Source of the DNA: an uncultured Porphyromonadaceae bacterium
GTDB lineage: Bacteria > Bacteroidota > Bacteroidia > Bacteroidales > Muribaculaceae
Direction of reading: 5' to 3'
Assembly: GCA_946410185.1 (NCBI GenBank)
Contig: CAMJZI010000001.1
Coordinates: 1 to 64,000 of the forward strand
Length of the DNA: 64,000 nt
The translations under genes and the position numbers were made by a program. Below the pieces are notes generated by a model that saw only the letters and a list, made by a program, of their open reading frames with translations, did no database searches and was not told where the DNA came from. This document shows, piece after piece, positions 1 to 64,000 of the stretch (the first letter of the stretch is position 1; the number at the start of each line of letters is the position of its first letter).

Positions 1-111
1 TTGACCTATAGAACCACTATAAGTCAATTTCATCCTGCAAAATGACCTATACGCCTGAAATAATTGCTCGTTTCGGACTCCTCACGTCCATTGCAGGCGC
101 CGAGCCGTTGA

Positions 112-1152
112 TCACTTCCCCTCGTTGCTCAGCAGGAACTTGCGCTTGGGGGCGATGGCGACAAAATCCTCGTGGGTCAGCGGCGCGATGCGCTCGAGCA
201 TGCCGCCCAGGCGCTTGGCAACCTTGTACTCCTCGGGTTCGGTCTCGGGCACCTCATTCAGCAATTGCAACACACGGGGCCTGATGGCCGAAAATTCAAA
301 CACCATCGACGTGTTGAACCACGCGTCGGCATGGCTGGCAAACGGCAGAATCCACATGTGCTCGCCACGCAACACGCCAGGCCACCATTGCAGCGTCTGC
401 AAGGCACTGGCACCACGGCTGTTATAGTCACGATAGATGCGGCGCAACAAACGGTTGTCATGCTCGCCCAGCCCTGCCTTCTCTCCATAGTAGATCGTGG
501 CCTGGGCAGTGACAAAGAGCTTGAACTTCAGCTCGTCATCTATCTCGGGAACCAATTGGGGATTGAGCGCGTGCAAGCCCTCGAGAAATAGCAGGCTGTT
601 GCTCTCGAGTTTGAGCGTATTGCCGCGGTAGGTGCGCTCTCCCTTGACGTAGTCATAGGTAGGCATCGACACCTGATCTCCTGCCAGCAGGCTGGACACG
701 TCGCGGCCCAGCTGCTTCAAGTCCAACCCATAAAAAGACTCATAGTCGATCTCGCCATGCATATCGAGCGGACGCTGGCTCAGATTAAGGAAATAATTGT
801 CAAGAGAGACAACGCAGGGCTGAATGCCGTTATCACGCAGCATGTGGTTGAGGAAACGCGATGTGGTCGTCTTGCCCGAACACGATGGCCCGGCAACGAG
901 CACCATGCGCAAGCCCTCCTGGCGGAATCGGCGCGTGATTTCGGTCGTGATACGCTCCAGGCGCTTGCTGTGCTGGAATTCGTCCTCGGCTATCAGGTCG
1001 GGGGCATAACCTTGCGAAATCACCTCGTTAAAGAGCGAGATGCCGTTTTGGCCCTGCGATTCCATGCGCCTGATGGTTCCACAGAAGTCCTCCAGTGACA
1101 TATGCTTCTTGGCCGCCGTCTGCTGTTCAGCACTTGCTGTAATGTCAATCAT
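112..1152 (-). CDS. Uridine kinase-like nucleoside kinase, short form lacking the N-terminal TGS-like region
   Basis: P-loop VAGPSCSGKTTTSRFL, then VVSLDNYF and DNRLLRRIYRDY; paralogous to the next gene. Confidence 0.85.
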   Translation of the reverse strand: MIDITASAEQQTAAKKHMSLEDFCGTIRRMESQGQNGISLFNEVISQGYAPDLIAEDEFQHSKRLERITTEITRRFRQEGLRMVLVAGPSCSGKTTTSRFLNHMLRDNGIQPCVVSLDNYFLNLSQRPLDMHGEIDYESFYGLDLKQLGRDVSSLLAGDQVSMPTYDYVKGERTYRGNTLKLESNSLLFLEGLHALNPQLVPEIDDELKFKLFVTAQATIYYGEKAGLGEHDNRLLRRIYRDYNSRGASALQTLQWWPGVLRGEHMWILPFASHADAWFNTSMVFEFSAIRPRVLQLLNEVPETEPEEYKVAKRLGGMLERIAPLTHEDFVAIAPKRKFLLSNEGK

Positions 1153-1217
1153 TGGGTCTATTGTTATATTTTAAGTGTTATTAATTGGCTCAGAATAGTG
1201 CAATTATATCATAAGCA

Positions 1218-1250
1218 GTGGGCCCTATTGCACATCACAATAGAGCCCAC
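1218..1250 (-). terminator. Hairpin between the two nucleoside kinase genes
   Basis: GTGGGCCCTATTG / CAATAGAGCCCAC, 13-bp stem with one mismatch. Confidence 0.6.
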
Positions 1251-1258
1251 TTGGTTTG

Positions 1259-2956
1259 TTAGTAGTGAAAACTGCTGCCTCCCAGAAATTCTCGCAGCAA
1301 ACTCGTGCTGGGAATATCTTTCTCATCGATAGACTCAAAATAGTTCAAGAATTTTATCAGTCGCGAGGCCTCGGCATACTCGGGCGTATTACTGGGCACT
1401 TGCTGCAGGATGGGCAACGCATAGCTCTTCATCACCGAGAGCTCAAACAGCAGCGAGGAGTTGAACATGGCGTCGGCATTCTCGTGGAAGGGCATGATCC
1501 ACTTGTCCTCGCCACGGCGCACACTGGGCCACCGCTTGATGGTGTCCAGGGCTCCACAACCACGGTACTTGTAGTCGCGTATGATGCGCCGCAACAGGCG
1601 GTTGTCATAGGTCCCTATCCAGTTGTGGTCGTCGATATTGAGCGTGGTCAGTGCCGAGACAAACACACGGAACTTCTGCTCGTCGGGGATGGTGCTGGTG
1701 AGCTCGGGATTCAGACCATGAATGCCCTCCATGAGCAGGATGTCGCCCTGCTCGAGCTTGAGGGTGTTGCCCAGGTACTCGCGCTCGCCTGTCTTGAAGT
1801 TATAGGTGGGCATGGCTACCTCCTTGCCCGCCAGCAGGTCGGTCACGTCTTTGTTGAACTGCTCCAGATCAAGGGCATAGAGCGACTCGTAGTCATAGTC
1901 GCCCTTCTCGTCACGCGGCGTGCGGTCACGGTTGACGAAGTAGTTATCCAGTTCTACCACCTTGGGCACGATGCAGTTGGTTATCAACTGGATGGCCAGG
2001 CGCTTGGACGAGGTGGTCTTGCCGCTCGACGACGGGCCGGCAATGAGCACCACGCGGGCGCCGCCCTCGTGGTAGCGGCGGGTAATCTCGTCGGCTATCT
2101 GGATAAAGTACTTATTGTGCAGGGCCTCTACCACGTTGATGAGCAAGGGGGCATAACCAGCATTGATAGCCCTGTTGAGCTCGCCAACGTCGCCCACACG
2201 GATGATTTTGTTAAAGTTGATGTAATCGGTGAATGCGTTGAACAGCTTGGGCTGCGGCGCCCATTTGACCACCTTGCTGATATCTGCGCGGTCGGGACCC
2301 AGCAGCAGCATGCCCTTCTCGTAGGGGACAAGATCAAAGACCTTGAGCATACCGGTCGAGGGAACCAGGGGACCATAGAAGCTGTCGATGATATCGTCCA
2401 GCTTGTAATAGATGGTATAGAGCTGATTGACGGTCTCCAGAATGCGCACCTTGTCCTTGAGACCCTGCTTGCGGAACATCTCGATGACGTCGGCTGTCAG
2501 GCGCTCGCGACGCTTGAATGGCATGTCGGCAGCGATAATCTCGCCCATGCGATGCTTGAGCTGCTCGATGACTTGCGGGGTGAGGAAATCCTCCTCGTGC
2601 TTGATCTGGCAATAATGGCCGCTACTGATGCTGTGCTGGATGCACAGGCGCTTGCCGGGATACAAGTCGTTAAGGGCCTTGTACAAGACCATGCACAACG
2701 AGCGGGTAAAAACTCGATAACCGGCATTGGAGGTGATGTCGATAAACTCGATGTGTTTGGGAGCAAAAACAGGATAGTGAAGATCCTCGACCTTGTTGTT
2801 GACAAGCACGCACACAGCCTCGCCTTTAAGCCCCAGACGACCCTTGACCGTGTCATAGAGGTCGATGAGCGCATCGCCGCCTTCGATTGCTAAATACTCG
2901 TTAGTATTCTTGCAGAAGACCTTGAGTTCATCGTACTTTTTCATATTGATGAGCAA
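1259..2956 (-). CDS. Nucleoside kinase (uridine kinase family, N-terminal TGS/ThrRS-like region)
   Basis: 565 aa; IAGPSSSGKTTSSKRLAIQL P-loop, HHxxH-like HSISSGHYC region, C-terminal kinase domain. Confidence 0.9.
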   Translation of the reverse strand: MLINMKKYDELKVFCKNTNEYLAIEGGDALIDLYDTVKGRLGLKGEAVCVLVNNKVEDLHYPVFAPKHIEFIDITSNAGYRVFTRSLCMVLYKALNDLYPGKRLCIQHSISSGHYCQIKHEEDFLTPQVIEQLKHRMGEIIAADMPFKRRERLTADVIEMFRKQGLKDKVRILETVNQLYTIYYKLDDIIDSFYGPLVPSTGMLKVFDLVPYEKGMLLLGPDRADISKVVKWAPQPKLFNAFTDYINFNKIIRVGDVGELNRAINAGYAPLLINVVEALHNKYFIQIADEITRRYHEGGARVVLIAGPSSSGKTTSSKRLAIQLITNCIVPKVVELDNYFVNRDRTPRDEKGDYDYESLYALDLEQFNKDVTDLLAGKEVAMPTYNFKTGEREYLGNTLKLEQGDILLMEGIHGLNPELTSTIPDEQKFRVFVSALTTLNIDDHNWIGTYDNRLLRRIIRDYKYRGCGALDTIKRWPSVRRGEDKWIMPFHENADAMFNSSLLFELSVMKSYALPILQQVPSNTPEYAEASRLIKFLNYFESIDEKDIPSTSLLREFLGGSSFHY

Positions 2957-3171
2957 TTTGGAATTGCAAAATTACAAAAAATTCCTGAATTCCGGCAGTT
3001 TTTGTCCGATATTCTCATTATGACGTGGCAGAACTTCTTTTTCCATGTCAGGGCTGATTCATGCCGTTATGGGTAAAAAACTCGATGAAATCGACGTTTT
3101 TTGCACTTCAAGGGGCGGCGATATTGATTAATTGCTTACCTTTATGGGCATGTAAAAATACAATAACGTTT

Positions 3172-3927
3172 ATGATCAGAATCAATTTTTTACTTATGGC
3201 AATGATGATTGTTGGTGCCATGTGCGGTTGCACGGCACAGGAGAGTGTGGAGAATGGTTGTGACACCTTCAAGACGCAGGGCGGCACAACAGTGAGGATG
3301 TATTGCATCAAGCACGGTAGCGTGAGGATGCAGGTGGGTGACAAGTGGATTTATGTGGATCCCGTGACGACGGCTGTCAAGCCCGAGACCGACTACTCTA
3401 CCCTGCCCCAGGCCGACTACATCCTGGTGACCCACGAGCACTTTGACCACCTGGACTCGGTGGCCATCAACCAGCTGAGCAAGCCCGGCACCGTGCTCAT
3501 CACCAATGCCCGCTGCCACGAGTTGCTGGGCGGCATGGGCGACGTGATGGCCAATGGCGACAGCCGCACCCTGGCCGAGGGCTGGACCGTTGAGGCTGTG
3601 CCGGCCTACAACAACTCGCCCGACAAACTTCAGTTCCACCCCAAGGGCCGTGACAACGGCTTCGTGCTGACGATTGAGGGAATGCGCATCTACATCGCCG
3701 GTGATACCGAGGACATCCCCGAGATGGCCTCTATCAAGGACATCGACGTGGCCTTCCTGCCCTGCAACCTGCCCTTCACGATGACGCCCGAGCAGTGTGC
3801 CCGTGCCGCCACGATGGTTGGGCCCACGGTGCTCTTCCCCTACCACTACGGCCAGACCGACATCCAGCAAGTGGTCAAGCAGCTCGACGGCAGTGGCATC
3901 GATGTGCGCATCCGCGATTACCAGTAA
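3172..3927 (+). CDS. MBL-fold metal-dependent hydrolase, predicted lipoprotein (UlaG-like)
   Basis: VTHEHFDHLDS metal motif and IAGDTEDIPEM; lipobox-like GAMCGC supports a start at 3172 rather than 3061. Confidence 0.85.
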   Translation: MIRINFLLMAMMIVGAMCGCTAQESVENGCDTFKTQGGTTVRMYCIKHGSVRMQVGDKWIYVDPVTTAVKPETDYSTLPQADYILVTHEHFDHLDSVAINQLSKPGTVLITNARCHELLGGMGDVMANGDSRTLAEGWTVEAVPAYNNSPDKLQFHPKGRDNGFVLTIEGMRIYIAGDTEDIPEMASIKDIDVAFLPCNLPFTMTPEQCARAATMVGPTVLFPYHYGQTDIQQVVKQLDGSGIDVRIRDYQ

Positions 3928-3971
3928 CTCAAGATTTTCTAGACAATCTAGATATTCTAGATAATAAAAAA

Positions 3972-4005
3972 GCTGCCGCCGTGTCGTGAGTGACGCGGCG
4001 GCAGC
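3972..4005. terminator. Bidirectional terminator between convergent genes
   Basis: GCTGCCGCCGTGTC / GACGCGGCGGCAGC, 14-bp stem with one G-T wobble, 6-nt loop. Confidence 0.8.
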
Positions 4006-4056
4006 CATTTCTTATTGTGCTGTGACCCTGGGATGGGTCACGCGGTGGTCACGCGA

Positions 4057-5778
4057 TTACCAACCGGGGTTCTGGCCAATCTCGGGATTCAGGTTGATCT
4101 GATCATCGGGAATGGGGAACAGGTTGTACTTGGCATCCCACTTGCGCGGAGCACCGTTGTTCGTGCAGTTGATGTAACCGTCGGCATCGATGGTGACGTC
4201 GCTGATCTTCACGCCCTGGGCGTCATATCCGCCAACGTAGGCACCACGGCTCAGGTTGGGATTGTTGTCGGTGTCAAGCAATGAGAGCTGGTTCCAGCGA
4301 ACCAGTGACCAGTAGCGGTCGTTCATACAGTACATCATCTCGACGCGGCGCTCGCGGCGAACCTCCCAGATGATGTTGCTCACGCCCATGTTATTGGCGG
4401 GATCGGCCTCAACAGCGGTGGTCAGGTGAGGCATGCTCACGCGGTCACGCAGCAGGTTGATGGACTTGTCGAGGTCGTTCTGGGTGATGTTGCCCAGTTC
4501 GGCGCAAGCCTCGGCATAGTTCAGCAGGATCTCGGCATACCAGAAGATGGGAGCGTCGGTCCAGTTACCATAGGTGCTCTGACGGTTGGTGTTGTCAATC
4601 AGGTTGGTATCAAACAGGAATACACCATAACCGGTCGAAGCGGTGGACTGGGCACCGCCAAAGCGAGCGTAACCACAGCCGGGGAATTGCAGGATCTTGT
4701 CAACCTGAGCGCTCAGGCGCGGGTCGCGGGTCGCGAGCACGTTGCTGATGTCGATGTAGTGAGCCTCGCCCAGGCCCGAGTTGTCGTCGAGGACAACCAC
4801 GGTACCGTGGTCGCTGGTGTTCAGGGCGGTGGTAGCCAGGGGCTTACCGTCCTTGAACAGGTAACTGTCGAAAGCATCCTTGGTCATACCGTTGACCTGG
4901 GTTGAACCGCAGGTGTAGTCGATAGTACCATGGGCAAACGTACCCTTGATGTAGTGCTTGTACAGGATCATCTCCTTGTTACCAGCCAGATCAAGCGAGT
5001 TGAAGTTGGCCTGGTAGTTGCTGTTGAGGCTGAAGTTGCCCGAGTTCATGATCTCCTCACAGGCCTTCTTGGCTTCGGTCAGGTAGGCGTTGGCGCGGGT
5101 ATTGTCGTTCTTGACATACTTGCTGTAGTCACCCTCATACAGGCACACCTCGGCCTTCATGGCCAGAGCAACCCACTTGTTGAAAGCGGTGCGCGAATTG
5201 GCATTGTCGGTGATGTTGGCGCAAGCATAGTTCAGATCCTCAAGCACCTTGTCCATGACGATGTTGCGGGGCTGACGGGGACCGTACAGAATATCATTAT
5301 CACTGGGATCGAGCACCTTGTCTACCCAGTAGCAGTCGCCATAGGCACGCACGAGCTTGTAGTGCTGCCATGCGCGGTACAGGCGGCCGATACCCAGCCA
5401 GTTGGCCCTCTTGGCCTCGCTCATCGACTCAATGCTTGGGATAGCGGCAATCATCGTGTTGGCACGGCGAATCTCCACATAGGGCGTGTTCCATGCACCA
5501 GCGCTACCAGGAACGTTCATGTAGGTCCACTTGGTGATACCAGTCGAAGCCTGGTCGTCGTTCAGCGTGTTGAAATAGTAGTCACCGCTGCCGCTGCCAT
5601 AACCCGTAAAGGTGTTATAGAAGGAGTTGGCGAACAGCTGGACGTTGGTCTCACTGGTAAAATAGTTGTCCTTGGTAAACTGATCGTAGGGGTCAGTGTC
5701 GAGAACATCATTGCAAGATGCCAGCGACAACAAGGCAACACCCAGTCCACACAGTATAATTGATTTGAGTGATTTCAT
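4057..5778 (-). CDS. SusD/RagB family nutrient-binding outer membrane lipoprotein
   Basis: Signal MKSLKSIILCGLGVALLSLASC; SusD-type C-terminal region (EVRRERRVEMMYCMNDRYWSLVRW, KYNLFPIP); paired with SusC. Confidence 0.93.
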   Translation of the reverse strand: MKSLKSIILCGLGVALLSLASCNDVLDTDPYDQFTKDNYFTSETNVQLFANSFYNTFTGYGSGSGDYYFNTLNDDQASTGITKWTYMNVPGSAGAWNTPYVEIRRANTMIAAIPSIESMSEAKRANWLGIGRLYRAWQHYKLVRAYGDCYWVDKVLDPSDNDILYGPRQPRNIVMDKVLEDLNYACANITDNANSRTAFNKWVALAMKAEVCLYEGDYSKYVKNDNTRANAYLTEAKKACEEIMNSGNFSLNSNYQANFNSLDLAGNKEMILYKHYIKGTFAHGTIDYTCGSTQVNGMTKDAFDSYLFKDGKPLATTALNTSDHGTVVVLDDNSGLGEAHYIDISNVLATRDPRLSAQVDKILQFPGCGYARFGGAQSTASTGYGVFLFDTNLIDNTNRQSTYGNWTDAPIFWYAEILLNYAEACAELGNITQNDLDKSINLLRDRVSMPHLTTAVEADPANNMGVSNIIWEVRRERRVEMMYCMNDRYWSLVRWNQLSLLDTDNNPNLSRGAYVGGYDAQGVKISDVTIDADGYINCTNNGAPRKWDAKYNLFPIPDDQINLNPEIGQNPGW

Positions 5779-5904
5779 ATTTTTTCTAAGTTTTTAGTTT
5801 TAAGTTTTTAGTTTTAAGTATAATTTGTATCGCCTGGAAAATGAATTGTCTCTCGGTAATATTACTTACAACTTAAAACTTACAATTTAAAACTCAATTA
5901 ATAC

Positions 5905-8900
5905 TTACTTCACAATGATCTCGCAGATTGAAACACGATTCCAGCTCAACTCATCAAACATCTTGCTGATGCCCTGACCCTGGGCATTGATGCGCTTGGC
6001 ATCAATGCCATACTTGTTCACGAGCATGTCCTTCACGCTGGCGGCACGGCCGTTAGCGAGCTTGATGTTGTTGTCCATCGGACCCTCGGGTGAGGCATAA
6101 CCGTTGATGACGCAGGTTGCCTCGGGGTGGCTCTTCAAGTAAGCGGCAACACGCTCCACGTTAGGACGCTGGTCGGCGCTGACGGCGGTCTTGTTCACGG
6201 GGAAGTGAACGAGCACGTTCATGTACTGCTTGCTGTTGTCTACCACCTTGGGAGCGGAATTCTTGGCAGCATTCAGGTCGTTGCGGCAGTTGGCCAGAGC
6301 GCGGTTGGCGGCATCCAGGTCATTCTGCAACTGGGCCAGACGGCTGTTATAGTTGTTCTCAGCATCGGCGAGCTGAGCGCGCAGGTCATTGATCTGGGCA
6401 TTCAGGGCGCTGTTGTCGGCGGGAGCGGCAACGGCACTGCGGTTGTTGCTGCCGAAGGTCAACTGCACACCCACACTGTAAGTGCGCATGACAGGCTCGG
6501 TACGGCCCCAAACGGCGTTACTTAAGTAACCCACACCGGTGTTGATCTCGGGATCGATGCCAGTGCCGTTGTTGTGGTTGATGATGTCGAACAGGTTGTC
6601 GGTCGAAGCATAGATGCGCAGCTTCTCGATCATGGCCTTGCGGGTCCAGTTCTGAGGCAGCGTGTAACCCACGGTGATGTTCTTCATGCGCAGGTAAGCC
6701 ATGTTCACCAGATACTTGCTCTGGGGATAGAAGTTGAACTTACCCAGGTCAAGGATGTCGCTCGAAGCGTTACCACGGCCGGCACCACCAGCCCACATAC
6801 GCGGGAATTCGGCGCCCTGGTCGATCTTGCCAGCGGCATAGTCGGCCTCGGTGATATAGCTGGTCTGGTTGTCATAGATGGCATCAGCACCACGCATGAA
6901 CGGCATCACGAATGCAGACTGGGTCCACATGTCGCGCTTGCCCACGCCCTGCATGTAGATATCAATATCAATGCCCTTCCAGGCAGCGCCCAGACGCAGT
7001 GAGTACTGGTAGCGCGGGGTGAAGTTACCAATGCGCTTCAGGTCACCGTGATCCTCGGGAGTACCCTTGCCCCAGTCGATAACGCCGTTACCGTCCAGGT
7101 CCTTGAACTTGATGTCACCAGGGCCATAGACGAAGCCGTTGGACTGCAGCTTGGTCTGGTCGGCAACGCCAGCGGCATAGGTGCCGTCGGCATTGAAGTC
7201 CTTGAAGTCGAAGTAGCGGTCGGTCTCAAAGCCCCAGATCTCGCCATACTCCTTGCCAGAGTAATTGTTGTTGATCATGTTGTTGCTGTCCCACTTGATG
7301 ACCTTGGTTTTGTAGTCACTCAAGACTGCGGTTGCATAGAAATCAACATTGCCGATGCGGTTGCGGTAGTCAAGGCTGACTTCCCAACCACGGGTGCGCA
7401 TATCACCAGCGTTCTCCCATGCGGCGTCTGCACCAATAACTGAAGGCAGAGCCTTGCCAGGAGCAAGCATGTCCTTATTTTCACGCTGGAACCAGTCGGC
7501 AATCAAGTTCAGGTGGCCGTTAAAGAAGGCCAAGTCAATACCCACGTTCAGGGTATGGATTTTCTCCCAGGTCAGGGATTCAGAAACCATCTTGGGAGCA
7601 CCAAAGAAGTCCAAGGGCAAATCATTAGAACTTAACCAATTAATGTGTCTGGTATTGCGTTCACCATAATCCTTGTTCTTTTCCAGGGTCTCGATGAACA
7701 TGTAATCACCCACCTCTTGGTTACCGATTACACCATAAGATGCACGGATCTTGGCATTGCTGATGGTGTTCTTGATGGGTGCCCAGAAGGCCTCCTCGCT
7801 GATGCGGTAACCAATCGATGCCGAGGGGAAGAATGCCCACTGATCCTTCTTGGGGAACTTGCTCGAACCGTCATAGCGGCCGTTCAACTCGATCAGGTAG
7901 CGACCCTTGTAGTCATAATTGATGCGGCCAAAGAAGCCCGCCGAGCCCCAGTGGTTGTGGTGATGCTCATAACTATAGTCCTCATTGCTGAGAGCCAACT
8001 CAGGCATGTTAATATCCTGGATGCCATGACGCTCGTAGTAGAGGTACTCATAGTCAGTCTTATCCACGTTGGCACCCACCTTCAGGTTGAAGTTGTGGGC
8101 ATCGTTGATCGACTTGAAAAAGTCGAAGTAACCGTTGGCAACGTGGTTCTCCTTGAAAGCGCGAGAGGTCTCGATGAAGGTCGAGGACGTGATGTCCACA
8201 GGTCCCTGGGGATTCAGACCCCAAGTGTTATAGACAATCGAGGGAAGACCTACGCCTTTGTACCTGTTGGTCCTCTTGATGAAGGTGTAGTCGGCATTGA
8301 AGCTCAGGCCGTAGCCAAAGTCAATCTTGCCAAACACGCCCAAGCTCATGTTGTTCATCTTGTAGTAGCTGTCACCACCGGTGTTGCGACCGCCAATCAT
8401 GGTGCGGGCGTCATACTGCTTGCCATCCTCGGGATTCACAAAGTAGCCGTAGGGGCCAAAGAACGAGCCCCAGCGCCACAGGTACTGGTAGGTACCGGCA
8501 CCGCGCTTATAGGGGGTCTCAAAGGTCCTGTCAACGTAGCTCACACGGGTACCGAGTTCCAACCAATCGGTAGCACGTACCGAAACGTTGGCAGTGGCAT
8601 TGTACTTGCGGAACTTGTCGGGGTTGAAGTTCATCAACGATTGCTTCTGGTTGTAACCAACGCTGGTGTAGAAATTGATGCGACCCGAGTTACCAGTTAC
8701 GCTCAGGTTGTGACTCTGGCTGGGAGCATGGTTGTTGAACATGATGCCAGGCACATCCCAGTTGGCATAGTAACCGTTCTCATCATAGTCGTCACCATAG
8801 ACCATCTCGCGATACTTGTCCTTGATGTCGCCATGCTTCTTGATCCAGTTGTTGATACCATTCTGGAATTCCTCGCTGTCGAGATACATACCGAAGAGTT

Positions 8901-9768
8901 CCGATGCAACGCCCATGCGCTTGTTCACGTCGTTAAGGGCGCTCACCTGGGTGGGCACGTTGGGATAGTCGGGCAGCGTGGTTGCCTGACTCCAAGCGAA
9001 GTTGTTGTTGTAGCTTATCCTGACGTTATCCTTCACGTGAGCGGTCTTGGTAGTGATCAATACAACACCAAAGGCTGCACGAGTACCGTAGATCGAGGTC
9101 GAAGCAGCATCCTTCAAGACACTGATGTTCTCGATATCGGCGGGGTTGAGGTCACCCAGGGTTTCAACGGGGACACCATCAACGATGTACAACGGGGTAG
9201 AAATACCATCATTGGACAGCGTACCGATACCACGGATGACGATTGAGGGATCGGCGCTGATGTCACCGTTAGCGTTCAAAATGGTCAAGCCGGGAACGTT
9301 ACCCTGAAGAGACTTGCGGATGTCGGTCTCGGACTTGGAACCAAGCACTTTGTCCACATCCACGGTGCTCACGGCGCCGGTCAGGTTGGCCTTGCGCTGT
9401 GTACCGTAACCAACGACTACGATCTCATCGAGCTTGGCGTTATCCTCGGCGAGGACAACACGCATGCCGTTGCTGGCACGCAACTCCTGCGTCTTGTAGC
9501 CGATGAATGAAATCTGAAGCTTAGCGTTTGGGCTAGCTTTGAACGAGAAGTTACCGTCCACATCGGTAGATGTGCCACGGGTCGTTCCAACCTCGACAAT
9601 GCTGGCGCCGATGACGGGTTCTCCCTGCTCATCGACAACACGGCCTGTCACAATGCTGGTGGCGGTACTTGCCGTCACCTGGGGCGCGGGTGCTGCCTGG
9701 GCCTGATAACCAGTGCCGCAGAACATCAACAAGGCGCCCAAAAGAGCTAAATGTCCTTTCATAAGCAT
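5905..9768 (-). CDS. SusC/RagA TonB-dependent transporter fused at the C terminus to a coiled coil and an OmpA-like domain
   Basis: CarboxypepD_reg-like domain, plug (VVVGYGTQRKANLTGAV...), barrel ending TYSVGVQLTF, then 182 extra aa including VLVHFPVNKTAVSADQ...VINGYASPEGPMDNNIKLANGRAASVKDML. Confidence 0.93.
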   Translation of the reverse strand: MLMKGHLALLGALLMFCGTGYQAQAAPAPQVTASTATSIVTGRVVDEQGEPVIGASIVEVGTTRGTSTDVDGNFSFKASPNAKLQISFIGYKTQELRASNGMRVVLAEDNAKLDEIVVVGYGTQRKANLTGAVSTVDVDKVLGSKSETDIRKSLQGNVPGLTILNANGDISADPSIVIRGIGTLSNDGISTPLYIVDGVPVETLGDLNPADIENISVLKDAASTSIYGTRAAFGVVLITTKTAHVKDNVRISYNNNFAWSQATTLPDYPNVPTQVSALNDVNKRMGVASELFGMYLDSEEFQNGINNWIKKHGDIKDKYREMVYGDDYDENGYYANWDVPGIMFNNHAPSQSHNLSVTGNSGRINFYTSVGYNQKQSLMNFNPDKFRKYNATANVSVRATDWLELGTRVSYVDRTFETPYKRGAGTYQYLWRWGSFFGPYGYFVNPEDGKQYDARTMIGGRNTGGDSYYKMNNMSLGVFGKIDFGYGLSFNADYTFIKRTNRYKGVGLPSIVYNTWGLNPQGPVDITSSTFIETSRAFKENHVANGYFDFFKSINDAHNFNLKVGANVDKTDYEYLYYERHGIQDINMPELALSNEDYSYEHHHNHWGSAGFFGRINYDYKGRYLIELNGRYDGSSKFPKKDQWAFFPSASIGYRISEEAFWAPIKNTISNAKIRASYGVIGNQEVGDYMFIETLEKNKDYGERNTRHINWLSSNDLPLDFFGAPKMVSESLTWEKIHTLNVGIDLAFFNGHLNLIADWFQRENKDMLAPGKALPSVIGADAAWENAGDMRTRGWEVSLDYRNRIGNVDFYATAVLSDYKTKVIKWDSNNMINNNYSGKEYGEIWGFETDRYFDFKDFNADGTYAAGVADQTKLQSNGFVYGPGDIKFKDLDGNGVIDWGKGTPEDHGDLKRIGNFTPRYQYSLRLGAAWKGIDIDIYMQGVGKRDMWTQSAFVMPFMRGADAIYDNQTSYITEADYAAGKIDQGAEFPRMWAGGAGRGNASSDILDLGKFNFYPQSKYLVNMAYLRMKNITVGYTLPQNWTRKAMIEKLRIYASTDNLFDIINHNNGTGIDPEINTGVGYLSNAVWGRTEPVMRTYSVGVQLTFGSNNRSAVAAPADNSALNAQINDLRAQLADAENNYNSRLAQLQNDLDAANRALANCRNDLNAAKNSAPKVVDNSKQYMNVLVHFPVNKTAVSADQRPNVERVAAYLKSHPEATCVINGYASPEGPMDNNIKLANGRAASVKDMLVNKYGIDAKRINAQGQGISKMFDELSWNRVSICEIIVK

Positions 9769-9844
9769 GTTTTAGTTAGTAATATTAATAAATTATTAAT
9801 TGTTAATTCATAATCAAATGCCGCATAATTGCAACCATTCTCAA

Positions 9845-9870
9845 CAAAATGCGTTTGCTTGCGCATTTTG
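9845..9870. promoter_or_regulatory. Perfect inverted repeat upstream of the susC-ompA fusion gene
   Basis: CAAAATGCG-TTTGCTTG-CGCATTTTG. Confidence 0.5.
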
Positions 9871-10123
9871 CTTTTATAATAATAAAGTGCAAAATTCTAT
9901 AATTTTTTTGAAATGGCAAAAAATTAGGACACTTTTTACAAATACAAACGTTAAAAATGATGAAAAATCGTACCAAATTCAAAAATACAGGGGCTCAAAT
10001 GCCCCTTTTTAGAGTTTTTGATAGCATTCCTTCAACATATTTTAGACTCTCAAATTTAAGTTTGCAAATTCTTGGAGATCGATAGTGGACATGTCATGAG
10101 AAGAGGTCAATCGATGGCAGGGC

Positions 10124-11263
10124 TCATTCGTCGGTCGATGGCACGTCGATGTCGATGACCGGGGCGGCCTCGAGCAGGCGGCGGTACAGGTCGGTCATCT
10201 TGTGATAGAAGGTGGGATAGTCCAGGTTGTCCTGGAAATCCTTCTGGGCCTGCGTTCCCATGCGGGAGCGGCCGGCTGTGTCGTTGATGAGCTGGTTGAT
10301 GGCAGTGAGCAGGGCTTGCTCATCGCCCGGCGGTACGAGCAGACCATTCACGCCGTCGTGCACATACTCGGGCTGTGCGCCGTTGTTGCTGCAGATGTGG
10401 GCCTTGCCTGCCATCATATACTCCAAGTTACTGATACCCAGCGCCTCGGGCTGAATCGACGGCAGCACGCCGAAGTCGGCTTGCCGCAGGTACTCCAGGA
10501 TGTTGTCCCTGAAACCGAGCAGGGTCACGTTATTGACCATGCCGGCAGCAACGATGAATCCCTTGATTTTTGCCTTGTATTTGGGCTGTCCCTCGCCGAT
10601 GATGGCCAGGTGATATTTTGTCTTGTCCACATGGGTCAGGGCACCCAGCAGGGCCTCTATGCCCTTTTCGGGAGTGAGCTTGCCGTGGTACATGATCAGG
10701 GCCTGATGGCTGTCAAGACCCAATTCACGCCTCAGATCGGGCACCGCAGTGCCTAACTGGCTGTCACACACGCTGTCACGAATGACCACCGCACGGTCGG
10801 CATACTGCTTCTTGGCCTTGCCCAGGAAGGCGTCTCGCGCCATCTGGGACGAGAAAACAAAACCGTCAATCGACTTGTATAACTTATTGTACATGTAGTT
10901 GTTCTTGGGCTTGTAAACACCGTGAACGCTCACTATCACGCGCGTATCGCGGTTCTCACTGATGCGACGGGCCATCACGGCCATGAAGGCATCCTTGAAA
11001 CTGTGCACATGGATGATATTTTTACCCTTGCGCAACAAGCGTGCAAACCTCACGGGCGAATCGATGTCGGTCACGCCCTTAAGCGGCAGGATGGAAATGG
11101 GAATTTCCAGGCGACGGTACTGCTTGAGCACGTTTGGATGCTTGCGGCATACCACCTCGGCATAGAAATCGGGGTCGTTGCGTAACCGCTCGACCAAGTC
11201 ATAAGTATATTGCTCGGCACCTGTCCAGTGCTTGTTAGAAACAATATGAAAAACGTTAATCAT
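10124..11263 (-). CDS. Glycosyltransferase family 4 (GT-B fold)
   Basis: MYHGKLTPEKGIEALL and GVLPSIQPEALGISNLEYMMAGK donor-binding motif. Confidence 0.88.
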   Translation of the reverse strand: MINVFHIVSNKHWTGAEQYTYDLVERLRNDPDFYAEVVCRKHPNVLKQYRRLEIPISILPLKGVTDIDSPVRFARLLRKGKNIIHVHSFKDAFMAVMARRISENRDTRVIVSVHGVYKPKNNYMYNKLYKSIDGFVFSSQMARDAFLGKAKKQYADRAVVIRDSVCDSQLGTAVPDLRRELGLDSHQALIMYHGKLTPEKGIEALLGALTHVDKTKYHLAIIGEGQPKYKAKIKGFIVAAGMVNNVTLLGFRDNILEYLRQADFGVLPSIQPEALGISNLEYMMAGKAHICSNNGAQPEYVHDGVNGLLVPPGDEQALLTAINQLINDTAGRSRMGTQAQKDFQDNLDYPTFYHKMTDLYRRLLEAAPVIDIDVPSTDE

Positions 11264-11459
11264 CTGAAAATTAGATTTTTGCGGTCACAATTTATCAATC
11301 GCACCGATATTTGTGCTACAAAGTTACACAATTATCCGCTACCATCCCCCACCCTTTCCAATTAATTTTTTTTGACATGATGCGACAACAGGCGCGGCAA
11401 TGCACTTGCCGCGCCCGTCATGATGATGGGGCTGGAGAGGTGACCTCTCCCCTACCCGA

Positions 11460-12425
11460 TTACTCCTTCTTGCCGTCGCTGCCAAACAGCTCCTTGATAC
11501 CGCCAATCGAGCCCAGCAGGTTGGTGGCCTCATAGGGCAGGTAAACCGTCTTGGTCTTGTCACCGCTGGCCACGGTGTCGAGCATCTGGATGTACTTCTG
11601 GGCCAGCAGGTAGTTGGCGGGGTTGGTGCTCTGCCCTACGGCCTGGGTAATCTTGTCGATGGCGATAGCCTCGGCCTCGGCCTTACGGATACGGGCCTGG
11701 GCCTCACCCTCGGCACGCAGGATCTCGGTCTGCTTGTCAGCCTCTGCCTGGTTGATGCGGGCTGTCTTCTGACCCTCGGACTGGAGGATGGCTGCCTGTT
11801 TCTGACCCTCGCTGGTCAAGATAGTAGCGCGCTTGTTGCGCTCGGCCTGCATCTGCTTCTCCATGGCCTGGAGCACGGTTTGAGGCGGCTGAATGTCCTG
11901 TAACTCAACGCGGTTGACCTTGATGCCCCACTTGTTGGTGGCATCGTCAAGCACGGCACGCAGCTTGCTGTTGATGGTGTCGCGCGAGGTCAGCGTCTGG
12001 TCCAGCTCGAGTTCGCCAATGATGTTACGCAGCGTGGTCTGGGTCAGTTTCTCGATAGCGTTGGGCAGGTTATTGATCTCATACACGGCCTTGAAGGGGT
12101 CCATAATCTGGAAGTAGAGCAGTGCATTGATCTGCGTCATGACGTTATCCTTGGTGATCACGTTCTGCTTGTCGAAGTCATAAACTTGTTCACGCAGGTC
12201 GATGACGGTGGTCGTGCGGTAGCGGCCATGCTCATAGGCGACGATACTCTTGGCCCTGTCGATGAACGGGATAATCAGGTTGATACCAGGTTTGAGTGTG
12301 GCATAATACTTACCCAGACGCTCGATGATCTTGGTCTCGCTCTGAGGGATGATCACTAATGCACTCTTAACGAGAATGAGTGCCAACACAATAATGACAA
12401 TGAGAAAAATGGATATTGGTGACAT
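11460..12425 (-). CDS. SPFH/Band 7 domain membrane protein (QmcA-like)
   Basis: IPQSETKIIERLGKYYATLKPGINLIIPFID, then an Ala/Glu-rich coiled coil; adjacent to NfeD. Confidence 0.92.
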   Translation of the reverse strand: MSPISIFLIVIIVLALILVKSALVIIPQSETKIIERLGKYYATLKPGINLIIPFIDRAKSIVAYEHGRYRTTTVIDLREQVYDFDKQNVITKDNVMTQINALLYFQIMDPFKAVYEINNLPNAIEKLTQTTLRNIIGELELDQTLTSRDTINSKLRAVLDDATNKWGIKVNRVELQDIQPPQTVLQAMEKQMQAERNKRATILTSEGQKQAAILQSEGQKTARINQAEADKQTEILRAEGEAQARIRKAEAEAIAIDKITQAVGQSTNPANYLLAQKYIQMLDTVASGDKTKTVYLPYEATNLLGSIGGIKELFGSDGKKE

Positions 12426-12486
12426 ATTGTTTGAGTTTTGAGTTAATAGTCATTAGTTGATTAGTCGTTGGCAGTGGGCGCCTCCC

Positions 12487-12966
12487 CTACTCCACGGCAT
12501 TATTATCGATGGGATTATTGATGGGCTCGACGGTGAGGATGATGCTGTCCATCTTCACGACACGCACACGCGCGCCCTGGCCAATCGCACTGCCATCGGC
12601 ACTGACGGCTTTCCAGTCGTCGCCGTCAATGGCCACACGGCCAAATCCGCCGGCCTCGATGGTCTCGCTCACGCGGCCCTGCTGGCCAATCATGGCCTCG
12701 GCATTGCTCAAGCGCTCGCGATGCGGTTTATGCAGTTTCTTGACAAGCGCGGGACGCACCAGCAGCAGACTCAAGGCCGAAACCACGGCAAAAATGATGA
12801 TCTGCCAGGTGAGCGACAATCCGCAACCGGCCAGCAGGGCGGCAACGGCGGCGCCGATAGCAAAGCACAGGATAAAGAAATCACCTGATGATAATTCCAA
12901 AATAAGGCACAAAATAGAAACGATGATCCATATGAGCCATAGGTTAGATGTGAAGTACTGTATCAT
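12487..12966 (-). CDS. NfeD family protein
   Basis: Multi-TM N terminus plus OB-fold-like IGQQGRVSETIEAGGFGRVAIDGDDWKA. Confidence 0.9.
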   Translation of the reverse strand: MIQYFTSNLWLIWIIVSILCLILELSSGDFFILCFAIGAAVAALLAGCGLSLTWQIIIFAVVSALSLLLVRPALVKKLHKPHRERLSNAEAMIGQQGRVSETIEAGGFGRVAIDGDDWKAVSADGSAIGQGARVRVVKMDSIILTVEPINNPIDNNAVE

Positions 12967-13347
12967 AATTTTACCAATATTTTATAGTGTTACTGTTATC
13001 GGCAAATTTTAACGCATCGAGGTCCTATCCACAAGACGTCCTCAAAGGTATTATTTTATTGGTAAACCTGCAAATTTTATGCCAATTTTTATCAAAAATT
13101 CTCCAATAATCGTCCAAGAGGCACCAAATTTTCAATTCTCAGCGGGTTAAAGTGGGGTTTAAGGCTGTTTTTCAGCACATTTGGCGTTTTTAGTCATGTC
13201 GTCAGAAAAATCATGGATCGGGTTCACAGCGCATCTTTTTACCTTGAGGAGGGCGCAATGCAAGCCCGCACCACGATTACAAGATGCCGATAAAGCATTT
13301 AGCTCAAAACTTGTCGCTTAATGCTTGTTTATAAAAAAATAATGTGT

Positions 13348-13355
13348 TATCTTTG
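13348..13355 (+). promoter_or_regulatory. Bacteroidales-type -7 box upstream of ybeY
   Basis: TATCTTTG with an upstream TTG about 20 bp before it. Confidence 0.5.
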
Positions 13356-13382
13356 TCTCCCGTTTTTCAAACCATTGTTGAA

Positions 13383-13826
13383 ATGACCGAAATCAATTAC
13401 ATGACCCAGGGGCAAGTCGAAATGCCACGGCTCAACGAGGATGCCGTTCGCGACTGGATTGTGGCCGTTGCCCAGCAACACGGGCAGCGGGTGGGATGCC
13501 TGACCTATGTCTTCTGTGACGATGAGTACATCCTCCAAACCAATCGGGAATTCCTGCGGCACGATTACTACACGGACATCATCACGTTTGATTACACCAA
13601 CTCGCGACACATTGCGGGCGACATGGTCATCTCGCTGGATACCGTTCGCAGCAATGCCGAGATGCTGGGTGCGGAATACAACACAGAGCTAATGCGTGTC
13701 ATCATTCACGGCGTGCTGCACTTGTGCGGCATCAACGACAAGGGCCCTGGAGAACGCGAGATCATGGAGCAACATGAGAACACCGCCCTTGCCATCCTCC
13801 CTGCCAACGTCTTCTGCAACGATTGA
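13383..13826 (+). CDS. ybeY: Endoribonuclease YbeY (rRNA maturation)
   Basis: HGVLHLCGINDKGPGE metal motif; TDIITFDY. Confidence 0.92.
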   Translation: MTEINYMTQGQVEMPRLNEDAVRDWIVAVAQQHGQRVGCLTYVFCDDEYILQTNREFLRHDYYTDIITFDYTNSRHIAGDMVISLDTVRSNAEMLGAEYNTELMRVIIHGVLHLCGINDKGPGEREIMEQHENTALAILPANVFCND

Positions 13827-13839
13827 TTTCCCCTAAAAG

Positions 13840-15717
13840 ATGAGAAACGACTATGATATCATAGTGGTGGGTGCCGGCCATGCCGGTTGTGAGGCAGCTA
13901 GCGCCGCCGCACGCCTGGGTTCACACACACTGCTCATCACTATCGACATGAACAAGATTGCACAAATGAGCTGCAATCCTGCCGTGGGAGGCATCGCCAA
14001 GGGCCAAATCGTGCGCGAAATCGATGCCCTTGGTGGTCAAATGGGCATCGTCACCGACCGCAGCAGCATCCAGTTCCGCATGCTCAACCGCAGCAAGGGG
14101 CCCGCCATGTGGAGCCCCCGTTCACAAAGCGACCGCCAACAGTTTATCCTGCAATGGAGACAGATTCTTGAAAACACGCCCAACCTGCACATATGGCAGG
14201 ATTCTGTCGATGAATTCATCATCGAGGGTGGGGTAGTGAAGGGAGTAAAGACCGCACTGGGCATGACTTTCAAGGCCCAGGCAGTGGTACTCACCGCCGG
14301 CACATTCCTGAACGGACTGATGCATGTGGGCAAGGTGCAGACCCCTGGCGGTCGCGTCGCCGAGCCTCCCGCAAGGGGCATTACAGAGCAGCTGGCATCG
14401 CTGGGACTGGTCACGGGCAGAATGAAGACTGGCACGCCTCCACGTCTTGACGAGCGAACCATCGATTTCTCACAGTGCATCCGCCAGGACGGCGAGCAGG
14501 ATTTCCACCATTTTTCCTATCTGCCTGGCATCAGTTCAACGCTGCCTCAGCGCCCTTGCTGGATTGTACATACCAACGAACAAGTGCACGAAGTGCTGCG
14601 ACAAGGTCTGCCCCAGTCACCGCTCTATAACGGCCAAATCACCAGCATCGGCCCCCGTTACTGCCCCAGTATCGAGACTAAAATCGTGACCTTTGCCGAC
14701 AAGACATCCCATCAACTGTTCATCGAGCCCGAGGGCGCCACGACCCACGAGATGTACCTGAACGGCTTCTCCTCGTCACTGCCCTGGGACATTCAGATCG
14801 AGGCCCTGCGCCACATTCCCGCTCTGCGGGATGTGCATGCTTTCCGCCCTGGTTATGCCATCGAGTATGACTACTTTGATCCCACACAGCTCTATCACAC
14901 CCTCGAGTCCAAGCTTGTAAAGAACCTCTTCCTGGCAGGACAAGTCAACGGCACGACCGGATATGAAGAGGCGGCAGGGCAGGGGCTCATTGCCGGCATC
15001 AATGCCCATCAAAACATCACTGGCGGCAAGCCGTTCACCCTGGCCCGCAACGAGGCCTACATCGGAGTCCTTATCGATGACCTGGTAACCTGTGGCGTGG
15101 ACGAACCTTACCGCATGTTCACCTCGCGAGCCGAGCACCGCATCCTGTTACGACAGGACGATGCCGACATGCGACTCACCGCAAAGGGCTACGAACTGGG
15201 ACTCGCGACACGCGAGCGCTATGACCTGATGCGCACCAAGCGCGACCAGATGGAATCGCTGACGGCCTTTTGCCGCGACTATACGGTCAAGACCGCCATA
15301 ATCAACCCCGTGCTCGAAGCCAACGGCATGCAGCCGCTGACACAAGGGCAACGACTGCACGACCTGCTGCTGCGTCCCCAACTGAACATGGCCATGCTCG
15401 CCGACGCACTGCCCGAGTTCATGCAAAGGGTAGGGGAGATCGGGGCCGAACGCCGCGACGAGATCATCGAGGCCACCGAAATCGCCATCAAGTACCGAGG
15501 CTACATTGAGCGCGAGACGCTCATCGCCGACCGCGTGGCACGCCTCGACAATGTGACCCTCAAGGGCAAATTCGACTACTCACAGATACACCAGATTTCC
15601 ACCGAAGCCCGCCAGAAACTCCAGACCATCGACCCCGAGACCATCGGACAGGCTTCACGCATCCCCGGTGTATCTCCCAGCGATATCAACATCCTGCTCG
15701 TTTTATTGGGCAGATGA
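13840..15717 (+). CDS. mnmG: tRNA uridine-5-carboxymethylaminomethyl modification enzyme MnmG (GidA)
   Basis: VVGAGHAGCEAASAAARLG, full-length 625 aa GidA-type protein. Confidence 0.97.
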   Translation: MRNDYDIIVVGAGHAGCEAASAAARLGSHTLLITIDMNKIAQMSCNPAVGGIAKGQIVREIDALGGQMGIVTDRSSIQFRMLNRSKGPAMWSPRSQSDRQQFILQWRQILENTPNLHIWQDSVDEFIIEGGVVKGVKTALGMTFKAQAVVLTAGTFLNGLMHVGKVQTPGGRVAEPPARGITEQLASLGLVTGRMKTGTPPRLDERTIDFSQCIRQDGEQDFHHFSYLPGISSTLPQRPCWIVHTNEQVHEVLRQGLPQSPLYNGQITSIGPRYCPSIETKIVTFADKTSHQLFIEPEGATTHEMYLNGFSSSLPWDIQIEALRHIPALRDVHAFRPGYAIEYDYFDPTQLYHTLESKLVKNLFLAGQVNGTTGYEEAAGQGLIAGINAHQNITGGKPFTLARNEAYIGVLIDDLVTCGVDEPYRMFTSRAEHRILLRQDDADMRLTAKGYELGLATRERYDLMRTKRDQMESLTAFCRDYTVKTAIINPVLEANGMQPLTQGQRLHDLLLRPQLNMAMLADALPEFMQRVGEIGAERRDEIIEATEIAIKYRGYIERETLIADRVARLDNVTLKGKFDYSQIHQISTEARQKLQTIDPETIGQASRIPGVSPSDINILLVLLGR

Positions 15718-15718
15718 T

Positions 15719-15734
15719 TGTTCCACGTGAAACA
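15719..15734. promoter_or_regulatory. Candidate chromosomal parS site 1
   Basis: TGTTCCACGTGAAACA, exact match to TGTTNCACGTGAAACA, immediately after the mnmG stop. Confidence 0.85.
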
Positions 15735-15760
15735 TTTTCAACTTAATATACTGATTCACA

Positions 15761-16294
15761 ATGACTAAGAAAGATTTAGAGAAAGTAAAAAGTGTGGTTC
15801 GCAACGTGCCTGACTTCCCTGTTCCGGGCATCCAGTTCAAGGACCTGACCACCGCGTTCAAGGATCCTGAAGCCTTGCAGATCATGACCCGCGCCATGAC
15901 CGACTTGTATCGCGACAAGGGCGTGACCCGAGTCGTGGGTATTGAGGCACGCGGCTTCATTGGCGGAGCCATCCTCGCCACCCAGCTGAATGCCGGTTTC
16001 GTGCCCCTGCGCAAGCCTGGCAAACTGCCCGCCGAGGTCATCCAGAAATCCTATACCAAGGAGTATGGCACCGACACCATCGAGATCCACAAGGATGCCA
16101 TCACGCCCGACGACGTGGTTGTCATCCACGACGACCTCCTCGCCACTGGCGGCACAATGCTGGCTGCCTATGAGCTTGTCAAGTCGATGAACCCCAAGAA
16201 GATTTACATCAACTTCATCTGCGACCTGGCCGACCTGCACGGACGCGAAGTCTTCCCGTCCGACGTGGAAATCACCTCGTTGTTCACCTTCTAG
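15761..16294 (+). CDS. apt: Adenine phosphoribosyltransferase
   Basis: VVIHDDLLATGGTMLA PRPP-binding motif; VVGIEARGFIGG. Confidence 0.95.
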   Translation: MTKKDLEKVKSVVRNVPDFPVPGIQFKDLTTAFKDPEALQIMTRAMTDLYRDKGVTRVVGIEARGFIGGAILATQLNAGFVPLRKPGKLPAEVIQKSYTKEYGTDTIEIHKDAITPDDVVVIHDDLLATGGTMLAAYELVKSMNPKKIYINFICDLADLHGREVFPSDVEITSLFTF

Positions 16295-16336
16295 GCCTCA
16301 TCACCCAGGATCGATTGTCCACTAGCTATCTGCTGC

Positions 16337-18148
<1,812 letters not shown>

Positions 18149-18191
18149 CGCTTTTATAAGCCAAAATGCACTGGTAATAAAATAAAGTCAT

Positions 18192-18199
18192 TATATTTG
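18192..18199 (+). promoter_or_regulatory. -7 box upstream of nadK
   Basis: TATATTTG ending 5 nt before the ATG. Confidence 0.5.
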
Positions 18200-18204
18200 C
18201 CAAC

Positions 18205-19074
18205 ATGAAACGACTGGTCATATTTGGAAACAGTTATCAGCAAGACGGCACCGCCAGGGTGCATGCCCTGTTGACGTATCTGTGCGAACGGGGACTCGAG
18301 ATTGCCATCGAGAAGGAGTATCAGCGATATCTTGACAATGACAACGGCACGGCCAGTAGCTACCGCTCATTTGACACCAGCGAGGTTCCCGATGCCGACT
18401 TGGCACTGTCGCTGGGCGGCGACGGAACGTTCCTGACCACAGTAATGTGGGTCTCGAGCCAGGGAATGCCTATTCTTGGCATTAATTCAGGCCATCTGGG
18501 TTACCTTACCGCCGGCAGTCTGGACGAGGCCAGGAGCATCATTGACGACGTGCTGGAGGGCAATTACCGCATCGAGGAACGCACCATGCTGCAGGTATCC
18601 TGCGACACCGTCGAGATTCCGCACCCATGGGCACTCAACGAGGTGGCCATACTACGGCACGACACCTCGTCGATGCTCGACATGGAAACCTGGCTGCGCA
18701 GCCACCAGCTGACCACCTACCGCGGCGACGGACTCATCGTGAGCACGCCCACGGGCTCCACTGCCTATAACATGAGCGTGGGAGGCCCCATCCTGGAACC
18801 TACCACCTCGTGCATGGTGCTGTCGCCCATCTCGCCGCACTCCCTGACGATGCGCCCGCTTGTCGTGCGCGACGATAGCGTGATTGTCGTGCGCACCCAT
18901 TCTCGAGCGTCCAGCTACGAGGTGAGTATCGACGGTGAGGTCACACTGTGTCCCACAGGCTCGAGCCTGACCATAGGACGCGCACCCTATTGCGCCCGCG
19001 TGGTGCAACGCCAAAGCAATAATTTTGCCAGCACCCTGCGGCAGAAACTCCTGTGGGGAACCGATCAGCGCTAA
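18205..19074 (+). CDS. nadK: NAD kinase
   Basis: LGGDGTFLTTV and TPTGSTAYNMSVGGPI motifs. Confidence 0.95.
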   Translation: MKRLVIFGNSYQQDGTARVHALLTYLCERGLEIAIEKEYQRYLDNDNGTASSYRSFDTSEVPDADLALSLGGDGTFLTTVMWVSSQGMPILGINSGHLGYLTAGSLDEARSIIDDVLEGNYRIEERTMLQVSCDTVEIPHPWALNEVAILRHDTSSMLDMETWLRSHQLTTYRGDGLIVSTPTGSTAYNMSVGGPILEPTTSCMVLSPISPHSLTMRPLVVRDDSVIVVRTHSRASSYEVSIDGEVTLCPTGSSLTIGRAPYCARVVQRQSNNFASTLRQKLLWGTDQR

Positions 19075-19108
19075 AACAGGAGAACGCATCACACGCTTAT
19101 CTACCACA

Positions 19109-19158
19109 CCAACAAAAAAAAATGCGGCGGATCATTTCCGTCGCATTCTTTTTGTTGG
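19109..19158. terminator. Bidirectional terminator between nadK and a glycosyltransferase
   Basis: AATGCGGCGGA-tcatt-TCCGTCGCATT flanked by CCAACAAAAA / TTTTTGTTGG. Confidence 0.85.
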
Positions 19159-19172
19159 ATAAACTGTCCGCA

Positions 19173-20315
19173 TTACTCCTGGAAGAGGCGGCGGTGCATC
19201 AGCACCGAGCGATAGATGTGAATCATGTGGTCGGCAAGAACCTTTCCCGTGAAGCGTTCGGTGTTGTCGCGGGCAGCTTTGAGCATCGCTGCCTTCTTGT
19301 TCTCGTCTTCGAGCACATCACTCAGCAAGTCGGCACCATCATGGAAATCAGAGTAATAGATCGCACCTTCACCGCCAATTTCACGCGCCTTGGCCGAGTC
19401 CTTGCAGATGACAAGGGCACCACTGCGCTGGGCATTGATCAACTTGTAGAGGTCACGGGTGCGGTCGGTGTTGGGAATGATGACAGCCTGAGCCATCTTG
19501 GCCACTGCCGTGAGGTCGGCATGGTGCACCTTGTCCACCTGTTTAAAGCGGTGGAAGATGTGCAAATCGTGGGCCTGTTCCTTGATCACGTGGTCAAAGT
19601 AGTCGGTGCGGTAACCCAGCATCACCACCGAGATCTTGCGGTTGCGCAGCTCATGTATCAGCTTCATGGCCTCGATAAGGTTGTCATCCTTGTCCAGACG
19701 GCCCTTATAGAGCACAAAACGCTCGGGCAGGTGATACTTTTCACGCAGGATGTCGAACATGCTCTCGGGCACCGACTCGTCACAGCCCTCATAGAAGCAG
19801 GGGTGTACCACCTCCACGTCATCAGGATTCACATGATAGTGGTCAATGATGAGCTGGCGATCTTCCTCGGTCAGCGCGATGACACGCTTGGCAATACGGC
19901 ACGACTTGCGCGCTTTGCGCTGCATGAGCATGCGCTCAATCCATCCGTGCGCACTCTTGTACAAGGGATCGGTCATCGTGAAAACCGTGGGGAAGTTACT
20001 GCCGTTAAAACCTGATGCGATGCCGTCATCGATACCATGGAAGGTATTCACTCCATGACCCTTGGCCGACTTGACGATACCATTCTTGGTGTACCAGCGG
20101 CTCTTGATGTGCACGTGGTTGCGCGGAAACTTCACACGCACGCTATCGTCGTTAAACAGCGCGGTAAGGCGCTTGTTGGATTTGTTCTCAGGAGAGTACA
20201 GGATATAATAGTTGTCAGGATAGTTTGTAGCCAACGCTTTGATAAGGATGCGCCCATAGTAAGACGTATCATTATTCTCCATGATGATTCTGCGACCACC
20301 GTAACCTACTACCAT
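19173..20315 (-). CDS. Glycosyltransferase family 1/4
   Basis: VVGYGGRRIIMENNDTSYYGRILIKAL, FVLYKGRLDKDDNLIEAM; start chosen at MVVGYGG instead of 20396. Confidence 0.8.
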   Translation of the reverse strand: MVVGYGGRRIIMENNDTSYYGRILIKALATNYPDNYYILYSPENKSNKRLTALFNDDSVRVKFPRNHVHIKSRWYTKNGIVKSAKGHGVNTFHGIDDGIASGFNGSNFPTVFTMTDPLYKSAHGWIERMLMQRKARKSCRIAKRVIALTEEDRQLIIDHYHVNPDDVEVVHPCFYEGCDESVPESMFDILREKYHLPERFVLYKGRLDKDDNLIEAMKLIHELRNRKISVVMLGYRTDYFDHVIKEQAHDLHIFHRFKQVDKVHHADLTAVAKMAQAVIIPNTDRTRDLYKLINAQRSGALVICKDSAKAREIGGEGAIYYSDFHDGADLLSDVLEDENKKAAMLKAARDNTERFTGKVLADHMIHIYRSVLMHRRLFQE

Positions 20316-20474
20316 ATTATTTTGTCGTTTTTTTTGATTAATGTTCAGATTAACTATGCGAGCGGTTGGCTGGTGCCAATCATTCACAATCGGCAAAATT
20401 ACTATGTTTTTTTCATTTTATGCTTTTTTTTGACCGCATTTTTATAGAAATAAGTAACTTTGCTGCAAAATATT

Positions 20475-21098
20475 ATGATTATGAGACGATTCACCTCCAT
20501 CTTATGCATGATTCTTGTGCTGCTGGCTAGCACTTCATGCAAGACATCAACATCGGCGGCTGCCAGTGACAGGGGCCTCCACCCCGATGAAGTTTTCACC
20601 GTGACCGACGATGACATTGCCAACGAAACCTGGCGCATCAACTCCACCATCAAGGGTGAGTGGAATTATAACGGCCCCAGCGTTGACGTCAGCGGCAAGA
20701 ACCTGCTGGCGGGCATCGGTAAACCCATTACCAAGAGCAAGTTCAAGAAAAAACTGAAAAATGCCTTTAAAAAGATTGGCCTGGACAAGATGCGCCCGCA
20801 ATTCACCTTCAACCAGGATGGCACCTGCGCCATCAAGCTGCTGGGCAAGAGCCTGAAGGGAACCTACAACTACAATCCCGACCAGGACAAGATTCAAATC
20901 AAGTGGCACGGCATGCCAGTTAGCGCGCGGCTCAAGCGCGACGGCAATAAGAAACTGCACATCACCTTTGATGCCGACAGGTTCCTCTCCTTGCTCACCC
21001 TGGCGGGGAACTTCAGCGACAACTCGGCTATCAAGACACTGTCAAAGCTCATGGAGAACTACGAGGACGTGATGGTGGGCTTTGAGCTCAAGAAATGA
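20475..21098 (+). CDS. DUF4923-like lipoprotein
   Basis: Lipobox LLASTSC; DETWRINSTIKGEWNYNGPSV...; TAACTTTG box upstream. Confidence 0.75.
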   Translation: MIMRRFTSILCMILVLLASTSCKTSTSAAASDRGLHPDEVFTVTDDDIANETWRINSTIKGEWNYNGPSVDVSGKNLLAGIGKPITKSKFKKKLKNAFKKIGLDKMRPQFTFNQDGTCAIKLLGKSLKGTYNYNPDQDKIQIKWHGMPVSARLKRDGNKKLHITFDADRFLSLLTLAGNFSDNSAIKTLSKLMENYEDVMVGFELKK

Positions 21099-21130
21099 GC
21101 CACAAGAGCCAGTGATTACATGAAAACAAT

Positions 21131-21167
21131 CAGGAGGGACCCTCGGCATTGGTGAGGATCCCTCCTG
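21131..21167. terminator. Bidirectional terminator
   Basis: CAGGAGGGA / TCCCTCCTG plus inner CCTC / GAGG, between convergent genes. Confidence 0.8.
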
Positions 21168-21202
21168 GCTTGTCATGTCATTACCTTGACTAACGCACTC
21201 GG

Positions 21203-21820
21203 TTAGCGGCGCGGAGGCCTGTTCATCTGCTGCTTGCCCTGGTTGATGGCCTGCCTCTTGGTCATCGTGCCACTGGTGCGGTTACCTGGCTGGCTCTTGC
21301 TGCCGCTGCCCATGCCAGGCTGGCTAGCGCCCATGCCGGGCTTGGGCTGTGACTTGCTGGCAGGAGCGCCAAAGGTGCGCCCATTGTAAGCACTGTGGTC
21401 AAAGTAGCGATTTGAACCCTTATACACCTGGTAGCCCGGAGGGGCCGGACGGAAATAGCGGTCCTTGGTGTAACGGTTATAGATTGTGAACACAAATTTC
21501 TTGTTCTCCCACGACACGGGGCGATAGAAATATTCAAGCGTGACATACATCTGGTACTGTGCAGGCGAGAGCACATACTTCAACTCGTTGTTACGACGGG
21601 CCCAGAAGGTGCCGAAGAGATCATCATACACATCAAGACACATGATGTAATCCATGTTGATTTCATACACGGCATTATACTGGTCATCGCTCAATCCAAG
21701 TTCATAGGCCATCTTGTCGGTCAGGAAAAAGGCCTGATCGCGGGCCGACTTGTAACTCATCGCATTGGCGGCTGAACCAAGGGTCAGCACTGCCACCATT
21801 GTTAAGATAAAGCGTTTCAT
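21203..21820 (-). CDS. Secreted hypothetical protein with a Gly/Ser/Gln-rich basic C-terminal tail
   Basis: Signal peptide MKRFILTMVAVLTLGSAANA; KMAYELGLSDDQYNAVYEIN. Confidence 0.65.
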   Translation of the reverse strand: MKRFILTMVAVLTLGSAANAMSYKSARDQAFFLTDKMAYELGLSDDQYNAVYEINMDYIMCLDVYDDLFGTFWARRNNELKYVLSPAQYQMYVTLEYFYRPVSWENKKFVFTIYNRYTKDRYFRPAPPGYQVYKGSNRYFDHSAYNGRTFGAPASKSQPKPGMGASQPGMGSGSKSQPGNRTSGTMTKRQAINQGKQQMNRPPRR

Positions 21821-22089
21821 AGTGCGTATGTTTTTAGTAGTTGATAAATGTTTGTTGCCTCAAAGTTAGCCATAATGAACATTTATTGCAACTATTTTAG
21901 ACAAATATTCATAAACAATCGACTAACCACCCTTCAAAGTGCATATTCCATGCCATCAAGCCACCATTTTGATCAATCACCTGCATTGCATCGCAGTAAG
22001 GATAAATTCTATCGACCAAAGACCCGAAATGACCGGTTTTTTCAGCCGCTAGTTTATTTATTTCGTGCATTATTTGTATTTTTGCGCCC

Positions 22090-23610
22090 ATGATAGACTT
22101 CACTCCATTTGTTCGCAGCCACTTTATGGCGCGCCTGCAACAGCAGGTACGTTACATCAGCCATGCCGATGCTGTGCAACAGGGCGAGTTGGTGCGCTTG
22201 ATTGAGAAAGCGGCACTGACACGCATCGGGCGCAAGTATGACTTTTCTTCTATCAGGACCTACAAGCAGTTCGCATCCAGGCTGCCGCTGTATAGCTATG
22301 AGGACCTTAAACCCCACATCTTGCGCATGGTTAACGGGGCTAAGGACGAGTTGTGGCCTGGACAATGCTTCAATTTCGCACAGTCGTCGGGCACTAGCGA
22401 CGGACGCAGCAAGTACATCCCCATCACCCGCGAGTCTTTCCAGTGGAACCACTACCAGGGTGCAAGCGACGTGGTGTCACACTACTTGAACCTGAATCCC
22501 GAGAGCCGCATCTTTGCTGGCAAAGCATTCATCTTGGGTGGCAGTTTTGCCAACAACCTGCAGGTGCCGCGAGGCGTCAGGGTAGGGGACCTGAGCGCTA
22601 ATCTCATCGAGAACATGAACCCGCTGGCCAACCTGGCGCGCATTCCAAGCAAGCAGGTGGCACTGCTCGAGAACTGGGCCGAGAAACTGCCTCGACTGGT
22701 CGATGCCAGCATCCATGCCAACGTGACCAACCTGAGCGGTGTCCCCTCGTGGTTCCTGACCGTACTCAAAGAGGTGCTCAACAAGACGGGCAAGTCATGC
22801 ATCCATGACGTATGGCCCAACCTGGAGGTGTTCTTCCATGGCGGCATCGCCTTTGGACCCTACAGGAAGCAATATGAAGAAATGTGCGACATGGGCAAGA
22901 TGCACTTCCTGGACACTTACAATGCCAGCGAAGGCTTCTTTGCCGTGCAGAGCGACTGGCAGAGCGAGGCGATGTTGCTGCTGCTCGACACAGGCGTGTT
23001 CTATGAATTCCTGCCCGTCGAGGACAGTGACAGCGACACACCCGAGGTCTATCCCATTTGGGAAATCGAGGCCGGGCGCACCTATGAACTCATCATCACT
23101 GCTGCCAACGGCCTGTGGCGCTACCGCCTGGGCGACACGGTGACCATCGAGCAACTCAACCCCGTCAAGCTCACTATTGCTGGCCGCACACACAGTTTTA
23201 TCAACGCATTTGGCGAGGAATTGATGGTGCATAACGCCGACAAGGCCATTGAATTGACCGAACAGGAAACCGGGTGCAGAATCCTAAATTACACGGCAGC
23301 ACCTGTCTATGCCCACGGCAGCAAGAGCGGTCACCACCAGTGGCTTATCGAATTTGCCACCCAACCCGCCGACAAGGCCGTCTTCATGCAGTTGCTGGAT
23401 CAGCACCTGCGCGAGGCAAACAGCGACTATGACGCCAAGCGCACCGACGACATCTTCCTGGTCATGCCCACGCTCGTCATCGCTCCCACTGGCTTGTTTG
23501 ACCGCTGGCTGGCAACTACAGGCAAGCTGGGCGGACAGCGCAAAGTCCCACGATTGAGCAACAACCGCGACATCATCGACCAGATGCTGGAACTCATCAA
23601 AACACAGTAA
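22090..23610 (+). CDS. GH3 auxin-responsive promoter family (acyl-adenylating) protein
   Basis: FAQSSGTSDGRSKYIPIT, FLDTYNASEGFFAVQSDW, LWRYRLGDTV motifs. Confidence 0.88.
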   Translation: MIDFTPFVRSHFMARLQQQVRYISHADAVQQGELVRLIEKAALTRIGRKYDFSSIRTYKQFASRLPLYSYEDLKPHILRMVNGAKDELWPGQCFNFAQSSGTSDGRSKYIPITRESFQWNHYQGASDVVSHYLNLNPESRIFAGKAFILGGSFANNLQVPRGVRVGDLSANLIENMNPLANLARIPSKQVALLENWAEKLPRLVDASIHANVTNLSGVPSWFLTVLKEVLNKTGKSCIHDVWPNLEVFFHGGIAFGPYRKQYEEMCDMGKMHFLDTYNASEGFFAVQSDWQSEAMLLLLDTGVFYEFLPVEDSDSDTPEVYPIWEIEAGRTYELIITAANGLWRYRLGDTVTIEQLNPVKLTIAGRTHSFINAFGEELMVHNADKAIELTEQETGCRILNYTAAPVYAHGSKSGHHQWLIEFATQPADKAVFMQLLDQHLREANSDYDAKRTDDIFLVMPTLVIAPTGLFDRWLATTGKLGGQRKVPRLSNNRDIIDQMLELIKTQ

Positions 23611-23625
23611 CAACACGATTCTACC

Positions 23626-25584
23626 ATGTGGAAAAAAATCCTTCATTGTAACATTGGCGCCGCCATCGCCAATATGCTGGTGGCCTATCTCGTCTTCATG
23701 CTTTCGCGTGTGGCCTTTTTCGTCGAGAACTGGTCCACGTTTGCTCCTCACGCCACCTGGCAATCGATATGCAATGCGTTTCATGGAGCTCTGATCTTTG
23801 ACACATCGGCGCTACTCTATATCAACAGCGTCTATCTGGCCCTCATGCTGCTGCCCTTGCGTCTCAAGGAGAAGCCTGGCTTCCACAAGGGGCTCAGGTG
23901 GCTCTTTGTGGTGACCAACGCTGTGGGCGTGGCAAGCAACCTCATGGATTCGGTGTTCTTTCAATACACCGGGCGCCGATCCACCATATCGGTGTTCAGC
24001 GAGTTTTCCAACGAGAACAACATTGCATCCATCATCCTGACCGAGGCGCTCCGCCACTGGTATCTTGTGGTGGTGTTCATCGTGCTGGTCTTGATACTGT
24101 GGCGGTGTTTTACCCAGCCCCGCCGCGAGGTGTACCCGTCCCGCCTGTCCTATTACTTGACACAATCAGTCGCCCTGCTGGTCATGGTGCCGCTGGCCAT
24201 TGTAGGCATCCGCGGCAGCACCTCGGCTGGCACACGGCCCATCACCATCATCAATGCCAACGAGTTTGTTGACCGCCCGGTCGAGGCGTCACTGGTGCTC
24301 AACACGCCGTTCTCGATGATACGCAGCATTGGCAAGAAAGTGTTCATCACTCCCGAGTACATGACAAACGAGCAGATGGAATCAATCTACAGCCCTGTCC
24401 ACAGCCATCCTGTCGTCGATTCATTGAGCCATCCTGGCAAGAATGTGGTCATCCTCATCGTCGAGAGCATGGGCAAGGTGAACATTGGGTCATTCAACCC
24501 TGATATGGACGGAGGAAAATTCAAGGGATACATGCCCTTTATCGACAGCTTGATTCCCAAGTCTCTCACCTACAAGTATAGCTATGCCAACGGACGCATC
24601 AGCATGGACGCGATGCCGTCGCTGCTGTCGGGACTGCCCATGATGGTTGAGCCGTTCTTCCTCACCCCAGCCTCACTCAACGACCTGGAAGGCCTGCCCA
24701 AGATGCTGAGCCGCATGGGCTACCATAGCGCGTTTTTCCACGGGGCACACAACAGGTCGATGAGTTTCAACTCCTTTGCCCACGCGGTGGGCTACCAGCG
24801 CTATTACGGCCTTGACGAGTATTGCCAATCACCCAAATACGGGGGTATGGACGACTGGGACGGCAAGTGGGCGATATGGGACGAACCGTTCCTGCAGTTC
24901 TCGCTCGACAACATCAATGGCATGCAGGAGCCGTTCCTGGCCACCGTGTTCACCGCTTCGTCCCATCACCCCTTTAACCTGCCTGAACAATACAGGGATT
25001 CGCTCAAGGAGGAGGGCGGCATGCCCATCTACAAGTGCGTGCGCTATGCCGACTTGTCGCTGCGCCGTTTCTTTGAGCAGGCAAGCAAGCAGCCGTGGTA
25101 CAACAACACCATCTTTGTCATTGTTGCCGACCACACCAATAACAATAACCGTGAACTCTATCTGACCGATCTGGGCTGGTACAGTATTCCCATCATTTTC
25201 TTCACCCCCGACGGCTCCATCGCACCGGCTATGCGCGACGACATCATCGCCCAGCAGACCGATGTGACTCCCACCTTGCTGCACATGCTGGGCTATGACA
25301 AGCCCTACCTGGCCTTCGGCTTTGACCTGCTGTCGGCCGATCCGTCCAGCACCTGGGCATTCAGCTACAACTCAGGTGTCTATCAGCTTGTCAAGGGGGA
25401 CTTGATGCTTCAATTCAACGGTACTAAGACCACTGCGGTTTACCGCTTCAAGACCGACCTGCTGCTCAAGAACAACCTTGTAGGCCAGCTGCCAGAGCAA
25501 CAGCCAATGGAACAGCTGTTGAAAGCCATCATACAGCAGTACATGTCACGCATGAACGAGAACCGTCTGCTTCCTGACCGGTAA
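23626..25584 (+). CDS. LTA synthase family sulfatase/phosphoglycerol transferase-like membrane protein
   Basis: N-terminal TM segments, VVILIVESMGKVN, NGRISMDAMPSLLSGLP, FHGAHNRSMSF, IFVIVADHTNNNN. Confidence 0.9.
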   Translation: MWKKILHCNIGAAIANMLVAYLVFMLSRVAFFVENWSTFAPHATWQSICNAFHGALIFDTSALLYINSVYLALMLLPLRLKEKPGFHKGLRWLFVVTNAVGVASNLMDSVFFQYTGRRSTISVFSEFSNENNIASIILTEALRHWYLVVVFIVLVLILWRCFTQPRREVYPSRLSYYLTQSVALLVMVPLAIVGIRGSTSAGTRPITIINANEFVDRPVEASLVLNTPFSMIRSIGKKVFITPEYMTNEQMESIYSPVHSHPVVDSLSHPGKNVVILIVESMGKVNIGSFNPDMDGGKFKGYMPFIDSLIPKSLTYKYSYANGRISMDAMPSLLSGLPMMVEPFFLTPASLNDLEGLPKMLSRMGYHSAFFHGAHNRSMSFNSFAHAVGYQRYYGLDEYCQSPKYGGMDDWDGKWAIWDEPFLQFSLDNINGMQEPFLATVFTASSHHPFNLPEQYRDSLKEEGGMPIYKCVRYADLSLRRFFEQASKQPWYNNTIFVIVADHTNNNNRELYLTDLGWYSIPIIFFTPDGSIAPAMRDDIIAQQTDVTPTLLHMLGYDKPYLAFGFDLLSADPSSTWAFSYNSGVYQLVKGDLMLQFNGTKTTAVYRFKTDLLLKNNLVGQLPEQQPMEQLLKAIIQQYMSRMNENRLLPDR

Positions 25585-25614
25585 GCTATCCATAGCGCAG
25601 AGAACAATCGCAAA

Positions 25615-25651
25615 AAGGGTCCCGACAATCTCATCGACTGTCAGGACCCTT
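25615..25651. terminator. Terminator hairpin between the LTA synthase-like gene and tRNA-Leu
   Basis: AAGGGTCCCGACA / TGTCAGGACCCTT. Confidence 0.8.
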
Positions 25652-25656
25652 GCTTG

Positions 25657-25741
25657 TGGTGCCCAGGGCGGGACTCGAACCCGCACACCTTGCGGCACAC
25701 GCACCTGAAACGTGCGCGTCTACCAATTCCGCCACCTGGGC
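25657..25741 (-). tRNA. tRNA-Leu(CAG)
   Basis: Reverse complement GCCCAGGTGGCGGAATTGGTAGACGCGCACGTTTCAGGTGCGTGTGCCGCAAGGTGTGCGGGTTCGAGTCCCGCCCTGGGCACCA; stem CACGT/GCGTG, loop TTCAGGT, CCA encoded. Confidence 0.95.
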
Positions 25742-25908
25742 ATTAGGTTGGGCGCTTAACGTTTTGCGTTTAGCGGTGCAAAGGTAGTACTTTTTTTTAA
25801 TATACAAGTGATTTGACAAAAAAAATGCGCAAAAAACGCACTTTTCTCTTCTTTCGAGCCATCCAGAATACCATCAGAGCCCTTGTCACGAGCTAAAAAA
25901 CAATGCCC

Positions 25909-28005
25909 TTAACGCAGGCTATTGCGACGGCGTTTGGACTTGGCATCGTTATACTTGTCACCCGTATAGGTGTTGTTGAATCCGGTGCCGAACTCGTCCT
26001 CCTCTTCTTCACCTTCCTCGCCAGGACGCTGGTCTTGCTTCTTCTCTACCTTGTTCTTGGCCTGCTCGGGCTTATTGTGCTTGATTTCATCGGGTTTCTG
26101 CAAGTCAAGAGCCGTCTCATAGATATTCCAGCTCTCGTCAAGGTCCCAGTTGCGGCGCAGTCGCAATTTTTTGGGATAATAATAAACCTCCTCGGGTTGC
26201 AGGTGTTGCTTATAGTTACCTGTATCCCACTTGCCATTGCCGTTGCCGTCGATAGTCAAACGGATGAAATAGGAACCTGGATTGACGTTGAGAAATTCAA
26301 ACGCTCCGTTCTTGACCTGAGCGATGCGCTCCACCTTTTCATTTGTTGACAATAGTTCAACAAAGGCGTTGCCCTTGACATTGACCTTGAAGTAAACGTT
26401 GGCATACTCTTCCAGCGGTTTTACCGACAGCTCCCGGCTTAACTTACTGTTATACAATCCATAAACCGACGTGACGGCGGCACTGTCGATAGTGAGCCGG
26501 TAGATGGAGTCGGGCTGGGTGGCGACAGGCAGCCAGTAGCGCATGGGGTTGTAATCATCCACTGGCTTGATGCACGGCACGGGCAGAGTAACAGGCACCC
26601 ACAACGTGTCGCGCTTGATCTCGAAGTGCACGCCTCTGGGATTGATCGAAGCGATGGGCGCATCAAACTTGAGGATAATCGAGTCTCCGATATCCATCTG
26701 AACCCCTTTGGCCAGATCCATTTTAAGCTTGGGTATCTCGTTGGGATCGACACGCTGCAATTCTTTCAGTTCTTCTTGCTCACCTTCATCAAGTTCCTTG
26801 CCTTGGGCTACGGCATTTTCCTGTTTCTCGAGCAGTTGAGTCAACCGCTTGGCACGTTCCTCGCGCTCCTTGGCTTTCTTCTCTTCTTCCTTGACCTGGG
26901 CATTGGGCTTGCGGTAGCCAAAACGCACGGTGTCGGTCACCTGAACCAGCCTGTCGGCCGAATCTGAGCGCAGATAGGTCATCGCCACAACGATGGTGTC
27001 GCACTTGATCATCGCCGAGTCGGTAATCCAGTAAATCAACGAATCGTTGGCGCTCGTGCGCTCCACACGGCACCAGTCGGACCGATGCTCGGCAGGACGC
27101 AATACCTGCATCAACGGCAAGGTGTCGTTAGGCGCACCAAACAGCACGTTAAGTTTATTGTCGGACGGACGGCCTGTCTGCTTGACGTAATGTGAACGAT
27201 AACCCTCATTAAACATGCACAGCAGCAGGTTGTTGGGCAAGCACAGGGTATGGGTAGCCTCTATCACGGTATCGATGCGGTGATCAAAGGTGAAGATGGT
27301 GTCCTGCGAGGTGTATTGCTGGGTCGTTGGGGTGATGATGGTATCCAGGAATGCAATGTCCTCGGTACGGGCCATGCGGTAATCGCCGTCCACATCATTG
27401 AGGGCGAAAACATGGTAGTTGCCCGGCTTGAGGTTGCGAATCGTGAACTTGCCGAGGTCGTTCGTGCGGCTCACACGAGACAGGGGAACGTGGGTAAACG
27501 CCGTGTCGTCAAGGTTGCTGTGCAATCCCACTATCACATGCTGCATGGGCTCCAGGTCATCGGCTTTTAACACTATTCCCGACACTGCCAGGGTATCAAT
27601 CTGGTCGCCTGTCGAGAATGCAAACGTGTATCCTTCAAGCTGATTGCTCTCGTTGTTGTCCTCGATGGCATTAGAGAAATCTATGACATAGGTCGTGTTC
27701 TCCTCCAATTCGTCACGAAACTCGACTGTCACCTTCTTGCCCACAGTGCGGATGAGCGGCATGGTCTTGGGGGCCGGTGAAATGATGACTTTTTTTTGCT
27801 GGTCCTTGATATTGACAATCTCGTCGAATGTGATTTCCACCTTGTTCCCCTTGAAGTTGAGCGCACCTGGCTCGGGCGATGACTTGACCACGCGGGGTGG
27901 GGTATAGTCACGCGGGCCGCCCTCGGGCGAGCCGATGCTGGCACAGGCCACGAGCAGCAAGCCCATGACCAATGCCATCAACCCATATTTCCAGCGGTTC
28001 AACAT
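25909..28005 (-). CDS. Ig-like (Big_5-type) domain lipoprotein
   Basis: Lipobox VACASIGSPEGGPRDYTPPRVVKSSPEPGALNFKGNKVEITFDE; start at MLNRWKYG. Confidence 0.8.
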   Translation of the reverse strand: MLNRWKYGLMALVMGLLLVACASIGSPEGGPRDYTPPRVVKSSPEPGALNFKGNKVEITFDEIVNIKDQQKKVIISPAPKTMPLIRTVGKKVTVEFRDELEENTTYVIDFSNAIEDNNESNQLEGYTFAFSTGDQIDTLAVSGIVLKADDLEPMQHVIVGLHSNLDDTAFTHVPLSRVSRTNDLGKFTIRNLKPGNYHVFALNDVDGDYRMARTEDIAFLDTIITPTTQQYTSQDTIFTFDHRIDTVIEATHTLCLPNNLLLCMFNEGYRSHYVKQTGRPSDNKLNVLFGAPNDTLPLMQVLRPAEHRSDWCRVERTSANDSLIYWITDSAMIKCDTIVVAMTYLRSDSADRLVQVTDTVRFGYRKPNAQVKEEEKKAKEREERAKRLTQLLEKQENAVAQGKELDEGEQEELKELQRVDPNEIPKLKMDLAKGVQMDIGDSIILKFDAPIASINPRGVHFEIKRDTLWVPVTLPVPCIKPVDDYNPMRYWLPVATQPDSIYRLTIDSAAVTSVYGLYNSKLSRELSVKPLEEYANVYFKVNVKGNAFVELLSTNEKVERIAQVKNGAFEFLNVNPGSYFIRLTIDGNGNGKWDTGNYKQHLQPEEVYYYPKKLRLRRNWDLDESWNIYETALDLQKPDEIKHNKPEQAKNKVEKKQDQRPGEEGEEEEDEFGTGFNNTYTGDKYNDAKSKRRRNSLR

Positions 28006-28077
28006 TTGGCCTGCAAAGTTAATGATTTTATCAATCTCCAACAAATAATACTTCCCTGGTAAATCGCTTGATAGCCA

Positions 28078-29088
28078 TCAGGAATGATTCATGAGCAACT
28101 GGCGGGCCAGGGTTAAGGCCTGTGCTCGGGCAGGCTTCCCCGTGGGCGTATAGGGCAATTCAGGCACCATGAGCACATGTTTGGGGCAGGCATACCGGGG
28201 CAATACCCGACGGCATTTTTCAAGAATTTCGGCGACATTTGCCTCTGCACCCTGCACGAGCATCACCACGATTTCGCCGTATTTTGCATCAGGACACTTG
28301 GTGATGAAAAAAGGGCGGCTCAGGTGGGACGCCAAAACTTTCTCGACCTGCTCGATATGGATTTTAACACCACCTGAATTTATCACGTTGTCGATGCGGC
28401 CCAGCACTCTGAAGCGCTGGGTGCCAGGTTCCATTTCCACCACGTCATGAGTTACAAGCCGCTGTGGACACAGATGCGGGGCATCGATCATCAAGCAATT
28501 GTCGGCATCGACACCGACGGTGACTCCGGGCATTGGGCTAAACCATGAAGAGGCCTCCTTGCCGCTCACGCGGCGCAGGGCAATGTGAGACAACGTCTCG
28601 GTCATACCATAACTGTGCCAAATGGCGTTTTCAAAACCGTGCAGCTGCTCTTCCAACTCCGTTTCAAGCGGTCCTCCGCCAATGATGATGTGGCGAATAT
28701 GGCTCAGAATTTGGCGCTCACGTGGCACCTGCAGGCTGCAGTAAACCTGCATGGGCACCATAGCGGCAAAATCGAGATTTTTCCCCATTTCATCGACAAA
28801 ACCGGGCATCGACAGGGGGTGGCTCGAGGCAGGAACAACCATCAATTTCAGGTTGCGCTCAATGGCCCTGACCACCATCATCTTGCCGGCGATGTAATCC
28901 ACGCTCATGCACAGCAGGGCTGTGTCACCCTGCTTCAAGCCCAGGAAATCACAAGTGGTGCGTGCACTGGCCAGCATGCGGTGTTTCTCGACATGCATGA
29001 CCTTGGGCATACCTGTCGAGCCGCTCGTTGTCACCTCGATGGTGGAAGCGGCATCGTGCCATTGCTCGATGAATTCATCAACGGTCAT
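28078..29088 (-). CDS. menE: o-Succinylbenzoate-CoA ligase
   Basis: AMP-binding motif TSGSTGMPKVM, GGPLETELEEQLHG, in the men operon. Confidence 0.9.
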   Translation of the reverse strand: MTVDEFIEQWHDAASTIEVTTSGSTGMPKVMHVEKHRMLASARTTCDFLGLKQGDTALLCMSVDYIAGKMMVVRAIERNLKLMVVPASSHPLSMPGFVDEMGKNLDFAAMVPMQVYCSLQVPRERQILSHIRHIIIGGGPLETELEEQLHGFENAIWHSYGMTETLSHIALRRVSGKEASSWFSPMPGVTVGVDADNCLMIDAPHLCPQRLVTHDVVEMEPGTQRFRVLGRIDNVINSGGVKIHIEQVEKVLASHLSRPFFITKCPDAKYGEIVVMLVQGAEANVAEILEKCRRVLPRYACPKHVLMVPELPYTPTGKPARAQALTLARQLLMNHS

Positions 29089-30128
29089 GGCTGATACCAG
29101 AGTTTTTCGCCACGAATGGCAATGGGAACCGTGTCGATATTGTCGGTAAACAACTGGCCCGTGCCAAGACCCTGAGGCATGGTGATGCCAGGGCCATAGA
29201 CCTCGGCAGCAAGGTGGGCAATGGCATTAAGCCCCACGTTACTCTCCAGCGCACTGGTAATCCATGAACCTATACCACGTTCCCGGGCCAAGCTTATCCA
29301 CTCCCGGCATCCGGACAAGCCCCCGTGCAACGAGGGCTTGAGAATGATGTAATGGGGGCGTATCGTATCCAGCAAGTGGCATTTTTGCTCAGGGCTGTTG
29401 ATGCCTATGAGTTCCTCGTCGAGAGCAATCGGCAATGGCGAAACTTGGCACAGGTGAGCCATCTCCTGCCACTGTCCAGCCTTGATGGGCTGCTCGATAG
29501 AGTGGATGTCGTTGGCTGCCAACTGATGCAGCCTGTCCAATGCCTCACCAGGTGAGAACGCGCCATTGGCATCAACCCGCAACTCGATGCGGTCACTGCC
29601 ATAACGGTCGCGCAATCGGCGAATCAACGCGATTTCATCGGCAAAATCAATCGCTCCGATCTTGATTTTCACACATGAGAAACCCTGGGCGAGCTTCTGC
29701 TCCAAGCGGCTAGCCATCGTGTCAAAATCTCCCATCCACACCAGTCCATTGATGGGAATACCTTCCTCGCCACGGGCAAACGGGGTGCAAGACAACGCTG
29801 TGCTTCCTCCTGCATGCAGCTGCTTCCAGGCTGTTTCCAGGCCAAAAAGCATCGACGGGCAATCACGCAACATGTCCACATCAATGCCGCCGCGGTTGCA
29901 CACCTCGTCACTGTGGCGGCGCAATACAGCGTCATAGTCGGGCAGGTCGTCGCAACTGAGCCGCGGCAACGGGGCGCACTCTCCCACACCCTCGATTCCC
30001 GGATGGTCGTCGCTGGTGAGCCTGACAAAACGGCTCTCACGGGTGCGGTAAATGCCTCGCGAGGTGCCCGCTGGCTCCTTGAAATGGAATGTGCGGGTTG
30101 TGATATCGATGTGGTAACGACTCATCAA
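29085..30128 (-). CDS. menC: o-Succinylbenzoate synthase
   Basis: Enolase-superfamily motifs [22 protein letters not shown]; men operon. Confidence 0.92.
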
Positions 30129-30952
30129 GGCAGGTATGGATACTGGTCAAAGTCGGGCTTGCGCTTCTCGAGGAAAGCCTTTCCTCCCTCTTGAGCCTCG
30201 TCCATGCAGTAATACAGCATGGTGCAGTCGCCAGCCAGTTGCTGGATGCCGGCCTGGCCGTCGAGCTCGGCATTGAGGCCCATTTTGATCATGCGCAGGG
30301 CCAGCGGTGAGCGTTCCATCATTGTCTGGGCCCACTCTACACATTCGTCTTCAAGGCGTTCCAGGGGCACCACCTTGTTGACCATGCCCATCTGTTCGGC
30401 CTCGTGGGCAGTGTATTGACGGCAAAGGAACCAGATTTCACGGGCCTTTTTCTGGCCAACGATACGGGCCAGATAAGACGAACCGAAACCTGCGTCAAAC
30501 GAGCCCACCTTGGGACCCGTCTGGCCGAAAATAGCATTCTCGCTGGCAATGGTCAGGTCGCATACCACATGCAAGACATGACCGCCGCCGATGGCATAGC
30601 CGTTGACCATGGCGATGACAGGCTTGGGCAGGCGGCGGATCTGCATCTGCACGTCGAGCACGCTCAAGCGGGGCACTCCCTCGCTGTCCACATAGCCGCC
30701 ACGCCCCTTGACGTGCATGTCGCCACCGGCACAAAAGGCCTTGTCGCCGGCACCGGTGAGCAGTACCACGCGGATGTTGGATGCCTCACGGCAGTGGTTA
30801 AACGCCTGAGACATCTCCAGCGTGGTCAATGGTGTGAAGGCGTTGCGGTATCGCTCGCGGTTGATGGTAATCTTGGCGATGCGGTCGTACTGTTCAAACA
30901 GGATTTCCTTGAAGTCGAATCCCTCAATTTTTTTCCATTCTCTTTTTGCCAT
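30125..30952 (-). CDS. menB: 1,4-Dihydroxy-2-naphthoyl-CoA synthase
   Basis: [52 protein letters not shown]; start at MAKREWKK. Confidence 0.96.
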
Positions 30953-30965
30953 AATATTTCTTGAT

Positions 30966-32585
30966 TTATTGGTTGCTGATATTGCTGGTGACAACCTCGA
31001 GCAAGCGCGGACGGTCACTGTCGTCCTGTATGAGCCATGTGATGCCGCTATACAGATCCTCACTGCCGTAGGCTGCACGATACGCTATGCCATGCTGTGC
31101 GCAACACCCATCGGCATGGGTCGAATGACCGGCGGCAATCATCGTGTCACGGGCAGGTGAAGCTTCCAGACCTGGCAGTTGGGCAAAGATTCCACCACCA
31201 CCATTGTTCAACAACAGGATGCGCAGGTTACCACCCAGGTTGCTGTTCCACAAGGCATTCTGGTCATAAAAGAAACTTAAATCACCCGTTACACACAGCA
31301 CGCGGTCATCGGTCACCGCGGCACATCCGGCAGCGGCCGAGGTGGTCCCTTCTATGCCGTTCACTCCTCTATTGCAGCACACATGTTGCCGCGCAAACAA
31401 ATTGGCCATGCGAATAGGCTGGCTGTTGGCGAAATGCAGCACAAACGGTTCGCCTGACTCACTGACGGATCGCAATGCCAGTTTCACAGCCAGCATCTGG
31501 GAGAAATCTGGACGAAGGCTGTCTAAATGCATTCTCTCTTGATGAAGTGCCTTGTTCCAACGAAGGGCAAAGGCATTTGCAGCCTTCTTCTCTCCATCAA
31601 GCACACGGCTCAGCGAGTGCAAGGCCACTTGGGGCTCACAATTGATGATCTGGGTCAAATGGCCGAAGGTGTCGTGAATCTCGCCATCGGCACTCACTTG
31701 AGTCATGGGCACACCTTCCAATCGGCGCAAGTATGCCTTGATGCGCTTGCTGACCAATGTACCACCCATATAGATGACGGCATCGGGCACATAATCATCT
31801 TCATGCTCCACCTGTTGCAGCAAGTGGTCAAAGGGTACACCGCCAGCATCGGCCCCTAATGCCTCGACCAGCACAGCAACATGCGACGACAGGCTTTCGA
31901 CGAGTTCTCGTGTAACCACACCGCGTGGCATTTGACCGATGATTAGCATGGGGCGCTGAACATCCTTAAAATGACTGAAAATACCTAAAAGCGCCATTTC
32001 ATCGACCGTTGCGGTCATCGACTTGATGATACGCTCCTGAGGCAAGTGCGGCACCGTGAAGTTGAACAAGGGCTCGTCATAGGGGACATTGATGTGCACC
32101 GGTCCTCCTCGACGGGTGGCCAGCATCGCTTCGTTGGCAAGGCGGTTGCAATGCCAGCGGGTGAGAGCGTCATGAGGCTCCACCAGGTTGACATCCATCA
32201 TCGTGAAACGTGACAAGGCACCCGGCTGGTCAATGGTCTGTCCCATCTGCTGGCCGATGTGGGCCATGGGACGGTCGGCACTGATGACCACCAATGGCAA
32301 ATGACGGTGACGGGCTTCGGCCACGGCAGGTGCCAAATCAAGCAATGCCGTTCCTGAGGTAACTACCACTGCGACAGGCTCCTGCAACTGCTCGGCCATG
32401 CCCAGGGCAAAAAATCCCGCACTGCGCTCATCGGTAACAGGATAGCACTTGACTTGCGGGCACTCATTCAGGTTGTGCACGATGGGCGCATTGCGTGACC
32501 CTGGGCAAACCACAGCATGGCCAATGCCGTGGCCCAACATCACCGAACACATGATGTTAATATTATCCTTGTCGCTATAACTCAT
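30966..32585 (-). CDS. menD: 2-Succinyl-5-enolpyruvyl-6-hydroxy-3-cyclohexene-1-carboxylate synthase
   Basis: ThDP-enzyme layout, [25 protein letters not shown]. Confidence 0.96.
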
Positions 32586-32591
32586 TGTGGT

Positions 32592-33620
32592 TTAATTAAT
32601 TATAGATAACATGGTCTGCATTTTGGCTGCTGTTTCTTCCCACTCCAGCGCTTCCTCGCTCTGTGGCAGGATTCCTCCTCCCGCATAGAGACGGTAACGG
32701 TCGCCAAAAATGCGCATGCAGCGCAATGAAACAAACAGAGCCGTTTCGCCATTCAAATTGAGAGGACCCGAAAAACCGCTGTAATAACCGCGTTCACATG
32801 ACTCATTTTCAAGGATGAACCGATAAGCCTGCTGCTTGGGCAAACCACACACAGCGGGCGTGGGATGCAAACTGTCAAGCACGTCGCCAACATGGGCATC
32901 GGCAGCCAGTGTGAATGAGAAATCGGTGCGCAGATGCACAAGATGGCCTGTGCTGATGGTGTAAGGTGCTGTCATTCTCACATCATCACTGTAGCGGTCA
33001 AGACATTCTTTGATATACTGAGTAACGTAGGCCTGCTCTAGTCTGTTTTTTTCGCTCCATTCAGGCGATGAACCGGCATCACGCATCGTGCCTGCCAGAG
33101 CCATCGTGTGCCATTCATCAGCCTCACGCGATAGCAATACCTCAGGCGTTGCCACGAGCCAGGTGCCGCATTGCGGTGCCGAGAACAGCGTTACAAAAGC
33201 ATCAGGATATCTCCTGCATGCCATGGCAAACAATTCAACAGGCCTTGCCCCACGATGCTCAATATCACTACTGCGCGCAAGCACCAGTTTTTGAATGTCT
33301 GTTGCCGAAAATGTACGATGAAATCGGGAAAAATCGTCATGGTATGCCTCCCTGCCAAGGACTATACCCAATTTGTTTCCACCATCGGTATGGAATGGGA
33401 GATAATCTATTTCCACCAATTCGTCGTAAGAATACTGGCGCACCACATCAGGACGGAGCAAAATAATCGGAGAGTCACTACCGGGGCTGAACGGCGCAAT
33501 CACAAAGCCATGCTCATCACCTATCAAGCGCAACGAGGGCAATGAGGACGACTCACCACTCTGTCCAATCAGCAGGCAATGGCTGGCACAAGGCAAACGA
33601 TATAAGGCAAATGAATCCAA
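32592..33620 (-). CDS. menF: Isochorismate synthase
   Basis: Chorismate-binding motifs HLRTDFSFTLAADAHVGDVLDSLHPTPAVCGLPK, YSGFSGPLN. Confidence 0.9.
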   Translation of the reverse strand: MDSFALYRLPCASHCLLIGQSGESSSLPSLRLIGDEHGFVIAPFSPGSDSPIILLRPDVVRQYSYDELVEIDYLPFHTDGGNKLGIVLGREAYHDDFSRFHRTFSATDIQKLVLARSSDIEHRGARPVELFAMACRRYPDAFVTLFSAPQCGTWLVATPEVLLSREADEWHTMALAGTMRDAGSSPEWSEKNRLEQAYVTQYIKECLDRYSDDVRMTAPYTISTGHLVHLRTDFSFTLAADAHVGDVLDSLHPTPAVCGLPKQQAYRFILENESCERGYYSGFSGPLNLNGETALFVSLRCMRIFGDRYRLYAGGGILPQSEEALEWEETAAKMQTMLSIIN

Positions 33621-33643
33621 TGGTATTAAATGATATATCTATT

Positions 33644-34222
33644 TTACTTGTTGAGAAATTCGACCAGGCGGGCCACGGCACGGCCACGGTGGCTAATGCG
33701 GTTCTTTTCTTCGGGCGACATCTCGGCAAATGTACTGCCGTCACCTTCAACTGGTTGGAAAATACTGTCATAGCCGAATCCTCCTGTACCGTGGCGTTCG
33801 GTAAGGATAATTCCCTCGACCTGGCCCTCAAACAGGTGCATTTCCTCACCCTGCAACAGAGCTATAGCCGTGCGGAAACGGGCTGTACGCTTGGTTATCC
33901 CCTCAAGTTTCTTCAATACCTTATCGATGTTGGCCTCGCTATCATGCCCTGGTCCGGCATAGCGCGCCGAGTAAACACCGGGTTCACCATTCAGGGCATC
34001 AATCTCAAGTCCGGTATCGTCGCTAAAGCAGTCATAACCATAATGCTGCTTGACATAAAGTGCCTTCATTTTGGCATTTCCTTCGATAAAATCGGCGGTC
34101 TCGGGTATATCTTCATGGCAACCAATGTCGGCAAGACCAAGTATCTCATATCGGTCACCCAACATCTGGCGCAACTCCTGCAACTTGTGTGCATTATTAG
34201 TCGCAAAGACAATCTTCTTCAT
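33644..34222 (-). CDS. rdgB: XTP/dITP diphosphatase (Ham1/RdgB)
   Basis: IVFATNNAHKLQELR, GTGGFGYDSIFQP, SHRGRAVARL. Confidence 0.95.
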   Translation of the reverse strand: MKKIVFATNNAHKLQELRQMLGDRYEILGLADIGCHEDIPETADFIEGNAKMKALYVKQHYGYDCFSDDTGLEIDALNGEPGVYSARYAGPGHDSEANIDKVLKKLEGITKRTARFRTAIALLQGEEMHLFEGQVEGIILTERHGTGGFGYDSIFQPVEGDGSTFAEMSPEEKNRISHRGRAVARLVEFLNK

Positions 34223-34321
34223 TTCAAAACTACTATTATAAAAAACAATAAATACAACAAATACAAATAATTAATAGTCAGTTAATTAATTGTAATTATT
34301 GTATTTATTGCTGTTGATTTG

Positions 34322-37093
34322 TCACACGACTACGTTGACAATCTTGTTGGGAACGACAATCACCTTTTTGGGCTGCTTGCCGTCGAGCCAACGGGTTGCA
34401 CCCTCATCGGCAAGAGCGATGCGCTGTACCTCTTCCTGTGCGGTGCCGGCGGGCACTTCGATGTTATAACGGGGCTTGCCGTTGAACAAGACGGTGTATT
34501 TTACTGTCGATTCCTTGAGATAATCCTCATTCCATGTGGGCCATTGAGCGTCGCACACAGTGGTTTCGTGACCCAGCACATGCCACAATTCCTCGGCAAT
34601 GTGGGGTGCAAAGGGTGCCAACAATACAACCAGTGGCTCATATATCTCACGCGAACGACATTTCATACTCGTCAACTCGTTGACACAAATCATGAATGCA
34701 GCCACCGATGTGTTGTAGCTGAACGTCTCGATGTCACCACTCACTTTCTTGATGAGTTTGTGCAACGACTTGAGCGCCTCGGCACTGGGTTTCTCGTCGG
34801 TGAGCTGCATGTCATCGCCCTTGTAGAAGAGTGCCCACAAGCGCTTAAAGAAACGCTGAACACCATCAATGCCTTGGGTATCCCAAGGCTTGCTTGCCTC
34901 GACAGGACCCAGGAACATCTCGTACATGCGCAAGGTGTCAGCACCACGCTCCTCAACAATGTCATCGGGATTGACAACGTTGTACATCGACTTGGACATT
35001 TTTTCAATGGCCCAGCCACAGATGTACTTGCCATTCTCGAGAATGAACTCGGCATTCTTGAATTCGGATCTCCACTCGCGGAATTTCTCTATGTCGAGGG
35101 CATCCTTTTCAACGATGTTGATATCCACGTGAATGGGGGTCACATCATACTGGTCCTTGAGGTTCACCGAGACGAACTTGTTGGTGTCCTTGATGCGGTA
35201 AACAAAGTTACTGCGACCCTGAATCATACCCTGGTTAACCAGCTTGCGGAACGGCTCGGTCTCACACACATAACCATAGTCATACAGGAACTTGTTCCAG
35301 AATCGGCTGTAAATCAAGTGACCCGTTGCATGCTCGGTACCTCCCACATAAAGATCCACTTGACGCCAGTAATCATTGGCCTCGTGCGAAACAAGTGCTT
35401 CGTCGTTGTGCGGATCCATATAGCGCAGATAATAGGCCGACGAACCGGCAAAGCCAGGCATCGTGTTCAACTCCAGGGGATAGCCATCTTCGGTTACCCA
35501 GTTTTTAGCGCGGCCCAGTGGGGGCTCTCCTGTCTCGGTGGGCAAGAATTTATCGACCTCGGGAAGCTGCAAGGGCAGATACTTTTCGTCAAGGGCTTGC
35601 GGCTGGTTGTTCTCATCATAATAGATAGGGAACGGCTCACCCCAGTAACGCTGACGGCTGAAGATGGCGTCACGCAGGCGGTAGTTGACCTTGACATGAC
35701 CGATACCTGCATCCTTGATATACTGTTTAGTCTTGGCAATCGCTTCTTTGACCTGCAGACCGTTGAGTTGCAGACGCTCGTTGGACGAATTGGCCATGAT
35801 ACCCTCCTTGGCATCAAAACTCTCCTCGCTGATATCTGCACCCTCAATCAACGGAATAATGGGCAGGTCGAAATGCTTGGCAAAGGCATAGTCACGGCTA
35901 TCATGAGCGGGGACAGCCATGATGGCACCCGTGCCATAACCTGCCAATACATAGTCGCTGATATAAATAGGAATATTCTTGCCAGTAATGGGATTGACAG
36001 CATAACTGCCTGTAAACACACCGCTCACCTTTTTCTCAATCATGCGCTCGCGCTCGGTCTTGTGCTTCACCTCGTCGAGATATGCATCGACTGCCGCACG
36101 CTGGTCTGCGGTCACCACATCGTCCACATAGATGCTCTCAGGAGCCAGTACCATGAAGGTGACACCAAAGATGGTATCGGCACGGGTGGTGAAAATCAAC
36201 AGGCTCTTGTCGCTGTCGGCAATGGGAAATGTCATCTCGGCACCCTCGCTGTAACCAATCCAGTTGCGCTGTGTCTCCTTGATCGACTCGGTCCAGTCAA
36301 CAGCATCCAGGTCGCGCAACAGGCGGCCGGCATAGGCCGACACGCGCAAGCACCACTGCCTCATCATCTTCTGCTCCACGGGATATCCTCCGCGCACCGA
36401 CACACCCTCGCTCACCTCATCATTGGCAAGAACGGTACCCAGTTTGGGACACCAGTTGACCATCGTGTTGCCAAGATAAGCGATACGATAGTTCATCAGC
36501 ACGTCGTTACGCTGCACTTGGGTCATGGCATTCCACTCATCGGCAGTGAATTCATCGGCACTGTTGGTATGGGCATTACATCCTTCGGTTCCGTGTTTCT
36601 CAAAATGAGCGACCAGTTCCTCGATGGGACGTGCCTTATCAAGTTCGGTGTTATAGTAACTCTTGAACATCTTCAAGAAGGCCCACTGTGTCCACTTGTA
36701 ATACTTGGGGTCGCAAGTGCGCACTTCACGATCCCAGTCATAGCAGAAACCTATCTTATCCAACTGCTCACGGTAGCGGGCAATGTTCTCATTGGTAGTG
36801 ATTTCGGGATGTTGACCCGTCTGAATGGCATATTGCTCGGCAGGCAAACCATAAGCATCATAGCCCATGGGATGAAGCACATTAAAGCCCTTCAGGCGCT
36901 TGTAACGCGCATAGATGTCGCTGGCAATGTAACCCAGCGGATGTCCCACGTGCAGACCTGCTCCCGACGGATAAGGAAACATGTCGAGCACATAGAATTT
37001 TGGGCGGTTATTATCCACATCACACTTGTAGGTGTGATGATCACGCCAGTATTGTTGCCACTTTTTCTCTATTTCTTTATAGTTATAATCCAT
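34322..37093 (-). CDS. leuS: Leucyl-tRNA synthetase
   Basis: [19 protein letters not shown] (HIGH-like), [15 protein letters not shown] (KMSKS). Confidence 0.98.
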
Positions 37094-37159
37094 TTATGTT
37101 TTGAAAATTTTGTGTGAATAAAGGGGGGCGGTTATTCTTTTTGTCACAACTGATATGCA

Positions 37160-37762
37160 TCAGAGTAATTTCTTGATGGCTTCTTCGATGATGGAACACT
37201 CGGTGGTGGGCTCGTAGCGCTCTACCACATTGCCGTCACGGTCAATCAGGAATTTTGTGAAGTTCCACTTGATGTCGGGCTTGCTCGCATAATCGGCATC
37301 GGCCTTGGAGAGCATCTCGTCAAGCAAGGCACCTATCTTGTGGTTCTTGTCAAAACCCTTGAAACCCTGCTGTGATTTCAAGAAGGTGTATAGCGGTGAC
37401 TCGTTCTCACCATTGACCTCAATCTTCTTGAACTGCGGAAACTCGGTGCCGAAGTTGAGCGTACAGAACTGATGGATTTCCTCCTCGGTGCCAGGTGCCT
37501 GCTCACCAAACTGATTGCATGGAAAATCCAGAATTTCCAGACCCTGATCCCTGTAATTCTTATATAGGGCTTCCAACTCTTCGTATTGCGGTGTGAATCC
37601 ACAGCGGGTGGCCGTGTTGACAATGAGCAACACCTTACCCTTATAATCGTTGAGCGACACGTCGTTGCCACGACGATCCTTTACAGTAAAATCATACACA
37701 TTCTGTGCCATAATATTGAATACATTAAATATAATAAATAATGATAGTATTGTCTTTTTCAT
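37160..37762 (-). CDS. Glutathione peroxidase family protein (Cys type)
   Basis: [44 protein letters not shown]. Confidence 0.92.
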
Positions 37763-37768
37763 TGTTTA

Positions 37769-38755
37769 TTACTTGATTATTCCCAGGTCGCGGGAGATGT
37801 CAAGCATGCGTTGGATGGGCTTCACAGCACGCTTGGCAATCTGCTCATCCACCTCGATGGTGGGAGCCATGTACTTGAGCGAGTTATACAATTTCTCGAG
37901 CGTGATGAGTTTCATGTATTCACACTCGTTGCAGGCACACGTGCCATCCTCGGGCGGAGCAGGAATGAAAGTCTTTTCAGGGCAGCGCCGCTGCATCTCA
38001 AAGAGGATGCCGCTCTCGGTGCACACGATAAACTCCTGACTCTCGTCATCAACGGCAAAGTTGAGCAGAGCCTGGGTCGAACCCACCTTGTCGGCCATGA
38101 TGCGCACCGGCTTGGGACACTCGGGGTGAACCAGGACCTTGGCACCGGGATGCTCACGCTTGAGGTCGGCCAGCTTGGCGGCACTGAACTTTTCATGCAC
38201 ATGGCAAGCACCATCCCACAGCAGCATCTCCCTGCCGGTAATGCTGTTGATGTAATTGCCCAGATTGCGGTCGGGACCAAAGATGATTTTCTCATCCTGC
38301 GGCAGACTACCGACAATTTCCTTGGCATTGGACGAGGTCACCACAACATCGGTCACGGCCTTGACAGCCGCACTCGTGTTCACATAGCTGATGACCGTGT
38401 GGCCAGGGTGCTCGGCCACAAACTTTGAAAACTCATCGGCTGGGCAGCTGTCGGCCAGCGAACAACCCGCGCTCAAGTCGGGCACAATCACCGTCTTGTC
38501 GGGACACAAGATTTTGGCCGTTTCTCCCATGAAGTGCACACCACACAGCACGATGACCGATGCATCGGTCTTGGCAGCCAGCTGAGCCAGTGCCAAACTG
38601 TCGCCGATGTAGTCGGCCAATTGCTGAATTTCTTCACGCTGGTAATAATGCGCCATGATAACTGCATTGCGCTCCTGCTTCAAGCGCAGAATCTCATTTT
38701 TCAGGTCAATGCCATCCTCGATGGGCGCATCAACATAGCCTTTGTCAACATTCAT
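37769..38755 (-). CDS. nadA: Quinolinate synthase
   Basis: VIMAHYYQREEIQQLADYIGDSL, CGVHFMGETAKILCPDKTV. Confidence 0.96.
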   Translation of the reverse strand: MNVDKGYVDAPIEDGIDLKNEILRLKQERNAVIMAHYYQREEIQQLADYIGDSLALAQLAAKTDASVIVLCGVHFMGETAKILCPDKTVIVPDLSAGCSLADSCPADEFSKFVAEHPGHTVISYVNTSAAVKAVTDVVVTSSNAKEIVGSLPQDEKIIFGPDRNLGNYINSITGREMLLWDGACHVHEKFSAAKLADLKREHPGAKVLVHPECPKPVRIMADKVGSTQALLNFAVDDESQEFIVCTESGILFEMQRRCPEKTFIPAPPEDGTCACNECEYMKLITLEKLYNSLKYMAPTIEVDEQIAKRAVKPIQRMLDISRDLGIIK

Positions 38756-39191
38756 ATTATATATTATTTGGTTTTAAGTTTTTTAAAAAATTAAAATTTA
38801 ACAACAACAATAATGGCTGTTAATTGTGTTGAAAACTTTTTTGTCGCCGGCAGTCGATTATTAGGTTATCAACTGCCTTATTGAGTTATCTATAGTTTGT
38901 CAACAAGCCTAAATGCTGTGTCATAGCTAGTTTGATATGTTATTAACAAGGTGTTAACAACCTGCAAAGTTAATAAAAACTCGCCGTATGACCCATCAAA
39001 TTGTGTCAAAAACCGTGTATAAAGACCAATAAAAAAAATATGCTAACTTTTTTGGCTGGCTAAAAAAGAATGATAAGCAGCATCGATTTTGATTTGTCAA
39101 GTGTTTTTTGTCATTTTTTATTGATGAGTTTTGAACAGTTATTGACAGGCTTGTTGACAGCTTAATTAACTGTGAAGATGGCCTCTGTTTC

Positions 39192-39215
39192 ACTAGATAT
39201 TCAAGAATATCTAGT
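39192..39215. promoter_or_regulatory. Palindromic site just upstream of the TrmH-like gene promoter
   Basis: ACTAGATATTC-AA-GAATATCTAGT, perfect 11-bp arms. Confidence 0.5.
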
Positions 39216-39247
39216 TTGTTGGATTGGCCGGTATGCCAAATTATTAG

Positions 39248-39255
39248 TACTTTTG
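39248..39255 (+). promoter_or_regulatory. -7 promoter box of the TrmH-like gene
   Basis: TACTTTTG with TTG (39224-39226) 21 bp upstream. Confidence 0.5.
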
Positions 39256-39283
39256 CAATGAGCAATGTCATAGCATGTAGATT

Positions 39284-39823
39284 ATGTCAAGAAAAAAGTC
39301 AATGATTGAACTGCACCGCGTGGGTGTGGAAGAATATAAAAAGGTAAAAAAACTGCCTGTAACGGTGGTGCTTGACAATGTGCGCAGCGAGATGAACGTG
39401 GGATCGGTGTTCCGCACTGCCGACGCGTTTCTCATCGAGCGCATCTGCTTGTGTGGCATTACTCCGCAACCCCCCAAGGCCGAAATCCACAAGACGGCGC
39501 TGGGTGCCGAGGATTCGGTCGATTGGCAGTATTTCGATTCAACGCTCAACGCGGTGCAGCAGCTCAAGGACCAGGGTTACACCATATGCAGCATCGAGCA
39601 GGTGCATGACAGCGTGGCGCTGCAAGACTTCCCTGCCGGTCTTCAACGGCCTGTTGCCATAGTCTTGGGCAATGAGGTCAAGGGAGTGAGCCAGCAGGTG
39701 GTCGATGCAAGTGACCTGTGTGTAGAGATACCGCAGCACGGCACCAAGCATTCACTTAATATTTCCTGCTGCGCGGCCATCGTGATGTGGCAGGTGTATC
39801 AAGCAATGGCTCTTGGTCGCTGA
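39284..39823 (+). CDS. SpoU/TrmH family RNA methyltransferase
   Basis: VLDNVRSEMNVGSVFRTADAF, VLGNEVKGVSQQVV, KHSLNISCCAAIVMW. Confidence 0.92.
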   Translation: MSRKKSMIELHRVGVEEYKKVKKLPVTVVLDNVRSEMNVGSVFRTADAFLIERICLCGITPQPPKAEIHKTALGAEDSVDWQYFDSTLNAVQQLKDQGYTICSIEQVHDSVALQDFPAGLQRPVAIVLGNEVKGVSQQVVDASDLCVEIPQHGTKHSLNISCCAAIVMWQVYQAMALGR

Positions 39824-40136
39824 TGCCCTCCCGAAAAGTTATTAACAGGCCTGATTTGTCATTTTTTGGAGAAAAATATGGCCCGAATCCAACAAAATTT
39901 AGTTAAAAAATGAATGTTAAAGGGTGTTGTTTTTAACATTTTTATTAACCCTCTTGTGAATTGGGAAAAAGTGCCGTTTTAAAACTATAAATTATTGAAA
40001 TTGAAATGAGTATCTAGCGCCTGGCATGATTTAAGGTTATATATTGCAAAATATTTCCAAAATGTACAAAAAGATAGAAAATATAGGGGTTTAGTTAAAT
40101 TCTTCCATTTGTTGTGTCCGTTCCATCGAGTTTGAC

Positions 40137-40144
40137 TATTTTTG
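40137..40144 (+). promoter_or_regulatory. -7 box upstream of the second susC gene
   Basis: TATTTTTG; predicted leader of about 105 nt. Confidence 0.45.
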
Positions 40145-40255
40145 CATAATTGTAAACCATCGAAGATTTATTACTAATTATCTTTTCGATACCTTACAAT
40201 ACACGATTTAAAAACACATTTTTAACAATTGTATTAATTAATAAAACACATTTTT

Positions 40256-43200
40256 ATGAAGAAAATTGTTCTGTTGCTGATTGCTACATGTATGGTGGCA
40301 CTCTCGGCTTATGCCGACCGCACCATTCATGGGCAAGTGTTAGATGAAGCCAATGGTGAGCCACTCATTGGCGCCACTGTACAGGGTGTCGGCGTGAATC
40401 AAGGCACCGCTACCGATATTGATGGTCATTTCACGCTTAACTTGCCTGATCATGTAAAGTATGTCAACGTTTCCTATGTTGGCTATGCAACTCGTCAGGT
40501 AGAGGTTGCTAACGAAATGATAATCAAGTTGTCAGACTCTGGCCAGAGTCTTGATGAGGTAGTTGTTGTGGCTTACGGTAGCGCTAAGCGTCAGTCAATT
40601 ACCGGTTCTATCTCGGTTGTGGATGAGAAGAAAATCAAGGACCGCATCGGTTCATCGGTAACTGCCGCTCTCGAGGGTAGCACCCCTGGTATCCAGGTGA
40701 ACAATACCTACGGTGAGCCTGGTGCAGCCCCCAACATCCGCATCCGCGGTATCGGTAGCATCACCGGTTCGAGCGCTCCTCTCTATGTTGTTGATGGTGT
40801 GGCATTTGATGGCAACATCGCCGAGATCAACCCCGTGGACATCGAGAGCATGAGTGTCCTCAAGGATGCCGCTTCGGCAGCCCTGTATGGTAACCGTGCA
40901 GCCAACGGTGTTGTGCTGATTACCACCAAGAAGGGTAGCTACTCCAACAAGCCCACCGTGACTGTCCGCATCAACCAGGGTATGTACAAGCGTGGTATCG
41001 CCGAGTATGACCGCATGAATGCCGACCAGTGGATGGAGGCTTCGTGGATAGCTATGAGGAACTTTGCCATGAACGGTAGCTTGGGTCTTGATGCCGATGC
41101 TGCTGCCCAATATGCTTCCCAACGCCTTATTAGTGACTATGTAAAGCGCAATATCTATGATGTAGCTGCTACCAGTTTGTTTGATGCTAATGGTAAGCTG
41201 ACTGGACATGTTCTCCCCGGTTATGATGACCTGGATTGGGAGAAGGAAGTTGAACGCACGGGTTATCGTCAGGATTACAGCCTCTCGGGCACCGCTGGTG
41301 GCGAGAAGTACAACGTATATGCTTCGGCTGGTTACACCAATGAGAAGGGCTATGTTCAGGCCAGTGCCTATGAGCGTTTCACTGGACGTCTGAACTCCAA
41401 CTTCACCCCTAACAACTGGTTCAAGACTGGTGTGAACTTGAGTGCTACTTATGCTACCCGCAACTTCAATAGCAATGCAACTGGTAATTACTATGCCAAC
41501 CCCTTCTATGTAGCCCGCTACATGGCTCCTGTTTATCCCCTGTTCCTCCACAACGAGGATGGCTCCTACCTGCTTGACAAGAATGGTGAGCGTCAGTATG
41601 ATACCAAGTCTTCTTATCTGACCAACCGCAACATCGCCTTTGAGCTACGCAACGACTTTGACCGTAACCGTCGTGCCGTGATCGATGGCCAGATCTATGG
41701 TACATTCACCCTGCCTTTCGGCTTATCGCTGACGTTGAAGGCTGACTTCAACCACTCCAATTCCAATCGTCGTCATTACAACAACCCGTTCATTGGTGAC
41801 GGTGCTACCAATGGTGGCCGCTTGACCAGTTATGCCTATGAATATAACACCCGCACCGCTCAGGAAATCCTGAACTGGTACCGTGACTTTGACCGTCATC
41901 ACATTGAAATCATGCTGGCTCATGAGAACTATGAGAGCAACAGCCGTAGCGCCTATGGCATGAACACTGGTTCGGCAGCCGATGGTATATATGTTCCGGG
42001 TAATTTCCAGACCAACTCCTACTTCAAAGGTTTGGACGATGTAGACAGGACTGAGTCCTACCTGGGTCGTGCCCGTTACAGCTACTTTGAGAAATACTTC
42101 GTTGACTTCTCGTTCCGCCGTGATGGTTCTTCACGTTTTGCCAAGGATAACCGCTGGGGTAACTTCTACTCCTTCGGTGTGAACTGGAACATCAAAAAGG
42201 AGAACTTTCTCCAGAATGTAGACTGGCTTGACCAGCTGCGTATCCGCGCTTCTTATGGTGAGACTGGTAACAACTCTGGTGTCAGCTTGTATGCTTACCA
42301 GCCTCTGTATTATATCGAGAAGAATGCTGGTACTGCCGCTTTCATGAAGCAGAGCCTTGCTGCCGAGGACATCAAGTGGGAGACCTGCCAGAATATCGAC
42401 TTGGGTATCGAGGGTCGCGTGTTTGACCGCTTGAACTTCAACTTTGTGCTGTTCGACAAACGTAACAAGGACCTCTTGTTTGCAGTACCTCTGCCCCTGT
42501 CTGCTGGTTCTTGGAACTGGGATGATAACTACAACATGAGCATCTACAAGAACATCGGTACCATCACCAACCGTGGTATTGAGGTTTCGCTGAGCTATGA
42601 TGCAATCCGCAACAGAGATCTTAACTGGACCCTGAGCACCGAGGGCACTTTCATGAAGAGCAAGATTAAGAAGCTGCCTAACGGCAGGGACATTATTCAT
42701 GGTCAGCAGAACTACAGCGAGGGCCATGATCCCTACGAATTCTACACCTATCACTTTGTGGGCGTTGACCAGATGACAGGTCGTTCGCTCTACACCATCG
42801 ATCCCGACCTTCAGGCAAGGGCCATTGCCTATGGTGAGGCAGTAGAAATCAATGGCGTGACCTATACCACCCTGCCAGGCTCCTTTGGTAAGCGTGACTG
42901 GGCCGGCAGTGCACATCCTTGGTTCTATGGTTCGTTCAACTCAGTGCTGCAGTACAAGGGCTTCTCATTCAACGCCCTGTTTACCTATAGTCTGGGTGGC
43001 AAGGTTTATGACAGTGCTTATCAGTCACTGATGTCCACCAACTCGGCATCGTCGGCCAGCGCTAACCATTGCGACTTGATAAATTCCTGGAGCGGTGTTC
43101 CCGCAGGCATGACCGAGGATTCTCCCAACCGCATTGATCCCGATGGTCTTCCCCAGCTCGACTTTGAGAACAGCTCCTACAACAATGCTACCAGTGACCG

Positions 43201-43438
43201 CTGGTTGACCAGCGCTTCCTACTTTGTAGTGAAAAACCTCAGCCTGAGCTATTCCCTGCCCAAGCTGCTTATCAACAAGGCTGGTCTGCAGGCCCTCACC
43301 CTTACCGCAGGTGTTGAGAACCTGGCCACCTTCACTGCCCGCAAGGGTCTGAATCCCCAGTTCAACTTCAGCGGTGGTTCTGATGATACCTATGTTACCG
43401 CACGAGTGTTCAACTTCGGCCTTCAGCTTCAGTTCTGA
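40256..43438 (+). CDS. SusC/RagA TonB-dependent outer membrane transporter
   Basis: HGQVLDEANGEPLIGATVQG, VVVAYGSAKRQSITGSISVV, barrel ending VFNFGLQLQF. Confidence 0.96.
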   Translation: MKKIVLLLIATCMVALSAYADRTIHGQVLDEANGEPLIGATVQGVGVNQGTATDIDGHFTLNLPDHVKYVNVSYVGYATRQVEVANEMIIKLSDSGQSLDEVVVVAYGSAKRQSITGSISVVDEKKIKDRIGSSVTAALEGSTPGIQVNNTYGEPGAAPNIRIRGIGSITGSSAPLYVVDGVAFDGNIAEINPVDIESMSVLKDAASAALYGNRAANGVVLITTKKGSYSNKPTVTVRINQGMYKRGIAEYDRMNADQWMEASWIAMRNFAMNGSLGLDADAAAQYASQRLISDYVKRNIYDVAATSLFDANGKLTGHVLPGYDDLDWEKEVERTGYRQDYSLSGTAGGEKYNVYASAGYTNEKGYVQASAYERFTGRLNSNFTPNNWFKTGVNLSATYATRNFNSNATGNYYANPFYVARYMAPVYPLFLHNEDGSYLLDKNGERQYDTKSSYLTNRNIAFELRNDFDRNRRAVIDGQIYGTFTLPFGLSLTLKADFNHSNSNRRHYNNPFIGDGATNGGRLTSYAYEYNTRTAQEILNWYRDFDRHHIEIMLAHENYESNSRSAYGMNTGSAADGIYVPGNFQTNSYFKGLDDVDRTESYLGRARYSYFEKYFVDFSFRRDGSSRFAKDNRWGNFYSFGVNWNIKKENFLQNVDWLDQLRIRASYGETGNNSGVSLYAYQPLYYIEKNAGTAAFMKQSLAAEDIKWETCQNIDLGIEGRVFDRLNFNFVLFDKRNKDLLFAVPLPLSAGSWNWDDNYNMSIYKNIGTITNRGIEVSLSYDAIRNRDLNWTLSTEGTFMKSKIKKLPNGRDIIHGQQNYSEGHDPYEFYTYHFVGVDQMTGRSLYTIDPDLQARAIAYGEAVEINGVTYTTLPGSFGKRDWAGSAHPWFYGSFNSVLQYKGFSFNALFTYSLGGKVYDSAYQSLMSTNSASSASANHCDLINSWSGVPAGMTEDSPNRIDPDGLPQLDFENSSYNNATSDRWLTSASYFVVKNLSLSYSLPKLLINKAGLQALTLTAGVENLATFTARKGLNPQFNFSGGSDDTYVTARVFNFGLQLQF

Positions 43439-43487
43439 TAGATCAGAGATCAATTAATAACAATTACATTTCTAATTGAAATTCATT

Positions 43488-45152
43488 ATGAATAAGAATA
43501 TAAATAAAATTTTATTGAGTGGTCTTCTGTTAGGGTCAGCAATGGTCATGACCTCCTGCGGAGAAGATTACCTCGAGACTAAACCGACCGAGTCGATTAA
43601 CTACCCTACGGCCTTTGCCACTGTCGATAATTGCTACAAGGTACTGAACGGTGTGGCTAAGTCAATGACAATCCAGCATAGCAACTATGGTAATGGCTTT
43701 TGCGGTGAAAATGCAATCATGCGTCTCTATGAAAACTATCCCTCGCAGGATTACTATTACAATGAGTATGCATCTGGTTGGGCAGCCATCCACAATCAGA
43801 CGATGCACACCAACAAGAACACTATTTACAACCACTATGCTTGGTACTACTATTATCAAATCATAGCCCAGGCCAATATTATCATCAATCGCATCGACAA
43901 TGTCGAGGGTGCTGAGGCCGACAAAAAGTTCATCAAGGCTTCGGCGCTGACATTCCGTGCCTATGGCTACGAGAAGTTGATCCACTACTACTGCGTGCGC
44001 TGGAAAGACTCCAACAATGGCACCGCCCAGGGCCTGCCCCTGCGTCTCGATGAAAGCACTGGTGACCTGGCTCCCTCAACAATGGCACAGGTTTATACCC
44101 AGATTTACAAGGATCTGGATGATGCTATTTCCCTGTTCGACGAGAGCGGTATTAAGCGCAAGGCTGGTCAGTGCTGGATTCCCAACCTGAACGTGGCCCA
44201 CGCTGTGTATGCCCGTGCTGCCCTCTACAAGGAGGATTACCAGACGGCCCTCAACCACGCCAAACTGGCCGAGGTAGGTTATCCCCTGATGAGTAACAGT
44301 GACTATGCAGCAGGTTTCTGCCGTCCCACCAGCGAGTGGATCTTCGGCAGCTATGGCAGTGCCGACGAGAACAACTGGTACTGGAGCTTTGGCACCCAGT
44401 ACAGCTGCAACGGTTACTATGCCAGCAACAGTCAAAACGGTGCCGGTACTATCGGCCGCGAGCTCATCAACCGCATCCCCGACGAGGACTTCCGCAAATC
44501 GTTGTTCCTTACCGAGAGTGGTCTGGGCATCGATGCCAGCAATCCCGCACAGGTTCAGCAGACTGTAGGTTACATTGGTGTTGACAATAATGGTACCCGC
44601 TGGATTATCACCGATATGGAAGCCTATTCCAAGGCTAAAGCCTATGTTGATGAGCACGCTGCTCCTGGTCTGGATGCTCCTTATCAGTTTGGTATATATC
44701 ACTTGGGTGCCCACTTGAAGTTCTATGTCTTTGACATGCCGGGCGTGGGCTATCTGCCCTTTATCCGCACAAGCGAGATGCTTCTCATCGAGGCTGAGTG
44801 CTACTACTTCCTGGGCGATGACGCTGCTGCTCAAGACGCTCTCGTGCGCTTGAATGCCGGTTCGGGACGTAACCCCGGCTACACGTGCAGCAAGACTGGT
44901 CAGGACCTCTTCAACGAGATTGCCGACTACCGTGCACTCGAGCTCTGGGGCGAGGGCTTCCAGTGGAGTGACTTGAAGCGCTGGAAACTGCCCGTTGTGC
45001 GTCACGGTTGGGATGAGGGTGGTAACGCCCATCCTGCAGTTGCTATCACCATCCAACCCACCGATGCCAACAACTGGACCTGGGAAGTGCCCAAAGCCGA
45101 GACCGACTACAATGGTGGCTACACGGACATCAATGGCCCCACGGCCGAATAA
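43488..45152 (+). CDS. SusD/RagB family outer membrane lipoprotein
   Basis: MVMTSCGEDYLETKPTESINYPTAF; start at MNKNINK; immediately downstream of susC. Confidence 0.93.
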   Translation: MNKNINKILLSGLLLGSAMVMTSCGEDYLETKPTESINYPTAFATVDNCYKVLNGVAKSMTIQHSNYGNGFCGENAIMRLYENYPSQDYYYNEYASGWAAIHNQTMHTNKNTIYNHYAWYYYYQIIAQANIIINRIDNVEGAEADKKFIKASALTFRAYGYEKLIHYYCVRWKDSNNGTAQGLPLRLDESTGDLAPSTMAQVYTQIYKDLDDAISLFDESGIKRKAGQCWIPNLNVAHAVYARAALYKEDYQTALNHAKLAEVGYPLMSNSDYAAGFCRPTSEWIFGSYGSADENNWYWSFGTQYSCNGYYASNSQNGAGTIGRELINRIPDEDFRKSLFLTESGLGIDASNPAQVQQTVGYIGVDNNGTRWIITDMEAYSKAKAYVDEHAAPGLDAPYQFGIYHLGAHLKFYVFDMPGVGYLPFIRTSEMLLIEAECYYFLGDDAAAQDALVRLNAGSGRNPGYTCSKTGQDLFNEIADYRALELWGEGFQWSDLKRWKLPVVRHGWDEGGNAHPAVAITIQPTDANNWTWEVPKAETDYNGGYTDINGPTAE

Positions 45153-45187
45153 TGAACCGGGTTCATTAAGACCATAAAAAAACATCT

Positions 45188-45231
45188 TTAAGGGTGGGCG
45201 CTCCAGTATTCAAGGAGTTGCCCACCCTTAA
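45188..45231 (+). terminator. Terminator after susD
   Basis: TTAAGGGTGGGC / GCCCACCCTTAA, perfect 12-bp stem. Confidence 0.8.
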
Positions 45232-45366
45232 TTCTTGACGTGAGGGCTGCACCTGTACAGTGACATCTTTTTTTGTTTCCCTTTATTTTTTTGGGAATTT
45301 ATGAAACTTTTTGGGCCTGTTGTGCGTCTTATAGATGTATAGAAACACAAAAAAGAGATTTGAACT

Positions 45367-46155
45367 ATGAAGAAGTTTTTAGTATTCAGCCTGGTGGCTA
45401 TGGTGACAATGATGACGATGATGTCGTGCATGCACGTCAAGGTGGGTGACAAGGATTGGTCTATCGGCGGCATGGGGAGCCGCAACGACACGCCTACCCA
45501 GGTGCACCAGGTGGGGCAGGAAACTGCCATGCAGCCGTTTGATGAACTGAGTGTGTGTGGACCGTTCAATGTCATCCTGGAACAGGGCACTGGCAATAAC
45601 GTGCGTGTTGACGGCACCATCGATCAACTGGAGAAAATCACCATCTATGTCAAGGATGGTGAGCTCTACATCGATGAGCGCGACTCAAAATGGAAATATG
45701 AGGACTTCAAGGGCATGAGAATCTTTGTGACCTCGGCCACGATCAAGGGTATTGACATTGCCGGCTCGGGCTCGGTAACCGCACCCAAGGCCTGGAAATC
45801 TGCCGAACTCGACCTGGAAGTAGCCGGCTCGGGCAACATCACACTGGCTCAAGTGGAATGCACTGACCTGAATATCGAAATCGCCGGCTCGGGCGATGTG
45901 ACCACTGGCCCCGTCCTGGCCCGGAATGTCAAAACCGAAATCGCTGGTTCGGGCGACATCAATATCGCCGGCCTTACCAGCACAACCCTGCGCAACGAAA
46001 TCGCCGGCTCGGGCGACATTGTCTGCGGCAACATGAATGTAGATCGAGTCGATAGCGAAATCGCCGGCTCGGGTGACATCTATCTGAAAGGCAAAATCGG
46101 CACTCACAACCAGGACATCGCCGGCAGCGGTAAGGTCCACGTTAATGAGGAATGA
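45367..46155 (+). CDS. Head GIN-domain (DUF2807-like) lipoprotein with AGSGD repeats
   Basis: Lipobox MMSC; PFDELSVCGPFNVILEQGTGNNVRVDG; seven AGSG repeats at about 20-aa spacing. Confidence 0.88.
   Translation: MKKFLVFSLVAMVTMMTMMSCMHVKVGDKDWSIGGMGSRNDTPTQVHQVGQETAMQPFDELSVCGPFNVILEQGTGNNVRVDGTIDQLEKITIYVKDGELYIDERDSKWKYEDFKGMRIFVTSATIKGIDIAGSGSVTAPKAWKSAELDLEVAGSGNITLAQVECTDLNIEIAGSGDVTTGPVLARNVKTEIAGSGDINIAGLTSTTLRNEIAGSGDIVCGNMNVDRVDSEIAGSGDIYLKGKIGTHNQDIAGSGKVHVNEE
45757..46140 (+). repeat. 60-bp-period coding repeat (GAAATCGCCGGCTCGGGCGAC)
   Basis: Units begin (I/V)AGSGxx; spacings 21, 20, 20, 20, 20, 19 codons. Confidence 0.9.
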
Positions 46156-46179
46156 GAAATCTTGAGCCAGGAGATTTTC

Positions 46180-47160
46180 CTAATCTTTGATTCCTAATTG
46201 AATAAGCATCTCGGCGGTGGTGCTGTGACGCACACCGTTCAGGTCGCTAAGATAGGCGTTGACATCGGTCGGCGCCATTTTTCGTGCATTGTTAAAACGC
46301 TCTGGCCGCGTGATGCGGGTAAAGACCACGCGCTGGATCGCCGTCTTGTGGCAGCGTCCCATGCTGTATCCCATCAACTCGGGATGCTCACCAGGCCCGT
46401 TGCTGGACCAATAGGTGACCGTATCGCCCTCACAACCCATAAAGATGACGCTGTGGCCCGCTTCCTGGTCAGCGTTCTTGTCGTCGTTGCAGCCGATGAT
46501 GGCTCCGCTGTCGCTGCCACGGCTCTCGTTGCGGTTCCAAAATATCTTCATCAAGTCGCCCGGCATGGCCCTGTCCCACACGTCAAGGGCGCACCACTCC
46601 TGGCTGGTAAGGTAACGCTCGCCTGGCGTTTCACGGTTGCGCTCGCTCTTGGCTCCGCGATAGGCCGTGAAGCTGTAGCCAGCGCCCAATTCCCGCACCA
46701 GCACGCCCAGGCCCGGGCCATTGGCGTTGGCACGCCCCCAGAAGCCCACACCATCGTCTTGCCCGATTCCGTCGGGATTAAACTCGTCGGCAATGCCCAC
46801 GCGCGGTTTCATGTTCACCCATGCCTCGCGCTTGATTTTGTGCTTCGTGTCCCAGATGAGCAAGGCCTTGACGAGCACGGCAAATGTCGCGCTCGAGCAG
46901 AACGACGGCTGCGCCAGCATGGGGTCAAACCGCGGGCGCTCGTCCTCGGCCGTCATCTGGTAGGCCTCGTGCAGGCCCTGCCATGTAGTCTTGGCAAACA
47001 ATGCGTTGGGCTTGCTGCCAGTGTAGTAACCGCCATGCTCGGGGAACGAGTCGATGGCAGCCAGTATAGCCCGCTGCCAGTTCTCGTTGACCCTGTCGCC
47101 AGCGATAGCCGATCCAGCCACAAACAGCAGGATCAAAAATGCAAAAATCTTCCGTTTCAT
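46180..47160 (-). CDS. Secreted hypothetical protein, possible NlpC/P60-like cysteine hydrolase
   Basis: Signal peptide MKRKIFAFLILLFVAGSAIA; ordered motifs FCSSATF, PGDLMKIFW, AGHSVIFMG. Confidence 0.5.
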   Translation of the reverse strand: MKRKIFAFLILLFVAGSAIAGDRVNENWQRAILAAIDSFPEHGGYYTGSKPNALFAKTTWQGLHEAYQMTAEDERPRFDPMLAQPSFCSSATFAVLVKALLIWDTKHKIKREAWVNMKPRVGIADEFNPDGIGQDDGVGFWGRANANGPGLGVLVRELGAGYSFTAYRGAKSERNRETPGERYLTSQEWCALDVWDRAMPGDLMKIFWNRNESRGSDSGAIIGCNDDKNADQEAGHSVIFMGCEGDTVTYWSSNGPGEHPELMGYSMGRCHKTAIQRVVFTRITRPERFNNARKMAPTDVNAYLSDLNGVRHSTTAEMLIQLGIKD

Positions 47161-47171
47161 CGACCCGTTTT

Positions 47172-47780
47172 CTACTTTTCGTAGCGATCATTGATCACGT
47201 CCCAGTCGATAATCTGCCACAGGGCGGCCAAGTGGTCGGGACGGCGGTTCTGGTAGTCGAGGTAATAGGCGTGCTCCCACACGTCCATCGTCAGCAGCGG
47301 ACGCAGGCCGTGCTGGATGGGATTGGCAGCATTGGGCTCTTGGGTGATCTTCAGGTTGCCATCGCTGTCGGCACACAGCCATGCCCAGCCCGAGCCGAAC
47401 AATGTCGCTCCGGCCTTGGTGAAAATCTCCTTAAAAGCCTCAAATGAACCGAACTCCTCGCCTATGGCTTGGGCCAAACGGCCAGTCGGGGCATTGCCGG
47501 CCCTGGGGGCCCTGAACTGTGAGAAATACAGGTTGTGGTTCAAAATCTGCCCCGCATTGTTGAGCATTCCACCCTGGGCATCGAGCACAATCTCCTCCAG
47601 GGGCTTGCCTTCGAGCCCGCTGCCTGGCAGAGCGGCATTCAGGTTGTTGACATAGGCAGCCAAGTGCTTGCCGTGGTGAAAACTCAGTGTATTGGCACTG
47701 ATGACGGGCTCCAGCGCATCGCTGGCATATGGCAGAGCCATCAATTCAAACTTTCCTTCTACAGGCATGGTCTTCTTCAT
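47172..47780 (-). CDS. sodB: Fe/Mn superoxide dismutase
   Basis: LSFHHGKHLAAYVNNLN, GSGWAWL, DVWEHAYYLDYQNRR. Confidence 0.95.
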   Translation of the reverse strand: MKKTMPVEGKFELMALPYASDALEPVISANTLSFHHGKHLAAYVNNLNAALPGSGLEGKPLEEIVLDAQGGMLNNAGQILNHNLYFSQFRAPRAGNAPTGRLAQAIGEEFGSFEAFKEIFTKAGATLFGSGWAWLCADSDGNLKITQEPNAANPIQHGLRPLLTMDVWEHAYYLDYQNRRPDHLAALWQIIDWDVINDRYEK

Positions 47781-47919
47781 TGTTCCTAATCGTTTTTTAA
47801 GTAATAGGGGACAAATTTACTCTTTTTTGCCCACAATAGCAACAGCAAGCGCATCTAAAAAATGGAAAAGATAAGTCTTACCCACTTCTATTAGGCTAAA
47901 AAGCAGTACTTTTGCGGCT

Positions 47920-48792
47920 GTGAAACACCACGGCAAGAATCAGCACAAGACACTTTATGTGAGTGACATGGATGGGACACTGCTGGGCGAGGACTCGCAA
48001 CTGTCACCAGGCACCGTTGCCACGCTCAACCGCGTTATCGGCGAGCTGGGCGGACTGTTCACGGTGGCCACTGCGCGCACGCCGGCCACGGTGGTACCGC
48101 TCATGCAGCAGGTGCAGGCCAGGTTGCCCTTTATCGTCATCGGCGGCTCGGCGATGTGGAATCCCGTCACCAGCGCCTATGAGCACACGCGCGGTATCGA
48201 CGATGACACGGTCAACGCCGTTGCCGATGTGTTTGACCGCCATGGCGGGCATCCGTTCATTTATCGTCGCCATGGCAGCGGACTGCTGCACACCCACCAT
48301 TATGGCCCACTGTCCCCTCAGGAAGAGCGTTTTGTGGATCAACGGCAGCACCTGCCGTTGAAAAAGTTTTTCCTTGATGACCGTGACTACCGTCACAACA
48401 ACGACGAGGCGCTGCTCATCTTCTCGATGAACAAGTATGACGTGCTCAAGGAGATAGCCACCGACCTGCAGACCACCGTAAAGACTTGCACGGCAATGGT
48501 CTACCACGACATCTTTGACCCCAGCGAGGGCTACCTCGAGATTTTCACCGCTGGCACCAGCAAGGCGGGCGCCATACGCCAGCTGGCCACACAACTGGGT
48601 GCCGATAGGGTAGTGGTCTTTGGCGACAACCGTAACGACATCGCCATGATGCAGGCAGCCGACCACAGCATTGCGGTGGGCAATGCCTTTGCCGAGGTCA
48701 AGGCCATCGCCAGCGAAGTCATCGGCCCCAACACCCAGGATAGTGTTGCACGCTGGATCGAGCGTGAACTGGTGGCAACTGGTCAAGAATAA
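47920..48792 (+). CDS. Cof-type HAD-IIB family hydrolase (GTG start)
   Basis: VSDMDGTLLGEDSQLS, VVFGDNRNDIAMMQAADHSIAVGNA. Confidence 0.92.
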   Translation: MKHHGKNQHKTLYVSDMDGTLLGEDSQLSPGTVATLNRVIGELGGLFTVATARTPATVVPLMQQVQARLPFIVIGGSAMWNPVTSAYEHTRGIDDDTVNAVADVFDRHGGHPFIYRRHGSGLLHTHHYGPLSPQEERFVDQRQHLPLKKFFLDDRDYRHNNDEALLIFSMNKYDVLKEIATDLQTTVKTCTAMVYHDIFDPSEGYLEIFTAGTSKAGAIRQLATQLGADRVVVFGDNRNDIAMMQAADHSIAVGNAFAEVKAIASEVIGPNTQDSVARWIERELVATGQE

Positions 48793-48863
48793 AAGGCAGA
48801 TGCAAACTATTCTATGCTCTCACCTCACGATTATTCAAAAAAATCATTACCTTTGCGCACAGC

Positions 48864-50105
48864 ATGGCAAACCTGCGCAACATATATGACTCGCGACGCA
48901 TCTGGAAGGTGGTCTTTCTCGCCATCTCGCTGCTGCTCGTGGCGCTCTTCCTCTATATCTCTAACAATCTGGTCAAGGACCTGGCCGTACAGGAGCGCGA
49001 GCGCATGGAAATTTGGGCCGATGCCACCCAGGAACTGGCCACGATGGGCAGCGGCAGCGAGGTCGATGCCGAGGGTAACCCGGTAGCATCGAGTGCGACC
49101 GATGTCGACTTCCTGCTGAGCATTATCGAGGCCAATCACAACATCCCCGTGTTGCTGGTCGATGACAAGGACAATATACTGCTACATCGCAACTTCCGCT
49201 TACCCGAAGCCCAAGATAGCCTCGCCTTTGAAATCTCACCCGTCAATCTGGAATACCTCAACAAGAAGTTGAAGCACCTCAAGACCACCGAGAACAAAAT
49301 CGACATCCAAATCGACGAAACCACTACCCAATACCTCTATTACGAGGATTCGACATTGCTGCGGCGGTTGTCCTATTTCCCCTACATCCAACTGGCAGTG
49401 CTCATCCTGTTCTTTGCCATCGCCTACTTTGCCCTGATGAGCATCAAGCGAGCCGAGCAGAACAAGGTGTGGGTGGGCTTGTCAAAGGAGACCGCCCACC
49501 AGCTAGGCACACCCATCTCGTCGCTCATGGCTTGGACCCAACTGCTTGAGTCGATGGGAGTGGACAAGAGCATCGTCACCGACATGGATAAAGACGTGAA
49601 ACGCCTCTCGACCATCGCCGACCGCTTCTCCAAAATCGGTTCCATGCCCGACAAGGAACTCGTGTCGATCAACGAGGCGGTGACAAGCAGCCTGGAGTAT
49701 ATGCGTGCACGCATACCCAAACGCGTGAGCCTGTACATCCACACCAATGACGAGACCAACAATGGTGTGATGCTGAGCCAGACGCTGTTTGCATGGGTGA
49801 TGGAAAACCTGACCAAGAATGCTGTCGATGCCATGGACGGTGAAGGCCGTCTTGACATCACGGTAGAGGATAGCCCCAACAATGTCGTCATCCTGGTCAA
49901 GGATACCGGCAAAGGCATTGCCCGCAAAAATTTCAAGAATGTCTTCAATCCCGGCTTCACAACCAAGAAGCGCGGATGGGGCCTCGGTCTGACGCTGGTA
50001 AAGCGCATCATCGAGGAATATCACAACGGACAGATCTATATCAAGGAGTCGGAGTTGGGCCGTGGCACCACATTCGGCATCGAGCTTCCAAAAATCAAAT
50101 CATAA
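48864..50105 (+). CDS. Sensor histidine kinase (no adjacent response regulator)
   Basis: Two TM segments, H-box KETAHQLGTPISSL, N-box ENLTKNAVDAM, VKDTGKGIARKNFKNVF. Confidence 0.93.
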   Translation: MANLRNIYDSRRIWKVVFLAISLLLVALFLYISNNLVKDLAVQERERMEIWADATQELATMGSGSEVDAEGNPVASSATDVDFLLSIIEANHNIPVLLVDDKDNILLHRNFRLPEAQDSLAFEISPVNLEYLNKKLKHLKTTENKIDIQIDETTTQYLYYEDSTLLRRLSYFPYIQLAVLILFFAIAYFALMSIKRAEQNKVWVGLSKETAHQLGTPISSLMAWTQLLESMGVDKSIVTDMDKDVKRLSTIADRFSKIGSMPDKELVSINEAVTSSLEYMRARIPKRVSLYIHTNDETNNGVMLSQTLFAWVMENLTKNAVDAMDGEGRLDITVEDSPNNVVILVKDTGKGIARKNFKNVFNPGFTTKKRGWGLGLTLVKRIIEEYHNGQIYIKESELGRGTTFGIELPKIKS

Positions 50106-50935
50106 TGGCCATGAATAATAGTACCACCACCTCCCGTATCACCATGTTGGGCACCGGCAATGCCATGTGCGTTAACTGCTACAACACGTGTTTCTACCTG
50201 CACACCCCCAGGGGGGGGATGCTGGTCGACGGCGGTGGCGGCAATGGCATTTTGCAGCAGGTCATCAAGGCCCGGATCCCCTTCGAGAGCATCCGTCACA
50301 TGTTTGTCACCCACTGTCACACCGACCACATCCTGGGTGCCATATGGATGATGCGCAAGATTTCTCCCATGATCTTCAAGGGCAAGCACAAGGGCCCGTT
50401 GACCATCTACTGCAACGACGTGGTCAAGCATGCCCTTTACACCATGGGCGAATTGATGATTCCGCGCAAAATATTCGATTCCATCGGCCAAACCATCATC
50501 CTGAGAGAGGTGGCCGACGGTGAAGAGGTGGAAATTGACGACATGCGTGTCACCTTCTTTGACATCGCGTCAAGCAAGACCAAGCAATATGGATTCAGTG
50601 CCAAGTTGCCCGACGGACAGCGACTGGTGTGCCTGGGAGATGAACCCTACGGCATACAGTGCGAGCCCTATGCCCGTGACTGTGACTGGCTGATGTGCGA
50701 GGCCTTCTGCCTGTACAAGGACCGCTTCGCCTTCAACCCCTACGAGAAAAGCCATAGCACGGCACTCGACGCCGGCATGCTCGCCCAGGAATTGGGCGTG
50801 AAGCACCTCGTTCTTTATCATACCGAGGACACCCACCTCGACACTCGCGCTGCCAATTATAGCGCCGAGGCGGCGCAGTACTTCAAGGGACCCATCATTG
50901 TCCCCGATGATTTGGAATCTATTGTCTTGAAATAA
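50105..50935 (+). CDS. MBL-fold hydrolase (RNase Z-like)
   Basis: ATG overlaps the preceding kinase stop (TAATG); FVTHCHTDHILGA; LYHTEDTH. Confidence 0.88.
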   Translation: MAMNNSTTTSRITMLGTGNAMCVNCYNTCFYLHTPRGGMLVDGGGGNGILQQVIKARIPFESIRHMFVTHCHTDHILGAIWMMRKISPMIFKGKHKGPLTIYCNDVVKHALYTMGELMIPRKIFDSIGQTIILREVADGEEVEIDDMRVTFFDIASSKTKQYGFSAKLPDGQRLVCLGDEPYGIQCEPYARDCDWLMCEAFCLYKDRFAFNPYEKSHSTALDAGMLAQELGVKHLVLYHTEDTHLDTRAANYSAEAAQYFKGPIIVPDDLESIVLK

Positions 50936-50957
50936 GATAACGCGATGGCATGTAGTG

Positions 50958-51012
50958 CAAGTTTCTAAACAAAGCCGGGCCTTCGACCCGTCCAACCTGC
51001 TTTAGAAACTTG
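50958..51012 (+). other. Structured intergenic element, long-stem hairpin
   Basis: CAAGTTTCTAAA / TTTAGAAACTTG perfect 12-bp stem around an inner CGGG / CCCG hairpin. Confidence 0.55.
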
Positions 51013-51050
51013 AGTTTGAAGAATTGGAAGAAGCTATGACCGCCTAATCA

Positions 51051-51072
51051 AGACAAACCACTGGTTTTGTCT
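51051..51072 (+). other. Second intergenic hairpin upstream of the M6 protease
   Basis: AGACAAACCACTGGTTTTGTCT, near-perfect stem. Confidence 0.45.
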
Positions 51073-51132
51073 CATAGAGGGCTTATATGATCATTCAAGT
51101 AATATTAATAACATCACTAACATTAAACTCAA

Positions 51133-53976
51133 ATGATTAAAAGATTCTTAACCTTGCTGGCGCTCGTGTGCTGCGGCATTGCTGCCGTTGCCATGCCGGC
51201 CAAACCTGGTTGGCAGACATTCAACCAGAGCGATGGCACCACCCTGAAGGTTCAGGCTGTGGGCAATGCCTTTAACAACGCAATTCTCACCAGCGACGGC
51301 CTGACGGTGGCCCGAGGTGCCGACGGCGATTTCTATTACACCTCGTCGCTGACCGGGCTCACAGCCATGCGTGCCCATGACGAGGGACAGCGCACACCGG
51401 CCGAGATGGCCTTTATCAAGGCCCAGCGCGGCAACTTGACGATGACCTTCAAGTCTTACAAGCCTGTGAGTCAGAAGGGTAAACTAACAGTTGGAGGCAG
51501 CAATGCCGAGGCGGGTATCCCCGCCATGGGTCAGCGCCGCATTCCCATCGTCCTGGTCGAGTTCCAGGACAAGAGGTTCAACAACACCCGTCAGGAAATC
51601 ATCAATGCCATGCTCACCGGCAATGAGAGCGTGGGCCAGTACTTCCGCGACCAGTCCAATGGCTTGTATGAGCCCGATTTTGATGTATATGGCATCTACA
51701 CTTTGTCACAAAACCGCTCTTACTACGGGGGCAATTCGGGAGGTTCTGATAAGGGCCTGGGCTGGATGGTGACCGAGGCTTGCCAGATGGCAGCCGCCGA
51801 CGGCGTGTCGTTCAAACCCTATGACACCAACAACGATGACTTCTGCGATGTGGTCATTGTCATCTATGCCGGCGTGGGCGAGGCTCAGGCTTCGACAACC
51901 CATCCCGAGTCGGTTTGGCCCTGCAACTGGACGCTCGACGCTGCTGTCTACTACTCTTGTGGCGGCAACGGCTCTTTCAGGCCCTCGACAGGCGATCCCT
52001 ATGTCAATATGTTTGCTGTGTTCAACGAGTTGCATGGCAGCAACGACGAGGGCAAGACGATCGACGGTATCGGCACGTTTGCCCACGAGTTTGGCCATTG
52101 CCTGGGCTTGCCCGACTTCTACGACACGGGCAACGGTGGCAACTATGGCATGGGCGACTGGGACATCATGTGCATGGGTTGCTACAACAACGACGGCTTC
52201 ACGCCTGCCGGCTACACGGCCTATGAAAAGGTGTTCATGGGTTGGGTTAATTACATCAAGGCTCAGCCCGGCTTCTATTATACCTTGCCCGTGTGGAACC
52301 AGAAACAGCAATCTACCGACAAGGCTGTGTGCATTACCAGTGACGTGAACGAGAACGAGTATTTCATCCTCGAGAACCGTAAGCGTCAGGGATGGGACCG
52401 CTACATGCCTGGCGAGGGCATCATGATCACTCATGTCACCTACAATGCCGACCGCTGGGTCGAAAACACACCCAATAACCAGAACGTGCAGCTGATGACC
52501 ATTATTCCCGCCGACAACAGGCTGTCCTACTACAGCGAGAACGCTGACCTGTGGCCCCAGAACGGCAAGACCGAGTTTACCGACAATTCGACACCAGCAG
52601 CCCGCCTCAACATGAGGGCCGATGGCTCCATCACAGGCAATGCCGGATATCTGGGCAAGCCTGTGACCGAGATGACCATCAATGCCGATGGCACGGCCAG
52701 CTTCTGGTTCATGAAGGGTACCGTGGTTGACCCGCAGATTTCGGTTTCGTCAAGCGATATCGACTTTGGCAACGTGATGATGACTACCAGCGGCACCAGC
52801 AACTTGAAGGTTTACGGACTGGCCTTGACAGACAACGTGACCATGACACTCGACGATGCCGACGGTGTGTTCAGCATCAATCCTGCAACGATCACTGCCG
52901 ACGATGCCGGTAATGGCAAGGACGTGACGGTGACGTTCGCCCCGGCTGCTATTGGTGACTACAGCGCTACCCTGACGCTCAGGAGCAATGGCGCCGAGGA
53001 TGTGGTGGTTAACCTGACTGGCCATGGCACCATCGAGGGTTATGCCCCCGTGATGCTACCTGCCGACGAGAGCGCCATCAACTTGACCCAATTCCGCGCC
53101 GACTGGACCGACCAGACCCCCAAGAGCAATGTGCAGAGCTACACTCTTGAGGTGATGACCAGGCCTCTTGTTGAGCAGCTCGAGGATGTTGACTTCAGCG
53201 ACGTGCCCGATGCCGTGACGGCCGACGGCCAGGGTCTTGACGATGTGTCGGGCAAGTATAGTGATTACTTGCCGGCAGGGTGGACGGCCACGAGCTACCT
53301 GGGTGCCTATGACGGCGCGATGATTCTTGCCTTCAATGGCACAATGAAGACCCCGACCTATAGCTTGAATGGCTATGACAAGGTAACGGTTGTCATCAAG
53401 GGTGCAGCCTACTACTATGACAACTCGGTCATCACAGTGTCGACCGGCATGAGCTCACAGGAGGTAACACTGAACTCCGAGATGACCGACTATACCATTG
53501 TGCTCGACTGTGGTGCCAACGATGCCATTACCTTCCAGTCCAAGAACAACTATACCAGCGTGAAGCACATCACGGTTTATGCCGGTGATTTGACACATGC
53601 CAAGTATGGTGCCAATGAGACGGGTGACGCAACCTATCGCTTGATTACCGGCATCACCAGCAAGTTCTATACCGTGCGTGGCCTTGAGGCAGCAGGCTCC
53701 TATATCTACAAGGTGAAATCGCTGTTTGCCGATGGTACCGAGAGCGATTGGAGCAATGTGGAGGACGTCACCCTGTTTGAGAACGGTCACGGTTATGAAC
53801 TGGGCGACGTTAATCACGACAATAGCGTGAACATCGCCGATGTCTCGGTATTGATCGACTATCTGCTGGACAATGCCAATCAGTGCTGCATGATTTGTGC
53901 CGACGTGAATATGGACGAAGAAGTCACCATCGCCGATGTCTCGGAGCTTATCGACATGCTTCTCACTGAGAATTAA
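51133..53976 (+). CDS. M6-family metalloprotease with added beta domains and C-terminal dockerin-like repeats
   Basis: Signal peptide; HEFGHCLGLPDFYD zinc motif; C terminus GDVNHDNSVNIADVSVLIDYLL...ADVNMDEEVTIADVSELIDMLL. Confidence 0.92.
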   Translation: MIKRFLTLLALVCCGIAAVAMPAKPGWQTFNQSDGTTLKVQAVGNAFNNAILTSDGLTVARGADGDFYYTSSLTGLTAMRAHDEGQRTPAEMAFIKAQRGNLTMTFKSYKPVSQKGKLTVGGSNAEAGIPAMGQRRIPIVLVEFQDKRFNNTRQEIINAMLTGNESVGQYFRDQSNGLYEPDFDVYGIYTLSQNRSYYGGNSGGSDKGLGWMVTEACQMAAADGVSFKPYDTNNDDFCDVVIVIYAGVGEAQASTTHPESVWPCNWTLDAAVYYSCGGNGSFRPSTGDPYVNMFAVFNELHGSNDEGKTIDGIGTFAHEFGHCLGLPDFYDTGNGGNYGMGDWDIMCMGCYNNDGFTPAGYTAYEKVFMGWVNYIKAQPGFYYTLPVWNQKQQSTDKAVCITSDVNENEYFILENRKRQGWDRYMPGEGIMITHVTYNADRWVENTPNNQNVQLMTIIPADNRLSYYSENADLWPQNGKTEFTDNSTPAARLNMRADGSITGNAGYLGKPVTEMTINADGTASFWFMKGTVVDPQISVSSSDIDFGNVMMTTSGTSNLKVYGLALTDNVTMTLDDADGVFSINPATITADDAGNGKDVTVTFAPAAIGDYSATLTLRSNGAEDVVVNLTGHGTIEGYAPVMLPADESAINLTQFRADWTDQTPKSNVQSYTLEVMTRPLVEQLEDVDFSDVPDAVTADGQGLDDVSGKYSDYLPAGWTATSYLGAYDGAMILAFNGTMKTPTYSLNGYDKVTVVIKGAAYYYDNSVITVSTGMSSQEVTLNSEMTDYTIVLDCGANDAITFQSKNNYTSVKHITVYAGDLTHAKYGANETGDATYRLITGITSKFYTVRGLEAAGSYIYKVKSLFADGTESDWSNVEDVTLFENGHGYELGDVNHDNSVNIADVSVLIDYLLDNANQCCMICADVNMDEEVTIADVSELIDMLLTEN

Positions 53977-54006
53977 TCCCCTGCCGGTAACTTTCTAGAC
54001 AAGGGA

Positions 54007-54068
54007 CATCTGAACCGTAGTGCCCCCCCGAAGAGTGAGACAAGAACACCACCCTTCAGATGGGGGGC
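54007..54068 (+). terminator. Terminator-like hairpin with an overlapping alternative helix
   Basis: GCCCCCC (54022-54028) / GGGGGGC (54062-54068) then TTCTTTATTG; alternative CATCTGAA (54007-54014) / TTCAGATG (54055-54062). Confidence 0.55.
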
Positions 54069-54196
54069 TTCTTTATTGTTTGGGCTTCCGGCCTGATGTG
54101 CCATGGCAAGCGGCCAGTTGCTGTGATGTGTGTAACGCGTCACCAATAGTCTGTTCATACCGTTTTTAGTTATTTTCAAGGATAAGAAACAAATAA

Positions 54197-54228
54197 TTTG
54201 TTTGCATGAATTTTTATTCCTAATTTTG
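54197..54228 (+). promoter_or_regulatory. Promoter of the second M6 protease gene
   Basis: TTTG (54197-54200), 20 bp, TAATTTTG (54221-54228). Confidence 0.6.
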
Positions 54229-54339
54229 CCGATGATTCGTGATTTGCTGCGTTTTACGGGGCGATGAGAATGTGACATTTATTATTGTTGGCTTTAATAA
54301 CCTTTTATATATCAATAACTCAACAACTCACTATTATCA

Positions 54340-56121
54340 ATGAGAAAAAAGTTTTTTTCCCTATTGACAATCGCATGCTGTGGTCTAATGGCTCTGGCAA
54401 TGCCTGCCAAGCCGGGTTGGCACACTTTTCAGCAAAGTGATGGCTCGACATTGCAGCTCCAGGCAGTAGGCAATGCCTTTAACAATGCCATCTTGACCAA
54501 CGACGGCCTGACTGTCGCACGCGGCGCTGATGGCGATTTCTATTACACCTCCTCGCTGACGGGTTTGACGGCCATGCGTGCCCATGAGGTTGGTCAACGC
54601 ACTGCTGCCGAGAAAGCCTTTGTCGCAGCCCAGCGGGGCAACTTGTCGATGCAGTTCAAGCCCTACAAGCTGCCTGCTCGTCAAGGCAGCTTGAATGCAG
54701 TGGGCAGCAACACCTCGGCCGATGTGCCTGCCATGGGTGAGCGCCGCATTCCCATCATTCTGGTCGAGTTCAAAGATAAAAAATTCAACAATACCCGTGA
54801 GAAGATCATCGAATCGATGCTTACCGGCCCCGAGAGTGTTGGCCAGTACTTCCGCGACCAGTCCAACGGTTTGTACAAGCCCGAGTTTGACGTGTTTGGC
54901 ATCTACTGCCTGTCTGAGGACCGTGAATACTATGGCGGCCGCAACGGCAACGTCAAGGACAAGGGCATCGGCTGGTTGGTGACCGAGGCCTGCCAGCTCG
55001 CTGCTGCCGACGGCGTGTCGTTCAAGCCCTATGATACCAACAACAACTACTACTGCGACGTGGTCATCATCATCTATGCCGGCGTGGGCGAGGCACAAGC
55101 CTCGATGTATCACCCCGAGGCCATCTGGCCATGCAACTGGACACTCGACGCAGCCAAGTATTATTCCAGGGGAGGCGATGGCGCCTTCAGCCCCAATGTG
55201 GGAGACCCCTATATCAACCACTTTGCCGTGTTCAACGAGCTGCATGGCTCCAACGACAATGGCAAGACGGTTGACGGTATCGGCACCTTTGCCCACGAGT
55301 TTGGCCACTGCCTGGGCTTGCCCGACCTCTATGACACGGGCAATAACGACAATTACGGCATGGGCAACTGGGACATCATGTGCCTGGGTTGCTACTGCAA
55401 CGACGGCTACACTCCGGTGGGCTATTCGGCCTATGAAAAGGCCTTTATGGGATGGATCGATTACATCCAACCGGTACCCAACACCTACTATACACTCACC
55501 AAGTGGAACCAGGTTAACAAGGAGACCGACCAGGCCATTTGCATCAAGAGTGATGTGAACCGTAACGAGTACTTCATCTTTGAGAACCGCGCCCGTGAGG
55601 GATGGGACCGCTATTTGCCGGCCCGTGGTCTGCTGGTGACACACATCACTTATAGTGCCAGCTACTGGACCAACAACAAGCCTAACAATGAAAAAATCCA
55701 GCTGGTGACCTTGCTGCCTGCCGACAACAAACTGTCGAAGTATAGCGAGAGCGGTGACTTATGGCCCCTGAGCGGCAAAACAGAGGTGTCGGACAATTCC
55801 ACTCCCGCCACCACGCTCAACATGACTTCCTATGGCGACATCACCGGCAAAGCCGGCAACCTGGGCAAGCCCGTGACCGAGATTGTCTTGAATCGTGACG
55901 GAACCGTCAGCTTCTGGTTCATGAAGGAGACCCACAACTACCAGCCTGGCGACTTGAACCATAGTGGCTCGTTGACCATCAGTGACGTCAGCGCCTTGAT
56001 CGACCTGCTGCTGGACGCTAATAACGATGGCTGTCCCATTTGTGCCGACGTGAATGGCAAGGATGGTGTCAGCATTGCCGACGTCAGCGCCTTGATCGAC
56101 CTGTTGCTGGCCAGCAGTTGA
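54340..56121 (+). CDS. M6-family metalloprotease paralog with C-terminal dockerin-like repeats
   Basis: HEFGHCLGLPDLYD; C terminus GDLNHSGSLTISDVSALIDLLL...ADVNGKDGVSIADVSALIDLLL; closely similar to the preceding gene. Confidence 0.92.
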   Translation: MRKKFFSLLTIACCGLMALAMPAKPGWHTFQQSDGSTLQLQAVGNAFNNAILTNDGLTVARGADGDFYYTSSLTGLTAMRAHEVGQRTAAEKAFVAAQRGNLSMQFKPYKLPARQGSLNAVGSNTSADVPAMGERRIPIILVEFKDKKFNNTREKIIESMLTGPESVGQYFRDQSNGLYKPEFDVFGIYCLSEDREYYGGRNGNVKDKGIGWLVTEACQLAAADGVSFKPYDTNNNYYCDVVIIIYAGVGEAQASMYHPEAIWPCNWTLDAAKYYSRGGDGAFSPNVGDPYINHFAVFNELHGSNDNGKTVDGIGTFAHEFGHCLGLPDLYDTGNNDNYGMGNWDIMCLGCYCNDGYTPVGYSAYEKAFMGWIDYIQPVPNTYYTLTKWNQVNKETDQAICIKSDVNRNEYFIFENRAREGWDRYLPARGLLVTHITYSASYWTNNKPNNEKIQLVTLLPADNKLSKYSESGDLWPLSGKTEVSDNSTPATTLNMTSYGDITGKAGNLGKPVTEIVLNRDGTVSFWFMKETHNYQPGDLNHSGSLTISDVSALIDLLLDANNDGCPICADVNGKDGVSIADVSALIDLLLASS

Positions 56122-56161
56122 AAGCAACCGGACAAAAGAAGATAGGAATACACAGAATAGA

Positions 56162-56197
56162 CCCTGCAATGTAACGTCACTGCGACACATTGCAGGG
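56162..56197. terminator. Terminator between the M6 protease and MATE genes
   Basis: CCCTGCAATGT / ACATTGCAGGG perfect 11-bp stem, then a T-rich tract. Confidence 0.85.
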
Positions 56198-56264
56198 CCT
56201 TTATTTTTTACTATCGACTGGCCGTGGTGACCAGATACACACATGTACCGGCCTTCTCCTGGCT

Positions 56265-57563
56265 TTATTCCAGTGCGCCGTGCTTGAGGTAGCCGTTGTA
56301 AAGGATGGTCTGGATGATACCGCGCAGGGCCAGGAAACTCAGGTAGGCGATCCACAAGCGGTTGTTGCCCCACCCGTCGGGCGTTATCCAATAGATCACA
56401 AAGAACAGCGACCAGGCAATTGAGGCCGAGATGAGCATGCCCATCGAGCGCGTCAGGCTGATGAACACGCCGTCCCACACAAAGGCTGCCATGCCTGCCG
56501 CAGGAATCAGCGCGCACCACACGCGGTAATCCATGGCGGCCTCGATGACGCTCTGCTGGTCGGTCAGCAGCCCGAAGGCTACGCGTGGGAACGAGTAAAC
56601 CAGGGTAAACACGGCGGCGACAGCCAGGCCCCACACAAACAGCAGCCTGATGCAACGGCGCATGCGCCCCATGTCGCCCATGCCATAGTACTTGCCCACG
56701 ACAGCCTCGCCAGCAAAGGCAATGCCGTCCATGAAGTGGCTGTAGAGGGTAAATAGTTGCAATATCAAGGCATTGACGGCAAGGATGAGGTCGCCGCTAC
56801 GCGCTCCAATCGAGACAAACGCCAGACTCACGGTCATCAGCAGGAAACTGCGCACAAAGATGTCGCGGCTCACCTTGAAGTAGCGGCCAGCACCCCTGAA
56901 CCGCCACACGCGCCTCCAGTCCAGCAGGCCGTTCAGCCGCGGGAACTTGCGCTGTACCGTCAGGGCGGCATAGAGCAGCCCCAGCCATTCACCCGCCAGC
57001 GTGCCCACGGCAATGCCCACAAAGCCCATCTTGAACAGATAGACACATACTAGACTGGCCGCAATGTTGAACACGTTGGTCATGATCGAGATCCACATGG
57101 CACTCTGCGAGTCCTGCATGCCCAGCAACCACCCCTTGAACGCCATCATCACCAGCACGGGCGGCACGCCCCAGATGCAGATGGTGAAATAGGTGATGGC
57201 CAGCGACGTGACGTCGGGCGAGGGACCGATGATCCACAGCAATAGCAGCCTGATGGGCCATTGCAGCACGATGATGATGGCCGAGACGAGCAGCGCCAGC
57301 GCGGTCGATTCGCCCAGCAGTTTGGCCGACTGCTTGAAGTCGCCGCTGCCATAGGTCTGCGCCGTCATACCCGACGTGCTCATGCGCAGGAACCCGAAGT
57401 TCCAGTACACCAGGTTGAACATCATCGCGCCCACCGCCACGGCACCGATGAACACCTTGTCGCCCAGATGACCGGCGATGGCGGTATCCACCAGTCCCAG
57501 CAGCGGCACTGTGATGTTGGCCACAATCGCCGGCAATGCAATCCTCAATATTTCCCTATTCAT
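56265..57563 (-). CDS. MATE family efflux transporter (DinF-like)
   Basis: 12-TM pattern, IALPAIVANITVPLLGLVDTAIAGHLGD. Confidence 0.93.
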   Translation of the reverse strand: MNREILRIALPAIVANITVPLLGLVDTAIAGHLGDKVFIGAVAVGAMMFNLVYWNFGFLRMSTSGMTAQTYGSGDFKQSAKLLGESTALALLVSAIIIVLQWPIRLLLLWIIGPSPDVTSLAITYFTICIWGVPPVLVMMAFKGWLLGMQDSQSAMWISIMTNVFNIAASLVCVYLFKMGFVGIAVGTLAGEWLGLLYAALTVQRKFPRLNGLLDWRRVWRFRGAGRYFKVSRDIFVRSFLLMTVSLAFVSIGARSGDLILAVNALILQLFTLYSHFMDGIAFAGEAVVGKYYGMGDMGRMRRCIRLLFVWGLAVAAVFTLVYSFPRVAFGLLTDQQSVIEAAMDYRVWCALIPAAGMAAFVWDGVFISLTRSMGMLISASIAWSLFFVIYWITPDGWGNNRLWIAYLSFLALRGIIQTILYNGYLKHGALE

Positions 57564-57583
57564 GCCTGCAAAGGTACATTAAA

Positions 57584-57656
57584 CAACCGAATAATCTGAA
57601 TTTTCTGATTTTATCCTCGGCTGGACAAAATCAGTTTTTTTCAGATTATTCAGTTG
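57584..57656. repeat. 73-bp palindromic element, extended imperfect hairpin
   Basis: CAACCGAATAATCTGAA...CTGATTTTATCC-tcggct-GGACAAAATCAG...TTCAGATTATTCAGTTG. Confidence 0.7.
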
Positions 57657-57684
57657 CTGACTAATGCCTGTCGGCGTTTGGTTT

Positions 57685-58632
57685 TTAGAACGGTTTCTCG
57701 TCGGTGCCGGTAAAGGACTGGAACAGCGAGTTGGCCAGGCTGGAGGCTCCGATGCGGAAGTACTGGTTGTCGAGCCACTTCTCGCCCAGAACTTCCTTGA
57801 CGATGGTGTAATACTTCACGGCATCCTCGGTGGTGCGGATTCCGCCCGATGCCTTGAAGCCCACCATGCGGCCGTGCTGAACAAAGTATTCCTTGATGCA
57901 CTGGCACATCACATAGGCGGCCTCGAGCGACGCGCCGGGATAAACCTTGCCCGTCGAGGTCTTGATAAAGTCGCAACCCGAGTACATCGACAGGATGCTG
58001 GCGTTGCGGATGGCCTCGGCGCTCTTCAACAGGCCTGTTTCCAGGATGACCTTGAGGGGACGCTCGCCCACAACCTGCTTGAGCTCGGCGATTTCGTCAC
58101 ACAGTTCCTCGTAGGCCTCGTCCTTGAAGTAGCCCACGTTGAGCACGATGTCCACCTCGTCGGCACCGTCGGCAATGGCCAGGGCGGTCTCGGCAATCTT
58201 GGTCTCGATGTGGGCCTGGCTGGCGGGGAAGCTGGCGCTGCACACGGCCACGTCAACACCCGTCACCTCGAGCGTGCCGCGCACCACAGCGGCAAAGTTG
58301 CTATACACGCAGATGGCCGCCACATTCTTGAACTGGGGGTAGTTGTTGTCAAAGTCGTTGACCTTCTGGACAAAGCGGGCAACGCTGCGCTCGCTGTCGT
58401 CGGTGGCCAGGGTGGTCAGGTCCACGCAGTTCAGCAGGAACTGTTGCACCTCGGGCGTATTGTTCTCGGCGGCGTGCTTGTCGATGATTTCCTGCACGGC
58501 GGCGCTGATGGCAGCATCGTCGGTGCTGACGCTTGACTGGCTGATGGCGGTCATGTACTTGTCCATGGGCTTGTGGTCATGGTCATGATGTTCGCAGCCA
58601 CAGCCGCAGTGTTCGTGTTCGTGATTGCTCAT
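57685..58632 (-). CDS. deoC: Deoxyribose-phosphate aldolase with a His/Cys-rich N-terminal leader
   Basis: DFIKTSTGK catalytic lysine motif, GFKASGGIRT; N terminus MSNHEHEHCGCGCEHHDHDHKP. Confidence 0.94.
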   Translation of the reverse strand: MSNHEHEHCGCGCEHHDHDHKPMDKYMTAISQSSVSTDDAAISAAVQEIIDKHAAENNTPEVQQFLLNCVDLTTLATDDSERSVARFVQKVNDFDNNYPQFKNVAAICVYSNFAAVVRGTLEVTGVDVAVCSASFPASQAHIETKIAETALAIADGADEVDIVLNVGYFKDEAYEELCDEIAELKQVVGERPLKVILETGLLKSAEAIRNASILSMYSGCDFIKTSTGKVYPGASLEAAYVMCQCIKEYFVQHGRMVGFKASGGIRTTEDAVKYYTIVKEVLGEKWLDNQYFRIGASSLANSLFQSFTGTDEKPF

Positions 58633-58650
58633 AATGATTTAATGATATTT

Positions 58651-58980
58651 TTATTGGTTAGTAAGTTTGTCGTTGTTGAGGTGTCTTGTGCTGTCGCGGC
58701 GGGTCTTCTTGGCAAAGTTGCGCTCCAGGGCCTCGTCCAGGTCGATGCCCGTCTGGTTGGCCAGGCACATCACCACCCACAGCACGTCGGCCAACTCGTC
58801 GGCCAGGTCCAGGTCGTCGCCTGGTTTGCTCGACTGGTCGCCGTAGCGGCGTGCGATCACGCGTGCCACCTCGCCCACTTCCTCGGTGAGCACGGCCATG
58901 TTGGTCAGCTCGCTGAAGTAGCGCACGCCATACTGTCTAATCCAAGCGTCAACCCGCGCTTGAGCTTCTTGTATTGTCAT
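58651..58980 (-). CDS. MazG-like nucleotide pyrophosphohydrolase
   Basis: LTEEVGEVARVIARRYG...LADELADVLWVVMCLANQTGIDL. Confidence 0.9.
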   Translation of the reverse strand: MTIQEAQARVDAWIRQYGVRYFSELTNMAVLTEEVGEVARVIARRYGDQSSKPGDDLDLADELADVLWVVMCLANQTGIDLDEALERNFAKKTRRDSTRHLNNDKLTNQ

Positions 58981-59277
58981 AGTGATGGCAAAGGTAATAC
59001 TTTTTAGTGAATAATCTTGTAGATGGGTCAAATTGCATCTTCAATCATCAAGGTAAAAGTCCTGATACTGACGGCCTGAGGACTGAAAATTTTATGCATT
59101 TTAAACTTTGGTGACGAGGTGCCGTGATTCTTGATCCCTCAAAAAGCACTAAAACACTGATAGACAATTTGTTTCCAAATTTTTCCCATCTTTGCCAAAA
59201 ATGATAAGAAAATTATTTTGCCTTGTCGATACTTTTGCTTTATTTTGCATTTTCTTTCATATTAACCCTCAATCTTC

Positions 59278-60591
59278 ATGAAATCTTTATTACATCTTCT
59301 GGGCTTCGACGAAGCAAAGCACAAGGTGAAGACCGAGCTTTTGGCAGGACTCACCACGTTTCTAACAATGAGTTACATTCTCGCCGTCAATCCACTCATC
59401 TTGGGTGAGACCGGCATGGACAAAGGAGCTGTGTTCACAGCTACCGTAGTCGCAGCAGCCATGGCCACTCTGGTCATGGCTTTTTATGCTCGTTTACCCT
59501 TTGCCCTGGCGTCGGGCATGGGACTGAATGCATTCTTTGCTTACACGCTGGTACTCGTCATGGGCTTCACATGGCAGCAGGCCCTCGCTGCCGTGCTTAT
59601 TGAAGGTATCGTGTTCATCCTGCTCACGGCTTTCAAGGTGCGCGAAGCCATCGTGAATGCCATTCCTGTGAACCTGCGCTACGCAATCTCGGTGGGAATT
59701 GGTTTGTTCATTGCATTTATCGGATTAAGGAATGGTGGCATTATCATCAAGAGTGATGCCACGGTAGCTACCCTGGCTCCCTGGACTGCCACATCGCTGC
59801 TTGCAGTGGGCGGTGTGGTCCTCGGTTGTGTGCTCATGGCCCTCAAGGTGCGCGGTGCCCTGTTCTACACCATCATTGCCATGACGTTGATTGGCATACC
59901 CATCGGGGTGACACAGATTCCCGAGGGGTTCTCGCTGCTCAGCCTTCCTGCCTCGATCGAGCCCGTGGCTTTCCAGTTAGACTTTTCTCGTTTCCTGAGC
60001 CTTGATATCGAATACTTGATTGTTGTGTTCACTCTGGTGTTCATGGACCTGTTCGACACCCTGGGCACCCTCATCGGTGCATCAACCAGTGCAGGCATGG
60101 TCGATAAGGACGGCCGCATACGCGGACTGAACCGTGCGCTCATGGCCGACGCCATCGGCACCACGGTGGGCGCCCTGGCTGGAACTTCTACCGTGACCAC
60201 CTATGTGGAGAGCACCACGGGCATTGCCGCTGGCGGACGCACGGGTCTCACCTCGTTCACGGTAGCCGTGCTGTTCCTCCTGGCCTTGTTCTTCTCGCCC
60301 TTCTTCTTGATGATTCCTGCTGCCGCCACGACAAGTGCGCTGGTGCTGGTGGGCGTGCTGATGATTCGCACGATTTCCAAGATCGACCTCACCGACATTA
60401 CCGAAGCTTTCCCCTGCTTCGTCACCATCCTGATGATGCCCTTCACGGCAAGCATTGCCGAGGGCATCGTGCTGGGTATGCTCAGCTATGTGCTGGTCAA
60501 GCTCTTAACCGGACGCCATCGCCAGGTGTCGGTGGCCATGTATGTGCTGGCTGTGTTCTTTGTGCTGAAGTATGTGGCACCGCTATTATAA
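59278..60591 (+). CDS. NCS2 family purine/xanthine permease (AzgA-like)
   Basis: LAGLTTFLTMSYILAVNPLILGETGMDKGAVFTAT, GMGLNAFFAY. Confidence 0.93.
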   Translation: MKSLLHLLGFDEAKHKVKTELLAGLTTFLTMSYILAVNPLILGETGMDKGAVFTATVVAAAMATLVMAFYARLPFALASGMGLNAFFAYTLVLVMGFTWQQALAAVLIEGIVFILLTAFKVREAIVNAIPVNLRYAISVGIGLFIAFIGLRNGGIIIKSDATVATLAPWTATSLLAVGGVVLGCVLMALKVRGALFYTIIAMTLIGIPIGVTQIPEGFSLLSLPASIEPVAFQLDFSRFLSLDIEYLIVVFTLVFMDLFDTLGTLIGASTSAGMVDKDGRIRGLNRALMADAIGTTVGALAGTSTVTTYVESTTGIAAGGRTGLTSFTVAVLFLLALFFSPFFLMIPAAATTSALVLVGVLMIRTISKIDLTDITEAFPCFVTILMMPFTASIAEGIVLGMLSYVLVKLLTGRHRQVSVAMYVLAVFFVLKYVAPLL

Positions 60592-60642
60592 TAATTGTAA
60601 ACCCGTATCCGTTAAAAACTTATATTAAATCACATCAACAAA

Positions 60643-61347
60643 ATGAAAAAGCAGATTCTCTTTGCCATGCTGGTGATCATGGGCATGGCTGTGCAGGCAC
60701 AGGACGTGCAGTTGCACTACGACTTTGGCCGCAACATCTATCCCAATGAGGAGGCCGGCCGCCAAAAGGTGACCATGACCATCGAACAGTTCAAGGCCGA
60801 CAAACTGGGCTCGTGGTTCTACTTTGTGGACATCGACTTCAGCCGCAAGTTCACCGAGGGTGCCTACACCGAGATCTCTCGCGAATTCAACCTGGGCAAG
60901 CAGGCGCCTGTCGCTGCCCACATCGAGTACAACGGCGGCCTTAACCGCTTTGGCAGCTTCCAGCAGGCCGCCCTGCTGGGTGCCGCATGGAACGGCCACT
61001 CGGCCGATTTCTCCAGGACCTGCTCGGTTCAACTCATGTACAAGCGCTACTTCAAGAGCTACGAGAACACCCGCGCCTATCACAGCTTCCAGCTGACAGG
61101 GGTTTGGGGACTGAACTTTGCCAAGGGCAAGGGCACGTTCTCGGGTTTCATCGACCTGTGGCGCGGCGAGAAGGCCAATGGCCACGGGCAGCTCGTGCTG
61201 CTCACCGAGCCCCAGCTGTGGTACAATGTGACACCGCACCTGAGCTTCGGCAGTGAGATTGAGATCAGCAACAACTTTATCTTTAACACTTACAATAGCA
61301 AGACGTTCTTTATCAATCCCACCCTGGCAGCTAAGTGGAATTTCTGA
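60643..61347 (+). CDS. DUF5020-like outer membrane protein
   Basis: Signal peptide; QLHYDFGRNIYPNEEAGRQKVTMTIEQFKADKLGSWFYFVDIDF; terminal aromatic KWNF. Confidence 0.8.
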   Translation: MKKQILFAMLVIMGMAVQAQDVQLHYDFGRNIYPNEEAGRQKVTMTIEQFKADKLGSWFYFVDIDFSRKFTEGAYTEISREFNLGKQAPVAAHIEYNGGLNRFGSFQQAALLGAAWNGHSADFSRTCSVQLMYKRYFKSYENTRAYHSFQLTGVWGLNFAKGKGTFSGFIDLWRGEKANGHGQLVLLTEPQLWYNVTPHLSFGSEIEISNNFIFNTYNSKTFFINPTLAAKWNF

Positions 61348-61432
61348 AATTCCCGGCCCAGGCTTCCTGGAGAGACGATCAAGAAGCGACCTCACACCCG
61401 CCGGCATGACCATTGCCGCAACGGGGCATGAA

Positions 61433-61478
61433 CACGAGGCGACCCCCGGCATCTGGCACGCATGGGGGTCGCCTCGTG
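61433..61478 (+). terminator. Strong hairpin downstream of the DUF5020-like gene
   Basis: CACGAGGCGACCCCC / GGGGGTCGCCTCGTG perfect 15-bp stem, 16-nt loop. Confidence 0.7.
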
Positions 61479-61626
61479 CTATTGAGCTGGACAGGACTCT
61501 GAGGCGGCGAAGTGGCAAAAAATCAAAATATGTAATATTTTTGTCACTTTTTCTTTGTTATATCAAAAAAAATGTGTAAAATTGCGGCCAAATTGTAATG
61601 TTTTTTCAAAACTGCGATACACGATC

Positions 61627-61998
61627 ATGGATAGGAATTACAACCCTCAAGCCATTGCTAGGACGGTGAAGGTCGAGGACCTCTACGACTTTGACATCAC
61701 CATAGCACGCTTTATTTTGCCTCGACTCATGGTGTTCAAGGAGCATTGCGAACGAACGCCACGGGTGACGATGACTCATGAGGAGTGGAACGAGATCCTG
61801 GACAAGATGATTTATGCCTTTGACCGCATCGCCTGCCAAACCGAGGAGGATACGCCCGAGTACAAGGCCTATATCAAAGCCATCTGGAACAACGAGATGG
61901 ACCTTGTGGATCTCAAACGTGCCGCCAAGGCATCGCTCAAACCCATTGCCGACGGACTCTCGCTCTACCACAAGTACTACCGAAGCCTGTGGTGGTGA
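61627..61998 (+). CDS. Small hypothetical protein
   Basis: MDRNYNPQAIARTVKVEDLYDFDITIARFILPRLMVFKEH...; start at ATG 61627. Confidence 0.65.
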   Translation: MDRNYNPQAIARTVKVEDLYDFDITIARFILPRLMVFKEHCERTPRVTMTHEEWNEILDKMIYAFDRIACQTEEDTPEYKAYIKAIWNNEMDLVDLKRAAKASLKPIADGLSLYHKYYRSLWW

Positions 61999-62070
61999 TG
62001 ACATGCGTCAAGATCCTGAAGCCTGCACACAGACAATTTATCGCTGATGTGTCCGTTATAATAGAGTATT

Positions 62071-62108
62071 CAAGTTCCTGAAAGTGGACCAGCCACTTTG
62101 GGGACTTG
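62071..62108 (+). other. Intergenic hairpin
   Basis: CAAGTTCC-tg-AAAGTGG-accag-CCACTTT-g-GGGACTTG. Confidence 0.55.
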
Positions 62109-62236
62109 AGGTGTAGTGTTTAGAGCATCCTGGCGCTGTCGGCAAGAACAAACGGGAAGACGTCATTTATAACCGCTTAACCCGTTTAGCAAACCAGCAA
62201 CCGGCGAGACATCAAACCGATAATTGCAGACAAACG

Positions 62237-62956
62237 ATGAGACAAACGATACTGATTCTTTTAGCAATACTCATGCTCGCTCCTGCCGCCCTGCGCGCCC
62301 AGGAGGCCGAGTCGTTGTTCAACAGCTGGGGCGTGGGTTTCCAGGTGGGAGCCGGAGGCATGGTGCCCACAGGCTCGCTGAGCGACGACCTCAAGGGGTG
62401 CGCCCTGTTCACCGGCGGCATCAATGCCGAGTACCGGCACATGCGGCTCAAGGCCGATGTTGCCTATGGCCAGCCATCGTTCAAGAACGATAACCCCTAT
62501 GCCGTGGTCGACGGCCAGGGTCGCAACCTGCAGCTCAACGCCACGGCCAATCCCACCCTGCTGGGACTGGGACTGCAGCTGGGCTACACCGTGTGGCGCA
62601 AGGGCAGCCTATCGGTCACCCCGCTGGTGGGCCTGAGCTGGAGCCGCCTGTCGTGGGACCTGAACCACATCAAGTATGAGGAGGATGACGAGGGCCAGGA
62701 GCGCCCGTCGATCGAGGACGTGACCGGCACCCACGAGAACAATCTGGGCTGGATGGCGAGTGTGGACATCGACATCAAGCTGCATGGCAAGCTGGTGGAC
62801 AGCCCCGTGGGCGGCAACCAGGCCCATTACGCCTCGTCGGTGCGCGTCAGCCCGTTTGTCACCTATGCCAAGTACGGCCACCTCAGCCCATCGGTCAAGG
62901 GGGCCTGCATCGGCGCCACGGTCACCTATGCCGGTTTTCTGCGACTGTTCAAGTAA
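62237..62956 (+). CDS. Outer membrane beta-barrel-like protein
   Basis: Signal peptide ending ALRAQ; GVGFQVGAGGMVPTGSLSDDLKGCALFTGGINAEYRHMRL. Confidence 0.7.
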   Translation: MRQTILILLAILMLAPAALRAQEAESLFNSWGVGFQVGAGGMVPTGSLSDDLKGCALFTGGINAEYRHMRLKADVAYGQPSFKNDNPYAVVDGQGRNLQLNATANPTLLGLGLQLGYTVWRKGSLSVTPLVGLSWSRLSWDLNHIKYEEDDEGQERPSIEDVTGTHENNLGWMASVDIDIKLHGKLVDSPVGGNQAHYASSVRVSPFVTYAKYGHLSPSVKGACIGATVTYAGFLRLFK

Positions 62957-63019
62957 GGTGGGGCGTGGGCATAAAGACAATTTAACACACTAACCTTGCT
63001 GGGTATCATTTCTTTGTTC

Positions 63020-63027
63020 TACTTTTG
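63020..63027 (+). promoter_or_regulatory. -7 box upstream of the DUF4294-like gene
   Basis: TACTTTTG with TTG (62996-62998) 21 bp upstream. Confidence 0.5.
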
Positions 63028-63038
63028 CTGTCATTATA

Positions 63039-63695
63039 ATGAAACGATTATTCCTCATATTGGCTATGGCCGTGCTGATGTCGGCTACCGCGGGCGCCAA
63101 GGCGCACGCCGCTCCCGCCGTCAACGACCCGCTCGACAACATCGAGTTGCCCTCGGTGCTGCAAAAGACCTTTGCCGGCTACTATCACTTCATCGAGCCC
63201 TCGACGGGCGACACGCTGGCGATGATCGTTTTCAACCCCATCACCATCTATCCGCGCGAGCGTTTCCGCAACAAGTCCGAGGAGAAACTCTACTGGAAGA
63301 CCGTGCGCGATGTCAAGAAGACCCTGCCCTATGCCAAGCTCATCAGCTCCACGCTGCTCGAGACCTATGAGTACATCGACACCTACCAGAACCAGAAGCA
63401 GAAACAGGCCTACCTCAAGCGCTTTGAAAAGGAACTCTTCAACCAGTACAAGCCCCAGATGAAGAAGATGACCAAGAGCCAGGGCAAAATGCTCATCAAG
63501 CTCATCAACCGCGAGACCAACCAGAGCAGCTACAGCATCGTCAAGGCGTTTTTGGGCACCTTCAGGGCCGGTTTCTGGCAGACCTTCAGCAAATTCTTCG
63601 GCGCGAGCCTCAAGGCCGGCTATCACCCCAACAAGGACAAGAAAGACGCCATGATCGAGCGCATCTGCGTCCGCATCGAGCAAGGCGCCCTGTAA
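63039..63695 (+). CDS. DUF4294-like secreted protein
   Basis: Signal peptide; NPITIYPRERFRNKSEEKLYWKTVRDVKKTLPYAKLISSTLLETYEYI. Confidence 0.82.
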   Translation: MKRLFLILAMAVLMSATAGAKAHAAPAVNDPLDNIELPSVLQKTFAGYYHFIEPSTGDTLAMIVFNPITIYPRERFRNKSEEKLYWKTVRDVKKTLPYAKLISSTLLETYEYIDTYQNQKQKQAYLKRFEKELFNQYKPQMKKMTKSQGKMLIKLINRETNQSSYSIVKAFLGTFRAGFWQTFSKFFGASLKAGYHPNKDKKDAMIERICVRIEQGAL

Positions 63696-63838
63696 ACTCC
63701 CGTCCCCCCTTGCCAGACATACACAAGGTTTTCCCTGCTTTCCGCATCGGGACATGTGAGTCATGTGGATTGTGCTGGCGCACAAGAAATCAAAAAAAAT
63801 GATTCTTGCCATTTTTTACCGGGCAACAATCATAAATA

Positions 63839-63870
63839 TTTGGTATTCTGCACGACATGCACTATCTTTG
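63839..63870 (+). promoter_or_regulatory. Promoter with no ORF beginning inside the window
   Basis: TTTG (63839-63842), 20 bp, TATCTTTG (63863-63870). Confidence 0.6.
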
Positions 63871-64000
63871 CCAGTGGAAACGGCGCGCCCCGATGCGAGC
63901 CGCTTCCAAGACATTGCGGTAAAAAATTAGCGTTGGCTATTATTCAAACGTTCAGAAACTTGCAGGTAGAAGAACATGTCTTTAGGATAATGGTAGCGCT

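Follow-up and report, generated by a model that had tools for sequence, protein, structure and literature searches.

SusC transporters with an OmpA-like C-terminal tail in one clade of uncultured Bacteroidales, and the putative role of the tail as a peptidoglycan tether

The window, a stretch of 64,000 nucleotides from a MAG that is 62% complete, carries on its minus strand a gene (5905-9768, 1287 aa) that joins a SusC transporter and an OmpA-like domain in a single frame. Based on the ORF reading of the window, this frame starts with ATG and has no internal stop. It begins with a putative signal peptide at approximately residues 1-25 (9694-9768; all features of this gene are on the minus strand), read from the sequence MLMKGHLALLGALLMFCGTGYQAQA alone. 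This is followed by a CarbopepD_reg_2 N-terminal extension (residues 40-118, 9415-9651, Pfam 1.1e-17), a TonB-dependent plug (residues 126-235, 9064-9393, Pfam 1.3e-14), and a β-barrel of SusC group A (6454-9063, Pfam 3.2e-14). The final barrel strand, EPVMRTYSVGVQLTF, extends to residue 1105; it corresponds to strand E977-988 in the model of an 1170-aa fragment. The protein usually ends at this strand in SusC, a custom rather than a requirement of the domain family. Here, the translation agrees with the preliminary description that the frame runs on for another 182 aa, forming a tail with a long helix (6259-6417) and an OmpA_C-like domain (residues 1189-1287, 5908-6204). The CarbopepD_reg_2, plug, TonB barrel, and OmpA domains each score above the curated Pfam cut-off. 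Additionally, a gene for a SusD-family partner lipoprotein (4057-5778, minus strand, 573 aa, SusD_RagB 4e-32) lies directly downstream, and the same neighbor stands beside other group A genes. A block at 9880-9987, with no strand assigned, is 73-86% conserved among group A and A' genes by blastn and is a putative promoter region. Judged from its sequence, the gene encodes an intact SusC transporter with predicted TonB-driven import. A second SusC in the window (40256-43438) lacks the extension, as had been noted earlier, and Pfam finds no OmpA domain there.

To describe the tail structurally, we used an AlphaFold2 model built from 31 homologs (mean pLDDT 87.8). In this model, tail residues 14-66 form a single coiled-coil-like helix of 53 residues (pLDDT of this block mostly 92-94), about 80 Å long if straight, followed by an alpha/beta domain. 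Both the prediction and the conservation bear out the heptad-like stretch of the preliminary description. The OmpA_C-like module recognized there is likewise supported by Pfam (OmpA 6e-12 at residues 1189-1270; PF00691 at 46.2 bits against a gathering score of 27.2), by the fold search, and by conservation. In the Foldseek search of the PDB, the first match of the tail is the OmpA domain of A. baumannii (3td3, E 1.1e-13, rmsd 1.5 Å), with OprF next and 9uu2 reaching a TM score of 0.91 over the target. The model of the 1170-aa fragment, from which the N-terminal extension was removed, is weaker (mean pLDDT 63.6); in it, the last strand leads through a linker of about 14 residues into the helix, and its top matches (8aa4, 6sln, and 8a9y) are SusC/RagA structures.

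Similar to RagA (6sln) and the dextran and levan SusC proteins (8aa4, 8a9y), the window protein has the CarbopepD extension, plug, barrel, and adjacent SusD; in contrast, the SusC proteins of sister species stop at the last strand, whereas it continues for 182 aa. The C-terminal domain of OmpA/OprF (3td3, 5u1h, 9uu2) has the same fold, the same Arg286 and Asn279 positions, and a helical linker after the barrel. However, that barrel is small and porin-like, whereas the window domain sits on a TonB-dependent barrel of SusC size. A further comparison is the free OmpA of the same genus (414-424 aa, e.g., L069:6111-7355), of which the window genome also encodes a 414-aa copy. Its linker is homologous to the helix of the tail, and linker and OmpA_C domain together are about 63% identical, but its N-terminal barrel is smaller and its tails form a separate clade. 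Finally, among the fold matches, PorE of the T9SS (6top), TagL of the T6SS (5m38), and Dot/Icm likewise use OmpA_C as a modular anchor of a larger machine. None of these is a nutrient transporter, whereas in the SusC case one tail is found on several paralogs in one lineage.

As reported, Asp271 and Arg286 of A. baumannii OmpA bind DAP (PMC5974059). The ungapped alignment to 3td3 places Ser1226 (codon 6091-6093, minus strand) at the position of Asp271 and Arg1241 (codon 6046-6048, minus strand; invariant column R137 in alignment A2) at the position of Arg286. This agrees with the earlier reading of GYAS in place of the canonical aspartate with the arginine kept. The Arg286 and Asn279 positions of the DAP site are kept in the SusC tails, whereas the DAP-binding Asp271 is not. 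All 90 SusC tails and all 23 free OmpAs of the genus that were scanned have Ser at this position, and all of them have an acidic residue two positions further on (S-x-[E/D]-G). The combination of Ser and acid recurs in free OmpAs from other Bacteroidales families. Decay of the peptidoglycan site within the fusion is thus ruled out; because the free OmpAs carry the same S-x-[E/D]-G motif, the change from Asp to Ser is inherited from the donor subfamily. We infer that the acid at +2 may take over the role of Asp271.

The preliminary description saw one fusion, but the fusion is present in several related genomes. In the window genome itself, a second SusC-OmpA fusion has a tail 75% identical to the window tail. 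Among the matches listed, fusions occur in 38 of 101 genomes of the genus, all in one deep clade; a genome was counted when its best tail match lay far above the range of free OmpA. All sequences compared are MAGs of uncultured bacteria. The 38 genomes come from several independent projects, and where a record has a name, it is a MAG from the rumen or ruminant gut under the title Muribaculaceae, Prevotellaceae, Porphyromonadaceae, or Bacteroidales. The clade is also delimited by MnmG, whose identity to the window protein is 85-91% in fusion species and at most 76% in others, apart from short partial matches at 77-78%. Essentially every species of the fusion clade has retained the tail; one incomplete MAG (G351, 57%) falls on the fusion side of the MnmG split with no fusion seen. 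The sister species, nearly all on the MnmG side of at most 76%, have no fusion. Similarly, no fusion was found outside the clade in 294 genomes of the order, among the matches listed, or in 396 genomes of the phylum, where scoring covered the best five candidates of each genome. Four other long OmpA ORFs of the order (G210, G262, G163, and G203) were read and are not SusC. The order and phylum samples thus speak against SusC-OmpA as a widespread Bacteroidota architecture. Absence outside the clade is well supported, if not complete, given the order matches listed and five scored candidates per genome in the phylum. No published report of a SusC and OmpA fusion was found in the open-licence literature.

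A misassembly or indel near 6450, which the preliminary description had named as a possible source of the long frame, is rejected as the origin of the fusion, as is a frameshift, by the second copy in the same genome and by the fusions in 37 other genomes. An assembly artefact in one MAG is refuted for the architecture, which recurs in all 38 genomes from independent projects.

To trace the history of the fusion, we compared the trees of barrels and tails. Five SusC groups (A, A', B, C, and D) account for the fused barrels. The first four lie within one SusC cluster, and group D is located apart from it, in an operon that also contains SusD and an MscS-like gene. Barrel identity between groups averages 25-28% (about 51% for A and A'), and tail identity across SusC groups is about 68-87%. 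By parsimony, the fused state takes at least six changes on the barrel tree, a count that by itself gives no direction of change, and a single clade of fused barrels is rejected (p-AU 3e-91). The tail tree separates the SusC tails, as a single clade, from every free OmpA (support 99/95), which rejects several independent captures from free OmpA. Tail gains, rather than losses, are favored as the explanation of the fused state, because the tail is limited to one species clade and is too similar among such old barrels to be ancestral. Because there is a single tail clade, the simplest history is one capture from an OmpA-like donor, related to the free OmpA of the genus, behind the last barrel strand of one SusC, followed by copying through recombination from SusC to SusC until at least five genes had the tail. 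Among the group B barrels, two without a tail (L159 and L160, from G352 and G015) are nested beside a fused barrel and may reflect loss of the tail or transfer of a barrel between clades without it.

All five groups have tail-less orthologs in the fusion-free sister species, 49-79% identical at best. These orthologs have their stop codon at the last strand, and their final residue is aromatic or aliphatic as usual, whereas the fused proteins run on past it. In the fused proteins, the C-terminal beta-signal would be internal, as in OmpA, and the tail might be an aid to assembly or stability, and not an anchor, that helps handling by a chaperone or BAM. However, nothing in the data points there, and tail-less versions of the same barrels are made by the sister species, so we rate this explanation as very improbable.

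Several observations concern the arrangement of these genes. Groups A and A' apparently replace one another at a single locus next to a metallo-beta-lactamase-fold gene; the window genome has both, A at 5905-9768 and A' on a short separate contig (L068:2144-5965). In relatives, groups B and C stand between the group A SusC and a glycosyltransferase gene. Both are missing from the window (9769-11263), where the glycosyltransferase gene comes directly after the group A SusC. In many species, transcription of A (or A') and of B diverges from one short region that the two share (L066:7743-8259, L057:6631-6992, L048:8566-8981). A phase-variable shared promoter was considered for these pairs and rejected, as the shared regions contain no consistent inverted repeats. 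In addition, the group D locus (L034:2329-11033 and orthologous loci) runs from SusC through SusD and a 270-aa gene without a Pfam match to a gene for an MscS-type mechanosensitive channel, an odd neighbor for a transporter operon.

The window gene itself carries a mosaic tail. From 6333 to 6088 (minus strand; outer bounds 6082-6364), the 25 strict informative sites are all of B/C/D type; from 6082 onward, 8 of 8 are of A type, as are the sites upstream of 6364. Looser thresholds leave a few mixed sites near the right edge of the tract. This patch of about 250-280 nt is read as gene conversion because A-type sequence flanks it on both sides. The paralogous tails are 73-85% identical in DNA, which makes chimeric contigs conceivable, but a chimera would take two joins here. 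For the fusion itself, the likelihood of an assembly artefact in one MAG is negligible. The tail tree places further tails with the wrong group: B of G393 with A', C of G393 and G340 with D, and A of the window with B/C/D. A topology that unites all A and A' tails is rejected with moderate strength (p-AU 0.02) in a test made after the tree was seen. Based on these sites and trees, the tails are still exchanged among SusC paralogs by gene conversion. Taken together, the architecture and evolutionary history of the SusC-OmpA fusion are, in our judgment, close to certain.

The median pairwise dN/dS is 0.13-0.18 within tail groups and 0.21 for free OmpA, and by this measure the tails are under purifying selection. 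This bears on whether the tail is a neutral passenger, spread and homogenized by recombination without an important role. Its spread and exchange by recombination are clear, and the tail-less group B genes beside a fused one would fit. However, the dN/dS is as low as that of free OmpA, and the tail is retained in essentially all species of the clade. Moreover, in four near-complete fusion genomes, fusion-length frames are found in 2-4 of 19-27 plug-domain proteins, and the tailed TonB-dependent receptors, 2-4 of about 20, always belong to the same core groups. A passenger is therefore improbable.

We consider the tail to be probably a peptidoglycan tether of the core SusCD transporters, in line with the anchoring suggested in the preliminary description. 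The barrel would be embedded in the outer membrane, with SusD on its outer side; the helix of about 80 Å would extend over some of the periplasmic width, and the peptidoglycan stem peptide would be bound by the OmpA_C domain. Control of TonB contact or of clustering, also raised in the preliminary description, is possible, with the evidence pointing neither way. The transporter would become a load-bearing and/or position-fixed outer membrane protein, and three to four anchor species would be added beside the retained OmpA-type proteins. The number of OmpA domains is 8-9 in fusion genomes and 4-6 in tail-less relatives. Because fusion genomes retain free OmpA and further OmpA-domain proteins as well, the tails add anchors, and replacement of lost tethers is not supported. 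In Flavobacterium, OmpA that anchors the outer membrane to the wall and a SusCDE complex rank highest in abundance among the outer membrane components (PMC12611786). Against a tether, the canonical Asp271 is Ser in this S-x-[E/D]-G subfamily, for which peptidoglycan binding is a prediction. As a side observation, another OmpA-domain protein differs in length across the genus, with 669-686 aa in genomes with fusions and 790-831 aa in those without.

The helix could also point to a different main function, in which the tail is an oligomerization device. Its helices would form coiled coils between SusC proteins, or between SusC and the resident OmpA, and give mixed outer membrane clusters, with peptidoglycan binding secondary. 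The 53-residue helix is well predicted, aliphatic residues are enriched at one a/d register, and its sequence is common to the SusC tail and free OmpA. Moreover, OmpA-like proteins of P. gingivalis form trimers (PMC6112661), and SusCD complexes are dimeric (PMC7618045). However, linker indels of 3-4 residues between barrel groups would break a common heptad register, and the OmpA_C domain, with its invariant C-terminal block, is the most conserved part of the tail. We regard oligomerization as the main function as unlikely. Slightly less doubtful, and offered tentatively, is a combination in which the core SusCD set is made both wall-anchored and mutually compatible: tails matched by conversion would pair through their helices with each other and with OmpA, and uptake sites would be gathered in wall-bound islands.

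Both modules are well known, but no report of a SusC with a putative wall-anchor tail was found in the open-licence literature. The history of the tail is unusual in that at least five long-diverged transporters of one lineage have received the same domain, and the tail-less orthologs of sister species are natural controls. The sharing of the tail suggests a benefit of holding nutrient transporters to the wall. It bears on whether free diffusion or wall fixation of a TonB-dependent transporter matters, and on why selection would favor fixing several core transporters together.

Elsewhere in the window, two neighboring kinase-like genes (112-1152 and 1259-2956) have similar P-loop segments (GPSCSGKTT and GPSSSGKTT) and are possibly duplicated.
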